From Auricularia sp. M13 (lineage: Eukaryota > Basidiomycota > Agaricomycetes > Auriculariales > Auriculariaceae), in assembly GCA_037042915.1 (NCBI GenBank), contig CM073199.1, forward strand, positions 2,418,001 to 2,482,000: DNA of 64,000 nt, in the 5' to 3' direction. Positions within the stretch are counted from its first letter, which is position 1; every line of letters starts with the position of its first letter. Shown one piece after another: positions 1 through 64,000 of the stretch. The notes beneath the pieces were generated by a model. The model saw only the letters and a list, made by a program, of their open reading frames with translations. It ran no database searches and was not told the origin of the DNA. The translations under genes were made by a program, and so were the position numbers.

Positions 1-3000
1 GGAGCAAAGCGGTCAGCCTCAAGAGTTCGGAAATGACGAGGTACGCACTGGCTTTCGCGCTGCTGGTCGCGCGGCGCACGACCAAGGACGCGCTGCATGA
101 AGATCGACAGGTACGCGGCGTCCTGCACGAGCTGCTCCTTCTGCTCGACCAGCGCCCGCACAAACTTCACTACGTCCGGCCAGTCGAGATACTGCACCAA
201 CTCTACAAAAGTAGTTTCGCAAATCAGCGATCCCACCGGCAACAGATCTGCAACGACCCAGAAACCAGAACTGACCTGTCCGCGCTCCATAAACGACATC
301 ATACCCATACACAAGCTTCGGATCGCGCCCGCCCGTCGGGGGGAGCGCCTCGGCGGCCGCCCTGCGCACCTTCTCCTCCGCATCGCCAAGCGCGATGACC
401 AGCGCGGGTACGACGGCCTGCACATCCCACTGCAAATCCTCTGACTCGCCTTGCGTCGCAGCCCGCACGAACGCCCCGGCATGCCGCAGCGCAGCGACAC
501 GCACGCCGACGTCAGTTTCGCTCTGAGTCAGCACGACGCCGACGAGGAACAGCAGCGCGTCCGGCCCGCGCGCACGCAGCACCTCCGCGCGCACGGGGGG
601 CGACGGGACGGCGTACACCCCGCGCGCGAGGGCGAGCGCTGGCGCCCCGCTGGAGGGGCCCAACCAGTCTGCGCCGGTTGGCACGGGCACGGCTGCGAGC
701 GCCAGGAGGACCATCGCCAGCGCGCGTTGGGTCGTGTACTGTTGGTGGAATTTCCTCGCCACGGCCTTGAGAAACGATGTCTCTGAGGCGAACTGCAAGT
801 AGGAAGTGAATGGATCAGACTGAGCTTCTGGCCTCATAGATAGGCCTGCTACATACCTCAGCGAACTCAGCCGCCGCCCTCGGCCACTCGTGCGCGTGCA
901 GCCGGGAGCGGAGCACATCGAGCACGCGCGGCGCGAGCGCGAGGAGATTCTCGCCGCGCAGCTGCCCAAGCAGCGCGCGAAGCACAAGCAGCGCCAGCAA
1001 ACTCGCGTGCGTCTCTTCGTGCGCCACCATGCCCAGGACGAGGTCCACATGCGGCTCCAGCGCCGGCGCTGCCAGGATATTTTCTGCAACCACAGGATCA
1101 ACACTCTTCGACAAAACGGCACATCGTACGCACCAGCAATGCGTTTGGCAACGGCGCCATTCCTCGCCCACCCCTTCTCGTCCCCACCAGCGTCCTTGTC
1201 CCCCTCCCCCTCCCCCTCGCCCTCACCCTCAGCCGCAGCCGCAGCAGAAGCAGTAGCCAACGCCGCGCATCCCGCGAAAACACCAACATTCTCCGCCGTA
1301 GCCCCACCGAGGACCTCCCAAGCGATCGCAGCGCGTTTCTTGCGCGGGGCCGTCACCAGCAGCCACGGCCAAAATACGCGCGCGACGTCGTCCGCCGTGC
1401 CATGCTTCGCGACGTATTCCAGATGACACCGCAGCACGGGGCGCGCGATGTCCTCGGGGTGCTGGAGCGCGGCGGAGATGGCTGCGAGCAGCTCGGCGTG
1501 CGGGAAGAGGCGCTGCAGTGTGGAGGGGTCGGCGTAGAGCGCTGCGGCGACTTCTGGGGAGGGGTCGGCGATGCGCTCCAGGAGGGTGGCGCGGATTGCG
1601 TTCTAAGTAGAAAGATGATAATGTGTGAGACGATGGCAAAGACGGGTTAACGGTAAGGGAAGGCTGACCTCGTCGTCGACAGTGCCGCTGGCCAGGTTCT
1701 GCAGCAACTCGCGCACACCAGCCGCGCGCACGCCAGCATCAGCATCGTTCGCAGCGACGAACATCCTCCCATGCCCTTTCATCCCAGGCTTCACACACAA
1801 ACACACAAATGCACATCAGCCTTCCTCCCCACTTGGAAACCTCTCACGCACCATGGACGCAGAAACGACAATCTCATCAACAACCGCGTCCCCCAGCACC
1901 GCGCGGCTCTCGTCCGCGCATGCCGCAAACACCTCGGGGCGGCGCTGCTTGAGCGTCGTGAGCAGCGCGTGCGTCGCGCTGCTCGCCTCCTTGGCCGCGG
2001 CCGCGATGACCAGCGCGCAGATGGTCTTGAGCACGACCTCCGGCGCGGCGGGCGCCTGGACGATGGCGACCACGGCGTCGGCCTGCGCGTCGTTCGGCAC
2101 GAGCTCGTGGCACAGCGGCACGAAGAGCTTCTCTGCGCCTTCGAGCTGCAGCGTCTCGGCGAACGCGTCGCTACACACAGCATTAAGCGTCGGGAGTTTC
2201 GCTAGGTGAAAGATCGCTTACGCGTTGGTCGCGAGGACGTCCACGACGGAGCGCGGGAGCTCCTGCGGCTGTTCTTGCGGGCCGCAGATGGCGACGAGCG
2301 TCGCCTGAAGCTGGGACGGCGCGACGGCGCGCTTGGCCTTGACGGCGCTCTTGAGCACCGTGCGGAGCGCCTCAGGCGTCAGCCTGCATTTTTGCGAGAG
2401 GGCGGCCAGCAGCAGCAGCGAGCCCATCTCCAACAGCCAAGGTCAGCGAGCGACCATACATACAGTCAATACTCACCAGACAGCTCTGTGAGACTTTCCC
2501 CCGCTCCGTCAACGGCAGGACGAGTGCAGGCAGCAAGAACGCCAGCGTCTCCTCGTTGAGCACGCGCGCGTCGGCGCCGGCGAGGTAGTCGAGCAGCACG
2601 CTCGCGTTGAAGTTGACGAGCGCGTCGCTCGAGCAGCCCGCCTTGACCGTCTCGGGGTGTATGGCCGCGACGAAGCGCGCGACGGCGATGGTCTTGCGCA
2701 TCTCGGCGACGAGCGCGGGGCGCGGCAGCGGCTTTGCGGCATTTTTGAAGGGGACGAGGAAGGCCCAGGTTGCAGACGTTCTGCAATGTGAATAGTGTCA
2801 GAGCTGGCTTAAAAATTTAAGAGGAGCAGAACTCGCTCTATGTGCAGGATGTTGAGCATTTTCGCAAAGTGCGGCGACTCGTGGTATGGTATGAACAGCC
2901 GCAGGACGGCGTCGACGTTGAATTCGTGCACTCTGAGACGCAGTCAGCATTGTGAGAATAATAAAACAAATTGAACATTGGCTACCTAAACCTGCGCACG

Positions 3001-3365
3001 AGCCATTCCAGCGCCTTCCCCGCAGCAGCATCGAGCAGGTACGGCGAGATGGCCAGCAAGAACGCGCCGAGCGCCGCATCGAGCTCCTTCACAGCATCCT
3101 GGTCCAGCAGCGTGCGGTCCGTGTCGCGCGCAGCAGCAGAGAACAGCGCGTCCTCATATTTCCTGAGGCCGCTGTCCAAGACGACCAAACGCGCAAAGCC
3201 ATTGAGCCCGAGCGCGTGCACGACGGCGAGATCTTGGTGGTCGGCGTCGCGCGCGGTGAACAAGTACGACTGCACGCGCCGCTTGCCGCGCTTGTCCCTG
3301 TCGGCGAGGAGGACGGCGTTGGCTGAGGCGGCCTTGGCCAGCTGGGCTTGCAGCGCAGTGACCAT
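1..3365 (-). CDS. UTP10: UTP10, SSU processome HEAT-repeat protein (N-terminal part; continues past left edge)
   Basis: Utp10/HEATR1 is a large HEAT-repeat protein of the t-UTP (UTPA) subcomplex. It binds nascent pre-rRNA in the nucleolus and supports 18S processing and Pol I transcription. The start ATG at 3365-3363 opens [12 protein letters not shown], followed by the family's QSYLF and [10 protein letters not shown] blocks. After an intron at 2933-2985 comes [20 protein letters not shown], a hallmark of the Utp10 N-terminal domain. An upstream in-frame Met at 3374 is less like the family. Later exons read [12 protein letters not shown] (from 2780), [15 protein letters not shown] (about 2130) and [16 protein letters not shown] (about 200). 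The helical pairs fit HEAT repeats. About ten exons are visible and the C-terminal half lies outside the window. The exon ending near 2837 joins in frame only with a GC donor (GCGAGT). Divergent from the kinase-like remnant at 3548. Confidence 0.85.
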
Positions 3366-3547
3366 CGCGTGCACGAATGAAAATGAAAGCGCGTGTCGGG
3401 TTTTGCCGGGCGCTTATGGCAGCCTTGGTCAGGTTCGCGCTTGCAGACTCACTTCGGAACTCCGAGGAGTAGCGTTAGGCGTACGAAGATGTTCCCGGAT
3501 ACTTAGGAGGCCTGGTCTGTCTTCAAATCGAGGCTTTCCTTCTCCCC

Positions 3548-4220
3548 ATGGCCGCCGACGATGACAACGAGGCTCCTACAGACGCACTCTACGGACCAGC
3601 ACGTTCCTTCCTGGCGCTGTCTTTGATCTTTCCATCAGTACTGACACCGACTCAGGCGACTACGAAGCACAAGCCGTAGTCCGCCGCGCATTTCTGCCCT
3701 TCACCCAATGCCAGGTCCTGCTCGTCGCCGTCTGCGGCATGCCCTCCATCTCCGCGCCAGCTATCTCAGTGATCTACGACCCCCGCTTCGCCAGGGACCG
3801 CGAAGCGCCTTCTGGCAGTAGGCGACGGCCAGACATGCCTTGGATTCTGGAATCTGGCAGTGGAGACTGAGGCCGCCGAACGCCGTGCTCGCGTGCCATC
3901 CCCTTGTCGCGCCAACGACGACTTCGAATCAGACCATCTAGTCGTGCCCCACGCCCGCACGCCCCAATCCTCCATCGAGCGCCGCCTGCGTCCCCTACAA
4001 AGCGGCGGCGTGCCACAGTGTTTCGGCCCAGGCCCTGGCAGCATCATGATCAAGTTCAGACCTCACCGCAGTCACACCTCGCCGCCCTTCCTCCTCGAAC
4101 ACCTCCCGAGCAACGCGCTGCACACCGTCCTCCCCACACGCGTCCTCCGCCCCGTCCCCCGCGCTCTCCTCCAATGCGTAGCCCTGAGTCCGATCCGTTT
4201 TGCCATACTGTTACGGTAGG
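3548..4220 (+). pseudogene. Degraded basidiomycete protein-kinase-like gene (N-terminal part)
   Basis: No continuous frame exists, but consecutive pieces in different frames read like one protein of the kinase-like family common in agaricomycetes. The order is MAADDDNEAPTDALYG, then FLPGAVFDLSISTDTDSGDY and YDPRFARDR, then (after a shift) RRARVPSPCRANDDFESD, LRPLQSGGVPQCFG and PPFLLEHLP. Breaks: a frame change near 3598 and another near 3855, where one frame ends in TGA while the next continues as AVETEAAERRA. The catalytic loop (HGDLN-type) expected downstream is not seen. The design (acidic N-terminus, V-L-x-V plus a YDxRF block, PLQGxGVPxCFG-like block, LLEHLP) matches my memory of the family; I ran no search. 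The same family recurs at 41873-42710. I infer a decayed gene copy. Frameshift sequencing errors are possible but would have to be several. Confidence 0.5.
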
Positions 4221-4942
4221 CTATGTATCGTGAGTCGGTCAGAAGAGTAACGGCCAGATGATCCAAACGATATAGAGCTCCTGCCAACCCTTCCAGAGAG
4301 TCGGCGTGCTTAGAGACCTCCAGAGCAAGTGGCAGTGGCAGTAGACGGTCGACGTGGCACCGGTGTTTGGCTACATCTCGAAATTGTGCGAGACATCGGG
4401 TAGAGTAGCAAGCCCTGTCCCATCGGCTCGCTGAGCGTTGCAAGTACATTCCTAACGCATGGAAGAGCTCATCACGGTCCAGTCGAGCAGCAGTTCACAC
4501 AAGGCTGAATGACGACAGGCCCGCAAGTGCACGTCACGAAGTCGCCAAAACCAGAGGGGGATCATCAAGAGCAGGAGGGCGGGGATGGGCAGCCCATTCA
4601 TTCACTGGCACGGCAGATTCGCGGGTTGCGGTCGGTGTTACGATCCGCGACAGGATTTCCGCGAGGCAGGGCGTCATCGCAGGCTTTGAGAGCGACGGCA
4701 GGAGGAGGAACAGACAACAGAGGCGTGAGTCGGAGTTGACGCGCTCCGAGTCGGCGTTGTCCACGTGCACAGTGACACCGTCGGACCGCAGCCCAGCTCA
4801 TGCGGTGCCTGACAGCGCCTCGGGCAGTCTCGACAATCCGGGGAGAGGATGCAGAGCATCTGGGTGCGGCGTGACCGCACGGCATCGACGGCGACGGTCC
4901 ATTCCGCATCTTGCCTCTTGACTCTTGACTCCTGCCCAGCCA
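4221..4942. other. Intergenic stretch, no supported gene
   Basis: Between the kinase-like remnant and CTK2. Short open frames on both strands lack family resemblance and splice logic. It probably holds the decayed tail of the remnant and the CTK2 promoter. No TATA box is obvious upstream of CTK2. Confidence 0.5.
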
Positions 4943-6381
4943 ATGGACGCGCGCACCAAGCAATACCAGGCGTACTACACGCCCGCGCAAGTCGAGGCGC
5001 TCGCCGCCCGGACGCGCGGGAAGCTCACGGGTGCGCGTTCAGAATCAGCGTGCATGTGCATACATCGCTCAACGTCGACTGGCAGTTGCGCAGGAGGAAA
5101 AGCTGCGGCAGCAGGCATGCACCTTCATCGAAGCCGTCGGCGCGCGTATGGGGTTGTCAGTACCGGCCCCTCCATACGGGCATATATACTTCCCTGTTGA
5201 CGACAGCAGCCCGCGCAGGACAGTCGCGACGGCCCAACTGCTCTACCACCGTTTCCACCTGCACTTTCCCCGGCGCGACAGTCCTTACTACGTCCGTCTT
5301 CGTCTTCACCACTGCCCAATGAAACTGCACTAACTGTAGCTGCTGTAGGACGTGTCGGCGGCGGCGCTGTACGTCGCGGCCAAGATCCAGGACACGCTGA
5401 AGAAGCCGCGCGACATCCTCTTCGCGACCTACGCCGTCCGCTTCCCCGAGCTCGCCGCCAAGATCAAGGGCGTCGGCGGCGAGGTCGAGATGGACCCGAA
5501 CGTACGCCTCTTACACCGTCCATGTCCTTTGACTTGACTTGACACTTACATAGACCGTCGAAGCCGACCGCCAGCGGCTGCTCGCGATCGAGCGGCTGCT
5601 GCTCGAGGGCCTCTGCTTCAACTTCACGCTGCGCCTCTGCTTCCCCTACGTCATCAAGCTCGGCCGCGCGCTGCAGGGCACGTCCCATCTCGTCCATCCC
5701 ATCCCATCCGGCTCGGCTGACTCGCTGCACCGACAGCCTCGCGCGACCTGACGGGCCTGGCATGGCGCATCGCCGTCGACAGCCACCGCACGCTCGCGCC
5801 GCTGCTGTACCCGCCGCACGTCGTCGCGCTCGCCTGCATCCGCATGGCCGCGCTGCTCTCGTCCTCCGCGCCGACCGCCTCGCCCGCGCCCGAGCCTGCA
5901 AGCGCGTCCATCGCCGCGATGCTCAGCACCCCCGGGCCCTGGGAGGCGCAGCACCACGTCTCGCTGCCCGATCTCGAGGGTGCGTCCACCCAGCCTCCTC
6001 CCTCCCCCTTACTCCAACTCACAACTCCTTTTTTCCCGCTCATCTTCACCATTCACTATTCTCCGGTCGCCCTCCATTCTTCGCGGCCGCCCCCTCACAA
6101 CAGACATCTGCCACACCCTCCTCGACCTCTTCCTCTTCTACGCCGGGCCGTCCACCTCACCTTTACACACCACGCCCTCGTCCCCGCCGGCGCCCTGGAC
6201 GGCGCCGACGGCCGCGGACAAGCTCACGCGCCTCAAGGTCGCCATGCGCGAGAGCGACCACCCCCCGCGCCGGCGCAGGGCCGACGCCGACGCGGACCAC
6301 CCGGACCAACTGCAGCCGCCGCTCGGGTCGCACGAGGGCACTGTCAGGTTTCTGTTTGGGCCGGCTCAGGCTGAGGCGTGA
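4943..6381 (+). CDS. CTK2: CTD kinase subunit beta, cyclin (CTK2-like), 345 aa
   Basis: Cyclin partner of the CTDK-I kinase (Ctk1-Ctk2-Ctk3), which phosphorylates Ser2 of the RNA polymerase II C-terminal repeat in the nucleus. Seven exons: 4943-5030, 5086-5155, 5210-5291, 5349-5501, 5554-5677, 5737-5979, 6104-6381. They sum to 1038 nt, 346 codons with the stop. The protein opens MDARTKQYQAYYTPAQVEAL. The cyclin box follows: EEKLRQQACTFIEAVGARMG, FPRRTVATAQLLYHRFHLHF, DVSAAALYVAAKIQDTLKKP and RQRLLAIERLLLEGLCFNFT. The second cyclin fold contains LTGLAWRIAVDSHRT. The tail is low in complexity and rich in Pro and Ala. The fifth intron (5678-5736) works only as GC-AG (donor G|GCACGT), and the total length confirms the frame. 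Convergent with RPA49, 226 bp apart. Confidence 0.85.
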
Positions 6382-6607
6382 ATCATATGTAAGGATAGCA
6401 TATGTATGTGTTGCTGCTTCGATGTTGTAGTATGAAACTTGCGCGATGGTGCACGCTGCACGCGATCACCGACCGGGTCGTTCATGATCAGCGCTGCATA
6501 AATTTTTTTCCATATGCAATGCCGCAGAAGCCACCTCGTCCCATATTGCGCGACCCTCCCCATTCCCCTCCCCACTCACCCCTCTACTCCCCACCTCCCC
6601 ATAGCCT

Positions 6608-8421
6608 CTACCGCCTCTGACTCGGCTTAGCCTTAATCTTGGGAAACTCGAGCGGGACCTTGAGCACCGCCCACTTGGCGCTATCGCCGTCCTGCACGCC
6701 GCGCTTCTGGCGCTCGCCCGCGGGCAGCGCGCCCACTTTGCATCCTATCCCGGCATCCGCGTCAGCAACAACACAATTTGCGCGGGGGAGGGGGAGGGGG
6801 ACGGGGGACGTACCGAGCGCTTTGAACCAGCCGATGACCCTACCATCTCCGTCAGCACCCAAAAAGAAAAAGGCGAAGCGAAAAGGAAACGCACTTGGGC
6901 ACCGGCGCATTATCCAACATCCTCGCCACGCCCGCACACTCGACCGCAAACGCGTCAGCATGCAGCACCAGCGCGAGCGCGCACAGCGCGAGCCGCGTCT
7001 CCATCGCCGGCGTCATCAGCAGCGCGCCCTCCCCTCCCGCGCGCGTGCGCTCGAGGAAGCGCGCGGCGAGCCCGTCGACGATCGCCTGCGGCACCGACGG
7101 CAGCGCGTCGTAGAGCGCTGCACGAGTTTTGCATTTGGGCGCGACGCGCCGGAAGGCGAGGAGCGTGGAGATGTACCAGATTATTTTTCTGTGGGGGGAG
7201 AGGGATTTAGCACGATACACGATGCGCGATGGTGGCGAGGGAGGGATGAGCGCGGGGGGGGGGGGGGGGGGGGGAATTTGGCGTGTGAGGATGAGGATGA
7301 GGATGGAGGGATGGGAGCTTGGAGGGAGGAGGGGAGAACGCACAGTTTCGTCCTGTCGGGCCTCTCCGCGGGGTTCGCGAAGAGCGCGTCGAGCGCGGCG
7401 CCGAGCCAGCCGGCCGCGCGGCTCGCGAGCAGCATGCGGCGCTCGGCCGGCGACGCCGCGTCCTGCAGCTTGCGCACCTGGATCGCCGCCATCTCCGCGT
7501 CGGGGATGAGCTTGTCCAGGGGGTATGCCTTCCTCGTGCGTCAGCAACAAGGACGGGGAAGACAAGGACAAGGACGGGGAGGACGACGCACATCTGCCGC
7601 GTTGGTCGCCGCGAGGTTGTACGGCGGGACGAGGCGCTCGGCGTCTGCGCGGTCTTCTGCCTCCTCTAAAAAGAACCAAGTCAGTTCTAAGACTCACAGC
7701 ACCAGAACCAGGACAAGAACAGACAGACCTTTAGTAGGCAGCGCCTTAGTCTGTCCCTCAATCCTGGCCTGCAAATGGTCGGCGACGCTGCGCATAGCAT
7801 TCACATCGACCTTATTGCGCGCGGCAGCGCGGATGGCCGCCTGCGCCTTCTTCGTGCCGAACGTCTCGCCGAGCTCCGCGCGCGCCTGCTGGAACTGCTC
7901 CTTCTCGCTCTCCTTCTCGGCGTGGGGCGCGGTCTTGGTGTTCTTGAGCCGCTTGACGCGCCGCTCGAGCACGTGCAGCGGCGCGCGCCGCACGCGCAGC
8001 GTGTGCGCCGTCCGGTCGTACAGCGCCACGAGGTACCTGTGCGCAGCGACAAGCGAAAATGAGTGAACATCTATCTTGCCCAGAGGAAGACAAGACAAGA
8101 CGGGACGGGACGCACTGGCTCCCGGCGGCATGCTCCCCGCCCTGGAACTCCACCAGGTCCGTCTCGCCCGCGACGAGCTCGCCCTGCGCCGCCGAGCCGT
8201 ACAGCGCGAACGCCGTATCGCCCGGCGCCTCGATCGCCGGGAAACTCGCTGCAAGTGCCATTTCCCAGCCAGGTCAGCGAAGTTTAGCTATTAGCTGGCA
8301 GAGAGCTTTGCGCACCGAGACGCGGCCCGAGGTTCGTGTCCAGGTCGAACGACTTGACTCTGAGCGGCGGCGGCGACGGCGAGCGTTTGCGTTTCTTTGA
8401 GGCGTGGCTTGCGCTGGCCAT
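6608..8421 (-). CDS. RPA49: RNA polymerase I subunit RPA49 (A49/PAF53)
   Basis: A49 forms the Pol I-specific A49-A34.5 heterodimer in the nucleolus. Its N-terminal module dimerises with A34.5 and its C-terminal tandem winged-helix part supports initiation and elongation. Start ATG at 8421-8419 gives MASASHASKKRKRSPSPPLR, a basic nuclear-type N-terminus, then VKSFDLDTNLGPR. Next come FPAIEAPGDTAFALYG, YLVALYDRTAHTLRV and LERRVKRLKN (dimerisation module), then GTKKAQAAIRAAARNKVD. The C-terminal half has YNLAATNAADAYPLDKLIP, IIWYISTLLAFRR and LPSVPQAIVDGLAARFLE, ending AVLKVPLEFPKIKAKPSQRR with TAG at 6608-6610. About seven exons, GT-AG introns where checked (for example codon G|CG across the first intron). 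One intron carries a 21-nt poly-G run. Head-to-head with the SET gene. Confidence 0.82.
7254..7274. repeat. Poly-G homopolymer, 21 nt
   Basis: An uninterrupted run of 21 G on the plus strand, inside an intron of RPA49, so a poly-C tract on the sense strand upstream of the acceptor. It could serve as an extreme polypyrimidine tract. Its length is prone to polymerase slippage and sequencing error. Confidence 0.9.
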
Positions 8422-9076
8422 CTTCAACGATGACCGGTGACAGGCTACAGCTGAGGAGAAATTTGCGGTCCGGGTCAGCAGCCGCGGCGCGCGATTTGAG
8501 AGTCCGCTGTTGTGCCCTGACTCTCGACCCGATTTCCGAAGACTTAGAAAGAAATGAAGCGCGCGTCCGAGTCGTAGTTTTCGAATCCCCGAGTCCTCCG
8601 AGTCCTTGTCGATGCGCTCATCCTAGACTGCCTTGTGCCAATTCCCCCGCCTCCGTTGATGAATCTGCAAGCACAACACAATGCAACGGGAAGGACCAGC
8701 GGACCGCATGGCGACTCCAACCAACAATGCAAGCTAGATCTCAGACACTGCGAGTGCGACCGAGGACAATGCAGAACGCATTTTGAACTGGGGGGTGAGA
8801 TGCATGGTTGTTGCGGTTAATACCATCGCGAACACACAACAGGTAGTGGATCATTCTGGCACAATGGGGACGTCCATTCCATTTCCGACCGAGGATGTCA
8901 CCGTCGGTAACTATAACTATAACGGCGTCATCCCTTCGAAGCCGCCTTCTGTGGCAAAAGCTTTGTCACAGCACGTACTGTATAAAAGCGCGCCGCGCTG
9001 CAGGTCCCCGGGCCGATCGCGTTGTTTTGCCTCTTCCCTTTGTCACTGTGCGCTCGACGGACCAGATTTGACTCGG
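8422..9076. other. Divergent promoter region between RPA49 and the SET gene
   Basis: No supported gene. Open frames here are unlike any family I know. The right end holds a TATA box (8981-8987) that fits the SET gene. A short AT-rich repeat (two copies of taactata) lies near 8913. Confidence 0.5.
8981..8987 (+). promoter_or_regulatory. TATA box of the SET-domain gene
   Basis: TATAAAA, 90 bp upstream of the ATG at 9077 in otherwise GC-rich sequence. This is a normal distance for a fungal core promoter with a short 5' leader. Confidence 0.6.
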
Positions 9077-10667
9077 ATGAAGCGCGGGTTTCTGAACAAG
9101 ACGTATGCGTCGGGCAGCACGCTTGCCACAGCGAGTGCGAGTGTGAGCGTTGATAAGGCCAATGGCGCGTCGCCGTCGGCTGCAGGTAAATATATGACTT
9201 TCATCGAGTTAGATTGGCAGTGTTCCTGCGCTGACTTTGCTGCATTAGATGTTCCCAGCGGACAAGAAGCGACAAGCGCGCTTCGTAGGAAGCTGGATGA
9301 TTGGGTTCGTGTTGGAGTTCAGAATGAGATTCGCGGTCTTAGTGAAATTCGCAGGCGACTGAGGATGATCGCACAAAGGCGCGCAAAAAGCAGCCCGCCG
9401 TGAGTCCCGAGTCCATCCCTCAAGCTCCAGACACATTTCTCAAGGAAACCTATAGCGCGAAACAACAGTAGCAGAGCTTCTCCGCCGCATAAACAGCGTC
9501 AACGGGCAAGCCGTCATCTCGCACTTCATCGTCGACGCCCACACCAAGATCTTCTTCCTCGCAATCGACCAAACCTCCAAAGCGCGTCTCTCCGCGCAAA
9601 TCCTCGCCCCGCTCTCCGCCGTCCCCCGCGTCAACCTCCTCACCGAACGCCCCTCGCCCTACCCCACCGGCGGCAAAGTCGCCGTCGCCCGCGGCGCCGC
9701 GCGCCCCGGCGACGTGCTCCTGCGCGAGTTCCCGCTGCTCTGCCTCCCGAATTATTATTTCGCCGCGCCGCAGCCCGATGGCCGGCCGACGAATTTCGAG
9801 AGCCTTATCGGTGTGATGCTCAGGTCGTACTCCCCCTCGGCGGAGGCGCTGTACCGCTCGCTGCATAACGCGTGGGAGGGGTACGACGGCCCGTTTGACC
9901 ATCGTGGGAACGGCGTGCTCACGGGTATCTATAATACCAACTGCTACTTTCTGGACGGCCTGCCCTCGGACGATAAGATCGAGTACTCCGGCATCTTCCC
10001 GACGTTTTCGCGGGTCAGCCATAGGTGCGCTTCCAGTCTCAGCTCACCGGCAGGCACTGAGACGCCAAGCAGCTGCTGCCCGAACGCGGTGGCGAAGTGG
10101 GACAGCCGCACGATGACGCTCGAGGTGCGCGCCGCGCGGCACATCAAGCCGCTGGAAGAAGTGACCGTCACCTACGTCCCCGACCTCCTCTGGCGCACCG
10201 CGCAGCGGCAAGAGTTCCTCCGCGACGGATACCACTTCGAATGCACGTGTCCCGCCTGCAGGGACCCCGCCGTGAGCGACGCGCGGCGCGCCGAAATCAA
10301 GGCCGCCGCGCCTCCGCGACGCCGCGACTTCGTGGACTGGGCGACGAACACGAGACGTGCGACAGACGCAAAGTACGGCGACGAGTTCCTCCTGGAGCGC
10401 AGCATGCGCATATGCGAGCTGTACGAGCGCGAGCAGCTCGTCGACGACCATCGTGATCGCGGAGGCTGGACGCACGCTGTGGCGGTCATGAGCTGCTATC
10501 TCGCGCTGGGCAAGGAACGTGAGGCGGCGTTTTGGGCGAGGAAAGTTCAGACTTGGATGAGCGTCACGGGACAAGAGGAACCGCCCGAGTTGGCGGCTAC
10601 TCTGCGGGACGTCAGATCTTCCCCCATGTGGGACTTGCGTCAGAAGTTCGTCAGCGCAGCTCCCTGA
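9077..10667 (+). CDS. SET-domain protein (SMYD/SET5-like lysine methyltransferase family)
   Basis: SET proteins of this kind transfer methyl groups from S-adenosylmethionine to lysine; the substrate cannot be told. Exon 1 (9077-9185, MKRGFLNKTYASGS) joins exon 2 (9249-9399, RKLDDWVRVGVQNEIRGLSE). The large 3' part reads AELLRRINSVNGQAVISHFI, GKVAVARGAARPGDVLLREF (start of the SET fold), a long insert, then FPTFSRVSH joined to SCCPNAVAKWDS by a 48-nt intron at 10025-10072. This is the diagnostic RxxNHSCxPN-like cofactor motif. EVRAARHIKPLEEVTVTYV and the cysteine motif FECTCPACRDP follow, with helices to the TGA at 10665. The junction between exon 2 and the part starting near 9470 is unresolved: the good donor GTGAGT at 9400 leaves two bases where the acceptors seen need one. 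A TATA box is at 8981. Confidence 0.78.
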
Positions 10668-10968
10668 TCGTCCACAAGCATGCAAATACCATGTACAACT
10701 TCCCGCAGAGTCATCGCACACAATCCAATAGCTTGTGAAACCCATTTAATTCTGTGTATTACACTTGATTCCATGGCACATATGTATGTATATGCGTATG
10801 TTAACGTACGAGTATGTAGGTAAAGGTATGTGAGTGATAACGAGCGTGAGAGTTGAGCTAAAGGAGCGACAAGCAGCAAAGTCCCAGAATTTCCCCGGTA
10901 CAGAAAGAAAACCCTAGGAGCCTCGAGAGATTATACCACATATGACGGAGACGCACATAGGCGTCGGA
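10668..10968. other. Convergent 3' intergenic region
   Basis: Between the stops of the SET gene and the GH3 gene. AT-rich TATG/TGTA microsatellite-like sequence around 10777-10830. No gene seen. Confidence 0.6.
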
Positions 10969-13900
10969 TTACAAGGTGGGCAGCTGGCCGAACAGGCGGA
11001 AGTCGCGGCTGCTGGCGCCGACGTGCAGCGTGAACGCGCCGGCGGGCCGCTTCCAGCCCTGCGCGGCGGAATCCCAGACGGACAAGGAGTGAGGGGTGAG
11101 TGGGATGGAGACGGTGGCATTCTTGCCGGGCTGGAGCGTGATGGCGTCGAAGCCCCGGAGGACCGAAGGCGGCTCGTTCGCGGACGACGGGAAGTGGAGA
11201 TAGACCTGCGGGATCTTCGCGGTGGTGAGAGGCCGCCTCGTGATGAGCGGGAAAACGCGCATACCTCTGTGCCAGCGTAGATGCCGGTGTTCTTGAGGTT
11301 GAACTTGACGGTGAAGATGGGGGTATGGAACCAAGCCGCCGTCGACGTGCTCTCACCCGGGACGGTGCGGCCAGCGAGCCATTGGAGACCGACACTCGAC
11401 GACGGAGGCTGGATGCTTCTCGTCACACTGAGAGCGCTGTACGACCAATATGTGTAGGACAACCCGAAGCCGAACCTGAAGAGATTCAGCAAAGTAAATA
11501 TGAGTACAAGCTGGAGATCCCTACTCGAAGCGCGGCTTGATGTTTTTCTGACGAAGGAATTAAATTAGTCGTTGAGGATAGTTGAATATTACATACGGCG
11601 TCAAAGTGGCGGTAGTCGATATTGAGGCCCTCGCTGTACGGGACGGAAAATAGCCCATTGATATCACCGGTACCGTGGTTGACCTGAGCAGGGTAGTCCG
11701 AGATGGACTTGGCGATCGTGTACGGAAGGCGACCAGACGGGTTGACGGTCCCGTAGAGCACGTCGACGAGCGCATTTCCAGTCTCCTGGCCGTTTATGCC
11801 GGCCCACACGACCTATAGTGGACGATGTCAGCAAATTCCGTTGCACAGAGCACGAGAGCCACATACAGCGGTAACATTAGGGTTGTCAATCCAGCTTTCC
11901 ATATCAATAGTACCGACGCTGTGCACGATCACGATGGTGTTCCTGTTCACGGCGGCGACGGCCTTGACGAGGTTGTCGCCGTTGTTCCAGGCGGAAATGT
12001 TGGACCTGAGACGCTGTCAGACGGCGAAGAAGTAATGACATTTCGCACATACCTATCGCCTTGGTTGATGCCGTTGGGGTCAAATTCCACAGCAGGAACG
12101 ATGTGACCTTCGCCGGATGCGGACTTGATGAACACAAACGCAGCGCTCTTGCCGGTTGCAGCAGTCGCCGCGGCCGCGGTATCCCAGTCATCAAGAGCAG
12201 CGCTGACGGCCGTACCATCAGCTTGCGCGCGGTTTGTCAAGGACGTGAGAGGCTGTGTAGACGTCAGCATCGAGCGGGCAGAGGAGTCCGAAACCCACGT
12301 CGGCAAGCGTCGTCAGCGTTCCAGCGCTGCAAATATCATGAGTCCTGTGATGCACGCCCAGAAGTCATAGACTCACCCTGAACCCCAGCCCATGGCGAGC
12401 GTGCCGTCGTTCCGAGCACCAACGTATGCGCTGATAAGTGCGAGGCTGCTCGGTGCGCGGGCGTCGCTTCCAGCGATAAGAATGCCAGACCGGAGCTTCT
12501 CCTTGGTCAGAGGCAGCGCATTGTTGGTGTTCTTGAGGAGGACGTGGCCTGCGGCGGCAACTTCACGTGCGACTGCCGCATGGTCTCCGCGGACGTCCTT
12601 GGTGTACTGCGGGCCGGTGAATTTGCCGTTGTCCTGGTTCAGGAGATACCATCCTGCGAGGATGCGCGTAGCCATGTCGTCGAGCCTGGAAGCTGCGATA
12701 GTGCCATTCTGCACAGCTGCGGTCAGGTTGGATCCGAAGAAGCTGCGCGACAAGGATGAGGGGTACTCGATAGGGTAAGATAGGAAATCCTACGAGAAGA
12801 CCGGGTCGATGTACGCGGCGGTCACTGGGACCGTGACCTGAGCTGCGTTGCCGGGCAGCGTCATCTGGAGAAAAATGTTCCTAAGTCACGATCGTGCCGC
12901 TGATGCAGTCTTACGTCAAGGCCGTTAACTGCATCGGATGTGGCGCGGGTGGCCAGAAAGTCGGACAGCGTGTCTGGAGGTCGTTAGAACACAGGCAATA
13001 AAAATTCCAGGTTGACTCACACCCGCGGAACCCCCACTCCTTCTTCAGGATCTTGTTCTGAATTTGGTCGTTCCCGCAAGCGTACGTGCCGTCCACACGG
13101 TCTGCCGCGAGGTGAGATCGACGGGGTTTACTGGCCCGCTTGCGACGCACTTTCAGCACACATGATCGACGCCACTCCGGCCATGACAGAACGCAGGAAA
13201 GGATGTGCGTAAATCTCATGCAGTGTGCGGTCGTCGATGTCAGAGCTCGACGAGAAGCGAGCAAATTCCTGCTCGCTGGAGTGCCGTCAGAGCGACCGTC
13301 TCCCCTGGTGGCAAACGTTGACGAACTTGCCGATGAAGTGCTTCGCGTTTGCTTGAACTCCGGAGGACTGCATGCCCAGAATGGTCTCATAGGCAGCCTC
13401 ACTAGGGTTACGTTAACGACAATTCAGAGCTGGAGAAGAAAACCTACCCAGCGAGGAAAGGGTCGGCACCGAAACCCTTCAAACGAGCTTCAGCAATCGG
13501 CCATCTCTTGTAGGACACACTTACTTCCCAGCTCCTGCCTCCCGTAGGAGTCCGAGCCATGTTCACTGCAAGCATAGATAAGCTACCAATACGCGTACAA
13601 TTCCTGCGACGTACTCGCCGGCCCGAAGGCAACGTTGACTCCCTTGCCTGCGAACTCAGCGCCTATAGCAGCACCACGGCTCCGCATCAACTTGCGGTTA
13701 AAACTGGGCCAGTGCCTTAGTAGTTTCAAACGCAGAATAAGATGCACGCACGTTGCCGCCGCGTTAATACCAGCAGGGAAAACGGTGGTGAGGTTGGCCG
13801 GACGCATTGCCATGGGTCCGTCCTACGCTTGTTTTCAGTGACGGCGAGCGCGTTCAGCGCGAGGACTCACCTCGAGACAGAGTCCAGGGAACCCAATAGA

Positions 13901-14240
13901 AGCAACTGCGGGGATGTTGCCGCTGCACGTCCCCGCGCCCAGGCCAGTACCGGTCGTAAGTGTCACCTTGTCCTGAATGGACATACGAGCTAGCTGGACG
14001 GACATGAGCATTACCTCCACGGGCGCGCCGCAACGCGCTGCAACGTACAGCAGCCTTTGCCTTGCTGTAAGCGGCATCCCAGGCAGGCCCAAAGTCTGGT
14101 ACTTGCGCAGTGTTGGAGGGAGGGTTGCTGATGGAGGTGGCGCGTGCGTCCAAAGTTGAGCGACCAGCGCCGCGAGGACTGTACAAGCTCGCTGCCGTTG
14201 CGAGCGGCGCAGCGAGAGAGAGGTGAACGAGGAACCGCAT
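10969..14240 (-). CDS. Secreted GH3 beta-glucosidase
   Basis: GH3 beta-glucosidases hydrolyse terminal beta-glucosyl residues of cellobiose and related oligosaccharides, the last step of cellulose breakdown outside the cell. [20 protein letters not shown] at 14240 is a signal peptide. The (beta/alpha)8 domain shows [50 protein letters not shown] (across an intron), [30 protein letters not shown] and [16 protein letters not shown] follows across an intron; its Asp (codon 12960-12962) matches the nucleophile, usually in SDW. The second domain has [15 protein letters not shown] and ILIAGSDAR. Then come [32 protein letters not shown] and [14 protein letters not shown] fibronectin-III-like domain ([30 protein letters not shown]) leads to a TAA at 10969. 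Many short introns; about 840 aa by estimate. No frame break found in the junctions I checked. Confidence 0.88.
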
Positions 14241-14285
14241 TTGACGAGGGGGTCGCCGACGCGCAAGGGGCCCCTGATCCGCTCG

Positions 14286-14292
14286 TTTTTAT
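14286..14292 (-). promoter_or_regulatory. Possible TATA box of the GH3 gene
   Basis: On the minus strand the sequence reads CATAAAAACG about 50 bp upstream of the ATG. Position fits a core promoter with a very short leader. The match is degenerate, so this is tentative. Confidence 0.35.
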
Positions 14293-15681
14293 GGACGCCG
14301 AGTGCAAATGCAGCGGGTTTGGTTTTACCGGGCATCGCGAAGGCACGAAGGCACAAGATCAGTCGGCCCGCCTAGCGCGCTGCGTCGTTCAGTCGGCAAC
14401 GCGGCGCTGCTGCTCACTATCGCTCCTGCCCCTTCAACGCTCACGCAAGCTCGCCATGTACAAGTCAAACTGCTAGACTGTTAGGTGACGCTGGCTGCAG
14501 GCACTTCGCAAAGTCTTATCAATTGCCAATGGACTGGGGTTCTTAATCTTTGAATACGTTCCCACGAGGTGGCGGTACATGTGGGAAGTAGCCGCATGCG
14601 GATCATCTGGGTTCATCCGTATATATGGCGGATATGCCAAAAATCATAGGTACATACCGGCAGTACCAGTCCTGTTCGAAGGTGAGTTTCCGTCAAAAAC
14701 GAGAAATATTTCCCAGTCGTTCAGCAGTACGAAAGGGACTCTCAAACCTGTTACCTCGATGACTAACTAGGCCGGCCCTGAGGTTTAGATCCTCTGCTAG
14801 CCGAGCGAGCATCGGGCAAGTCCTCTGGATGCCGAGCTCCTGCGCACGATCACGTTCTCACGAACTATTAGCGAGCACACATTGGTATTGAGTAACCCCT
14901 GATTGGCCTTGAGCAACAGAACATTGCTGACGCGTAAAGGGGCTTTGTTGCTCCGGATACTAGTGGCAATTGACCCTGAAAATGGAATAAGTATCCTCCG
15001 ACTCAAAGCAGCTGAACAAGGAGATGGATGACCACGACGCATCTTCGAATTCCGACAGAAATCAGATTAAGGAAGCACCGGCTTGGCACAATATGATGTC
15101 GAGTATAGATCCTCATATATACTACAAAGAAAATATAGATTGGAGAGCGGCAGAATTGAACGCAGGCCTTCTTTGCGAGCCAGAGGAAAAATCTTTCGGA
15201 CGAGGAAACTCAACATCGATGTCTCAGTCGGGCGAGTGTGTGCCGAGCGTATGGCAGCGCCAGGCCGACATCAGAGTCATCCACGCGGCGAGCTCACCTG
15301 CGGCGTGGCGGGCCCGGTGCGGCAAGCCCTAGAAGTCGCAGAATCCCAGCCCCACATAATGATTCAGTAAACGCCCTGCAGCGACGTCGATGGCCCCTGA
15401 AGGCTGAAGCAGCGTTGCAAGCGACGGCGGCCCGTGTTCAAGGCACCCGCGAAATTGCAGCCTCATCGCCACTCGCTAGCCGTCGCTTAGACCTCTCCGA
15501 GGTTCAAAACGTGGTTTCGAAGCCGCCGCGCAGACAACAAACACCGCGAGCTTCCTGATTGACTGATGAATGCGCTCTGATCACAGCCACTCTGTTCGTA
15601 GCAAGTCCCATAAAATGGGCGTGTGGGAGATCTTTTGCCCCGCTCCCTCCCTCCCCTGTTCGCACCCAGTGCTGGAACGTC
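14293..15681. other. Intergenic region, no supported gene
   Basis: About 1.4 kb between the divergent GH3 gene and the first seven-helix gene. Frames of 60-170 codons exist on both strands, but they overlap, look like random translation, and lack splice or family signals. It presumably holds both promoters. Confidence 0.5.
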
Positions 15682-17237
15682 ATGCCCAAAGTCGGTCCTG
15701 GAGTCCAAGAGGCGCTCATCGGGTACGTCCAGCGTGTTGCTCTGGCTAATTCGAGCTGAACTATGGCTATAGCATCTTTCTGGAGACGCTGCTTTATGGT
15801 ATGGTGTCTTAGTTCCGTTTCCCCTCTGGCTAAATGATCTGCAGGCGCGTTTTTCGTGGTATCCTGGGACTGTGCGCGGGCACTGCGCCAGCGTATGCTC
15901 AGCGGCAACACGCACTGGTACATGCTGGGTACCTTCGTGGCCCTGTTTATATTTATCACCATGGTACGCTCCCGCTCGGTGTTCAGCACATTATTCCATT
16001 CTCTCATCATTCATAGAGGGTTATTGTCGATTTGAAGCGGACGATTATATCATTCAGCTACCCCAGCGATACCGGTGCGATTGACTTGGGCGCGCCGGCC
16101 TCAGTACGTTGCTTTATGCTCATCCGACTGTGTCTAATCTCCTCAGGTCGAGAGTTTAATGACCAATCTGCTACTCGTGCTCATTACTGTCACGGCCGAC
16201 ATGTTCCTGGTCAGTCGCATGAACGAAGTCGTGCCATAGCTGACTCGCCCAAGGTCTACCGTATCTTCATCGTCTGGAAGCGCAATTTCTTGATCATCAT
16301 CGTGCCGATCCTTCTGTGTATGGGGACAGCAGGTGCATCATATCGGACTCTCTGTCCATGCGGGCTCATGTTGTTCCAGGCGGTGGCACGTACGTCGTTT
16401 ACTGCCTCGCGAATGCCGTGCCGAAGAACGGTATTGCGGCCTACTTGCGCATCGCCACGGCCTTTAGCTACTTCCTGTACTTCACGCTGGCCGCAAACAT
16501 CCTTGGAACAAGTACGCAAGATCTCTGACTGCGCCTTATAATTTGACACACTGATCGTCTGCTTCTATGTAGTCTTGATTGCGGGTCGTATCTGGTGGAT
16601 TCGCAGAAACTCGGCACGCAATCGCGGTTCGGACGCGGTGACGCACATCGTCACCTTGATCGTGGAATCTGGTATGCAACTCCCATTCGCACGTAGACCT
16701 CCTTGCTGAAAAGTGCAGCTGCGATATACTCTGCCGTTCTCATTGCTGAGATCACTGTCATCGCAGTCGGTAGCCACGCAGACTTCCTATTCATCAACTT
16801 GGTACGTCGCCGCTCCCGAGTCTCACATCGAATTTAAATCTTGTACTGACAAGCCTTCAAGATTGGACCCCTCGTCGTACGTGACTAATTTCCCAATGTA
16901 TTCACACCCTGAGGAGTATCTGTGGCGTATTAGGGCATTGTGGTAAGCAATCTTCGTACTTCAACTCACTTTGGATGTAACCCGCACGCAGTTTGGCTAC
17001 ATTATCATCCGCGCCAGCTCGAGTAGCGGCTCAAGCTCGCGCGCCGAGACTTCTCGGGGGCACGTCTCTGGATTGTCTGGCGGCTACAGCGTCGGCGGAC
17101 ATCCTTCTCAATTCGTACGGAGCGGCGGCCACCAGTACGACAACAGACCGCGCAACACAGACGACGACCTGCCTGTCCAAATCCGACTGGAGACAATCGT
17201 GCATACGGACAACGAGATGGAGCGCGACAAGTACTGA
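15682..17237 (+). CDS. Agaricomycete seven-helix membrane protein, family member 1
   Basis: Multi-pass membrane protein of unknown function, of a type greatly expanded in mushrooms. ATG at 15682 gives MPKVGPGVQEALIG. Exon 1 ends at 15722 and joins exon 2 (from 15773) to give GIFLETLLYG, a family signature. Hydrophobic segments follow: GAFFVVSWDC, MLGTFVALFIFITM, LMTNLLLVLITVTADMFLV, VYRIFIVWKRNFLIIIVPIL, FSYFLYFTLAANILGT, IYSAVLIAEITVIAVG and FGYIIIRASS. The exon with RVIVDLKRTIISFSYPSDTG is also typical. The cytoplasmic tail is Ser/Gly-rich, then acidic, ending NEMERDKY with TGA at 17235. About nine short introns. I see no G-protein-coupled-receptor motif that would justify calling it a receptor. 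Confidence 0.75.
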
Positions 17238-19120
17238 GCGCCCTCGCGCTCTGCGCTCTCATTCGAAGGTCTCGAACCGCGCTCCGCGCGGCCAGTAGCA
17301 TGTGAATGGATGTAAGGATGGACGGAGGGTCTTCATATGTACACGCGCAGCGTCGATTTGCGCATACTTCCGTTCCCTACGGCTGAGTACATACATTGTA
17401 CCCTGCCACAAAATATGTACAGTAGTTTCAGCGCACATACAGGGGTTATGTTGCATTAGCTCTACATGAACAACTTGCTCTTGGTGATTCTCTAAGTATC
17501 CTAATTTGTACTCAGGGGCTGGCGAGTAGTCACGGTAGCGGCGTTGCCTCGATCATGAATTTCGTGCCCGCGCCTCCAATGTGAGACCATGATGTTCCTG
17601 AATGTTGGCGCTTGTTTATATAATCACTTAACGACTGTCGGACGTCCGTCAGGCACTTGCACATTTCACAAGCGGAAGATTCTTGCACCATATTCTAGTT
17701 TGAACTTAGCACTGGCAGCGAACGAGCTCTCGTTGAACGTCGTGGCCACCAGAGATACTGGTGATACCAAGGTTTTGCGGTTCTTATCTTGCCAAGAGCC
17801 TTACAAATGCGTTCCCATGAGGGGTCTCGATCAGGCGAGATTATCGGAAGGCATGTGCTGCGACCAGGGAGCAGTCAGGCACCGAGGAGGGAGCACACTT
17901 CACGACAGCGATATCTGGGCGCAAAAACACGCCATTCACAATGAATGGACTATGCGTGTGAATTCTCAAGCAAATGTCTCTAAAGTGTGCAGTCACGACG
18001 CTTGTGGGACAGTTGTGCGATGAGTGCAGTGTGCGCTGAGAGGAAAGAAAGACGAGAAGCTGATTTGAAGCTGATGGTAGAGCTTTCCTGACTGGCGAAT
18101 GCACCTGGAATGCACTCGGAGTGAGTCCGGCACTCTTTTCGTCCCGTTTGAAACTGATCAGGATTACAGTATATGAACCCACGGAAATGTCTCTAGATGA
18201 CTGAGCTGAGATTTAGTTTGAATAATTAACCGACGGGGCTCATTACACTGAAATCCATTTGTTGCACCGGGTCAGGTCACGGCGGTCCGCGGAAGTCGAG
18301 TCCGATCGGGCTCTGAACTCGCACAGCCTTGTGCTACTCAGCCTCTTGTGGAGTCTCTAGTCACATCCGCAGTTGCACGACGAAGAGAATATGGGTCCTT
18401 CATGCTTCTTGCTTCATTCGAGGTCTCCATCTCTGCGTTCCGGGAGCGGTACAGCCAGCATGTGCACGACCAGATGGACGATATACCTGCGGTCTCATAT
18501 CTTTCTCACTGGTGTGAATCTTACATGAATGGCGTCGATATCAGGCATGCTCCCAGATCTTCATTATTTGCTTCGTGGGCACGTTGGATTAAACCCTGGT
18601 GCTGTCGGCACCGATGCGAAAAACTGTTGGTTCTCGTGATCCCAAGTGCGAGTGCTTAGAACCTTTCGCGATCTACTTACTGGGCCTGAAGCTTGAATTC
18701 TATCCTCGTATTCCGCCGGACATCAACCCGCAACTTTACAGTCATTTACAAGGCCTCTCCTGCTATGGCTGTGCTTAGTAACCTGACTTGTTCAGGGCAA
18801 TGGCGTTCAAGCCGGATTGAAATGTATAATGATCGAGTACTGACCAACTACAACGCAACTAGGAGTGTACTAAGCTACCATTACTGTAAAGATACAAGGA
18901 CGACAAGGCCAGACATATCAACACAGCGGAATAGTGGATACAGAATAGTTGATCATGAAGGACAGATGTTCGGCTGGTAAATAGGTGTGTTGAAGCGCAA
19001 TGAAATAGGCTGCTTCGTCTTTAATTAACCATTATTTCTGCCTCAGGGGATAAGTACGAGATAGCAGCGTTGCGTATCGACCACCGTGACGTACGAGACA
19101 GTCAGTAATCAAAGTCAACA
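17238..19120. other. Long intergenic region, nothing supported
   Basis: About 1.9 kb. Small frames (for example near 17589-18023 and 18348-18659) lack domains, hydrophobic patterns, splice-consistent extensions or codon bias like the real genes. No RNA gene recognised. Confidence 0.5.
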
Positions 19121-19288
19121 TTAAGGCCAGTCGCCCGAGCCGAGTTTGTGGAGATGAACAGTAGTAGTTGGTTCCACGGCCGAGAGACCAGAATGACGTG
19201 CTGCTGGGGTCTCCTTGACTGTGGCAAGAGACAGCGGCGCTGCTGCTGCGACTGCGATGAGGAGAATGAGGCTGAAGAAGGTGCGCAT
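19121..19288 (-). CDS. Small secreted peptide, 55 aa, no known family
   Basis: An intact 55-codon frame with a textbook signal peptide: MRTFFSLILLIAVAAAAPLS (residues 1-20, cleavage likely after the alanine run or near LA at 21-22). The mature part is about 33 residues, polar, with no cysteine: VKETPAARHSG, then SAVEPTTTVHLHKLGSGDWP to the stop TAA at 19121. There is no CaaX end, so it is not a mating pheromone precursor, and no dibasic Kex2 site. A TATA box (TATAAA on the minus strand, 19360-19365) lies 72 bp upstream of the start. Isolated in about 3.5 kb of otherwise empty DNA. Function unknown; a chance frame is possible, but the signal peptide plus TATA spacing argue for a gene. Confidence 0.5.
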   Translation of the reverse strand: MRTFFSLILLIAVAAAAPLSLATVKETPAARHSGLSAVEPTTTVHLHKLGSGDWP

Positions 19289-19359
19289 TGGCTCTGTGCT
19301 GATACTGTAGCTGACTGAAGGGGAATTGTGATGGTTTACTTCTGCGGAAGGAGGCAGGC

Positions 19360-19365
19360 TTTATA
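19360..19365 (-). promoter_or_regulatory. TATA box of the small secreted peptide gene
   Basis: Minus strand CCTATAAAGCC, 72 bp upstream of the ATG at 19288. Confidence 0.5.
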
Positions 19366-20691
19366 GGTTTGGTTCTGACTCGACGGACCAAGGCACCGCA
19401 AGGTATTCCCGCCCCATAGCGATGCGAGGAGTCACAGTGCCGAGTAAAGTGAGGCGGCCAGTGATGCCAATGGTGGCTGCGGGAAACACGACCCCCTCTC
19501 CCTCCCCGCGAGCAGAGCATCGGTGTTCCGGCGATGGAAAGAACAGTGCCTCCGCAGCTCACTTTGAATGGTAATACGGCTCAATTCCCCGCGGAAATCA
19601 TGAGAAATACTTGACGAATTTAAGTGAAGGCTTCTTACGCACGGCGTCTCTGGCCGACTGAAAACTCATGCCCGAATTGCTTTTGCTCAACCGCGTGCAA
19701 TTCGGCCGGAATGGTGGCAGACTCATGCGGTGCAACACACTGGCTTCAATCAAGGCTGTGCGCAACGGTGCACAATTCGGTGCACAATCTTTGACGATCA
19801 GTACTCTGTTTCACCGTTTGTAGCTGTATAAAGCCTATCTTGCGTTTTGCAACCACATCACACCGAGTCTCTCATGACGATCCGTCAATCGTCACGGCCT
19901 TGAATCACGAAGCCTGCGTAACTCGTACGTGCTCCTGCCTGCCTACTACCCGGTGTTGTTGAATGCTCGGTCAGAATTTCAGAAAAGTCCTCAAACACTA
20001 TCTGTGCTATAGTTCGGTTGCAACTCGATCGGGCGGGCAGAACCCTAGCGAACTGCAACGGTGGCAGACTGCCGGATAGCTACGATGTTTGGCCCGTCGC
20101 ATCCGTCCAGTCCGTGTAAACTCCACGCAGTTAAACAGCACCCTCGGTCTCACGTCGGCAGCAGAGAACGATGTCCAATAGTTTCTGCATGGGAAAATGT
20201 ACACTATCTTAGTGGAAAATAGCGAGGAATGTTGCGCTGAAGCAATAGAGGATCACCCACGAGTAGCTTTGCCCGCCGTGCTTTCGATTCCGCAGGCCGA
20301 TGGCATCGGATATGCGAAGGCACTGACAACTTTCCCCGGTGCCGATGAAATGTCCCGAGAGGGGCATGTCCCAGGTGAGGCGCCGACGCCACGAGTATCT
20401 CAGGTGGAGGCTGGCCGCCCAATGCACAGCCTTTGCCACCTGCGAATTTCCATGTCGCGCCGTGAGCTCGTGCATTGCAAGGCGCGTTTAGGGCGATTCC
20501 TCAAGCTAACAGCGGTCTCAGCGTATCTCTGCGTATCTGAGCAATCGGTTCTTCGAAGCGGACGAGTGATCGCGGGAAAGTAACGTTCCCCGGGTGAAGC
20601 GCAGAACGCCGGACGAGCGCTCGCAGCATCGATTAGGAAGTTGACTTACGCTCCCGTCGAAGCACGCGTCACTTCACACATGGGCTCGAGG
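19366..20691. other. Intergenic region with an orphan TATA box
   Basis: No supported gene. A plus-strand TATAAAGCC at about 19827 is followed only by a nine-codon frame. Near 19764-19788 the word CGGTGCACAAT occurs twice in tandem. Longer frames at 20197-20583 occur on both strands in the same place and look like chance. Confidence 0.45.
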
Positions 20692-20697
20692 TATATA
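20692..20697 (+). promoter_or_regulatory. TATA-like element of seven-helix gene 2
   Basis: GTATATAGCG, 58 bp upstream of the chosen ATG at 20755. Its position argues against the upstream in-frame start codons at 20641 and 20680, which would lie before or just at the TATA box. Confidence 0.4.
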
Positions 20698-20754
20698 GCG
20701 CGGTATGCTATCGCGGGTCTCGAGGCGGGTTGCGAGACTGCCATCAAGGTCGCT

Positions 20755-22253
20755 ATGTCGTCAGGAGCCGCCCGTCCCACCACCGATGAGCTGCTGCCTA
20801 AGCTCATGCGTTCGCTTATGCGCGACATCGCCTCTATCATAGCCCAGTCGGTGCTGTACGGTAAGGGTGATTGCTCAGGAGGCCCTGCGAAATGACTCAA
20901 AGGGAACTCAGGGGCTTACCTAATCTTCTTTTCCTTCGCGATATACCAGCTGCTGTGAGTAAGAATGCATTCGCAATAGAACTTATCTCACTCGACTCGG
21001 ACGCAGCCTACGGCATAAGAGGCAGCGGGCCTTCCTCATCATCTCCGTGACCACATTGGCAATGTTCATTATCGCAACTTTCCTCTGGGCATCCAACATC
21101 GCGGTCCTAGTGCAGCGTCTCCGAATCGTCTTTGTGGAAACAAATGGTGACATCACGGACCGCATCGCAAGGGCAAACATCACAACAGAGAAATTGCGCT
21201 ACATGAGCGACGTGATGTTCATCGTATCGGTGAGAGAACATCACCTATGAATTGGAAGAGCTTGAAGCTGAGAGCAACAGTATCTCATTGGCGACGCCGT
21301 TATTGGGGTGCGTTCTTCGTCGTAAACGTAGTCAGTGACTGATTCATCGCATCCAGTGGCGTATTCTGCTGCTGTGGCAGTGGAAGCTCTGGACGACTAT
21401 CCTCGTGTGCACGATGTGGCTGGCAACTGCAGGTTAGTAAAAGCATCGTCTGCATCAGTATGATGCTGACGCCTCAAAGCTACTGGGTTTGGCCTCATCG
21501 GTTGCCTCGTTCAGGCAAACTTTGCGATAAGCACCGACCTTCCAGTTACATGCACGCACCTGGAGAACACCAGTTGGCTATTCTCCCTGGTCTATAACGG
21601 AGTCGCGACGGCATTGCTCGGCTGGATTGCATGGTGCGCGCATCTTCCTTGGCTTGCCCGTTTGCTGAAGTTGCGATTAGGAACCGTTACAAGAGGAACG
21701 AAAACATCGGGACACGGAGAAGGACGAAAGTGGATCGCGTACTTACCGTCCTCGTCACGTCAGGAGTGGTTTACTTCATCCTCGGGGTAGGCGGGGTTCG
21801 GCAGTGGCAGCCTGCCATGCTGACGAGTCCCATTCGCAGCTACCTCGCTTGACGTCCTTCGTGAATCAGACGCTCAACCCGCTGTCGAGCACGACAACCT
21901 ATGCAACGCAGATCATCGAATCCATGCTCTACCAGCTTGTGGTGCGTAGAAGTTAACATCTTGCCGTAATATTCGAGTTTGCATCGACGAGGTGCTGATT
22001 TTGGAGGCTGCAGAACCTGTACCCAACGGTCGTGACAGCCTTCCTGTTTGCTGAGAGCGGGAAACAGGCCATGGAGAAGTCAACAGTCTTGGAGATGACG
22101 AACATGAAGGGGGCGTCCAGGGACACAGTGCCACTGAGCCCGACGGTGGGAAGCCCAAGCTCGTACGGAGGCTCAACAGCGATTGCCATCAACGTCGAGA
22201 AGCACAGCTGGATGGACGACAGGCTGGACGACAGGTCAACCGGAAAGGTTTAA
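20755..22253 (+). CDS. Agaricomycete seven-helix membrane protein, family member 2
   Basis: A second multi-pass membrane protein, different in sequence from the one at 15682. Start MSSGAARPTTDELLPKLMRS was chosen because the TATA element is at 20692. Helices, exon by exon: SIIAQSVLYGAYLIFFSFAI, AFLIISVTTLAMFIIATFLW, MSDVMFIVSYLIGDAVIGWR, LWTTILVCTMWLATAATGFG, WLFSLVYNGVATALLGWIAW, VLTVLVTSGVVYFILGLTSF and NLYPTVVTAFLFAESGKQAM. The motif YLIGDAVIGWRILLLW resembles the GD-x-V-x-x-WR block seen in such proteins. The tail has Ser/Pro clusters (DTVPLSPTVGSPSSYGG), possible phosphorylation sites. Stop TAA at 22251. About seven introns, GT-AG. Function unknown. Confidence 0.72.
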
Positions 22254-22470
22254 CGCGAGGGACGCGAATGCGCGTGGAAGGCCGTGTACAGCTGCCACAG
22301 TAGTGGATTCGGATGTTTCGATCAGCTCAGTGGATGTAACAGGAAAGCTTGATTGCAGCCTATGCTGCTCGAGTCGGATTTAGTAAATCACAGATGGTCC
22401 TCCCGTATCAGATCTGCAGCCTAACAGCAGAGGCAGGGCCGTGAGTTCCAATTGTAGAATGCCAAACACT

Positions 22471-25026
22471 TCACACCTTCTCTCCAATCGCGTAGATCGT
22501 TTGCTGGGGATGGCAGGACGGAATCTATGCAAGCATCAGAGCTGTCAGGGTCAAAGCAAAAATAAGACGCACTATAGGGATGACAGAAGCGTCGACCTGG
22601 CAGTGGAAGACTAATCAGAAACGCGTGGCACAGCAAGCAACTTCGCAGCCGAGCCACTGACCACGCGAAGGTTACGGGTGCCATACACCCTGAGGCGATC
22701 GTCCACGACACCGCGCTCCTCGCGCGGGACCATCGCCGCGGTGCCGACGGGATGCCAAATGGTCGACGCGTGCCGCCTAACATACCGCGGCAGCTCGTCG
22801 TCGCTGACGTCCGGACCCGGGTCGACATGTCGCACGAAAACCGCGCCGAGCGGACCCGCCTGCATGACGCGCCGCGAGAAGCGGACGATGTCCATGAAGA
22901 TGTCGAAGTCTAGCGGGTGGCTGAAATACCGCGGGTCAATGCGCGGCGGTGCGAGAGGGTCGGCGGATGCGATGTGGATGCTGCCACGCGAGAAGGGGCG
23001 CAGCAGAATGGTGATGTGCGTGTGGTATCGCTTTCCGGGCTCTGGCACGCTGTCGAAAGTTTCGAACACTGGAGCCTGTATGATTCTGGTGTGCGAGTTG
23101 TGGGTCAGATATCTCCGGGAGTGGCGAGGACGGACTCAGCCTGTGCTTGAGATCTGTCCGCCAGCCATGACTTGAGCAGGGCGTGCTGTCGCGGCTGATC
23201 GGAAGCCGTCCCTGGGATCCCCTGTTGAGCCTGCACTTTATACCGCTCGATTGATTCGGGAGACGCGATGGTTTCAAGATTCATAAGAGACACTGCAGAG
23301 TGGATGCACGAATACTTTCCGGTCAAGTTCGTACTGCCGGTCACGTGCCCTCGTCAGTCACGAGTCTCAAAGCCCTGAAACGCAGAACGCACTATTGATC
23401 CCACAAACGTTCGTGGACCAGAGGGTCTCGCATCTCATCCCACGTATCGCACTCCGGAGATACCTCGTAGGACATAGGCATGTAAACGTGGTCCTCTGTG
23501 AGATGGTGAGCAACCCAGGGCGATGCGTATGAGGGTCATAACTGACGCAAATTCTCTCCTACACCAGGAAGATTGACCAAAGGCTCGATACCATGAGCTC
23601 GCAAAAGCTCCGCATTTCCGATGCCGGAGAGCTCAAGTATTTGAGGAGTTTGTATCGTCCCTGAACTCTCGATAAGGCGTGTTTTCGAACTGCTAAAAGC
23701 GCACTCACCGGCGGAGAGAATGATCTCCGTGCCCGCGCGAGCGTGAAAGCGCGCTTCCCCAACAACAAATTCGACGCCTCGTGCGGTCAACAGGCCGTTG
23801 TCACGCTCATGCCCAAAAGTGACCTTGGTCACCTGCGCTCCCGTGACGAGAAGAAGCTTCGGGCGATGAGCATTGGACTGCCAGTACGCCTTGAAATTTT
23901 GAGCACGACTGACAGCGGAAGGCACGCAGTATCATACCGGAGCTGCGTAGCTGCGCGTGGCGGACTTAGGGTCGACGGTCGCACTGAAAGCCCATGCCCC
24001 TACGTTGTAACCATTGCTCTGTGCTGGCTTCAGTGAGGGCTCTTCGAATCGATGAACGCAGCCTGCACACAGGATTTGAGTTAATGGTAGCCCCGCACGC
24101 TACGAGCGCCTGAATAAATGCTTCGTGATTGGTGTTGAACCAAGTCGGGTACGAGATGACAACGGGACCCGAGGTGCCGTGGAAATCGGGATTGAACTTC
24201 GCGCTGTATCGCGTTTGGATCTCTTCGGACGCGTCTACTGCCGTCTCTGACTGGACGGAAATGTAAGCAAATGGCTACTTCTGGGTCAGCGGCTCATACC
24301 TTCTTGAAATAGCGGACGAACTCCTCGAATGTCCATGATCCTCCACCGAGTTGTACGAAAGCTGCAGGAATTGAGGACTCACGTTACGGAGATGTGGTCG
24401 CATACCATCATATTCCGCCTTGGAAGCGCTGAAGACAATTCAACGGTCAGTGTAACAGGGAGAGCACTGCTGCACCGCACCGAGTGTTCGTCATGAAGTT
24501 GATCTAAAGCCTGAATCGTCAACACTGCGTGCAACCACAGCGCGCGGCGTACCGCAGAGGTCCCGCCAACGACTTTTCCGCTGCAAAATAAAATAAAATA
24601 ACGCGTAAATGGGCGGTTTTTGAAAGCCAAGCACAAGTATTGTTACGGACCGTGGCATGGGCAGCTTCCTATCGTCTAGCGCAGCCTGTGGCTCCGTTAC
24701 GAACTTCCAATCCACATCGGAGCCAATAGCGCGTCCAAGGTAGCCTGCGGCCGAAATGTAAGTCGTCGCGTGCGCTACGCGTACCGTCACTCACCTGGCA
24801 CGTTGATTTCAGGCATATTTGTAACATATTCGCCAGCTTCTATGACCCCAACGGTCTTGGTAACATCTTCAGAGAGCCTGAGCAAGTATGTAGCTTCAGC
24901 GCCGTTGTATCAGGATCGCGCAAGCCAGACGAACCTCGCAGCGACAACCAGGCCGGCCGTTCCACCGCCGACGACGAGGTAGTCGAACTCCGTCGCGCAG
25001 AACGTCTCTGGCGCAACGATAGGCAT
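22471..25026 (-). CDS. GMC oxidoreductase, aryl-alcohol-oxidase-like, with an apparent frameshift
   Basis: FAD enzyme of the glucose-methanol-choline family. Relatives oxidise aromatic alcohols or other alcohols and make H2O2 for lignin decay. Start ATG 25026: MPIVAPETFCATEFDYLVVG leads into GGGTAGLVVAARLSED, the Rossmann FAD site, then GVIEAGEY. GKVVGGTSAV is the second family signature. Later exons: GSWTFEEFVRYFKK, TRYSAKFNPDFHGTSGP, AGTIQTPQILELSGIGN, GVGENLQDHV. Active-site pair: STIWHPVGTAAM and, across introns, VVDASVIPI plus IPSCHPQQTIYAIGEKV; TGA at 22471. No signal peptide, unlike secreted aryl-alcohol oxidases; an in-frame Met at 25176 does not add one. Near 23106 the frame shifts: LATPGDI then stop, while the expected YLTHNSHTRIIQAPVFE runs in another frame with no workable intron between. 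Otherwise complete. Either a young pseudogene or an assembly indel. Confidence 0.75.
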
Positions 25027-25754
25027 GGCTACGAGTATGTGGTCCAGGCGCTGGCAGTAGCATCGCGACTTTAATAGCAGGCGCGAATGTGCAGCGCGGG
25101 CCGAGTTGAAGAGAGCTTCCCGGTCGGAAGCAGACGCGTCTCGGAGGCTTCGATTTGTTCCCACATCAACGCGCACAATGGATCGAGTTTCTTAGCTGTA
25201 GGTAGGGGTAACGAGGTATAGTCAACTTGTGAGTGCTGAATTGATCACTGACGAAGCCAAGTGTCAATGGGCTGAGCCATTATATCATTGAGTGAGCATC
25301 CCACATCCTCCAAGTATCATGAACAGTCGCCACATTCCCACAGCGCAGTCGTCGCTTCTCACGGCCAATCCCCTGATCCTCCGGGGTGTCCAACTGATGG
25401 CTGTATGTTGGGGCCTTCGTCGCCGCGTCGGATGGTGGCCGCGAAGCATGAGACGGTATAAGAGAGGAGGACGATTGTGGCGGTGGCGAGTTTTATGCTG
25501 CTTATGCGTTATTGAGAGTCGAGACGTCGATATATTTGAGCGGGCAGGACGTGCAGGATGACTTGACATTACTGACAGGTTTATTCCCTCTGGGGAACTA
25601 TTGCTGTGGTAGCGGCTTAACAGAGTCATGGACGCCTGCCGGCGCGACGGGCTACGGAGGATACGTTACTGCCTGAGGATTCACACCGCTCTAGGGCGCT
25701 GTTGAGCTCCAACAAGATGAAGGAGGGGAGTATCGGAAGCGGCCGCAGTTGTTG
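25027..25754. other. Divergent region between GMC gene and BAG gene
   Basis: No supported gene. The right end carries the heat-shock elements of the BAG gene, listed separately. A minus-strand GATATAATGG about 255 bp upstream of the GMC start is a weak candidate TATA box. Confidence 0.4.
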
Positions 25755-25793
25755 TTCGGGAAAATTCCGCGGCGGAAGTTCTGGAACATCTTC
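25755..25793 (+). promoter_or_regulatory. Heat-shock element cluster (HSF1 sites)
   Basis: 25755-25767 reads TTC-GG-GAA-AA-TTC, a perfect three-unit heat-shock element (alternating TTC and GAA with two-base gaps). A second, imperfect cluster follows at 25775-25793: GAA, TTC, GAA and TTC, with the TTC-TG-GAA pair correctly spaced. The cluster lies 40-80 bp upstream of a TATA box and about 150 bp upstream of the BAG-domain ATG. That is the expected place for heat-shock-factor control of an Hsp70 co-chaperone. Confidence 0.7.
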
Positions 25794-25833
25794 CGCTGCT
25801 GTCGCGAACACTCTCGAACGCTCCCCGCGCAGT

Positions 25834-25841
25834 CATAAATA
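25834..25841 (+). promoter_or_regulatory. TATA box of BAG-domain gene 1
   Basis: CATAAATA, 65 bp upstream of the ATG at 25906 and downstream of the heat-shock elements. Confidence 0.55.
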
Positions 25842-25905
25842 CGCGCTCCCCCGCTCCACATGGCGTCAACATACCAGTACCCCTTACCATCGCTCGCACG
25901 ACACC

Positions 25906-27723
25906 ATGTTCTACGTTCGTCCTAACCACCCGTACTACGCGCCTCGCTACGCCTACCCCGGCTCGTCCTACTACGCCCAGCCCGAGCCCGAGCCTCGCAT
26001 CTCACAAGAAGAGCTCGCGCGCGAACGATACCTGAAGGCCCTCCGCGAGCAACAGGCGGCCCGCAAGGCGTACGCTGATGCTGTCGCCGAACGCGAGCTG
26101 CGACGCATGGAGGAGCAGTACGGCGCCGAAGACCCGTACGCTCGCTACGGATTCCCGGCTACCCAGCGCCCTCGGTTCCAGCAGCGTTACTTCGACGAGC
26201 CCGAGGAGGACGAGGAGGAGGAGGACTATGCCCGCAACGCGCACTACGACAAATGGTCGGACGCCATTCGCGCCCGTGCTCTTGAGCAGGAACGCGCACG
26301 TGCCCTCGAACAGGAACGCGCACGCGAGATTGCCGCGGAGCACGAGCGCCAGCGTCTTCGTGCGGCGCAGCTCGCAGCGGAGCAGGAGCGCCAGCGCGCG
26401 CTCGCTGCCGCCGAAGAGCAGCGCCGCCAGGCTCATGCCTACAAGCAGGCCCAGGCCTACGCTGATGCGCTTCAGCAGAAGGTATGTCTATATTCTGTCG
26501 TTGTCATGCTGGTATTAATTCCACGTTCCCAGCAGATGAACTCAAAGCAGTCCAATCGCAAGCTCGGCCGTGTCACGCCGGATGTGCGACCTGTCCAAGA
26601 GAAGCAGTCGACGCCCGTCCGCATTCCCATCCGCTCTCGCTCGCCTCCGCGCCCCGCTCCCGCTCCCGCTCCCAGTCCCGCTCAGCCCACTGCGACCTCC
26701 AAGCCCGAGCCCGAGCCTGCATCTGCTACGCCCGAGCCGACAACCGCACTCACCGCCATTGCCGCCGTCGAGTCCACGCTCTCCAAGCTACGCGAAGCGT
26801 TCTCCCTGCCATCCCAGCTCGAGTTCAAGGCGCCGCGCGAGCTCAGCTTCTCGATGACCAACGCGCCCGTGCGCGCGTACGAGTATGAGCTTGGCAAACT
26901 GCTCGAGAAGCTCGACGAGGTCGAGAGCGCGGGCGTCGCGGAGATTCGCAAGGAGCGCAAGCGCGTCGTCGAGCTCGTCGAGGGCGCGCTTGGCGAGCTC
27001 GAGCGGAAGGTGGCCGAGGAGTGGAGGAAGACGCACCCCGACGAGGAGGCCCCGAACACGAAGGACGACGAAAAGATGGACGTCGAGCACGCCGATTCCG
27101 CGTCTGCCACCATCGCCGAGGACCACATGGACCTCGAGCCCGCTGCCGCCGAGCCTGTCGCAGTCGAGCCTGCCGCAGAGTCGTCGGAGTCTTTGCCTTC
27201 TCCAAGCACGGACGCCTCCGCCTCCGCCACCGCCGGACAATCCTCTGCTGCCCATCCAATGGAGGTCGAACCTGCAACAGAGCCCACTGCTGTCGACCCT
27301 GCGGCAGAGCCATCGCCAGCGTCTGCTGCACCGGATGAACCCGAGTCTTCAGCTCCTCTTGCGATGGACGTCGAGCCCTCGCCCGCGTCGTCTGATTCCT
27401 CCCCACCTGCGGACAGCTCGGATCCCGCTTCTTCTCTGAACGACTCGCACGACATCATGGACGCCGAACCCACCCCTCCATCTACCAACGCTGGCTCCGA
27501 GCCCGTCCGCATATCCATCACGCAAGACGTCCCGGCGCCCGCTGAGGCGCAGTCCGTCCCGGTCGTCGACGCGCAGCCTGTTCGTATCCACATCGCCGAG
27601 TCCTACTCGCCGTCGCATGACATCGCCGTCACCGAGCATTCAGATTCACCTTCGACTTCCGGGAACACCGTGCAGTCGGAGTCTTCTCCCCCTTTGCGGA
27701 CTGACGAGTTCGAAATGGTGTGA
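25906..27723 (+). CDS. BAG-domain protein 1, Hsp70 nucleotide-exchange co-chaperone type, 588 aa
   Basis: BAG domains bind the Hsp70 ATPase domain and speed nucleotide release. Two exons, 25906-26481 and 26533-27723. Residues 1-50 are Tyr/Pro-rich (MFYVRPNHPYYAPRYAYPGS). Residues 35-70 hold ELARERYLKAL and ARKAYADAVAERELRRMEE; a long Glu/Arg/Gln/Ala coiled coil follows to about residue 190 (EQERARALEQERAREIAAEH). Then a Pro-rich linker and the BAG domain at about 263-358: FSLPSQLEFKAPRELSF, NAPVRAYEYELGKLLEKLDE, EIRKERKRVVELVEG. The C-terminal 230 residues are acidic and disordered, with repeated MDVE/MDLE blocks (for example PLAMDVEPSPASS). In-frame codons upstream to 25702 are excluded because the TATA box and heat-shock elements sit there. 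The intron is 51 nt without stop codons, so retention would stay in frame. Paralogue at 39309. Confidence 0.78.
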   Translation: MFYVRPNHPYYAPRYAYPGSSYYAQPEPEPRISQEELARERYLKALREQQAARKAYADAVAERELRRMEEQYGAEDPYARYGFPATQRPRFQQRYFDEPEEDEEEEDYARNAHYDKWSDAIRARALEQERARALEQERAREIAAEHERQRLRAAQLAAEQERQRALAAAEEQRRQAHAYKQAQAYADALQQKVCLYSVVVMLVLIPRSQQMNSKQSNRKLGRVTPDVRPVQEKQSTPVRIPIRSRSPPRPAPAPAPSPAQPTATSKPEPEPASATPEPTTALTAIAAVESTLSKLREAFSLPSQLEFKAPRELSFSMTNAPVRAYEYELGKLLEKLDEVESAGVAEIRKERKRVVELVEGALGELERKVAEEWRKTHPDEEAPNTKDDEKMDVEHADSASATIAEDHMDLEPAAAEPVAVEPAAESSESLPSPSTDASASATAGQSSAAHPMEVEPATEPTAVDPAAEPSPASAAPDEPESSAPLAMDVEPSPASSDSSPPADSSDPASSLNDSHDIMDAEPTPPSTNAGSEPVRISITQDVPAPAEAQSVPVVDAQPVRIHIAESYSPSHDIAVTEHSDSPSTSGNTVQSESSPPLRTDEFEMV

Positions 27724-28382
27724 CCGTCATGCTTCCGTCGCTCTATGTACCTACGTTATTGTGTATGATACTTGTACTTGTACGATCTGCAATGAAGAGT
27801 ATCCATTCCTTATTCATGCGCCTTCATTACATATGATACATATTTCTCCAATGCTGAGCTTCTCGGGCGGAAGGCTTTCGGAGCCGTCCGGGTTTCCTTC
27901 CCTTTTTCTTCCTGTTCCACTCTTGCTGCAGCCTGAGCCTCTCCGCTCGACCCGCGCATACAGAAATTGGCTTTGTCTTGAGCTTGCGGGCCTTAGCGCA
28001 CTCATGTAGCCTGGGGTTTCGCCTCATTTCCGACCGAGCATTGGCCAACACCGTTCCGGCTCTAGAGTGCGCACTATGGGCATCGTAGTAGTAGAAGAAA
28101 CAGTCAACTATTGCATTATGTCCCGAGCGCCGAGCTATCTGCTGCCTTGAAATCAATTTCTGGCCGACGTCTACGCCTCCCCCGACTCCTTTGTCTCTCC
28201 CACTGCTCTTTTATCCTGAGCGTGCGCGCCTGAGAATATTTCGGTGAAAATTTTCTGCGTCATTATCAACGAGTCCCTCGTGCGTTACGTTTGGTCACTC
28301 AGTCGTCCTGCCTGAATCCCACACCGAACAACACCACAGAGAGGACTAGTGACGCATATCTCACATGAAGGTGTTTATATAT
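27724..28382. other. Convergent 3' region, no gene
   Basis: Between the stops of the BAG gene and the DUF6535 gene. Short frames only. Likely 3' untranslated regions and terminators of both. Confidence 0.55.
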
Positions 28383-31333
28383 TCATGCCGGGAGTAAATC
28401 GTCCGAGTGTCTACTGCTACCAAGTTCGACCAGACCTTGTTCAGGAGTACGCGGCCGGTGGAGAGGACAATACTCGCTCACGCATATGGGCGCGCGCCTG
28501 AACTCCTCGTCCAACGCCTGTATCATCTCTGTGTAGGCGTTGTTCTCACTGAGCTGAGAATCGAGGATGTCCTGCCACCACAAAGGCCGTAATTCGACGT
28601 TATGCTGAACGACACACAGGCACCGATTTCTAAAATAATGCTCATCAAATGTGCGTTTCTCACTGCTCCAAAGAGTCGAGGCGGTGGTCAGGAAGTTGGA
28701 GCTATCACACTCCGCAAAGTATGCACCAACGAACACATCTTGCGAGTCGTCGTTACGCTGTCGGGCGCAAAGAGCAGATGATAGGGTGACAGTGAGGGCG
28801 AGCCAGGAAGACCTGTCGATGCGCTTGCCCACATCGATGCTCAACATTGACCAAATGGACCGGTCGATTTCCGGAATAGCCAAAGGGCATAGAATGTGAT
28901 TCAATGATTCACTCAGTTCCGAATCTCGACGGAGAGGACCCTCTAGTGCTGCATTCAAAGCCCCCAAGCAAAATAAAACTGCGCAAGTGTAGGACGCCGG
29001 GGGGTCGGTCTCAGAGGGAAGTAATTTTTGGATGACATGCGCTACCGCGTGCCACAACTGCCTCGGCAGCACTCCACGCAATGCCATTCCCATGTAGAAA
29101 AGAACTTTGGCAACGTCGATTTCTGGAGAGAAGAACCGCCCAGCGGTCATGCAGTCCAGTAGGGAGGGACATCGTGCGATGAGAGCGTGGTCAATGCGGG
29201 GAATCCGCAGTAGAAGGCGACCGATGATGTCCGCCGAGGCCTTCGTGAGCACCGCGGTGAATTCCGCCTGGCAAATACGCGTGATGAGAACCGTGGCTAC
29301 AAGCTCCGCGACTGAGATCTCCTTATAACTCAGGTCAAAGTGGAGGCGATCAGCGGACTGCGAAGGAACAAGCTCCTCGGAAAGATAGCGTGCGATGACA
29401 GGCCAATCGTCGTCGAGCAACTGCTCGAAGTCGCAACACAGAAGGAGGCAAACAATCGCATCCACATGTTTCGAAAATATATCCTGTGCCGGCAGTGGCA
29501 TAAGAAGTACGGCAGTCGATGTCAATGTAGGCGAGGCCGTGCGCCACGCCGTAGCATTCTCGGCCACATAGAATATTCTCCAATTGAGGAACGCGTGCGC
29601 GAGAGCGGCGTCTGGATAGTCAGCTTTGGAGAGCACGTTATCGTCCAGAGAAGTGATATCACGGCGAAGGCGAGTGTCGTTTTCATATTCTGCGCCTTGC
29701 ATGCATAACAGACTGCGTACGACACGGAGAGCCTCTGCAGCATTATGCATGCCAGATGTCCTCGTAAGAGCAGTATCAGCAGTGAATGTGCGCAATCGGG
29801 GTTCCCGCCGCAGCAGGCACGCGAGAGCCGAGTCCAACTGGAGGGCGCCCAGGGCTTGCAGCCCAACAGCGACGGAATCACTATCCGATATTTCGAGGAT
29901 TGCCCACTGCAGGGCCGCCGCGTCAAGAGCATCACTGTTGCTTTTTGACCATCGAGAAAAGTAGGTGTCCGCCGATCTCTGGGCCTCGAGCGTGTCGATG
30001 ATAGATTGTAGGCGAGAAGCACGAGGTTTCCGGGAAGACGAAACGGTAGGCAACCCCTCTGCGCTCAGACGGGACGGGGCGAAGGTGGTATCCAGCGACC
30101 TGCGACGCGGCACTAGTTGTGACAGGATATCCAGCGCGGCAGATCCGTACTGCTGTAGTCGCGGAAGGGCACAAGCGCAGGTGCGAATAACGAGCAGCTC
30201 CACAGGGATTAGCTGCTTGCGTACCATGTGCGCGAGTGGAGTCGATGTTGGGCACTCTGGTATCCACACGGGAATCAGCGTGCAGCCAGCATAGAACACA
30301 ACCAAAATCAGGGCAAGGACGACAATCCAGATGCCAATGGCCCTATCCAGAGGCCACAGGAACGCGATGATGCCTGCAAAGAAAAGGAACAGCGAGAGGT
30401 GGAGGAGAACGGGGAGAACGGAGACCAGTTCTCCGATAGGCCAGTCGTTGAGCGCCTTGAAGAATATCTCCCGGCGGCGCGCCCAGTGTCTCGGGCTCTG
30501 AGCGGACGCGGTGTTACGAGACTTGTACTCGCGGATCCACTGCTTGATGAGAATGCAGAGGAACGCCACGGTGATCGAGAGCAAGAGACTGGTGAACCAG
30601 AGTCCGTTGATCCAACGTGATGAACGGGATGGGGAAAGCTCCAGCGAGGGCGGTGGTGGCAGCACCAAGCTAGCAGAAGCGTTGTTCGCCGACGCGATGA
30701 TGTACAGCGCAGCTGCCATGTACGCGGTGTTGTCGGGCTGGAGCAGCGCATAGCTCTCGATTACGAATGCGGTGACAACGGCTGAGAAGAGACCTGCCTA
30801 AGTAGTCTCAGCGCTCGACTCCCCGAGCTGCCAGTAGTTTAAGCGCTTACGAAAATGAGGAGAATGTCCAGCGTGCCGCTCCAGCCGTCGAGCATGTCGT
30901 TATCGTAGGCGGTCGCCTCCTTGCGGTACACTTTCCAAACGCGCGCCCCGTCATCGAGTTCGTGACCGAGGTGAGGGTCCGGTGGGAACTCTTTCTTGAA
31001 GTCGGTGTCAAGTTCGCCAATCGGGAGCTTGTACTCCTTGGCTGGCACAGAAACGTCTCCCTGATAGTCCTGGACGTAACATTGAGCAGTAAGTCAATGA
31101 AAATGCATGCACTGACCATAGGATGGTATGAAGAAGCGAGCAAGAGACTCAGATAAACCGAGCACCACACACGTTTCTGCCTCATGATAGCCTGCTACCA
31201 TCACGGCATCTCGGAAGGACATCCGTACAGAACCCGATTGGAATGAAATTGCATCAGCGCGTGGCAGCACTGTGGCAGCTGAGGGATCTACGCGGCACTG
31301 GGTGGCGGCGCCCTTGTGCTGAGCCGTCGACAT
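28383..31333 (-). CDS. DUF6535 multi-pass membrane protein
   Basis: Large basidiomycete membrane protein of unknown role. The N-terminal exon likely starts at 31333 (MSTAQHKGAATQCRVDPSAA); the exact first junction is uncertain. The next exon reads DYQGDVSVPAKEYKLPIGE and WSGTLDILLIF. It is joined by an intron (donor after LLIF, GTAAGC; acceptor CTTAG) to AGLFSAVVTAFVIESYALLQ, the diagnostic DUF6535 segment. More helices follow: INGLWFTSLLLSITVAFLCI, LPVLLHLSLFLFFAGIIAFL and AIGIWIVVLALILVVFYAGC. The remaining 550 residues are soluble and alpha-helical, one uninterrupted exon to a TGA at 28383. About 880 aa in total. Family members are abundant in mushrooms; no reaction is known to me. Confidence 0.75.
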
Positions 31334-32313
31334 CGTCTTCTGCGCCGGCGGAGCTGACCTTCCAGCCAGTGGTTAGCTCTCCATCCGATTTGTCAGAGTT
31401 GCGCGCAAGTTCAGCGGCCTGAGTGTAGCGCAACTTGTTCTGTCAGGTAGGTAGGTAGGTAGATTTGGAGTGTTCCCATGATCGGATTTCTCCGTTTCTT
31501 CTCTTGTAAATACAATTCTCGCAGCAGAACTGCACGCGGCCGCTCCATGCTCTCTGCGTCTTCAGACCTTTTGTACGCGCTGTCTTAAATGTCCACGGCT
31601 ATACACAGCTTGCAAAAAGTTATAATCTTTCGCCCAGATTCAGGCTGCTCAGCGCTCGACGGCACATTGGCCAACACGGTTCAGGCTCTGAAGAGTGCAA
31701 ACTGGCTATGGATTTCTTTTCGGACGGTCCAAGGACTCCAAACGCATTGTCACTGAAGCTTGCGCTATTTCTTGTACTCAGAGCGCTTTGCTGGCTGCTA
31801 CTTTCTTGCTGCGACACCTCCCCCCTGATGCAGCTCGGCTGCAACAATACCCTGTCTTTTGGATCGTCGCAGTGTCTGCAGTGGAAGCCTCCGACTCAAC
31901 GCGATTCCACCATTTTTTAAAGCATCGGCGTCACTCAACCGCGCTCTCCGCGGTCTACGTCCGCCGCATGCGCGGGGAAATCTGTGGAACTCAAATCCAA
32001 ATTCATGGACTACGTGAGCGCTACCCAGTAGTATTCTCAGTGCACGAATTTGGAATACTGCCCCAAGTTCTAACCGGACGAACGACGGAGCTGGATCACC
32101 GTCTCAACGCAGTTATCTGCGTTCGAGAAGCGCGGGGAACGAGCCACTGCAACCGCATCGCATGTCGCCGCGACGCCCGATGGTAAGAAGCCTTCTCTTC
32201 TCTCGAGCCCGGCGATTGGGGAAAGCAGGTCACATAACATGCCTCCGCAGGAATATAAGCAACTGCAAGATGCGCCCTAAGTATGCCAACCTTCTTGCCT
32301 ACCTCACCAGCTC
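31334..32313. other. Intergenic region with a GGTA microsatellite
   Basis: No supported gene. A run of four to five GGTA units lies at about 31445-31462. A frame at 31708-31920 has a hydrophobic stretch but no family match or good context. An upstream exon of the FAD oxidase could lie in the last 150 bp; none is convincing. Confidence 0.45.
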
Positions 32314-33919
32314 ATGGCAGTCAACGCTCTGCAGCACCGGTTCCCAACAAAAGTCGCCCTCATGGGCAGCGAGCTCTACGTCTCAGAAAACGCCAAATAC
32401 TGGTCTGCAACGTGTGTCCAAGAACCCGACGCGGTCTTCGTGCCGACCAGCGCCGAGGACGTTTCCGAGGCAGTCAAGCTGTTGGTCTCGTCCAACACGC
32501 CGTTTGCGATCCGCAGCGGAGGTGAGTCGTTGGACACACAAACCACTGCTCAAGCTTTTACCACTGTCAGGTCACATGCCAATCAAGGGTGCGGCTGGCA
32601 CGAACGACGGCGTCCTCATCAGCTTGTCTGGAATGAAGGCCATCGAGTTTCTCGACAATGACACGCTCATGTCCATTGGAGCGGGCGTTCGCTGGGGCGA
32701 GGTCTATGCCGCTGCGGAGTCAAGAGGCAGGGTCGTGGTCGGAGGACGGTGCGGGGACGTTGGCATCGGGTTGATCCTCGGCGGTGGCTTGTCGCTTCTC
32801 AGCGGCAGCTACGGGCTTGTATGCGACAGCGTCACCGAATTCAAAGTAAGGACCCTATCGGCGGCAAGACAGGCGCTTACGGACCCTTAGGTTGTTCTCG
32901 CGAGCGGCGAAATTGTGCTCGCCAACGAAGACGAACATCCCAACCTGTTCTGGGCATTGAAAGGCGGCAATAACAACTTCGGCCTTGTTACCAAGGTCGT
33001 CATCAAGACCTATCCAACGTTTACGGGATGGGGCGGCACGGTCGTCTACCTCGCGAGCCACGCGGCGCAGTTCACCGCGGCCGTCGAGCAGTTCATGCGC
33101 GAGGGTGTGAACGGCCCCAAGGCCGGCATTGTGCCCGTCTGGGTCGCCAAAAGCGACAAGGCCCCCGCCATGCTGCTTGCCATGATCTTCTATGTGGACC
33201 CGACGCCGTACCCAGCCTGCTTCAAGCCTTTCACCGACATCCCAATGTTCAAGAACCATCTGAAGCTTGCGACCCTCCGCAAAGTTATCAATGAACATGT
33301 GAGCGGCGGACAGGACGGCCTGAGGTACTGTCGCTCCCGCGAGCTCTCATGCGTGTCTTCTCCGTCCTGACGCATGCCACAGACGCGCGTTCATCGCGGG
33401 GAGTCTGCGGCTCGCCAGACGTGGTCGATATCCTCGGGAGCACGGTATTTGAGCCAGAATCCGTGAAGAATTTCATCAAACTCCCTGGCATAACGGTCGC
33501 TCAAGCTCTACAGCCGATCACGGCCCCCATGCTTACCGCCGGGGCACACTCGCTCACGGTCGATGTTTCAAAGGCGCCGTTCATATGTCAGGCTGCTCAC
33601 CACTACTCGTTCAATATGTTCCTTACTTTACCAACAGGGTATTGCATTACCGTCGTCTGGTCTGACGCGGAGCACGATTCTCTGGCGAACACAGCTCTCA
33701 AGGACGCGGAGCAGGCCGTCAGAGCAAAGGCCGGTGCCAAGGGGCTCGACGACCCCTTCATCTACATGAATGAGGGCGCGGGGATGCCGACCCAGCCTGG
33801 CTTTGAGAGTTTCGGCCACGAAGCGCTGTCGAAGCTCAAGCATCAGGGACGCGTACGACCCGGATGGTAAGCTCCATTCTCTCCTTGGTGGGCCTGGAAG
33901 ATTCCTGCTTGAGAACTGA
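32314..33919 (+). pseudogene. BBE-type FAD-linked oxidase with two single-base frame breaks
   Basis: Flavoprotein of the PCMH/berberine-bridge family, whose members oxidise sugars, alcohols or secondary metabolites with O2. Exons: 32314-32521, 32571-32845, 32891 onward. Start MAVNALQHRFPTKVALMG is provisional. FAD domain: EPDAVFVPTSAEDVSEAVKL and PFAIRSGGHMP, whose His would bond FAD. Then GGRCGDVGIGL with a Cys at the second covalent FAD position of bicovalent enzymes, GLVCDSV, HPNLFWALKGGNNNFGLVTK. The substrate domain runs ...RRAFIAGSL, then must change frame near 33414 to read VVDILGSTVFEPESVKNFIK. FIWYCITVVWSDAEHD is joined across an intron. After ALSKLK (33840) the frame changes again to IRDAYDPDGK and a stop at 33917. 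No introns explain these shifts. Probably a recently broken gene; assembly errors are the alternative. Confidence 0.6.
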
Positions 33920-34340
33920 AGCTCCGCGTATTTCCTATACGGTGTTGAATTCTTTCTATGACTGCACTTCTTCTGTAGTTCGACATCGCTCCGAATACCT
34001 GAGGATTCAATATTTCTGGATGAATCTTTAATGAGTAATGTTCCTCTGGGCTACGCATCCATCAACTGACGCATTCTTGCTGGGTACACTTGTTCACGAC
34101 TTCGCGACGTTGAGAACAACTACTTGGCACTTCGTCAGGACAAGAACTTCCGCTGCGTGTGCGTTCCTGTTCACGTCCCGAAGCAGTGCTTCTCAGTGCT
34201 TGCTGGACGATCTCTAGAACGTGGCACTGGCAGGTTTCGCTGGCTGCCCATTGCATCATGATTGTCGTTGATAGACGAGAGTGATCGGTGATGACCACGT
34301 GGCTCTTGGCTCCAGGCTATACGGCAGCCGCCTTACTCAC
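33920..34340. other. Intergenic region, nothing supported
   Basis: No gene seen between the FAD oxidase and the promoter of the beta-helix hydrolase. Confidence 0.5.
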
Positions 34341-34346
34341 TATAAA
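34341..34346 (+). promoter_or_regulatory. TATA box of the beta-helix hydrolase gene, with a likely 5'-leader intron
   Basis: TATAAA, 242 bp upstream of the ATG at 34583. The long leader is explained by a probable leader intron at 34407-34459: donor GAG|GTGAGT, acceptor CTACTCAG, 53 nt, the normal size here. Leader splicing is an inference from signals alone. Confidence 0.5.
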
Positions 34347-34582
34347 GTCGCGTTGGTCTCCAAGCTGGGCGCTGTTCTCCTTTCGTTTCTTTGAGCATCT
34401 CTTGAGGTGAGTCTGGCGCTCTGCCCGCCCGTGTCAATCGCGTGCTCATGCCTACTCAGCGCTCGCCGTCGTCACTCTTTTGTTGCGTACGCTGCACGGG
34501 CTGCGGCGCGCCACCAATACTGACTTTCCCACCACGCAGGCGGCGTTTTTAACTCTTCTCAGTCGTTATTTTCTCTTCTTCG

Positions 34583-36127
34583 ATGCTTCTCAGAACCACA
34601 TTCGCTGTGGTATCGCTGCTGGCCGCCTCGGTCAGCGGCGCTTTCGTGGCCCACCCGCGGCCCTCGATCTACAACAAGTCGGCGCACTTCTCGCTAAAGG
34701 TCAACGGCACAGACATGCAGACCGTCAGCTACGCCATGTACGACTACGTGCACTGGTCGATGAGCGAGGGCGCGCCGACTGAGATTCGCATCAAGGCCAT
34801 GAGCGCGAAGGCTATCACGTCGTACGAAATCTCGCCCGCAAGGCTGCCCATCAAGGCCACCGTGAAGGGCAACGAACTCGTGTTCAGCATGAAGGCGCAC
34901 TACCTCATTATCAAGATCAACGACATGAAGGAGTTCGTCGCGATGGCTGACCCGCTCGAGAACGATGTGCCCAAGCTCGGCGCGAGCGGCGTTTTCAGCG
35001 TCGCGGACTACGGCGCGGACAAGAGCGGCAAGGCGATCACCAAGGGCGTCCAGGCCGCCCTCGACGCCGCGGGCAAGAAGCCCGGCAGCACCGTCTATGT
35101 GCCGCCCGGCGTGTACCTCGTCGGCAACATCGTCATCCCCAACCAGACCAAGCTGTACATCGCCAGCGGCGCGGTGCTGCGCTTCACGGGCAGGAAGGCC
35201 GACTACGAGGTGCTGTACAAGAAGTCGGACCTGTTCGAGGGCACCTGGTGGATCCGCACGGCGAAGGACACGACGGACATTAAGATCTTCGGGCGCGGCA
35301 CCATCGACGGCAACGGGTTCTACACGCGCAAGAACAAGTTCATGGCTTCCGTCGTCGTCCCGGCCGGCACGAAGAACTTCAAGATGGACGGCGTGCTCGT
35401 GCGCGACAGCCCGTTCTGGGCGGTCAACGTGGTGCAGGTCGAGAATGCCGAGTTCACGAACCTGAAGATTCTCGACCGCTTCGACGTGACGCAGAACGAC
35501 GGGATCGACATCAACGAGTCGAGCCATGTGCGCGTGCGGCGCGTCGTCGCGATCGCCAACGACGACAGCTTTTCGGCGAAGACGTGGCCGCTGAACGTGG
35601 GCACGACGACGCCGTACCCGTACCCGCCGCGCGGCTCGTCGGACATCGTGTTCGACGACTGCCTCGCGTGGACCAAGTGCTGGGGCTACAAGGTCGGCGA
35701 GGGCAGCTGGGAGGACCAGAACCAGATCACGTTCAAGAACAGCGTCGTGTACCGCGCCGGCGTCGGCATCGGCATCCACCACAAGTTCGGCAGCGCCGCC
35801 ATCCGCAACGTCACGTTCGACGGCATCGACGTCGAGCGCCTCGCCGGCGCGCCCGCCGGACAGGCTGCCTGGGCCACGTTCTACGTCAACAACGTCAACC
35901 AGGGTATTGGCCCCATCCAGAACCTCGTCGTCAAGAACATCCGCGCAGGCAGGGTCGGCTCGCGCAAGGGCCTCATCCAGGGCCAGGACGCCAAGTCCAA
36001 GATCACCGGCGTCACCTTCACCAACATCTACATTGGCGACAGCAAGAAGCCGGCGACGACGCTGCAGCAGCTCAACATGAATACCACGAAGTTCTACGAG
36101 AATGTCAAGGTCAAGAACACCAAGTAG
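34583..36127 (+). CDS. Secreted right-handed beta-helix glycosidase (pectin-lyase fold, GH28/GH49-like), 514 aa
   Basis: Intronless. MLLRTTFAVVSLLAASVSGA is a signal peptide. Residues 20-130 form a separate beta-rich domain, as GH49 dextranases and isopullulanases have before the helix. From about 137, FSVADYGADKSGKAITKGVQ and STVYVPPGVYLVGNIVIPNQ open the beta-helix. Acidic clusters at the expected place of the catalytic aspartates: RFDVTQNDGIDINES and AIANDDSFSAKTW. The classic polygalacturonase GHG and RIK motifs are not seen; IGIHHKF occupies the GHG region. I therefore lean to a GH49-like alpha-glucanase or a divergent GH28, without deciding. Codon use is strongly biased to C-ending codons, unlike neighbours, which suggests high expression. 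TATA box at 34341. Stop TAG at 36125. Confidence 0.7.
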   Translation: MLLRTTFAVVSLLAASVSGAFVAHPRPSIYNKSAHFSLKVNGTDMQTVSYAMYDYVHWSMSEGAPTEIRIKAMSAKAITSYEISPARLPIKATVKGNELVFSMKAHYLIIKINDMKEFVAMADPLENDVPKLGASGVFSVADYGADKSGKAITKGVQAALDAAGKKPGSTVYVPPGVYLVGNIVIPNQTKLYIASGAVLRFTGRKADYEVLYKKSDLFEGTWWIRTAKDTTDIKIFGRGTIDGNGFYTRKNKFMASVVVPAGTKNFKMDGVLVRDSPFWAVNVVQVENAEFTNLKILDRFDVTQNDGIDINESSHVRVRRVVAIANDDSFSAKTWPLNVGTTTPYPYPPRGSSDIVFDDCLAWTKCWGYKVGEGSWEDQNQITFKNSVVYRAGVGIGIHHKFGSAAIRNVTFDGIDVERLAGAPAGQAAWATFYVNNVNQGIGPIQNLVVKNIRAGRVGSRKGLIQGQDAKSKITGVTFTNIYIGDSKKPATTLQQLNMNTTKFYENVKVKNTK

Positions 36128-36395
36128 TCGTGGTACATACTGAGTCGCCGCTTCAGTATTTATTCCTTTTTATTGAATACAATCATTTCGTGAGCTTTGC
36201 TGTACCGTGGCGATGTGACGTGAGGAGGAATGGCGCGACTTCAGTCTCCGCTTGATCACTCTTGTCTCTGGTCCGCCACACGCACCAGTTGCCATCGGCT
36301 GTCTAATAGATTATGGCGCAGAACACTGACGACAACTGCAAGCCAAATTTCTAGCGTCAGCGCCGCCGATATTGCGAGCTGACGCGTCCCCCAGC
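36128..36395. other. Intergenic, 3' region of the beta-helix gene
   Basis: AT-rich stretch after the stop, then unassigned sequence. Nothing supported. Confidence 0.5.
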
Positions 36396-36639
36396 CCCCG
36401 ATGTGCTCCGCGCACACCTCAACGACATTCGGGACTCCATTCAAGACAGCTTCGACGCAGTCCTAGCGGGCCTTGAGGACGTGCGTGACGCCCTCCTCGA
36501 GGTCAACGTCCAGCTCGCGCTGGCCTACGGACAGCCGGTGCCGGCGGACGCGAAGACGAACGCCAAAACCGAGATCGCCGCGCTCCAACGCAATGCGGAT
36601 TCGCTCAAAGCTGCCGTTGCCAATGTTGAAGGAGATATA
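36396..36639 (+). other. Isolated exon-like segment coding an alpha-helical stretch
   Basis: An open stretch bounded by an acceptor-like signal (CCCCCAG) and a donor-like GTACGC. It reads DVLRAHLNDIRDSIQDSFDA and, further on, LEVNVQLALAYGQPVPAD and IAALQRNADSLKAAVANVEG. It is amphipathic and coiled-coil-like with natural composition, but lacks an in-frame ATG start and has no identifiable neighbouring exons. Possibly a leftover exon of a lost gene. No family recognised. Confidence 0.3.
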
Positions 36640-39308
36640 GTACGCAGACGCAAGCAGGTTTGGCGATGCCGCTTTTGTCACGGTGCGCTGCGCTTTGCTC
36701 ATGTCTGCGGCTTGGACAGGCATTATAATCTGCCGCCCAACGCGATCGTTAAACCGCCGCGCATTCGCCCGTATGCATAATCTCTGGGATCGAAATGCTC
36801 GGCCTGCTTTATCTCAACCCCTCTCGACTTTGCGGAATAGTGGTGTCTCCTGTTTGTATCCCGTAGTGTGCTCAACGATTTCATCTTCTCATGCTGAATC
36901 CTGATCCAATGGCCTTCATGGGGACACTGCTCGCCCGACGCCGCATGACGAAAACGCTTCACTGCTATTGCCTAAAGCTCTGTCTGCTCCTTCTGCCCGT
37001 CTCGTCCTATCCAACGACTACAGTGACCTATTACTTGCTAGTGGACATCAGCGGCATACTAGTAGTCTGACGGCCGACAGCTCTAACCTGCACTGCGTTC
37101 ACGGCCAATCCCCCAACCCTTTGAACGGCGCTGACTCCTGCTGCTCTTGAATGACCGATGCCACGACCAGGGCTGCGTGGACGAGGACGGCGACTCGGAG
37201 GCGAAGTGCGGTCTTCATACTATGCTTGTTGTATTTTGCCTCCCAGTCGCCTGGTCTCTGGAAGCGGTTTTAATATCCTCGCGGCTGTTCTCTTCTTATC
37301 GTCTCTTCCGAATGTCAGTGCCTCCTCCCGCGACCCGTCCTCCGAGTCGTCGGGCGGCTCCGAATGTGGCAATCGTGTACTGCCAGTGTGTCACGGTCGT
37401 TCTGCGCGGAGCCGTCATGGCAAGCTTGTCGGCGCGGCTCCTGCGCGTAGAAGGAGAGTGGTCTTAGTAAGATTGCAGCCCCTTGCGGTGTCGGTGTCGG
37501 TGCCGGATTCATTCGGGGCGACCTTGCCAAACTGTTCGTAGTCTACCCTGGCCCGCGCAATGCGCATCTGAGTCGTGCCTCGTCCGATTTGTACTCGACA
37601 CATGTCTGCCCCCGGCACCCCACGACTCGGACGAACTCTCTGCGGCCCCGACTCGGAGAGTCACATTCGCATCTACTTACTGTACGAGAGGTATTGATCC
37701 CCTCGACACTGACCGCGGCAGAACTCCTCCATCGCGAGCTAGCGCTCTCTATTCTCACCTCGATTCCCGAGCCTCCCGCTCGCGGGATAGGGCAGCCAGC
37801 TGTGGGGGCCCGTATGCGGAGTCTGAGCTTGCATCACTGATTTTTGAGATAAGTATGTGGGGTCGGTCCCGCAGCGGCTCAGCTGCTGTTCTGCACTGTA
37901 AGCCCATTACAGTACCAGCAGCTCACGGAGTCACTCTCCTCAATAGATACTGTACCGAAAGCCGGGCTAGTACTTGGTCGTTTCACACAGTCTGCGCCGC
38001 GCCGGCTGTCCTCGGTCATCAAAGCTGTACAAAAGCTGACACATTTTTCGGCAAATAAAGTCGACGGAGATGATTCAGCACTGTGAGATGGCAGCTACTT
38101 ACTTCGTAAGGCCGTCAGACTCATGCTCACGCTTACCTCCACTGACCGTGCCTTGACGCCTACAGTAAGTCGCGCTCGACATGTCAGACTTCCACCAGGA
38201 TCATGGCAAAATTCTCCAGCCTCCTACGACTCGCTTGTGTAATTACGCAGAAAGTCACGCTGCGCTGACTGGATGACAGCAGGTCACCGTCCAGCGCTCA
38301 GGCTGCTGACTAACCCGGGCATCATCGGCGTTTAGATCGTTTAGCTCCTATTAGCCGGCCTTGCCGGAATGTGCAGACCGTATGCTCAGTGCTGATTCAA
38401 CCAAGAGCGGGAGCACGGGAGGCAGGAGGCTGGGCAATAAGCGTGATTTATGTATCTGCGTGCGGAACATGGAACTCTGGACTCGGAGGAGGCTGTACTA
38501 CTTAGTACTGCCTAGTCGGACGCACTGCACGGAGTTCAGAAGTTCCGAACTCTGTAGCATCCAATTCGATCATTCTGAGCTGATTCAGCTCGCTGCGGAT
38601 ACGAGGCTTTGCGGACTCGGAGGTGTCGCAGATGCGGGGGAGGGTGAGGAAGCCGGCCGGCAGGCGGATTCAGACGTACGCGCAGTCTGTGATGCGACGA
38701 TGTGTCGCCTCAGAGTCACGCAGGCGGAAAATAAGTAGGCCACTGACGCGTCGGCATGGCACGTAAGTAGCTCTGTCTTTCCGAGAGCGCCTTCCGCGGC
38801 GCGACGGACGAAGTTCTATATTTTGTTGTTCCTGCTGACTCACCGGCGCACCGTCATTCCCCGACGTCGGGAAGCGGGAGGCGGTACGTAGACTATGCAG
38901 GAAACAGTGTGCACACGCCCCGAGGCATTGCTCTTTTGTCCAGAGCGCTTTGCAGACCTTGCTGAGGTAATCGTCGGGGTTAGGCCGGCACTCGAAGCGC
39001 TGCCGACACTGGCTGACTACACGTACTTGGTCCTCCGACTAGGAGAAAACTCTGGTCTTACATGAGAAAGTTTTCTTACAAGTATGGCAGGTTGTAGAAG
39101 ATAAGGGCGGCAGGAAAGTCAGCATTAGCTAAGGCTGTGCGGCCATAAGAGCGGGTGACTCTGAGTGGACTGTACTAATACACACGGTGTCCCGCACTCC
39201 GACGCCTCTCTTTTCCTGCCTTGCCTCACCACCGTCCACACCGGCAGCGCCGCCCGCCGCCCGCCGCCCCCGACGTTACTGACTCATCCGTGCTGACCTG
39301 AACGAACG
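36640..39308. other. Long intergenic region before BAG gene 2
   Basis: About 2.7 kb. Frames up to 190 codons (37483-38058) overlap on both strands and have no domain, hydrophobic pattern or splice logic. No RNA gene or intact transposon seen. No perfect heat-shock element was found upstream of BAG gene 2, only an imperfect inverted repeat near 39066 (AGAAAGTTTTCT). Confidence 0.45.
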
Positions 39309-40682
39309 ATGCCGCTGCGGCCAGCGACGTTCAACCCATACCCGGCCCAGGACCGCCGAGCCGCCGCCCGCGAGCGCTACTACCGCGCGCTGGAGGAGGC
39401 CCGCCGCGCCAAGGAGGCCTACGCCGACGCCCTCGACGGCGACGACGACGAGGACTGCGACCCGAAGCCGGCGGACGACAAGTCCTCGCCGCCGCCCCCT
39501 GTGCCCGTCTCCAAAGCACGCGCAGAGCGGCGCCAGGAGTCCGACAATGCCGCCTCCGCCAGCGCGAGCACCAGTACCAGCGCGACGGCCAGCGTGAGCA
39601 GCCCCGCGCGGCCCAGCAGCCCGGCCGACGCCCGCAAGTTCGCCAGCGCCGGCGGGGGCACGAGCGCCTTCCAGCAGTGGTTCCAGGCCAACATGGGCGT
39701 CCCCTCGCCCTTCACGGCCGCCGAGCCGCCCCCGACGCCCGCCCCGCAGCCCCGGGACTCGCTCACGAGCGTCAACAGCGTCATCCGCCCGCACATGGTC
39801 CAGGAGCACACCCTCTTCGACTCGTCCGACCGCGAGCGCCGCCGCGCAGCCCTCACCGTCGCCGAGCTCTCCAGCCCCGAGCCCGCGCTCGAGCCCACCC
39901 CGTCGCCCACAGGCGAGACGCTAGGCCTGGTGAGTGCTGCCGCAGCCACGTCGGACGGCATCATCGCGGCGCTGACAAATCTTCAGTTCCAGCCGCCAGA
40001 GTTCGCGACGGTGCCGTTGCCGCAGTCCAAGCACACCCAGGCGCAAGACAAACCTACTGCTGCGCCAGAATTCCGTCCGGCCCCGTCGCCGCCACGGCCT
40101 GCTGAGCGGCCGCTGCCACCCGCGACGCGCCCGGTTCCGCAACAATCCGCACTCGCTGCGCTGGCGTCCGCGGCGGCAGTTACGCTCGCCGTCCCGGTCC
40201 CCCCGCGGCCGTCGCCCCCCGTGCCCGCGACGCCCACGCCGGACCTCGCGCTCGCGCCCGTGGAGGTGCCCGCGCCCAAGCCGAAGCTGCCGTCGCCGAC
40301 GCCGCAGCACATCCCGATCTTCACGGAGTGCGCGCCGCCGCCGCACGACAGGCCCGTCGACCCGCTCGCCGAGATCAGGCGGCTCGCGACGACGTTCGAG
40401 CAGATCCGGAAGGCGTTCGTCTTCCCCGCCGTGCTCGACTTCTCGTCCGCCGCCGCCGCACCGCCGCCGGCGAAGGAGGACGTCAAGCTGCCGGTGTGCG
40501 CGCGCAATCTGCCCGTGCACGCGTACGAGCACGCGCTGCAGAAGATATTGACGCGCCTCGAGAGCGTCACGGCCGCGCGCGCGAAGGGCGTGCGCGACGC
40601 GCGCAAGAAGGCCGTCGCGGACGTCAAGGGCGAGATGGAGCGCATCCGCGCCGAGGTGCAGCGCCGCGCAAGGGAGCGCTAG
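39309..40682 (+). CDS. BAG-domain protein 2, 457 aa, paralogue of the gene at 25906
   Basis: Intronless. Predicted Hsp70 co-chaperone. The N-terminus, MPLRPATFNPYPAQDRRAAA then RERYYRALEEARRAKEAYAD, matches the same region of BAG protein 1 (ARERYLKAL...ARKAYADA). The middle, residues 40-345, is Pro/Ala/Ser-rich and disordered. The BAG domain fills about 350-455: EIRRLATTFEQIRKAFVFPA, LPVCARNLPVHAYEHALQKI, LTRLESVTAARAKGVRDARK. Shared positions with protein 1 include F-x-x-P-x-x-L-x-F, N-x-PV-x-AYE, K-x-L-x-x-L and R-K-x-x-V. The acidic C-terminal tail of protein 1 is absent, as is its coiled coil. GC content and G/C-ending codons are higher than in protein 1. TAG at 40680. Confidence 0.72.
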   Translation: MPLRPATFNPYPAQDRRAAARERYYRALEEARRAKEAYADALDGDDDEDCDPKPADDKSSPPPPVPVSKARAERRQESDNAASASASTSTSATASVSSPARPSSPADARKFASAGGGTSAFQQWFQANMGVPSPFTAAEPPPTPAPQPRDSLTSVNSVIRPHMVQEHTLFDSSDRERRRAALTVAELSSPEPALEPTPSPTGETLGLVSAAAATSDGIIAALTNLQFQPPEFATVPLPQSKHTQAQDKPTAAPEFRPAPSPPRPAERPLPPATRPVPQQSALAALASAAAVTLAVPVPPRPSPPVPATPTPDLALAPVEVPAPKPKLPSPTPQHIPIFTECAPPPHDRPVDPLAEIRRLATTFEQIRKAFVFPAVLDFSSAAAAPPPAKEDVKLPVCARNLPVHAYEHALQKILTRLESVTAARAKGVRDARKKAVADVKGEMERIRAEVQRRARER

Positions 40683-41872
40683 GCCCCGCTCCCCCCCTGT
40701 GCGCGTGCACGTGAACCCGTGGCTGCTGGGGGAGATGCCGCGGCCGCCCTGCCCTCAACGGACGGGCTGGGCTGTGTGCTTTCCCCCGTGTCTTGCCTTG
40801 CCTTGCTATGCGCCGCGCTCCCCCTCCCCCATCGCGGAGTGCGCCTCCCCCCCCCCTGCATTAGGCTGGGGGGATCTATGTCTTCTCTGATTTGACTGAC
40901 CGACTGGTTTTGGTTACCAAGTTATTAACACTATACTTCCTCGCTCGAGCCCCATATTCTGTCTTTGTGCCCAATGTGTGTTTTTCCGCTCGAATATCTC
41001 GCCCACCATTTTGATCTGGCCCCCCTCTCCCTATCTCTATCTCTCATCTTGCTGTCCCCTCCCGCTGTCCATCCTTGTTTCGTGTTCACTTTTTTTCTTT
41101 TTTTTTCCCTTTGGACTGGAGTCACCCGACCTCGGATTGCGATTCGCTGGGTCTGTGTACATTCCCATCTCTGCTCACTGCCTGCATCCATCGTACTATA
41201 GTATACGGTCTGTGCTGGTACATATAATACAGTATTGCGCCTCGCGTTTAACATTTGCTGTAACTCCGACTCGTGCCACTCGCTCCTTCTGTCGGACTGC
41301 AACTTCGGGATGTCTTTGGGTCCACCGGGTGACGAACTTGGATTTTCGAGCATGGTGATCACGTCAGCGCGCTGAGTCAGTGTGGATCTCTGTGGTTGAC
41401 GTAAGCGTGTACACCCAGGTACCGGTACCGGTGGTTACATAAATTGATGCCGGGGATTTGGGTGACGGTCTCCACTCAGTACTCAGAGTCTGCAACTCGC
41501 TGAAAGGACAGACTTGAGGAACTTGAATGTTGGATGTTGGAGTCGGAGATGACTCTGGCCCGTTTCGCAGTGACGTGACGTTACAGTAGAACACGAAATG
41601 GATTTACAGTTCAGACATTCGAAGGGCCGATCATAGTTTTTGTCCATTCTTCGTTCGGTCTATGCGACCTTGCCATTGATAATATTACTGTAATAATTTT
41701 TTACGTCCGTGGATACTGTATAGACATACTTTTTCAAACACCGACATGACACCTTGATCCCGAACAGTGAACAGTGAAAATGATCCCGCGCGTCACTCGT
41801 CGACTCACTGGAGCGCGGCTGATGTCGTCCATGCACCATCAGTCCGTGACATATCTTGCTGTGGTTTCTCTT
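40683..41872. other. Intergenic, pyrimidine-rich then AT-richer, no gene
   Basis: 3' region of BAG gene 2, with C/T-rich tracts (about 40690-41120), then sequence becoming AT-richer. No supported gene. It leads into the broken kinase-like gene. Confidence 0.5.
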
Positions 41873-41968
41873 ATGAACTTTAATTCGTCAACGCCGCACA
41901 GTGCTTACCCCTATCGCCCGGGAAACTCGCTGGAGCTGACCTGGTGCAGCCCAACGGACAGCTCGCGT

Positions 41969-42476
41969 CAAGGGGTGTCCAAGAAAAAAAAAAGTTACAC
42001 AGGGTCCAAAAAACGAAATAAGCTCTCCAGCGGACCCCTCCCTCCCTCCCTCCTGCCTAATCCGGTAATATCTTCCCACGCATTTGCCTCCGGGTATCTA
42101 GAACCGCTAACTCCGGGATCATCGCGATAATCCCTGGTTTTTTTTTGTCATTATCCCAAGTATCTAAGTCACCAATTCAACGTCTCAGTATTCAGACACA
42201 TGATTATCAAAGTTATTCCTGAATCAGACCCAACCTGTACTCAAGGAGTGGATGGTCTCTAATGACCTACTTGTGAATAGTATGCTGCATGTTAGGGTTC
42301 AAACAAGGTTCACACCACAATTTCAGGTGGTCATACAAGTCTTGGGACCTTCTATGCAGCTTCGAGATGAATTTCGGAGGCAAATACTCATTTTTCAAAA
42401 AACGAAATAAGGTCCTCATCGGACCCCTCCCTCCCTCGTCCTCGTGCTATCGGATTTTGCCGATGGACACCCCTTG
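41969..42476 (+). mobile_element. Non-autonomous hAT-like element, 508 bp, with 8-bp target duplication
   Basis: Perfect 13-bp terminal inverted repeats: CAAGGGGTGTCCA at 41969-41981 and TGGACACCCCTTG at 42464-42476. Flanks are identical 8-bp direct repeats GCTCGCGT at 41961-41968 and 42477-42484. An 8-bp duplication and CA-starting G-rich ends are typical of hAT transposons. No transposase frame fits in 508 bp, so it would move only with help from an autonomous relative. Internal features: two 42-bp subterminal modules in direct orientation and a 20-bp near-perfect palindrome at 42115-42134 (GGGATCATCGCGATAATCCC). The insertion lies inside the kinase-like coding frame. Strand is arbitrary. 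Confidence 0.8.
42007..42437. repeat. Subterminal direct repeats of the hAT-like element
   Basis: Copies at 42007-42048 and 42396-42437. Each has CAAAAAACGAAATAAG, eight variable bases, then CGGACCCCTCCCTCCCTC. The left copy begins 25 bp inside the left terminal repeat and the right copy ends 26 bp before the right one. They are in direct, not inverted, orientation, so they are not an extension of the terminal inverted repeat. Possible transposase-binding modules. Confidence 0.75.
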
Positions 42477-42710
42477 GCTCGCGTCGCAAGATTCAAGCTA
42501 CCATTCGGAAGACGCTCAGCGACGTCGAGGCCAACGGGTGCGTCATGCTCGTGGATTTTGCTGCGGCGCCGCACGGCTCCGAGTTCGAATCGGGCTTGCC
42601 GCCGACTGCGACGCTGAAGCTGTTCGATCGCCGGTTCTGCGACGGCGGGAGTAACCGGTTCGACCGCCCTTGGACGCCCGAGGTCGAAGATAAGTATGTT
42701 TATCTGTAAA

Positions 42711-42999
42711 GGTTTAAGCCGAGCTCTCGGTTCCGGGTTGCCTGCGTGACGCGTGACGCGGCGTTTTCCGGGGTTAGCCGAAAACATTCAATAATAGTAC
42801 CCATTCGGACTTCGGAGATCGGCGGGTCTGAGGGTTTCCGACAGTCCGGAATACTGGTACCTCGTAAGACAAATCCTGGGGTCGAAATCTCAAGGAATAG
42901 AAATGAAAGTGTGACAGCCCAGGAGTGGAGAGAGAACTTTGTTGAGAGCTCATGAGTTGCAGCCATTTGAGAAAGACAATAGGGGAAAAGCAAAGCTGC
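42711..42999. repeat. Transition zone with faint, degraded satellite similarity
   Basis: Between the kinase-like fragment and the array. From about 42850 scattered words resemble the 158-bp unit (for example CCTGGGGTC and GAGAGAACTTTGT), but alignment by eye is weak. No gene. Confidence 0.35.
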
Positions 43000-45900
43000 A
43001 TAGGATGGTGGGAGAAAGTACGAGTAAATCCAGACAATGTCTGAGGTCACTGCTGGTGATCAGAACTGACTCTATTTCATCCAGTAAAGCGATTAGGGTG
43101 AGAAAACACACTTTAATGTGAAGCGGTCAGGCCACTCTCTCTGGGCAGATCGTCTGCCGTCAATGGTGCGAGAAAGCAGCAGTAATTCCAGATATTGCCT
43201 GGGGTCTCCGCTGCAGACTGGAGTGGTGTCTACTGAATTCGGATGACCCCTGAAGGCGAGTAAACACCCTATAATGCGAAGTGGTCAGGCCACGCTCGCT
43301 GGGCAGATCGTCTGCCTTCGATGGTGCGAGAAAGCAGGAGGAATTCCAGACATTGTCTGGGGTCCCCGCTGCAGACGGGAGTGGTGTCTAGTGAATTCAG
43401 ATGATTCCTCATGGTGAGAGAACACATTGTAATGTGAAGTAGTCAGGCCACGCTCGCTGGGCAGATCGTCTGCCTTTGATGGTGCGAGAAAGCAGCAGCA
43501 ATTCCAGACATTGCCTGGGGTCTCCGCTGCAGACTGGAGTGGTGTCTAGTGAATTCGGATGATTCCTCATGGTGAGAGAACACACTGTAATGCGAAGTGG
43601 TCTGGCCACGCTCGCTGGGCAGATTGTCTGCCGTGGATGGTGCGAGAAAGCAGCAGCAATTCCAGACATTGCCTGGGGTCTCCGCTGCAGAGTGGAGTGG
43701 TGTCTAGTGAATTCAGATGACCCCTGAAGGTGAGAGAACACACTGTAATGCAAAGTGGTCAGGCCACGCTCGCTGGGCAGATCGTCTGCCTTCGATGGTG
43801 CGAGAAAGCAGGAGGAATTCCAGACATTGTCTGGGGTCCCCGCTGCAGACGGGAGTGGTGTCTAGTGAATTCAGATGATTCCTCATGGTGAGAGAACACA
43901 TTGTAATGTGAAGTAGTCAGGCCACGCTCGCTGGGCAGATCGTCTGCCTTTGATGGTGCGAGAAAGCAGCAGCAATTCCAGACATTGCCTGGGGTCTCCG
44001 CTGCAGACTGGAGTGGTGTCTAGTGAATTCGGATGATTCCTCATGGTGAGAGAACACACTGTAATGCGAAGTGGTCTGGCCACGCTCGCTGGGCAGATTG
44101 TCTGCCGTGGATGGTGCGAGAAAGCAGCAGCAATTCCAGACATTGCCTGGGGTCTCCGCTGCAGAGTGGAGTGGTGTCTAGTGAATTCAGATGACCCCTG
44201 AAGGTGAGAGAACACACTGTAATGCAAAGTGGTCAGGCCACGCTCGCTGGGCAGATCGTCTGCCGTGGATGGTGCGAGAAAGCAGCAGGATTTCCAGACA
44301 TTGCCTGGGGTCTCCGCAGCAGACCGGAGTGGTGTCTAGTGAATTCAGATGACCCATGATGGTGAGAAAACACATTGTAATGCGAAGTGGTCAGGCCACG
44401 CTCGCTGGGCAGATCGTCTGCCTTCGATGGTGCGAGAAAGCACCAGGAATTCCAGACATTGTCTGGGGTCTCCGCTGCAGAGTGGAGTGGTGTCTAGTGA
44501 ATTCAGATGACCCCTGAAGGTGAGTAAACACCCTGTAATGCGACGTGGTCAGGCCACGCTCGCTGGGCAGATCGTCTGCCTTCGATGGTGCGAGAAAGCA
44601 GGAGGAATTCCAGACATTGCCTGGAGTCTCCGCTGCAGACTGGAGTGGTGTCTAGTGAATTCGGATGACCCCTGAAGGTGAGTAAACACACTGTAATGTG
44701 AAGTAGTCTGGCCAAGCTCGCTAGGCAGATCGTCTGCCTTGGATGGTGCGAGAAAGCAGCAGGAATTCCAGACATTGCCTGGGGTCTCCGCAGCAGACCG
44801 GAGTGGTGTCTAGTGAATTCAGATGACACCGAACGGTGAGAAAACTCACTGTAATGCGAAGTGGTCAGGCCACGCTCGCTGGGCAGATCGTCTGCCTTCG
44901 ATGGTGCGAGAAAGCAGGAGGAATTCCAGACATTGTCTGGGGTCTCCGCTGCAGACTGGAGTGGTGTCTAGTGAATTCGGATGATCCCTCATGGTGAGAG
45001 AACACATTGTAATGTGAAGTAGTCTGGCCAAGCTCGCTAGGCAGATCGTCTGCCTTGGATGGTGCGAGAAAGCAGCAGGAATTCCAGACATTGCCTGGAG
45101 TCTCCGCTGCAGACTGGAGTGGTGTCTACTGAATTCGGATGACCCCTGAAGGTGGTAAACACCCTGTAATGCGAAGTGGTCAGGCCACGCTCGCTGGGCA
45201 GATCGTCTGCCTTGGATGGTGCGAGAAAGCAGCAGGATTTCCAGACATTGCCTGGGGTCTCCGCTGCAGACGGGAGTGGTGTCTACTGAATTTTGATGAC
45301 CCTTGATGGTGAGAAAACACACTGTAATGCAAAGTGGTCAGGCCACGCTCGCTGGGCAGATCGTCTGCCTGTGTTGGTGCGAGAAAGCAGCAGGAATTCC
45401 AGACATTGTCTGGGGTCTCCGCTGCAGACTGGAGTGGTGTCTAGTGAATTCGGATGACCCCTGAAGGTCAGTAAACACCCTGTAATGCGAAGTGGTCAGG
45501 CCACGCTCGCTGGGCAGATCGTCTGCCTTCGATGGTGCGAGAAAGCAGGAGGAATTCCAGACATTGCCTGGAGTCTCCGCTGCAGACTGGAGTGGTGTCT
45601 AGTGAATTCGGATGACCCCTGAAGGTGAGTAAACACACTGTAATGTGAAGTAGTCTGGCCAAGCTCGCTAGGCAGATCGTCTGCCTTGGATGGTGCGAGA
45701 AAGCAGCAGGAATTCCAGACATTGCCTGGGGTCTCCGCAGCAGACCGGAGTGGTGTCTAGTGAATTCAGATGACACCAAACGGTGAGAAAACTCACTGTA
45801 ATGCGAAGTGGTCAGGCCACGCTCGCTGGGCAGATCGTCTGCCTTCGATGGTGCGAGAAAGCAGGAGGAATTCCAGACATTGCCTGGAGTCTCCGCTGCA

Positions 45901-48900
45901 GACTGGAGTGGTGTCTACTGAATTCGGATGACCCCTGAAGGTGAGTAAACACACTGTAATGCGAAGTGGTCAGGCCAAGCTCGCTGGGCAGATCGTCTGC
46001 CGTGGATGGTGCGAGAAAGCAGGAGGAATTCCAGACATTGTCTGGGGTCTCCGCTGCAGACTGGAGTGGTGTCTAGTGAATTCGGATGATCCCTCATGGT
46101 GAGAGAACACATTGTAATGTGAAGTAGTCTGGCCACACTCGCTAGGCAGATCGTCTGCCTTGGATGGTGCGAGAAAGCAGCAGGAATTCCAGACATTGCC
46201 TGGGGTCTCCGCAGCAGACCGGAGTGGTGTCTACTGAATTCGGATGACCCCTGAAGGTGAGTAAACACACTGTAATGCGAAGTGGTCAGGCCACGCTCGC
46301 TGGGCAGATCGTCTGCCTTGGATGGTGCGAGAAAGCAGCAGGAATTCCAGACATTGCCTGGGGTCTCCGCAGCAGACCGGAGTGGTGTCTACTGAATTCG
46401 GATGACCCCTGAAGGTGAGTAAACACACTGTAATGCGAAGTGGTCAGGCCACGCTCGCTGGGCAGATCGTCTGCCTTGGATGGTGCGAGAAAGCAGCAGG
46501 AATTCCAGACATTGCCTGGGGTCTCCGCAGCAGACCGGAGTGGTGTCTAGTGAATTCAGATGACCCATGATGGTGAGAAAACACATTGTAATGCGAAGTG
46601 GTCAGGCCACGCTCGCTGGGCAGATCGTCTGCCTTCGATGGTGCGAGAAAGCAGCAGGAATTCGAGACATTGTCTGGGGTCTCTGCTGCAGACTGGAGTG
46701 GTGTCTAGTGAATTCAGATGACCCATGATGGTGAGAAAACACACTGTAATGCGAAGTGGTCAGGCCACGCTCGCTGGGCAGATCGTCTGCCTTCGATGGT
46801 GCGAGAAAGCAGGAGGAATTCCAGACATTGCCTGGAGTCTCCGCTGCAGACTGGAGTGGTGTCTACTGAATTCGGATGACCCCTGAAGGTGAGTAAACAC
46901 CCTGTAATGCGACGTGGTCAGGCCACGCTCGCTGGGCAGATCGTCTGCCTTCGATGGTGCGAGAAAGCAGGAGGAATTCCAGACATTGCCTGGAGTCTCC
47001 GCTGCAGACTGGAGTGGTGTCTAGTGAATTCGGATGACCCCTGAAGGTGAGTAAACACACTGTAATGTGAAGTAGTCTGGCCAAGCTCGCTAGGCAGATC
47101 GTCTGCCTTGGATGGTGCGAGAAAGCAGCAGGAATTCCAGACATTGCCTGGGGTCTCCGCAGCAGACCGGAGTGGTGTCTAGTGAATTCAGATGACACCT
47201 AACGGTGAGAAAACTCACTGTAATGCGAAGTGGTCAGGCCACGCTCGCTGGGCAGATCGTCTGCCGTGGATGGTGCGAGAAAGCACCAGGAATTCCAGAC
47301 ATTGCCTGGGGTCTCCGCAGCAGACCGGAGTGGTGTCTACTGAATTCGGATGACCCCTGAAGGTGAGTAAACACACTGTAATGCGAAGTGGTCAGGCCAC
47401 GCTCGCTGGGCAGATCGTCTGCCTTGGATGGTGCGAGAAAGCAGCAGGAATTCCAGACATTGCCTGGGGTCTCCGCAGCAGACCGGAGTGGTGTCTACTG
47501 AATTCGGATGACCCCTGAAGGTGAGTAAACACACTGTAATGCGAAGTGGTCAGGCCACGCTCGCTGGGCAGATCGTCTGCCTTGGATGGTGCGAGAAGCA
47601 GCAGCAGGAATTCCAGACATTGCCTGGGGTCTCCGCAGCAGACCGGAGTGGTGTCTACTGAATTCGGATGACCCCTGAAGGTGAGTAAACACACTGTAAT
47701 GCGAAGTGGTCAGGCCAAGCTCGCTGGGCAGATCGTCTGCCGTGGATGGTGCGAGAAAGCAGGAGGAATTCCAGACATTGTCTTGGGTCTCCGCAGCAGA
47801 CCGGAGTGGTGTCTAGTGAATTCAGATGACACCTAACGGTGAGAAAACTCACTGTAATGCGAAGTGGTCAGGCCACGCTCGCTGGGCAGATCGTCTGCCG
47901 TGGATGGTGCGAGAAAGCACCAGGAATTCCAGATATTGCCTGGGGTCTCCGCAGCAGACCGGAGTGGTGTCTAGTGAATTCAGATGACCCCTGAAGGTGA
48001 GTAAACACACTGTAATGCGAAGTGGTCAGGCCAAGCTCGCTGGGCAGATCGTCTGCCTTTGATGGTGCGAGAAAGCAGCAGGAATTCCAGACATTGCCTG
48101 GGGTCTCCGCAGCAGACCGGAGTGGTGTCTACTGAATTCGGATGACCCCTGAAGGTGAGTAAACACACTGTAATGCGAAGTGGTCAGGCCAAGCTCGCTG
48201 GGCAGATCGTCTGCCGTGGATGGTGCGAGAAAGCAGCAGGAATTCCAGACATTGCCTGGAGTCTCCGCTGCAGACTGGAGTGGTGTCTAGTGAATTCGGA
48301 TGATCCCTCATGGTGAGAGAACACATTGTAATGTGAAGTAGTCTGGCCACGCTCGCTAGGCAGATCGTCTGCCTTGGATGGTGCGAGAAAGCAGCAGGAA
48401 TTCCAGACATTGCCTGGGGTCTCCGCAGCAGACCGGAGTGGTGTCTACTGAATTTGGATGACCCCTGAAGGTGAGTAAACACACTGTAATGCGAAGTGGT
48501 CAGGCCACGCTCGCTGGGCAGATCGTCTGCCTTGGATGGTGCTAGAAAGCAGCAGGAATTCCAGACATTGCCTGGGGTCTCCGCAGCAGACCGGAGTGGT
48601 GTCTACTGAATTCGGATGACCCCTGAAGGTGAGTAAACACACTGTAATGCGAAGTGGTCAGGCCAAGCTCGCTGGGCAGATCGTCTGCCTTCGATGGTGC
48701 TAGAAAGCAGCAGGAATTCCAGACATTGCCTGGGGTCTCCGCAGCAGACCGGAGTGGTGTCTACTGAATTCGGATGACCCCTGAAGGTGAGTAAACACAC
48801 TGTAATGCGAAGTGGTCAGGCCAAGCTCGCTGGGCAGATCGTCTGCCGTGGATGGTGCGAGAAAGCAGCAGGAATTCCAGACATTGTCTGGGGTCTCCGC

Positions 48901-51900
48901 TGCAGACTGGAGTGGTGTCTAGTGAATTCGGATGATCCCTCATGGTGAGAGAACACATTGTAATGTGAAGTAGTCTGGCCACGCTCGCTAGGCAGATCGT
49001 CTGCCGTGGATGGTGCGAGAAAGCAGCAGGAATTCCAGACATTGCCTGGGGTCTCCGCAGCAGACCGGAGTGGTGTCTACTGAATTCGGATGACCCCTGA
49101 AGGTGAGTAAACACACTGTAATGCGAAGTGGTCAGGCCACGCTCGCTGGGCAGATCGTCTGCCTTCGATGGTGCGAGAAAGCAGGAGGAATTCCAGACAT
49201 TGCCTGGAGTCTCCGCTGCAGACCGGAGTGGTGTCTACTGAATTCGGATGACCCCTGAAGGTGAGTAAACACACTGTAATGCGAAGTGGTCAGGCCAAGC
49301 TCGCTGGGCAGATCGTCTGCCGTGGATGGTGCGAGAAAGCAGCAGGAATTCCAGACATTGTCTGGGGTCTCCGCTGCAGACTGGAGTGGTGTCTAGTGAA
49401 TTCGGATGATCCCTCATGGTGAGAGAACACATTGTAATGTGAAGTAGTCTGGCCACGCTCGCTAGGCAGATCGTCTGCCGTGGATGGTGCGAGAAAGCAG
49501 CAGGAATTCCAGACATTGCCTGGGGTCTCCGCAGCAGACCGGAGTGGTGTCTACTGAATTCGGATGACCCCTGAAGGTGAGTAAACACACTGTAATGCGA
49601 AGTGGTCAGGCCACGCTCGCTGGGCAGATCGTCTGCCTTCGATGGTGCGAGAAAGCAGGAGGAATTCCAGACATTGCCTGGAGTCTCCGCTGCAGACTGG
49701 AGTGGTGTCTAGTGAATTCGGATGACCCCTGAAGGTGAGTAAACACACTGTAATGTGAAGTAGTCTGGCCAAGCTCGCTAGGCAGATCGTCTGCCTTGGA
49801 TGGTGCGAGAAAGCAGCAGGAATTCCAGACATTGCCTGGGGTCTCCGCAGCAGACCGGAGTGGTGTCTAGTGAATTCAGATGACACCGAACGGTGAGAAA
49901 ACTCACTGTAATGCGAAGTGGTCAGGCCACGCTCGCTGGGCAGATCGTCTGCCTTCGATGGTGCGAGAAAGCAGGAGGAATTCCAGACATTGTCTGGGGT
50001 CTCCGCTGCAGACTGGAGTGGTGTCTAGTGAATTCGGATGATCCCTCATGGTGAGAGAACACATTGTAATGTGAAGTAGTCTGGCCAAGCTCGCTAGGCA
50101 GATCGTCTGCCTTGGATGGTGCGAGAAAGCAGCAGGAATTCCAGACATTGCCTGGGGTCTCCGCAGCAGACCGGAGTGGTGTCTAGTGAATTCAGATGAC
50201 ACCGAACGGTGAGAAAACTCACTGTAATGCGAAGTGGTCAGGCCACGCTCGCTGGGCAGATCGTCTGCCTTGGATGGTGCGAGAAAGCAGCAGGATTTCC
50301 AGACATTGCCTGGGGTCTCCGCTGCAGACGGGAGTGGTGTCTACTGAATTTTGATGACCCTTGATGGTGAGAAAACACACTGTAATGCAAAGTGGTCAGG
50401 CCACGCTCGCTGGGCAGATCGTCTGCCTGTGTTGGTGCGAGAAAGCAGCAGGAATTCCAGACATTGTCTGGGGTCTCCGCTGCAGACTGGAGTGGTGTCT
50501 AGTGAATTCGGATGACCCCTGAAGGTCAGTAAACACCCTGTAATGCGAAGTGGTCAGGCCACGCTCGCTAGGCAGATCGTCTGCCGTGGATGGTGCGAGA
50601 AAGCAGCAGGAATTCCAGACATTGCCTGGGGTCTCCGCAGCAGACCGGAGTGGTGTCTACTGAATTCGGATGACCCCTGAAGGTGAGTAAACACACTGTA
50701 ATGCGAAGTGGTCAGGCCACGCTCGCTGGGCAGATCGTCTGCCTTCGATGGTGCGAGAAAGCAGGAGGAATTCCAGACATTGCCTGGAGTCTCCGCTGCA
50801 GACTGGAGTGGTGTCTAGTGAATTCGGATGACCCCTGAAGGTGAGTAAACACACTGTAATGTGAAGTAGTCTGGCCAAGCTCGCTAGGCAGATCGTCTGC
50901 CTTGGATGGTGCGAGAAAGCAGCAGGAATTCCAGACATTGCCTGGGGTCTCCGCAGCAGACCGGAGTGGTGTCTAGTGAATTCAGATGACACCGAACGGT
51001 GAGAAAACTCACTGTAATGCGAAGTGGTCAGGCCACGCTCGCTGGGCAGATCGTCTGCCTTCGATGGTGCGAAAGCAGGAGGAATTCCAGACATTGTCTG
51101 GGGTCTCCGCTGCAGACTGGAGTGGTGTCTAGTGAATTCGGATGATCCCTCATGGTGAGAGAACACATTGTAATGTGAAGTAGTCTGGCCAAGCTCTCTA
51201 GGCAGATCGTCTGCCTTGGATGGTGCGAGAAAGCAGCAGGAATTCCAGACATTGCCTGGAGTCTCCGCTGCAGACTGGAGTGGTGTCTACTGAATTCGGA
51301 TGACCCCTGAAGGTGGTAAACACCCTGTAATGCGAAGTGGTCAGGCCACGCTCGCTGGGCAGATCGTCTGCCTTGGATGGTGCGAGAAAGCAGCAGGATT
51401 TCCAGACATTGCCTGGGGTCTCCGCTGCAGACGGGAGTGGTGTCTACTGAATTTTGATGACCCTTGATGGTGAGAAAACACACTGTAATGCAAAGTGGTC
51501 AGGCCACGCTCGCTGGGCAGATCGTCTGCCTGTGTTGGTGCGAGAAAGCAGCAGGAATTCCAGACATTGTCTGGGGTCTCCGCTGCAGACTGGAGTGGTG
51601 TCTAGTGAATTCGGATGACCCCTGAAGGTCAGTAAACACCCTGTAATGCGAAGTGGTCAGGCCACGCTCGCTGGGCAGATCGTCTGCCTTCGATGGTGCG
51701 AGAAAGCAGGAGGAATTCCAGACATTGCCTGGAGTCTCCGCTGCAGACTGGAGTGGTGTCTAGTGAATTCGGATGACCCCTGAAGGTGAGTAAACACACT
51801 GTAATGTGAAGTAGTCTGGCCAAGCTCGCTAGGGAGATCGTCTGCCTTGGATGGTGCGAGAAAGCAGCAGGAATTCCAGACATTGCCTGGGGTCTCCGCA

Positions 51901-54900
51901 GCAGACCGGAGTGGTGTCTAGTGAATTCAGATGACACCGAACGGTGAGAAAACTCACTGTAATGCGAAGTGGTCAGGCCACGCTCGCTGGGCAGATCGTC
52001 TGCCTTCGATGGTGCGAGAAAGCAGGAGGAATTCCAGACATTGTCTGGGGTCTCCGCTGCAGACTGGAGTGGTGTCTAGTGAATTCGGATGATCCCTCAT
52101 GGTGAGAGAACACATTGTAATGTGAAGTAGTCTGGCCAAGCTCGCTAGGCAGATCGTCTGCCTTGGATGGTGCGAGAAAGCAGCAGGAATTCCAGACATT
52201 GCCTGGGGTCTCCGCAGCAGACCGGAGTGGTGTCTAGTGAATTCAGATGACACCGAACGGTGAGAAAACTCACTGTAATGCGAAGTGGTCAGGCCACGCT
52301 CGCTGGGCAGATCGTCTGCCTTCGATGGTGCGAGAAAGCAGGAGGAATTCCAGACATTGCCTGGAGTCTCCGCTGCAGACTGGAGTGGTGTCTACTGAAT
52401 TCGGATGACCCCTGAAGGTGAGTCAACACACTGTAATGCGAAGTGGTCAGGCCAAGCTCGCTGGGCAGATCGTCTGCCGTGGATGGTGCGAGAAAGCAGG
52501 AGGAATTCCAGACATTGTCTGGGGTCTCCGCTGCAGACTGGAGTGGTGTCTAGTGAATTCGGATGATCCCTCATGGTGAGAGAACACATTGTAATGTGAA
52601 GTAGTCTGGCCACGCTCGCTAGGCAGATCGTCTGCCTTGGATGGTGCGAGAAAGCAGCAGGAATTCCAGACATTGCCTGGGGTCTCCGCAGCAGACCGGA
52701 GTGGTGTCTAGTAAATTTGGATGACCCTTGATGGTGAGAAAACACACTGTAATGCGAAGTGGTCAGGCCACGCTCGCTGGGCAGATCGTCTGCCTTGGAT
52801 GGTGCGAGAAAGCAGCAGGAATTCCAGACATTGCCTGGGGTCTCCGCAGCAGACCGGAGTGGTGTCTACTGAATTCGGATGACCCCTGAAGGTGAGTAAA
52901 CACACTGTAATGCGAAGTGGTCAGGCCACGCTCGCTGGGCAGATCGTCTGCCTTGGATGGTGCGAGAAAGCAGCAGGAATTCCAGACATTGCCTGGGGTC
53001 TCCGCAGCAGACCGGAGTGGTGTCTACTGAATTCGGATGACCCCTGAAGGTGAGTAAACACACTGTAATGCGAAGTGGTCAGGCCACGCTCGCTGGGCAG
53101 ATCGTCTGCCTTCGATGGTGCGAGAAAGCACCAGGAATTCCAGACATTGTCTGGGGTCTCCGCTGCAGAGTGGAGTGGTGTCTAGTGAATTCAGATGACC
53201 CCTGAAGGTGAGTAAACACCCTGTAATGCGACGTGGTCAGGCCACGCTCGCTGGGCAGATCGTCTGCCTTCGATGGTGCGAGAAAGCAGGAGGAATTCCA
53301 GACATTGCCTGGGGTCTCCGCAGCAGACCGGAGTGGTGTCTACTGAATTCGGATGACCCCTGAAGGTGAGTAAACACACTGTAATGCGAAGTGGTCAGGC
53401 CAAGCTCGCTGGGCAGATCGTCTGCCGTGGATGGTGCGAGAAAGCAGGAGGAATTCCAGACATTGTCTGGGGTCTCCGCTGCAGACTGGAGTGGTGTCTA
53501 GTGAATTCGGATGATCCCTCATGGTGAGAGAACACATTGTAATGTGAAGTAGTCTGACCACGCTCGCTAGGCAGATCGTCTGCCTTGGATGGTGCGAGAA
53601 AGCAGCAGGAATTCCAGACATTGTCTGGGGTCTCCGCTGCAGACTGGAGTGGTGTCTAGTGAATTCGGATGATCCCTCATGGTGAGAGAACACATTGTAA
53701 TGCGAAGTGGTCAGGCCAAGCTCGCTGGGCAGATCGTCTGCCGTGGATGGTGCGAGAAAGCAGCAGGAATTCTAGACATTGCCTGGGGTCTCCGCAGCAG
53801 ACCGGAGTGGTGTCTACTGAATTCGGATGACCCCTGAAGGTGAGTAAACACACTGTAATGCGAAGTGGTCAGGCCAAGCTCGCTGGGCAGATCGTCTGCC
53901 TTGGATGGTGCGAGAAAGCAGCAGGAATTCCAGACATTGCCTGGGGTCTCCGCAGCAGACCGGAGTGGTGTCTAGTGAATTCGGATGATCCCTCATGGTG
54001 AGAGAACACATTGTAATGCGAAGTGGTCAGGCCAAGCTCGCTGGGCAGATCGTCTGCCGTGGATGGTGCGAGAAAGCAGCAGGAATTCCAGACATTGCCT
54101 GGGGTCTCCGCAGCAGACCGGAGTGGTGTCTACTGAATTCGGATGACCCCTGAAGGTGAGTAAACACACTGTAATGCGAAGTGGTCAGGCCACGCTCGCT
54201 GGGCAGATCGTCTGCCTTTGATGGTGCGAGAAAGCAGCAGGAATTCCAGACATTGTCTGGGGTCTCCGCTGCAGACTGGAGTGGTGTCTAGTGAATTCGG
54301 ATGATCCCTCATGGTGAGAGAACACATTGTAATGTGAAGTAGTCTGGCCACGCTCGCTAGGCAGATCGTCTGCCTTGGATGGTGCGAGAAAGCAGCAGGA
54401 ATTCCAGACATTGTCTGGGGTCTCCGCTGCAGACTGGAGTGGTGTCTAGTGAATTCGGATGATCCCTCATGGTGAGAGAACACATTGTAATGCGAAGTGG
54501 TCAGGCCAAGCTCGCTGGGCAGATCGTCTGCCGTGGATGGTGCGAGAAAGCAGGAGGAATTCCAGACATTGTCTGGGGTCTCCGCTGCAGACTGGAGTGG
54601 TGTCTAGTGAATTCGGATGATCCCTCATGGTGAGAGAACACATTGTAATGTGAAGTAGTCTGGCCACGCTCGCTAGGCAGATCGTCTGCCTTGGATGGTG
54701 CGAGAAAGCAGCAGGAATTCCAGACATTGTCTGGGGTCTCCGCTGCAGACTGGAGTGGTGTCTAGTGAATTCGGATGATCCCTCATGGTGAGAGAACACA
54801 TTGTAATGCGAAGTGGTCAGGCCAAGCTCGCTGGGCAGATCGTCTGCCGTGGATGGTGCGAGAAAGCAGGAGGAATTCCAGACATTGCCTGGGGTCTCCG

Positions 54901-57900
54901 CAGCAGACCGGAGTGGTGTCTACTGAATTCGGATGACCCCTGAAGGTGAGTAAACACACTGTAATGCGAAGTGGTCAGGCCACGCTCGCTGGGCAGATCG
55001 TCTGCCTTTGATGGTGCGAGAAAGCAGCAGGAATTCCAGACATTGTCTGGGGTCTCCGCTGCAGACTGGAGTGGTGTCTAGTGAATTCGGATGATCCCTC
55101 ATGGTGAGAGAACACATTGTAATGCGAAGTGGTCAGGCCAAGCTCGCTGGGCAGATCGTCTGCCGTGGATGGTGCGAGAAAGCAGCAGGAATTCCAGACA
55201 TTGCCTGGGGTCTCCGCAGCAGACCGGAGTGGTGTCTAGTGAATTCAGATGACCCCTGAAGGTGAGTAAACACACTGTAATGCGAAGTGGTCAGGCCACG
55301 CTCGCTGGGCAGATCGTCTGCCTTTGATGGTGCGAGAAAGCAGCAGGAATTCCAGACATTGCCTGGGGTCTCCGCAGCAGACCGGAGTGGTTTCTACTGA
55401 ATTCGGATGACCCCTGAAGGTGAGTAAACACACTGTAATGCGAAGTGGTCAGGCCAAGCTCGCTGGGCAGATCGTCTGCCGTGGATGGTGCGAGAAAGCA
55501 GGAGGAATTCCAGACATTGTCTGGGGTCTCCGCAGCAGACCGGAGTGGTGTCTAGTGAATTCAGATGACACCTAACGGTGAGAAAACTCACTGTAATGCG
55601 AAGTGGTCAGGCCACGCTCGCTGGGCAGATCGTCTGCCGTGGATGGTGAGAAAGCACCAGGAATTCCAGACATTGCCTGGGGTCTCCGCAGCAGACCGGA
55701 GTGGTGTCTAGTGAATTCAGATGACCCCTGAAGGTGAGTAAACACACTGTAATGCGAAGTGGTCAGGCCAAGCTCGCTGGGCAGATCGTCTGCCTTTGAT
55801 GGTGCGAGAAAGCAGCAGGAATTCCAGACATTGCCTGGGGTCTCCGCAGCAGACCGGAGTGGTTTCTACTGAATTCGGATGACCCCTGAAGGTGAGTAAA
55901 CACACTGTAATGCGAAGTGGTCAGGCCAAGCTCGCTGGGCAGATCGTCTGCCGTGGATGGTGCGAGAAAGCAGGAGGAATTCCAGACATTGTCTGGGGTC
56001 TCCGCAGCAGACCGGAGTGGTGTCTAGTGAATTCAGATGACACCTAACGGTGAGAAAACTCACTGTAATGCGAAGTGGTCAGGCCACGCTCGCTGGGCAG
56101 ATCGTCTGCCGTGGATGGTGCGAGAAAGCACCAGGAATTCCAGACATTGCCTGGGGTCTCCGCAGCAGACCGGAGTGGTGTCTAGTGAATTCAGATGACC
56201 CCTGAAGGTGAGTAAACACACTGTAATGCGAAGTGGTCAGGCCAAGCTCGCTGGGCAGATCGTCTGCCTTTGATGGTGCGAGAAAGCAGCAGGAATTCCA
56301 GACATTGCCTGGGGTCTCCGCAGCAGACCGGAGTGGTTTCTACTGAATTCGGATGACCCCTGAAGGTGAGTAAACACACTGTAATGCGAAGTGGTCAGGC
56401 CAAGCTCGCTGGGCAGATCGTCTGCCTTTGATGGTGCGAGAAAGCAGCAGGAATTCCAGACATTGCCTGGGGTCTCCGCTGCAGACGGGAGTGGTGTCTA
56501 GTGAATTCGGATGACCCCTGAAGGTGAGTAAACACACTGTAATGCGAAGTGGTCAGGCCACGCTCGCTAGGCAGACCGTCTGCCTTGGATGGTGCGAGAA
56601 AGCAGCAGGAATTCCAGACATTGCCTGGGGTCTCCGCAGCAGACCGGAGTGGTGTCTAGTGAATTCAGATGACACCTAACGGTGAGAAAACTCACTGTAA
56701 TGCGAAGTGGTCAGGCCACGCTCGCTGGGCAGATCGTCTGCCGTGGATGGTGCGAGAAAGCAGCAGGAATTCCAGACATTGCCTGGGGTCTCCGCAGCAG
56801 ACCGGAGTGGTGTCTAGTGAATTCAGATGACCCCTGAAGGTGAGTAAACACACTGTAATGCGAAGTGGTCAGGCCAAGCTCGCTGGGCAGATCGTCTGCC
56901 TTTGATGGTGCGAGAAAGCAGCAGGAATTCCAGACATTGCCTGGGGTCTCCGCAGCAGACCGGAGTGGTGTCTACTGAATTCGGATGACCCCTGAAGGTG
57001 AGTAAACACACTGTAATGCGAAGTGGTCAGGCCAAGCTCGCTGGGCAGATCGTCTGCCGTGGATGGTGCGAGAAAGCAGCAGGAATTCCAGACATTGTCT
57101 GGGGTCTCCGCTGCAGACTGGAGTGGTGTCTAGTGAATTCGGATGATCCCTCATGGTGAGAGAACACATTGTAATGTGAAGTAGTCTGGCCACGCTCGCT
57201 AGGCAGATCGTCTGCCTTGGATGGTGCGAGAAAGCAGCAGGAATTCCAGACATTGCCTGGGGTCTCCGCAGCAGACCGGAGTGGTGTCTAGTGAATTCAG
57301 ATGACACCTTACGGTGAGGAAACTCACTGTAATGCGAAGTGGTCAGGCCACGCTCGCTGGGCAGATCGTCTGCCTTTGATGGTGCGAGAAAGCACCAGGA
57401 ATTCCAGACATTGCCTGGGGTCTCCGCAGCAGACCGGAGTGGTGTCTACTGAATTCGGATGACCCCTGAAGGTGAGTAAACACACTGTAATGCGAAGTGG
57501 TCAGGCCAAGCTCGCTGGGCAGATCGTCTGCCGTGGATGGTGCGAGAAAGCAGGAGGAATTCCAGACATTGTCTGGGGTCTCCGCTGCAGACTGGAGTGG
57601 TGTCTAGTGAATTCGGATGATCCCTCATGGTGAGAGAACACATTGTAATGTGAAGTAGTCTGGCCACGCTCGCTAGGCAGATCGTCTGCCTTGGATGGTG
57701 CGAGAAAGCAGCAGGAATTCCAGACATTGCCTGGGGTCTCCGCAGCAGACCGGAGTGGTGTCTAGTGAATTCAGATGACACCTCACGGTGAGGAAACTCA
57801 CTGTAATGCGAAGTGGTCAGGCCACGCTCGCTGGGCAGATCGTCTGCCGTGGATGGTGCGAGAAAGCACCAGGAATTCCAGACATTGCCTGGGGTCTCCG

Positions 57901-58756
57901 CAGCAGACCGGAGTGGTGTCTACTGAATTCGGATGACACCTAATGGTGAGTAAACACACTGTAATGCGAAGTGGTCAGGCCAAGCTCGCTGGGCAGATCG
58001 TCTGCCTTGGATGGTGCGAGAAAGCAGCAGGAATTCCAGACATTGCCTGGGGTCTCCGCAGCAGACCGGAGTGGTGTCTACTGAATTTGGATGACCCCTG
58101 AAGGTGAGTAAACACACTGTAATGCGAAGTGGTCAGGCCACGCTCGCTGGGCAGATCGTCTGCCTTGGATGGTGCGAGAAAGCAGCAGGAATTCCAGACA
58201 TTGCCTGGGGTCTCCGCAGCAGAGCGGAGTGGTGTCTAGTGAATTCAGATGACACCTGAAGGTGAGTAAACACCCTGTAATGCGAAGTGGTCAGGCCACG
58301 CTCGCTGGGCAGATCGTCTGCCTTCGATGGTGCTAGAAAGCAGCAGGAATTCCAGACATTGCCTGGGGTCTCCGCAGCAGACCGGAGTGGTGTCTACTGA
58401 ATTGGGATGACCCCTGAAGGTGAGTAAACACACTGTAATGCGAAGTGGTCAGGCCAAGCTCGCTGGGCAGATCGTCTGCCGTGGATGGTGCGAGAATGCA
58501 GCAGGAATTCCAGACATTGCCTGGGGTCTCCGCAGCAGACCGGAGTGGTGTCTACTGAATTCAGATGACCCCTGACGGTGAGAAAACACACTGTAATGCA
58601 AAGTGGTCAGGCCACGCTCGCTGGGCAGATCGTCTGCCTTGGATGGTGCGAGAAAGCAGCAGGAATTCCAGACATTGTCTGGGGTCTCCGCTGTAGACTG
58701 GAGTGGTGTCTAGTGAATCCAGATGATCCCTCATGGTGAGAGAACACATTGTAATG

Positions 58757-58856
58757 NNNNNNNNNNNNNNNNNNNNNNNNNNNNNNNNNNNNNNNNNNNN
58801 NNNNNNNNNNNNNNNNNNNNNNNNNNNNNNNNNNNNNNNNNNNNNNNNNNNNNNNN
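58757..58856. other. Assembly gap of 100 N inside the satellite array
   Basis: Exactly 100 N. The landmark TAATG lies at 58752-58756 before and 58888-58892 after, a distance of 136, not a multiple of 158. So the gap length is a placeholder and the true number of units here is unknown. Confidence 0.97.
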
Positions 58857-59349
58857 AGATGATCCCTGACGGTGAGAAAACACATTGTAATGCGAAGTGG
58901 TCAGGCCACGCTCGCTGGGCAGATCGTCTGCCTTTGATGGTGCGAGAAAGCAGCAGGAATTCCAGACATTGCCTGGGGTCTCCGCTGCAGACTGGAGTGG
59001 TGTCTAGTGAATTCAGATGATCCCTGACGGTGAGAAAACACATTGTAATGCGAAGTGGTCAGGCCACGCTCGCTGGGCAGATCGTCTGCCTTGGATGGTG
59101 CGAGAAAGCAGCAGGAATTCCAGACATTGCCTGGGGTCTCCGCTGCAGACTGGAGTGGTGTCTAGTGAATTCAGATGATCCCTGATGGTGAGAAAACACA
59201 TTGTAATGCGAAGTGGTCAGGCCACGCTCGCTGGGCAGATCGTCTGCCTTTGATGGTGCGAGAAAGCAGCAGGAATTCCAGACATTGCCTGGGGTCTCCG
59301 CTGCAGACTGGAGTGGTGTCTAGTGAATTCAGATGATCCCTGACGGTGA

Positions 59350-59475
59350 GAAAACACACACTGTAATGCAAAGTGGTCAGGCAGACACGCAGCAGACTGG
59401 GCAGATTCAGATGTCTGAGAGAACACATTGATGGTGCGAGGCAGATCGTCTGCCGTGGATGGTGCGAGAGCAGCA
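59350..59475. repeat. Scrambled satellite unit
   Basis: After a normal start (ACACACTGTAATGCAAAGTGG) the unit runs into out-of-order pieces of the consensus: GGCAGACACGCAGCAGACTG, CAGATTCAGATGTCTGAGAG and AACACATTGATGGTGCGAGG. It then resumes at CAGATCGTCTGCCGTGGATG. It lies about 500 bp after the gap, so a local misassembly is as likely as a real rearrangement. Confidence 0.7.
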
Positions 59476-62400
59476 GGAATTCCAGACATTGTCTGGGGTC
59501 TCCGCTGCAGACTGGAGTGGTGTCTAGTGAATTCAGATGATCCCTCATGGTGAGAGAACACATTGTAATGTGAAGTAGTCAGGCCAGCTCGCTGGGCAGA
59601 TCGTCTGCCTTGGATGGTGCGAGAAAGCAGCAGGAATTCCAGACATTGCCTGGGGTCTCCGCAGCAGACTGGAGTGGTGTCTAGTGAATTCGGATGACCC
59701 TGATGGTGAGTAAACACACTGTAATGCGAAGTGGTCAGGCCACGCTCGCTGGGCAGATTGTCTGCCTTTGATGGTGCGAGAAAGCAGCAGGAATTCCAGA
59801 CATTGCCTGGGGTCTCCGCTGCAGACTGGAGTGGTGTCTAGTGAATTCAGATGATCCCTCATGGTGAGAGAACACATTGTAATGCGAAGTAGTCAGGCCA
59901 AGCTCGCTAGGCAGATCGTCTGCCGTGGATGGTGCGAGAAAGCAGCAGGAATTCCAGACATTGCCTGGGGTCTCCGCTGCAGACTGGAGTGGTGTCTAGT
60001 GAATTTGGATGACCCCTGACGGTGAGAAAACACACTGTAATGCAAAGTGGTCAGGCCACGCTCGCTGGGCAGATCGTCTGCCTTTGATGGTGCGAGAAAG
60101 CAGCAGGAATTCCAGACATTGTCTGGGGTCTCCGCTGCAGACTGGAGTGGTGTCTAGTGAATTCGGATGATCCGTGATGGTGAGAAAACACACTGTAATG
60201 CAAAGTGGTCAGGCCACGCTCGCTGGGCAGATCGTCTGCCTTGGATGGTGCGAGAAAGCAGCAGGAATTCCAGACATTGTCTGGGGTCTCCGCTGCAGAC
60301 CGGAGTGGTGTCTAGTGAATTCGGATGACCCCTGACGGTGAGAAAACACACTGTAATGCAAAGTGGTCAGGCCACGCTCGCTGGGCAGATCGTCTGCCTT
60401 TGATGGTGCGAGAAAGCAGCAGGAATTCCAGACATTGCCTGGGGTCTCCGCTGCAGACTGGAGTGGTGTCTAGTGAATTCAGATGATCCCTCATGGTGAG
60501 AAAACACTGTAATGCGAAGTGGTCAGGCCACGCTCGCTGGGCAGATCGTCTGCCTTGGATGGTGCGAGAAAGCAGCAGGAATTCCAGACATTGCCTGGGG
60601 TCTCCGCAGCAGACCGGAGTGGTGTCTAGTGAATTCGGATGATCCCTCATGGTGAGAGAACACATTGTAATGCGAAGTAGTCAGGCCAAGCTCGCTAGGC
60701 AGATCGTCTGCCGTGGATGGTGCGAGAAAGCAGCAGGAATTCCAGACATTGCCTGGGGTCTCCGCTGCAGACTGGAGTGGTGTCTAGTGAATTTGGATGA
60801 CCCTTGATGGTGAGAAAACACACTGTAATGCAAAGTGGTCAGGCCACGCTCGCTGGGCAGATCGTCTGCCTTGGATGGTGCGAGAAAGCAGCAGGAATTC
60901 CAGACATTGCCTGGGGTCTCCGCAGCAGACCGGAGTGGTGTCTAGTGAATTCGGATGACCCCTGACGGTGAGAAAACACACTGTAATGCAAAGTGGTCAG
61001 GCCACGCTCGCTGGGCAGATCGTCTGCCTTTGTTGGTGCGAGAAAGCAGCAGGAATTCCAGACATTGCCTGGGGTCTCCGCTGCAGACTGGAGTGGTGTC
61101 TAGTGAATTCGGATGATCCCTCATGGTGAGAGAACACATTGTAATGCGAAGTAGTCAGGCCAAGCTCGCTAGGCAGATCGTCTGCCGTGGATGGTGCGAG
61201 AAAGCAGCAGGAATTCCAGACATTGCCTGGGGTCTCCGCTGCAGACTGGAGTGGTGTCTAGTGAATTTGGATGACCCTTGATGGTGAGAAAACACACTGT
61301 AATGCTAAGTGGTCAGGCCACGCTCGCTGGGCAGATCGTCTGCCTTGGATGGTGCGAGAAAGCAGCAGGAATTCCAGACATTGCCTGGGGTCTCCGCTGC
61401 AGACTGGAGTGGTGTCTAGTGAATTTGGATGACCCTTGATGGTGAGAAAACACACTGTAATGCGACATGGTCAGGCCAAGCTCGCTGGGCAGATTGTCTG
61501 CCGTGGATGGTGCGAGAAAGCAGCAGGAATTCCAGACATTGCCTGGGGTCTCCGCAGCAGACCGGAGTGGTGTCTACTGAATTCGGATGACCCCTGAAGG
61601 TGAGTAAACACACTGTAATGCGAAGTGGTCAGGCCAAGCTCGCTGGGCAGATCGTCTGCCTTGGATGGTGCGAGAAAGCAGCAGGAATTCCAGACATTGC
61701 CTGGGGTCTCCGCTGCAGACTGGAGTGGTGTCTAGTGAATTCGGATGATCCCTCATGGTGAGAGAACACATTGTAATGTGAAGTAGTCTGGCCACGCTCG
61801 CTGGGCAGATCGTCTGCCTTCGATGGTGCTAGAAAGCAGCAGGAATTCCAGACATTGTCTGGGGTCTCTGCTGCAGAGTGGAGTGGTGTCTAGTGAATTC
61901 GGATGACCCCTGAAGGTGAGTAAACACCCTGTAATGCGAAGTGGTCAGGCCACGCTCGCTGGGCAGATCGTCTGCCTTCGATGGTGCTAGAAAGCAGCAG
62001 GAATTCCAGACATTGCCTGGGGTCTCCGCTGCAGACTGGAGTGGTGTCTAGTGAATTCGGATGACCCCTGAAGGTGAGTAAACACCCTGTAATGCGAAGT
62101 GGTCAGGCCACGCTCGCTGGGCAGATCGTCTGCCTTCGATGGTGCGAGAAAGCAGCAGGAATTCCAGACATTGCCTGGGGTCTCCGCAGCAGACCGGAGT
62201 GGTGTCTAGTGAATTTGGATGACCCTTGATGGTGAGAAAACACACTGTAATGCGAAGTGGTCAGGCCAAGCTCGCTGGGCAGATCGTCTGCCGTGGATGG
62301 TGCGAGAAAGCAGGAGGAATTCCAGACATTGTCTGGGGTCTCCGCTGCAGACGGGAGTGGTGTCTAGTGAATTCAGATGACCCCTGAAGGTGAGTAAACA

Positions 62401-64000
62401 CCCTGTAATGCGAAGTGGTCAGGCCACGCTCGCTGGGCAGATCGTCTGCCTTCGATGGTGCGAGAAAGCACCAGGAATTCCAGACATTGTCTGGGGTCTC
62501 CGCTGCAGACTGGAGTGGTGTCAAGTGAATTTGGATGACCCTTGATGGTGAGAAAACACACTGTAATGTGAAGTAGTCAGGCCAAGCTCGCTGGGCAGAT
62601 CGTCTGCCGTGGATGGTGCGAGAAAGCAGCAGGAATTCCAGACATTGCCTGGGGTCTCCGCAGCAGACCGGAGTGGTGTCTACTGAATTCGGATGACCCC
62701 TGAAGGTGAGTAAACACACTGTAATGCAAAGTGCTCAGGCCACGCTCGCTGGGCAGATCGTCTGCCGTGGATGGTGCGAGAAAGCAGCAGGAATTCCAGA
62801 CATTGCCTGGGGTCTCCGCTGCAGACTGGAGTGGTGTCTAGTGAATTCAGATGATCCCTCATGGTGAGAGAACACATTGTAATGCGAAGTAGTCAGGCCA
62901 AGCTCGCTAGGCAGATCGTCTGCCGTGGATGGTGCGAGAAAGCAGCAGGAATTCCAGACATTGCCTGGGGTCTCCGCAGCAGACCGGAGTGGTGTCTAGT
63001 GAATTCAGATGACACCTGACGGTGAGAAAACACACTGTAATGCGAAGTGGTCAGGCCACGCTCGCTGGGCAGATCGTCTGCCTTGGATGGTGCGAGAAAG
63101 CAGCAGGAATTCCAGACATTGCCTGGGGTCTCCGCAGCAGACCGGAGTGGTGTCTACTGAATTCGGATGACCCCTGAAGGTGAGTAAACACACTGTAATG
63201 CGAAGTGGTCAGGCCACGCTCGCTGGGCAGATCGTCTGCCTTCGATGGTGCGAGAAAGCACCAGGAATTCCAGACATTGTCTGGGGTCTCTGCTGCAGAG
63301 TGGAGTGGTGTCTAGTGAATTCGGATGACCCTTGATGGTGAGAAAACACACTGTAATGTGAAGTAGTCAGGCCAAGCTCGCTGGGCAGATCGTCTGCCGT
63401 GGATGGTGCGAGAAAGCAGCAGGAATTCCAGACATTGCCTGGGGTCTCCGCTGCAGACTGGAGTGGTGTCTAGTGAATTCAGATGATCCCTCATGGTGAG
63501 AAAACACACTGTAATGCAAAGTGGTCAGGCCACGCTCGCTGGGCAGATCGTCTGCCTTGGATGGTGCGAGAAAGCAGCAGGAATTCCAGACATTGCCTGG
63601 GGTCTCCGCAGCAGACCGGAGTGGTGTCTAGTGAATTTGGATGACCCTTGATGGTGAGAAAACACACTGTAATGCGAAGTGGTCAGGCCAAGCTCGCTGG
63701 GCAGATCGTCTGCCGTGGATGGTGCGAGAAAGCAGGAGGAATTCCAGACATTGTCTGGGGTCTCCGCTGCAGACGGGAGTGGTGTCTAGTGAATTCGGAT
63801 GACCCCTGAAGGTGAGTAAACACTCTGTAATGCGAAGTGGTCAGGCCACGCTCGCTGGGCAGATCGTCTGCCTTGGATGGTGCGAGAAAGCAGCAGGAAT
63901 TCCAGACATTGCCTGGGGTCTCCGCAGCAGACCGGAGTGGTGTCTAGTGAATTTGGATGACCCTTGATGGTGAGAAAACACACTGTAATGCGAAGTGGTC

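Follow-up and report, generated by a model that had tools for sequence, protein, structure and literature searches.

The window analysed here, a stretch of 64,000 nucleotides from Auricularia sp. M13, carries a non-autonomous element of 508 bp (41969..42476, + strand), one of at least 11 full-length copies in the genome. The element is enclosed by target-site duplications that match exactly (GCTCGCGT, at 41961..41968 on the left and 42477..42484 on the right), and is bounded by 13-bp terminal inverted repeats (TIRs), the left one at 41969..41981 (+ strand) and the right one at 42464..42476 (− strand); the two ends, CAAGGGGTGTCCA and TGGACACCCCTTG, are complementary at 13 of 13 positions. The length, perfect inverted ends, and identical 8-bp flanks reported in the initial annotation were re-derived from the sequence, with the same coordinates and letters.

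The element interrupts a host frame, the 5′ part of which (41780..41968, + strand) shows homology to a C3 locus from approximately 23 residues before the insert, and the 3′ part of which (42485..42709, + strand) ends at a TAA. Ignoring the element and one flank copy makes the frame continuous, as had been claimed: it reads ...CSPTDSSRRKIQATIRK... from the ATG at 41780 to the TAA at 42707-42709, with a possible splice donor, GTATGT, recognized by eye near 42694. The joined peptide matches itself and two other loci in the genome, both on contig C3. At C3:1303060 the homology is unbroken across the insertion point (54 of 94 residues identical), and a weaker piece at C3:1398175 (15 of 37 identical, E 4e-5) also spans it; the latter locus is itself interrupted by approximately 0.85 kb soon after. 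Neither C3 locus has the 508 bp at the insertion point.

The target had been described as a kinase-like gene. The part of this that stands is a kinase-like remnant corresponding to an N-terminal part: the C3:1303060 homologue gives a Pkinase match (E 2.5e-5, below cut-off). The window host peptide itself matched nothing in Pfam, and no kinase body was found between the end of the host frame and the start of a satellite at 43097. Either the kinase-like sequence was already a truncated remnant when the element inserted, or truncation of the gene came later; since the host frame is an N-terminal part only and the satellite follows soon after, the loss of a working gene through the insertion is unsupported. 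The satellite, a 158-bp tandem repeat with periods of 316 and 474 as well, occupies 43097-64000 of the window (more than 20 kb) and recurs up to C7:2517187 (C7:2500363-2517187); the array would span approximately 56 kb if continuous. At least 34 matches to it were found, and those listed are all on C7, including one lone fragment at C7:2787046. The window also contains a DUF6535 gene, and the genes seem to have short introns.

Copies and ends of the 508-bp unit

The 508 bp, searched against the assembly that contains the window (52,096,326 bases, 52.1 Mb, in 14 contigs), returned at least 23 matching pieces. Of those listed, 11 are full-length copies (402–508 bp) and four are truncated to 343 bp, with the alignment starting at query position 144; the remaining eight are shorter, and two of them form the ends of a single 6.2-kb element. 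Exact 8-bp duplications surround 10 of the 11 full-length copies, and all 10 differ. The genome search that had been proposed for same-ended copies with other flanks therefore found them, and the reading of the insert as a non-autonomous transposon holds: the unit is multi-copy, with the same ends and different 8-bp duplications. The eleventh full-length copy, at C8:1234150-1234645, has CACAAAAC on both flanks, the left one being separated from the element by TTG; these three bases mirror the first bases of the element, CAA, and are perhaps a trace of repair or of a hairpin.

The 13-mer end has 26 exact matches genome-wide, and coordinate comparison placed 26 of 26 inside the listed matches to the 508-bp element; tolerating one mismatch raises the genome count to 92, versus 27 for the pattern read backwards. 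These counts, together with the 10 of 11 full-length copies bearing exact and different duplications, put the structure of the element beyond chance. One single-mismatch variant of the end, CAAGTGGTGTCCA, occurs 37 times among the matches listed, perhaps within another repeat family.

Identity reaches 98.4% between the window copy and its nearest relative and 99.2% in the most similar pair of full-length copies, so a very recent jump of the unit is not indicated. Two copies are just 83–84% identical to the window copy, yet have perfect ends and duplications. The argument in the initial annotation that perfect ends mean little decay is therefore weak, as perfect ends alone cannot date an insertion. 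The four truncated 343-bp copies are 3′ ends of the unit embedded in another repeat (C7:3504504, C7:1940658, C6:754759, and C2:1610207); three of these four stretches differ pairwise at 47–52 of 2343 positions, and the fourth at approximately 300 in an ungapped comparison. It seems that a fragment of the unit was captured, and then spread, by another element.

Conservation within the unit is highest toward its ends. Among ten full-length copies (the internally deleted copy at C3:3287335 being excluded), mean pairwise identity is 0.96–1.00 over positions 1–130 and 0.92–0.97 over positions 411–508, versus 0.78–0.91 between them. A 42-bp motif is present twice, as a left (42007..42048, + strand) and a right (42396..42437, + strand) subterminal repeat, sitting 38–39 bp from either end in the same orientation both times; both copies are candidate binding sites for the transposase. 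The right end has, just within it, a short palindrome, ATCGG-ATTTTG-CCGAT (42449..42464), which on its own is suggestive only.

CAAGGG-ended elements that carry a transposase

The ends of the unit recur on a larger element of 6226 bp (6.2 kb) at C9:117587-123812, which has the TIR CAAGGGGTGCCCA, identical to the window TIR at 12 of 13 positions, and the duplication GTCCCATC. The unit and this C9 element have the terminal 93 bp (86%) and 80 bp (91%) in common. Long open frames are present in the C9 element, and eight of them, scanned against Pfam, matched no family over the cut-off. Searches with a C9 frame and with a 932-residue frame from C11 located at least 15 transposase loci in the genome, and all 15 of those listed are enclosed by CAAGGG...CCCTTG ends. 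When seven transposase frames were compared with the window by tblastn, no match fell within the 508-bp element.

Exact 8-bp duplications are present at 13 of the 15 transposase loci. Two of the loci, C11:23753-28729 and C11:2421040-2426012, are the same element in inverted orientation with identical 100-bp flanks on both sides, indicating one segmental duplication within one contig and hence exact duplications at 12 of 14 independent sites. At 11 loci the ends and exact duplications emerged from an open search, in which inverted repeats had a minimum length of 6 to 8 bases and the 8-mers beside them could differ at one position at most (or had to be exact, in one run). A motif search was needed for C1:866246-872154 and C5:332942-338912, which have CAAGGG ends with exact duplications; at C9:1183059-1188035 and C8:2894555-2900038 the CAAGGG ends are present and the flanks differ. 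Other hits of the open search were set aside, namely three 7-bp pairs with one-mismatch flanks, and a 12-bp pair with exact flanks (C1:9360505-9367196) that encloses a CAAGGG pair. In shuffles of one locus, 0 of 200 yielded a TIR of at least 13 with an exact duplication. The large elements measure 5.0–6.3 kb, with perfect TIRs of 6–14 bp in nine short-TIR elements and of 48–118 bp in the four measured elements of one clade. The elements at C1:9360903 and C5:3584033 are 99.4% identical and have different duplications, which implies that the CAAGGG lineage moved fairly recently.

The two ends of these elements are unequal. The right end of the unit is the counterpart of the C9 end that lies upstream of the transposase, and among the nine short-TIR elements plus the unit, a palindrome with a stem of at least 4 is found at that end in 9 of 10, versus 2 of 10 for the other end. 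The palindrome adjoins the TIR or sits just within it, its stems vary (TCGG/CCGA, CCGG/CCGG, CCGGGAT/ATCCCGG, and GGCGC/GCGCC), and the opposite end is often A-rich. Folding z values for the end palindrome range from −1.0 to −4.5 in three examples; most single elements are not significant, some are close relatives, and the search window was picked after the ends had been seen. The asymmetry is a suggestive lead.

Target sites were compared on both strands for 22 insertions, 10 of the unit and 12 of large elements at independent sites (the C8 copy and C11:2421040 being excluded). The outer position is G in 26 of 44 cases (nominal p 2e-5 against assumed base frequencies), and GT occupies the outer positions in 11 of 44 (nominal p 5e-5, likewise against assumed frequencies). 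The P transposon prefers palindromic targets of the GT....AC kind. In 13 of the 22 sites there is T at position 2 or A at position 7, a feature that favors a hAT assignment.

The initial annotation had assigned the element to hAT, which would make it a non-autonomous hAT element mobilized by one of the hAT transposases of the genome. Its 8-bp duplications and CA-starting ends are compatible with this assignment but cannot separate hAT from P, nor can the 8-bp duplications separate hAT from Zisupton. The hAT dimerization domain does have at least 21 matches in the genome, among the best candidates scored. However, coordinate comparison placed 0 of the 21 listed hAT matches inside the 15 CAAGGG-ended elements, Pfam scans of the transposase frames at E up to 10 gave no match to a hAT model, and the larger relatives with the same ends encode another transposase. 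The autonomous hAT relative that had been anticipated thus exists in part: the C9 element is a larger relative bearing a transposase gene, but the encoded enzyme fits no hAT model and resembles P instead. We consider a hAT origin very unlikely. Still less credible is a Kyakuja-Dileera-Zisupton (KDZ) element. KDZ transposase domains are abundant (149 matches in the genome), and Zisupton too is described as making 8-bp duplications in PMC12730594, but 0 of the 149 matches lie inside the 15 elements and no scanned transposase frame fits the KDZ model.

We propose instead, as the probable explanation, that the 508-bp unit belongs to a CAAGGG-ended, P-like lineage as a non-autonomous (MITE-like) member, and has kept nothing but the two ends of a larger family that bears a transposase. 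A relative, for example the 6.2-kb C9 element, would supply the transposase, which would most likely bind the conserved terminal 80–100 bp or so, excise the unit, and join it elsewhere with an 8-bp stagger, repair of the staggered joint producing the 8-bp duplication. The unit would be mobilized in trans, presumably by an enzyme of which some present copy still works.

Proposed relationship of the transposase to P

The sequences scanned against Pfam, with E up to 10, were 14 main frames and 13 sequences that cover the N-terminal part, two of the 13 being full frames. The sole recurring family was TNP-like_RNaseH_N (PF21787, the RNase H domain of P), seen in 7 of the 13 N-terminal sequences with a best E of 0.0065, below cut-off; it was also seen in 1 of the 14 main frames (E 0.23), a frame that is also among the 13. 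Weak names that came up for one sequence each were attributed to chance, namely Serum_albumin (0.015), Thump_like, LSM, Urease_beta, P22_AR_C, Herpes_ICP4_N, and Tertiapin here, and DUF4329, zf-C2H2_12, and OAM_alpha in the scan of the eight C9 frames. A search of the whole genome with PF21787 at E 0.001 gave no match, and the controls were likewise unmatched. Searches of the PDB with the transposase sequences gave no match, and in Pfam and the PDB no similarity to P transposase lies over a curated cut-off. A transposase profile searched against the viral_contigs and genome_contigs collections (viral, bacterial, and archaeal sequences, with no fungi) found no confirmed relative.

A profile (26 rows, 19 after the program's filter) was aligned by hhalign with the Drosophila P transposase, the sequence of which was checked against 6p5a. 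It scored 26.5 over the helix-turn-helix (HTH) region and the first catalytic Asp, with a probability of 1.6% and a P-value of 0.031. In the shuffle control, 1 of 200 reached 26.5, that one scoring 33.3, and the mean best score was 16.9. When 46 sequences were ranked by their score with the profile (P, 16 frames of the window, and, from eight hAT loci, 29 stop-to-stop frames), P came first; frames from hAT loci came second and third (19.5 and 19.1), which is a point in favor of hAT. The three best local alignments to P are collinear, placing D172 on D230, V397 on V401, and E518 on E531; in the second and third of them, DRLE falls on DIVE of P (D515 on D528) and KQNV on KQKV. With scores of 18.7 and 16.4, these two are no higher than expected by chance, the fourth to sixth are not collinear, and a global hhalign run gave no useful alignment.

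Checked by motif, the catalytic residues run D, D, DxxH, DxxE, and the E is preceded by a long insertion. The first D is invariant in 13 of 13 sequences; the second D, DxxH, and DRLE are present in 11 of 14 main frames, and at the other three loci the second D and DxxH are in upstream frames. The D-to-E spacing is 224–258 residues compared with 228 in P. Other spacings differ from those given, in P numbering, in PMC8230255: DxxH lies 48–49 residues past the second D compared with 36, and the first and second D are separated by 119 and 134 residues in the only two frames that contain both, compared with 73. Among the GTP-binding residues of P that fall within aligned stretches, D528 and V401 have counterparts and K400 has none; the others are outside the alignments. 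One transposase locus, L044:3867-4523, has a C-terminal Cys/His pattern resembling a PHD finger (Pfam E 0.075), and similar beginnings of a Cys/His tail are seen in others.

No THAP domain was matched in the transposase frames scanned against Pfam. This may be an unfair test in a fungus, since THAP domains are stated to be absent from fungi in PMC7776569. PMC3985635 places P and hAT in one clade, where P alone is without a hAT domain, in agreement with the absence of any hAT match in the CAAGGG transposases. Together these sequence comparisons suggest that the transposase belongs to the P superfamily, as a divergent branch in which no THAP domain is detectable, with every similarity sub-threshold; with an hhalign probability of just 1.6%, membership is a reading and not a proof.

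The transposase could alternatively represent a separate superfamily, neither P nor hAT, that has an RNase H fold and a long insertion before the last catalytic residue in common with both. This is what the sub-threshold level of every similarity to P and the undetected THAP domain would lead one to expect, as would genes that seem much longer than that of P transposase, Cys/His-rich tails, and the failure of K400 and some spacings to match. The collinear alignments to P over the HTH and first D, KQxV, and DxxE, the D-to-E spacing, and the recurrence of the P-domain match argue against it, and we regard it as improbable. A more specific picture, which we put forward as tentative and rather doubtful, is that the CAAGGG elements form a distinct, recently mobile fungal superfamily between P and hAT, with a very large transposase (HTH, split RNase H, and a zinc-finger/PHD-like tail replacing THAP) and unequal ends, one bearing a short palindrome in which pairing is kept while the letters change.

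Comparison with known systems brings out both likenesses and differences. According to PMC7776569 and PMC8230255, Drosophila P has 8-bp duplications, TIRs, and non-autonomous copies from 0.5 kb, and its transposase has an HTH followed by a split RNase H carrying D, D, DxxH, and E, all as here. The Drosophila element is 2.9 kb with a 31-bp TIR, compared with 5.0–6.3 kb and TIRs of 6–14 or 48–118 bp for the CAAGGG elements, which differ further in their undetected THAP domain, D1-D2 and DxxH spacings, unmatched K400, and CAAGGG ends. In P, enzyme-bound sites lie inside the TIRs; in the unit, such sites are candidates. The zebrafish P-like Pdre2/THAP9 resembles the unit, according to PMC10983969 and PMC7776569, in having 13-bp TIRs that start with CA, 8-bp duplications, and deleted copies; however, the Pdre2 TIR (CATACCTGTCAAC) is otherwise unlike that of the unit, its host is an animal, and its subterminal repeats are inverted while those of the unit are direct. 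MITEs of hAT type have similar 8-bp duplications and CA-starting ends, but the larger relatives here have no detectable hAT transposase. Basidiomycete Zisupton/KDZ elements are alike in the 8-bp duplications reported for Zisupton (PMC12730594) and are common in this genome, but the CAAGGG transposase does not match the KDZ model.

No description of a P element in a fungus was met in the literature searched; Repbase was outside the search, and an earlier description is possible. The available portions of PMC7776569, PMC8230255, PMC9587614, PMC6416283, PMC5791352, PMC10983969, PMC3985635, PMC12730594, PMC4905642, PMC5718144, and PMC3573991 contain no fungal P element. The family label should be changed from hAT to that of a CAAGGG-ended and probably P-like lineage. 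More generally, 8-bp duplications with CA-starting ends can lead to a hAT label even though they are also left by other superfamilies. The P elements that we found in print are from animals, and the THAP domain reads their ends; a fungal P-like lineage, if true, would show a P-like catalytic core working with other DNA-reading domains.
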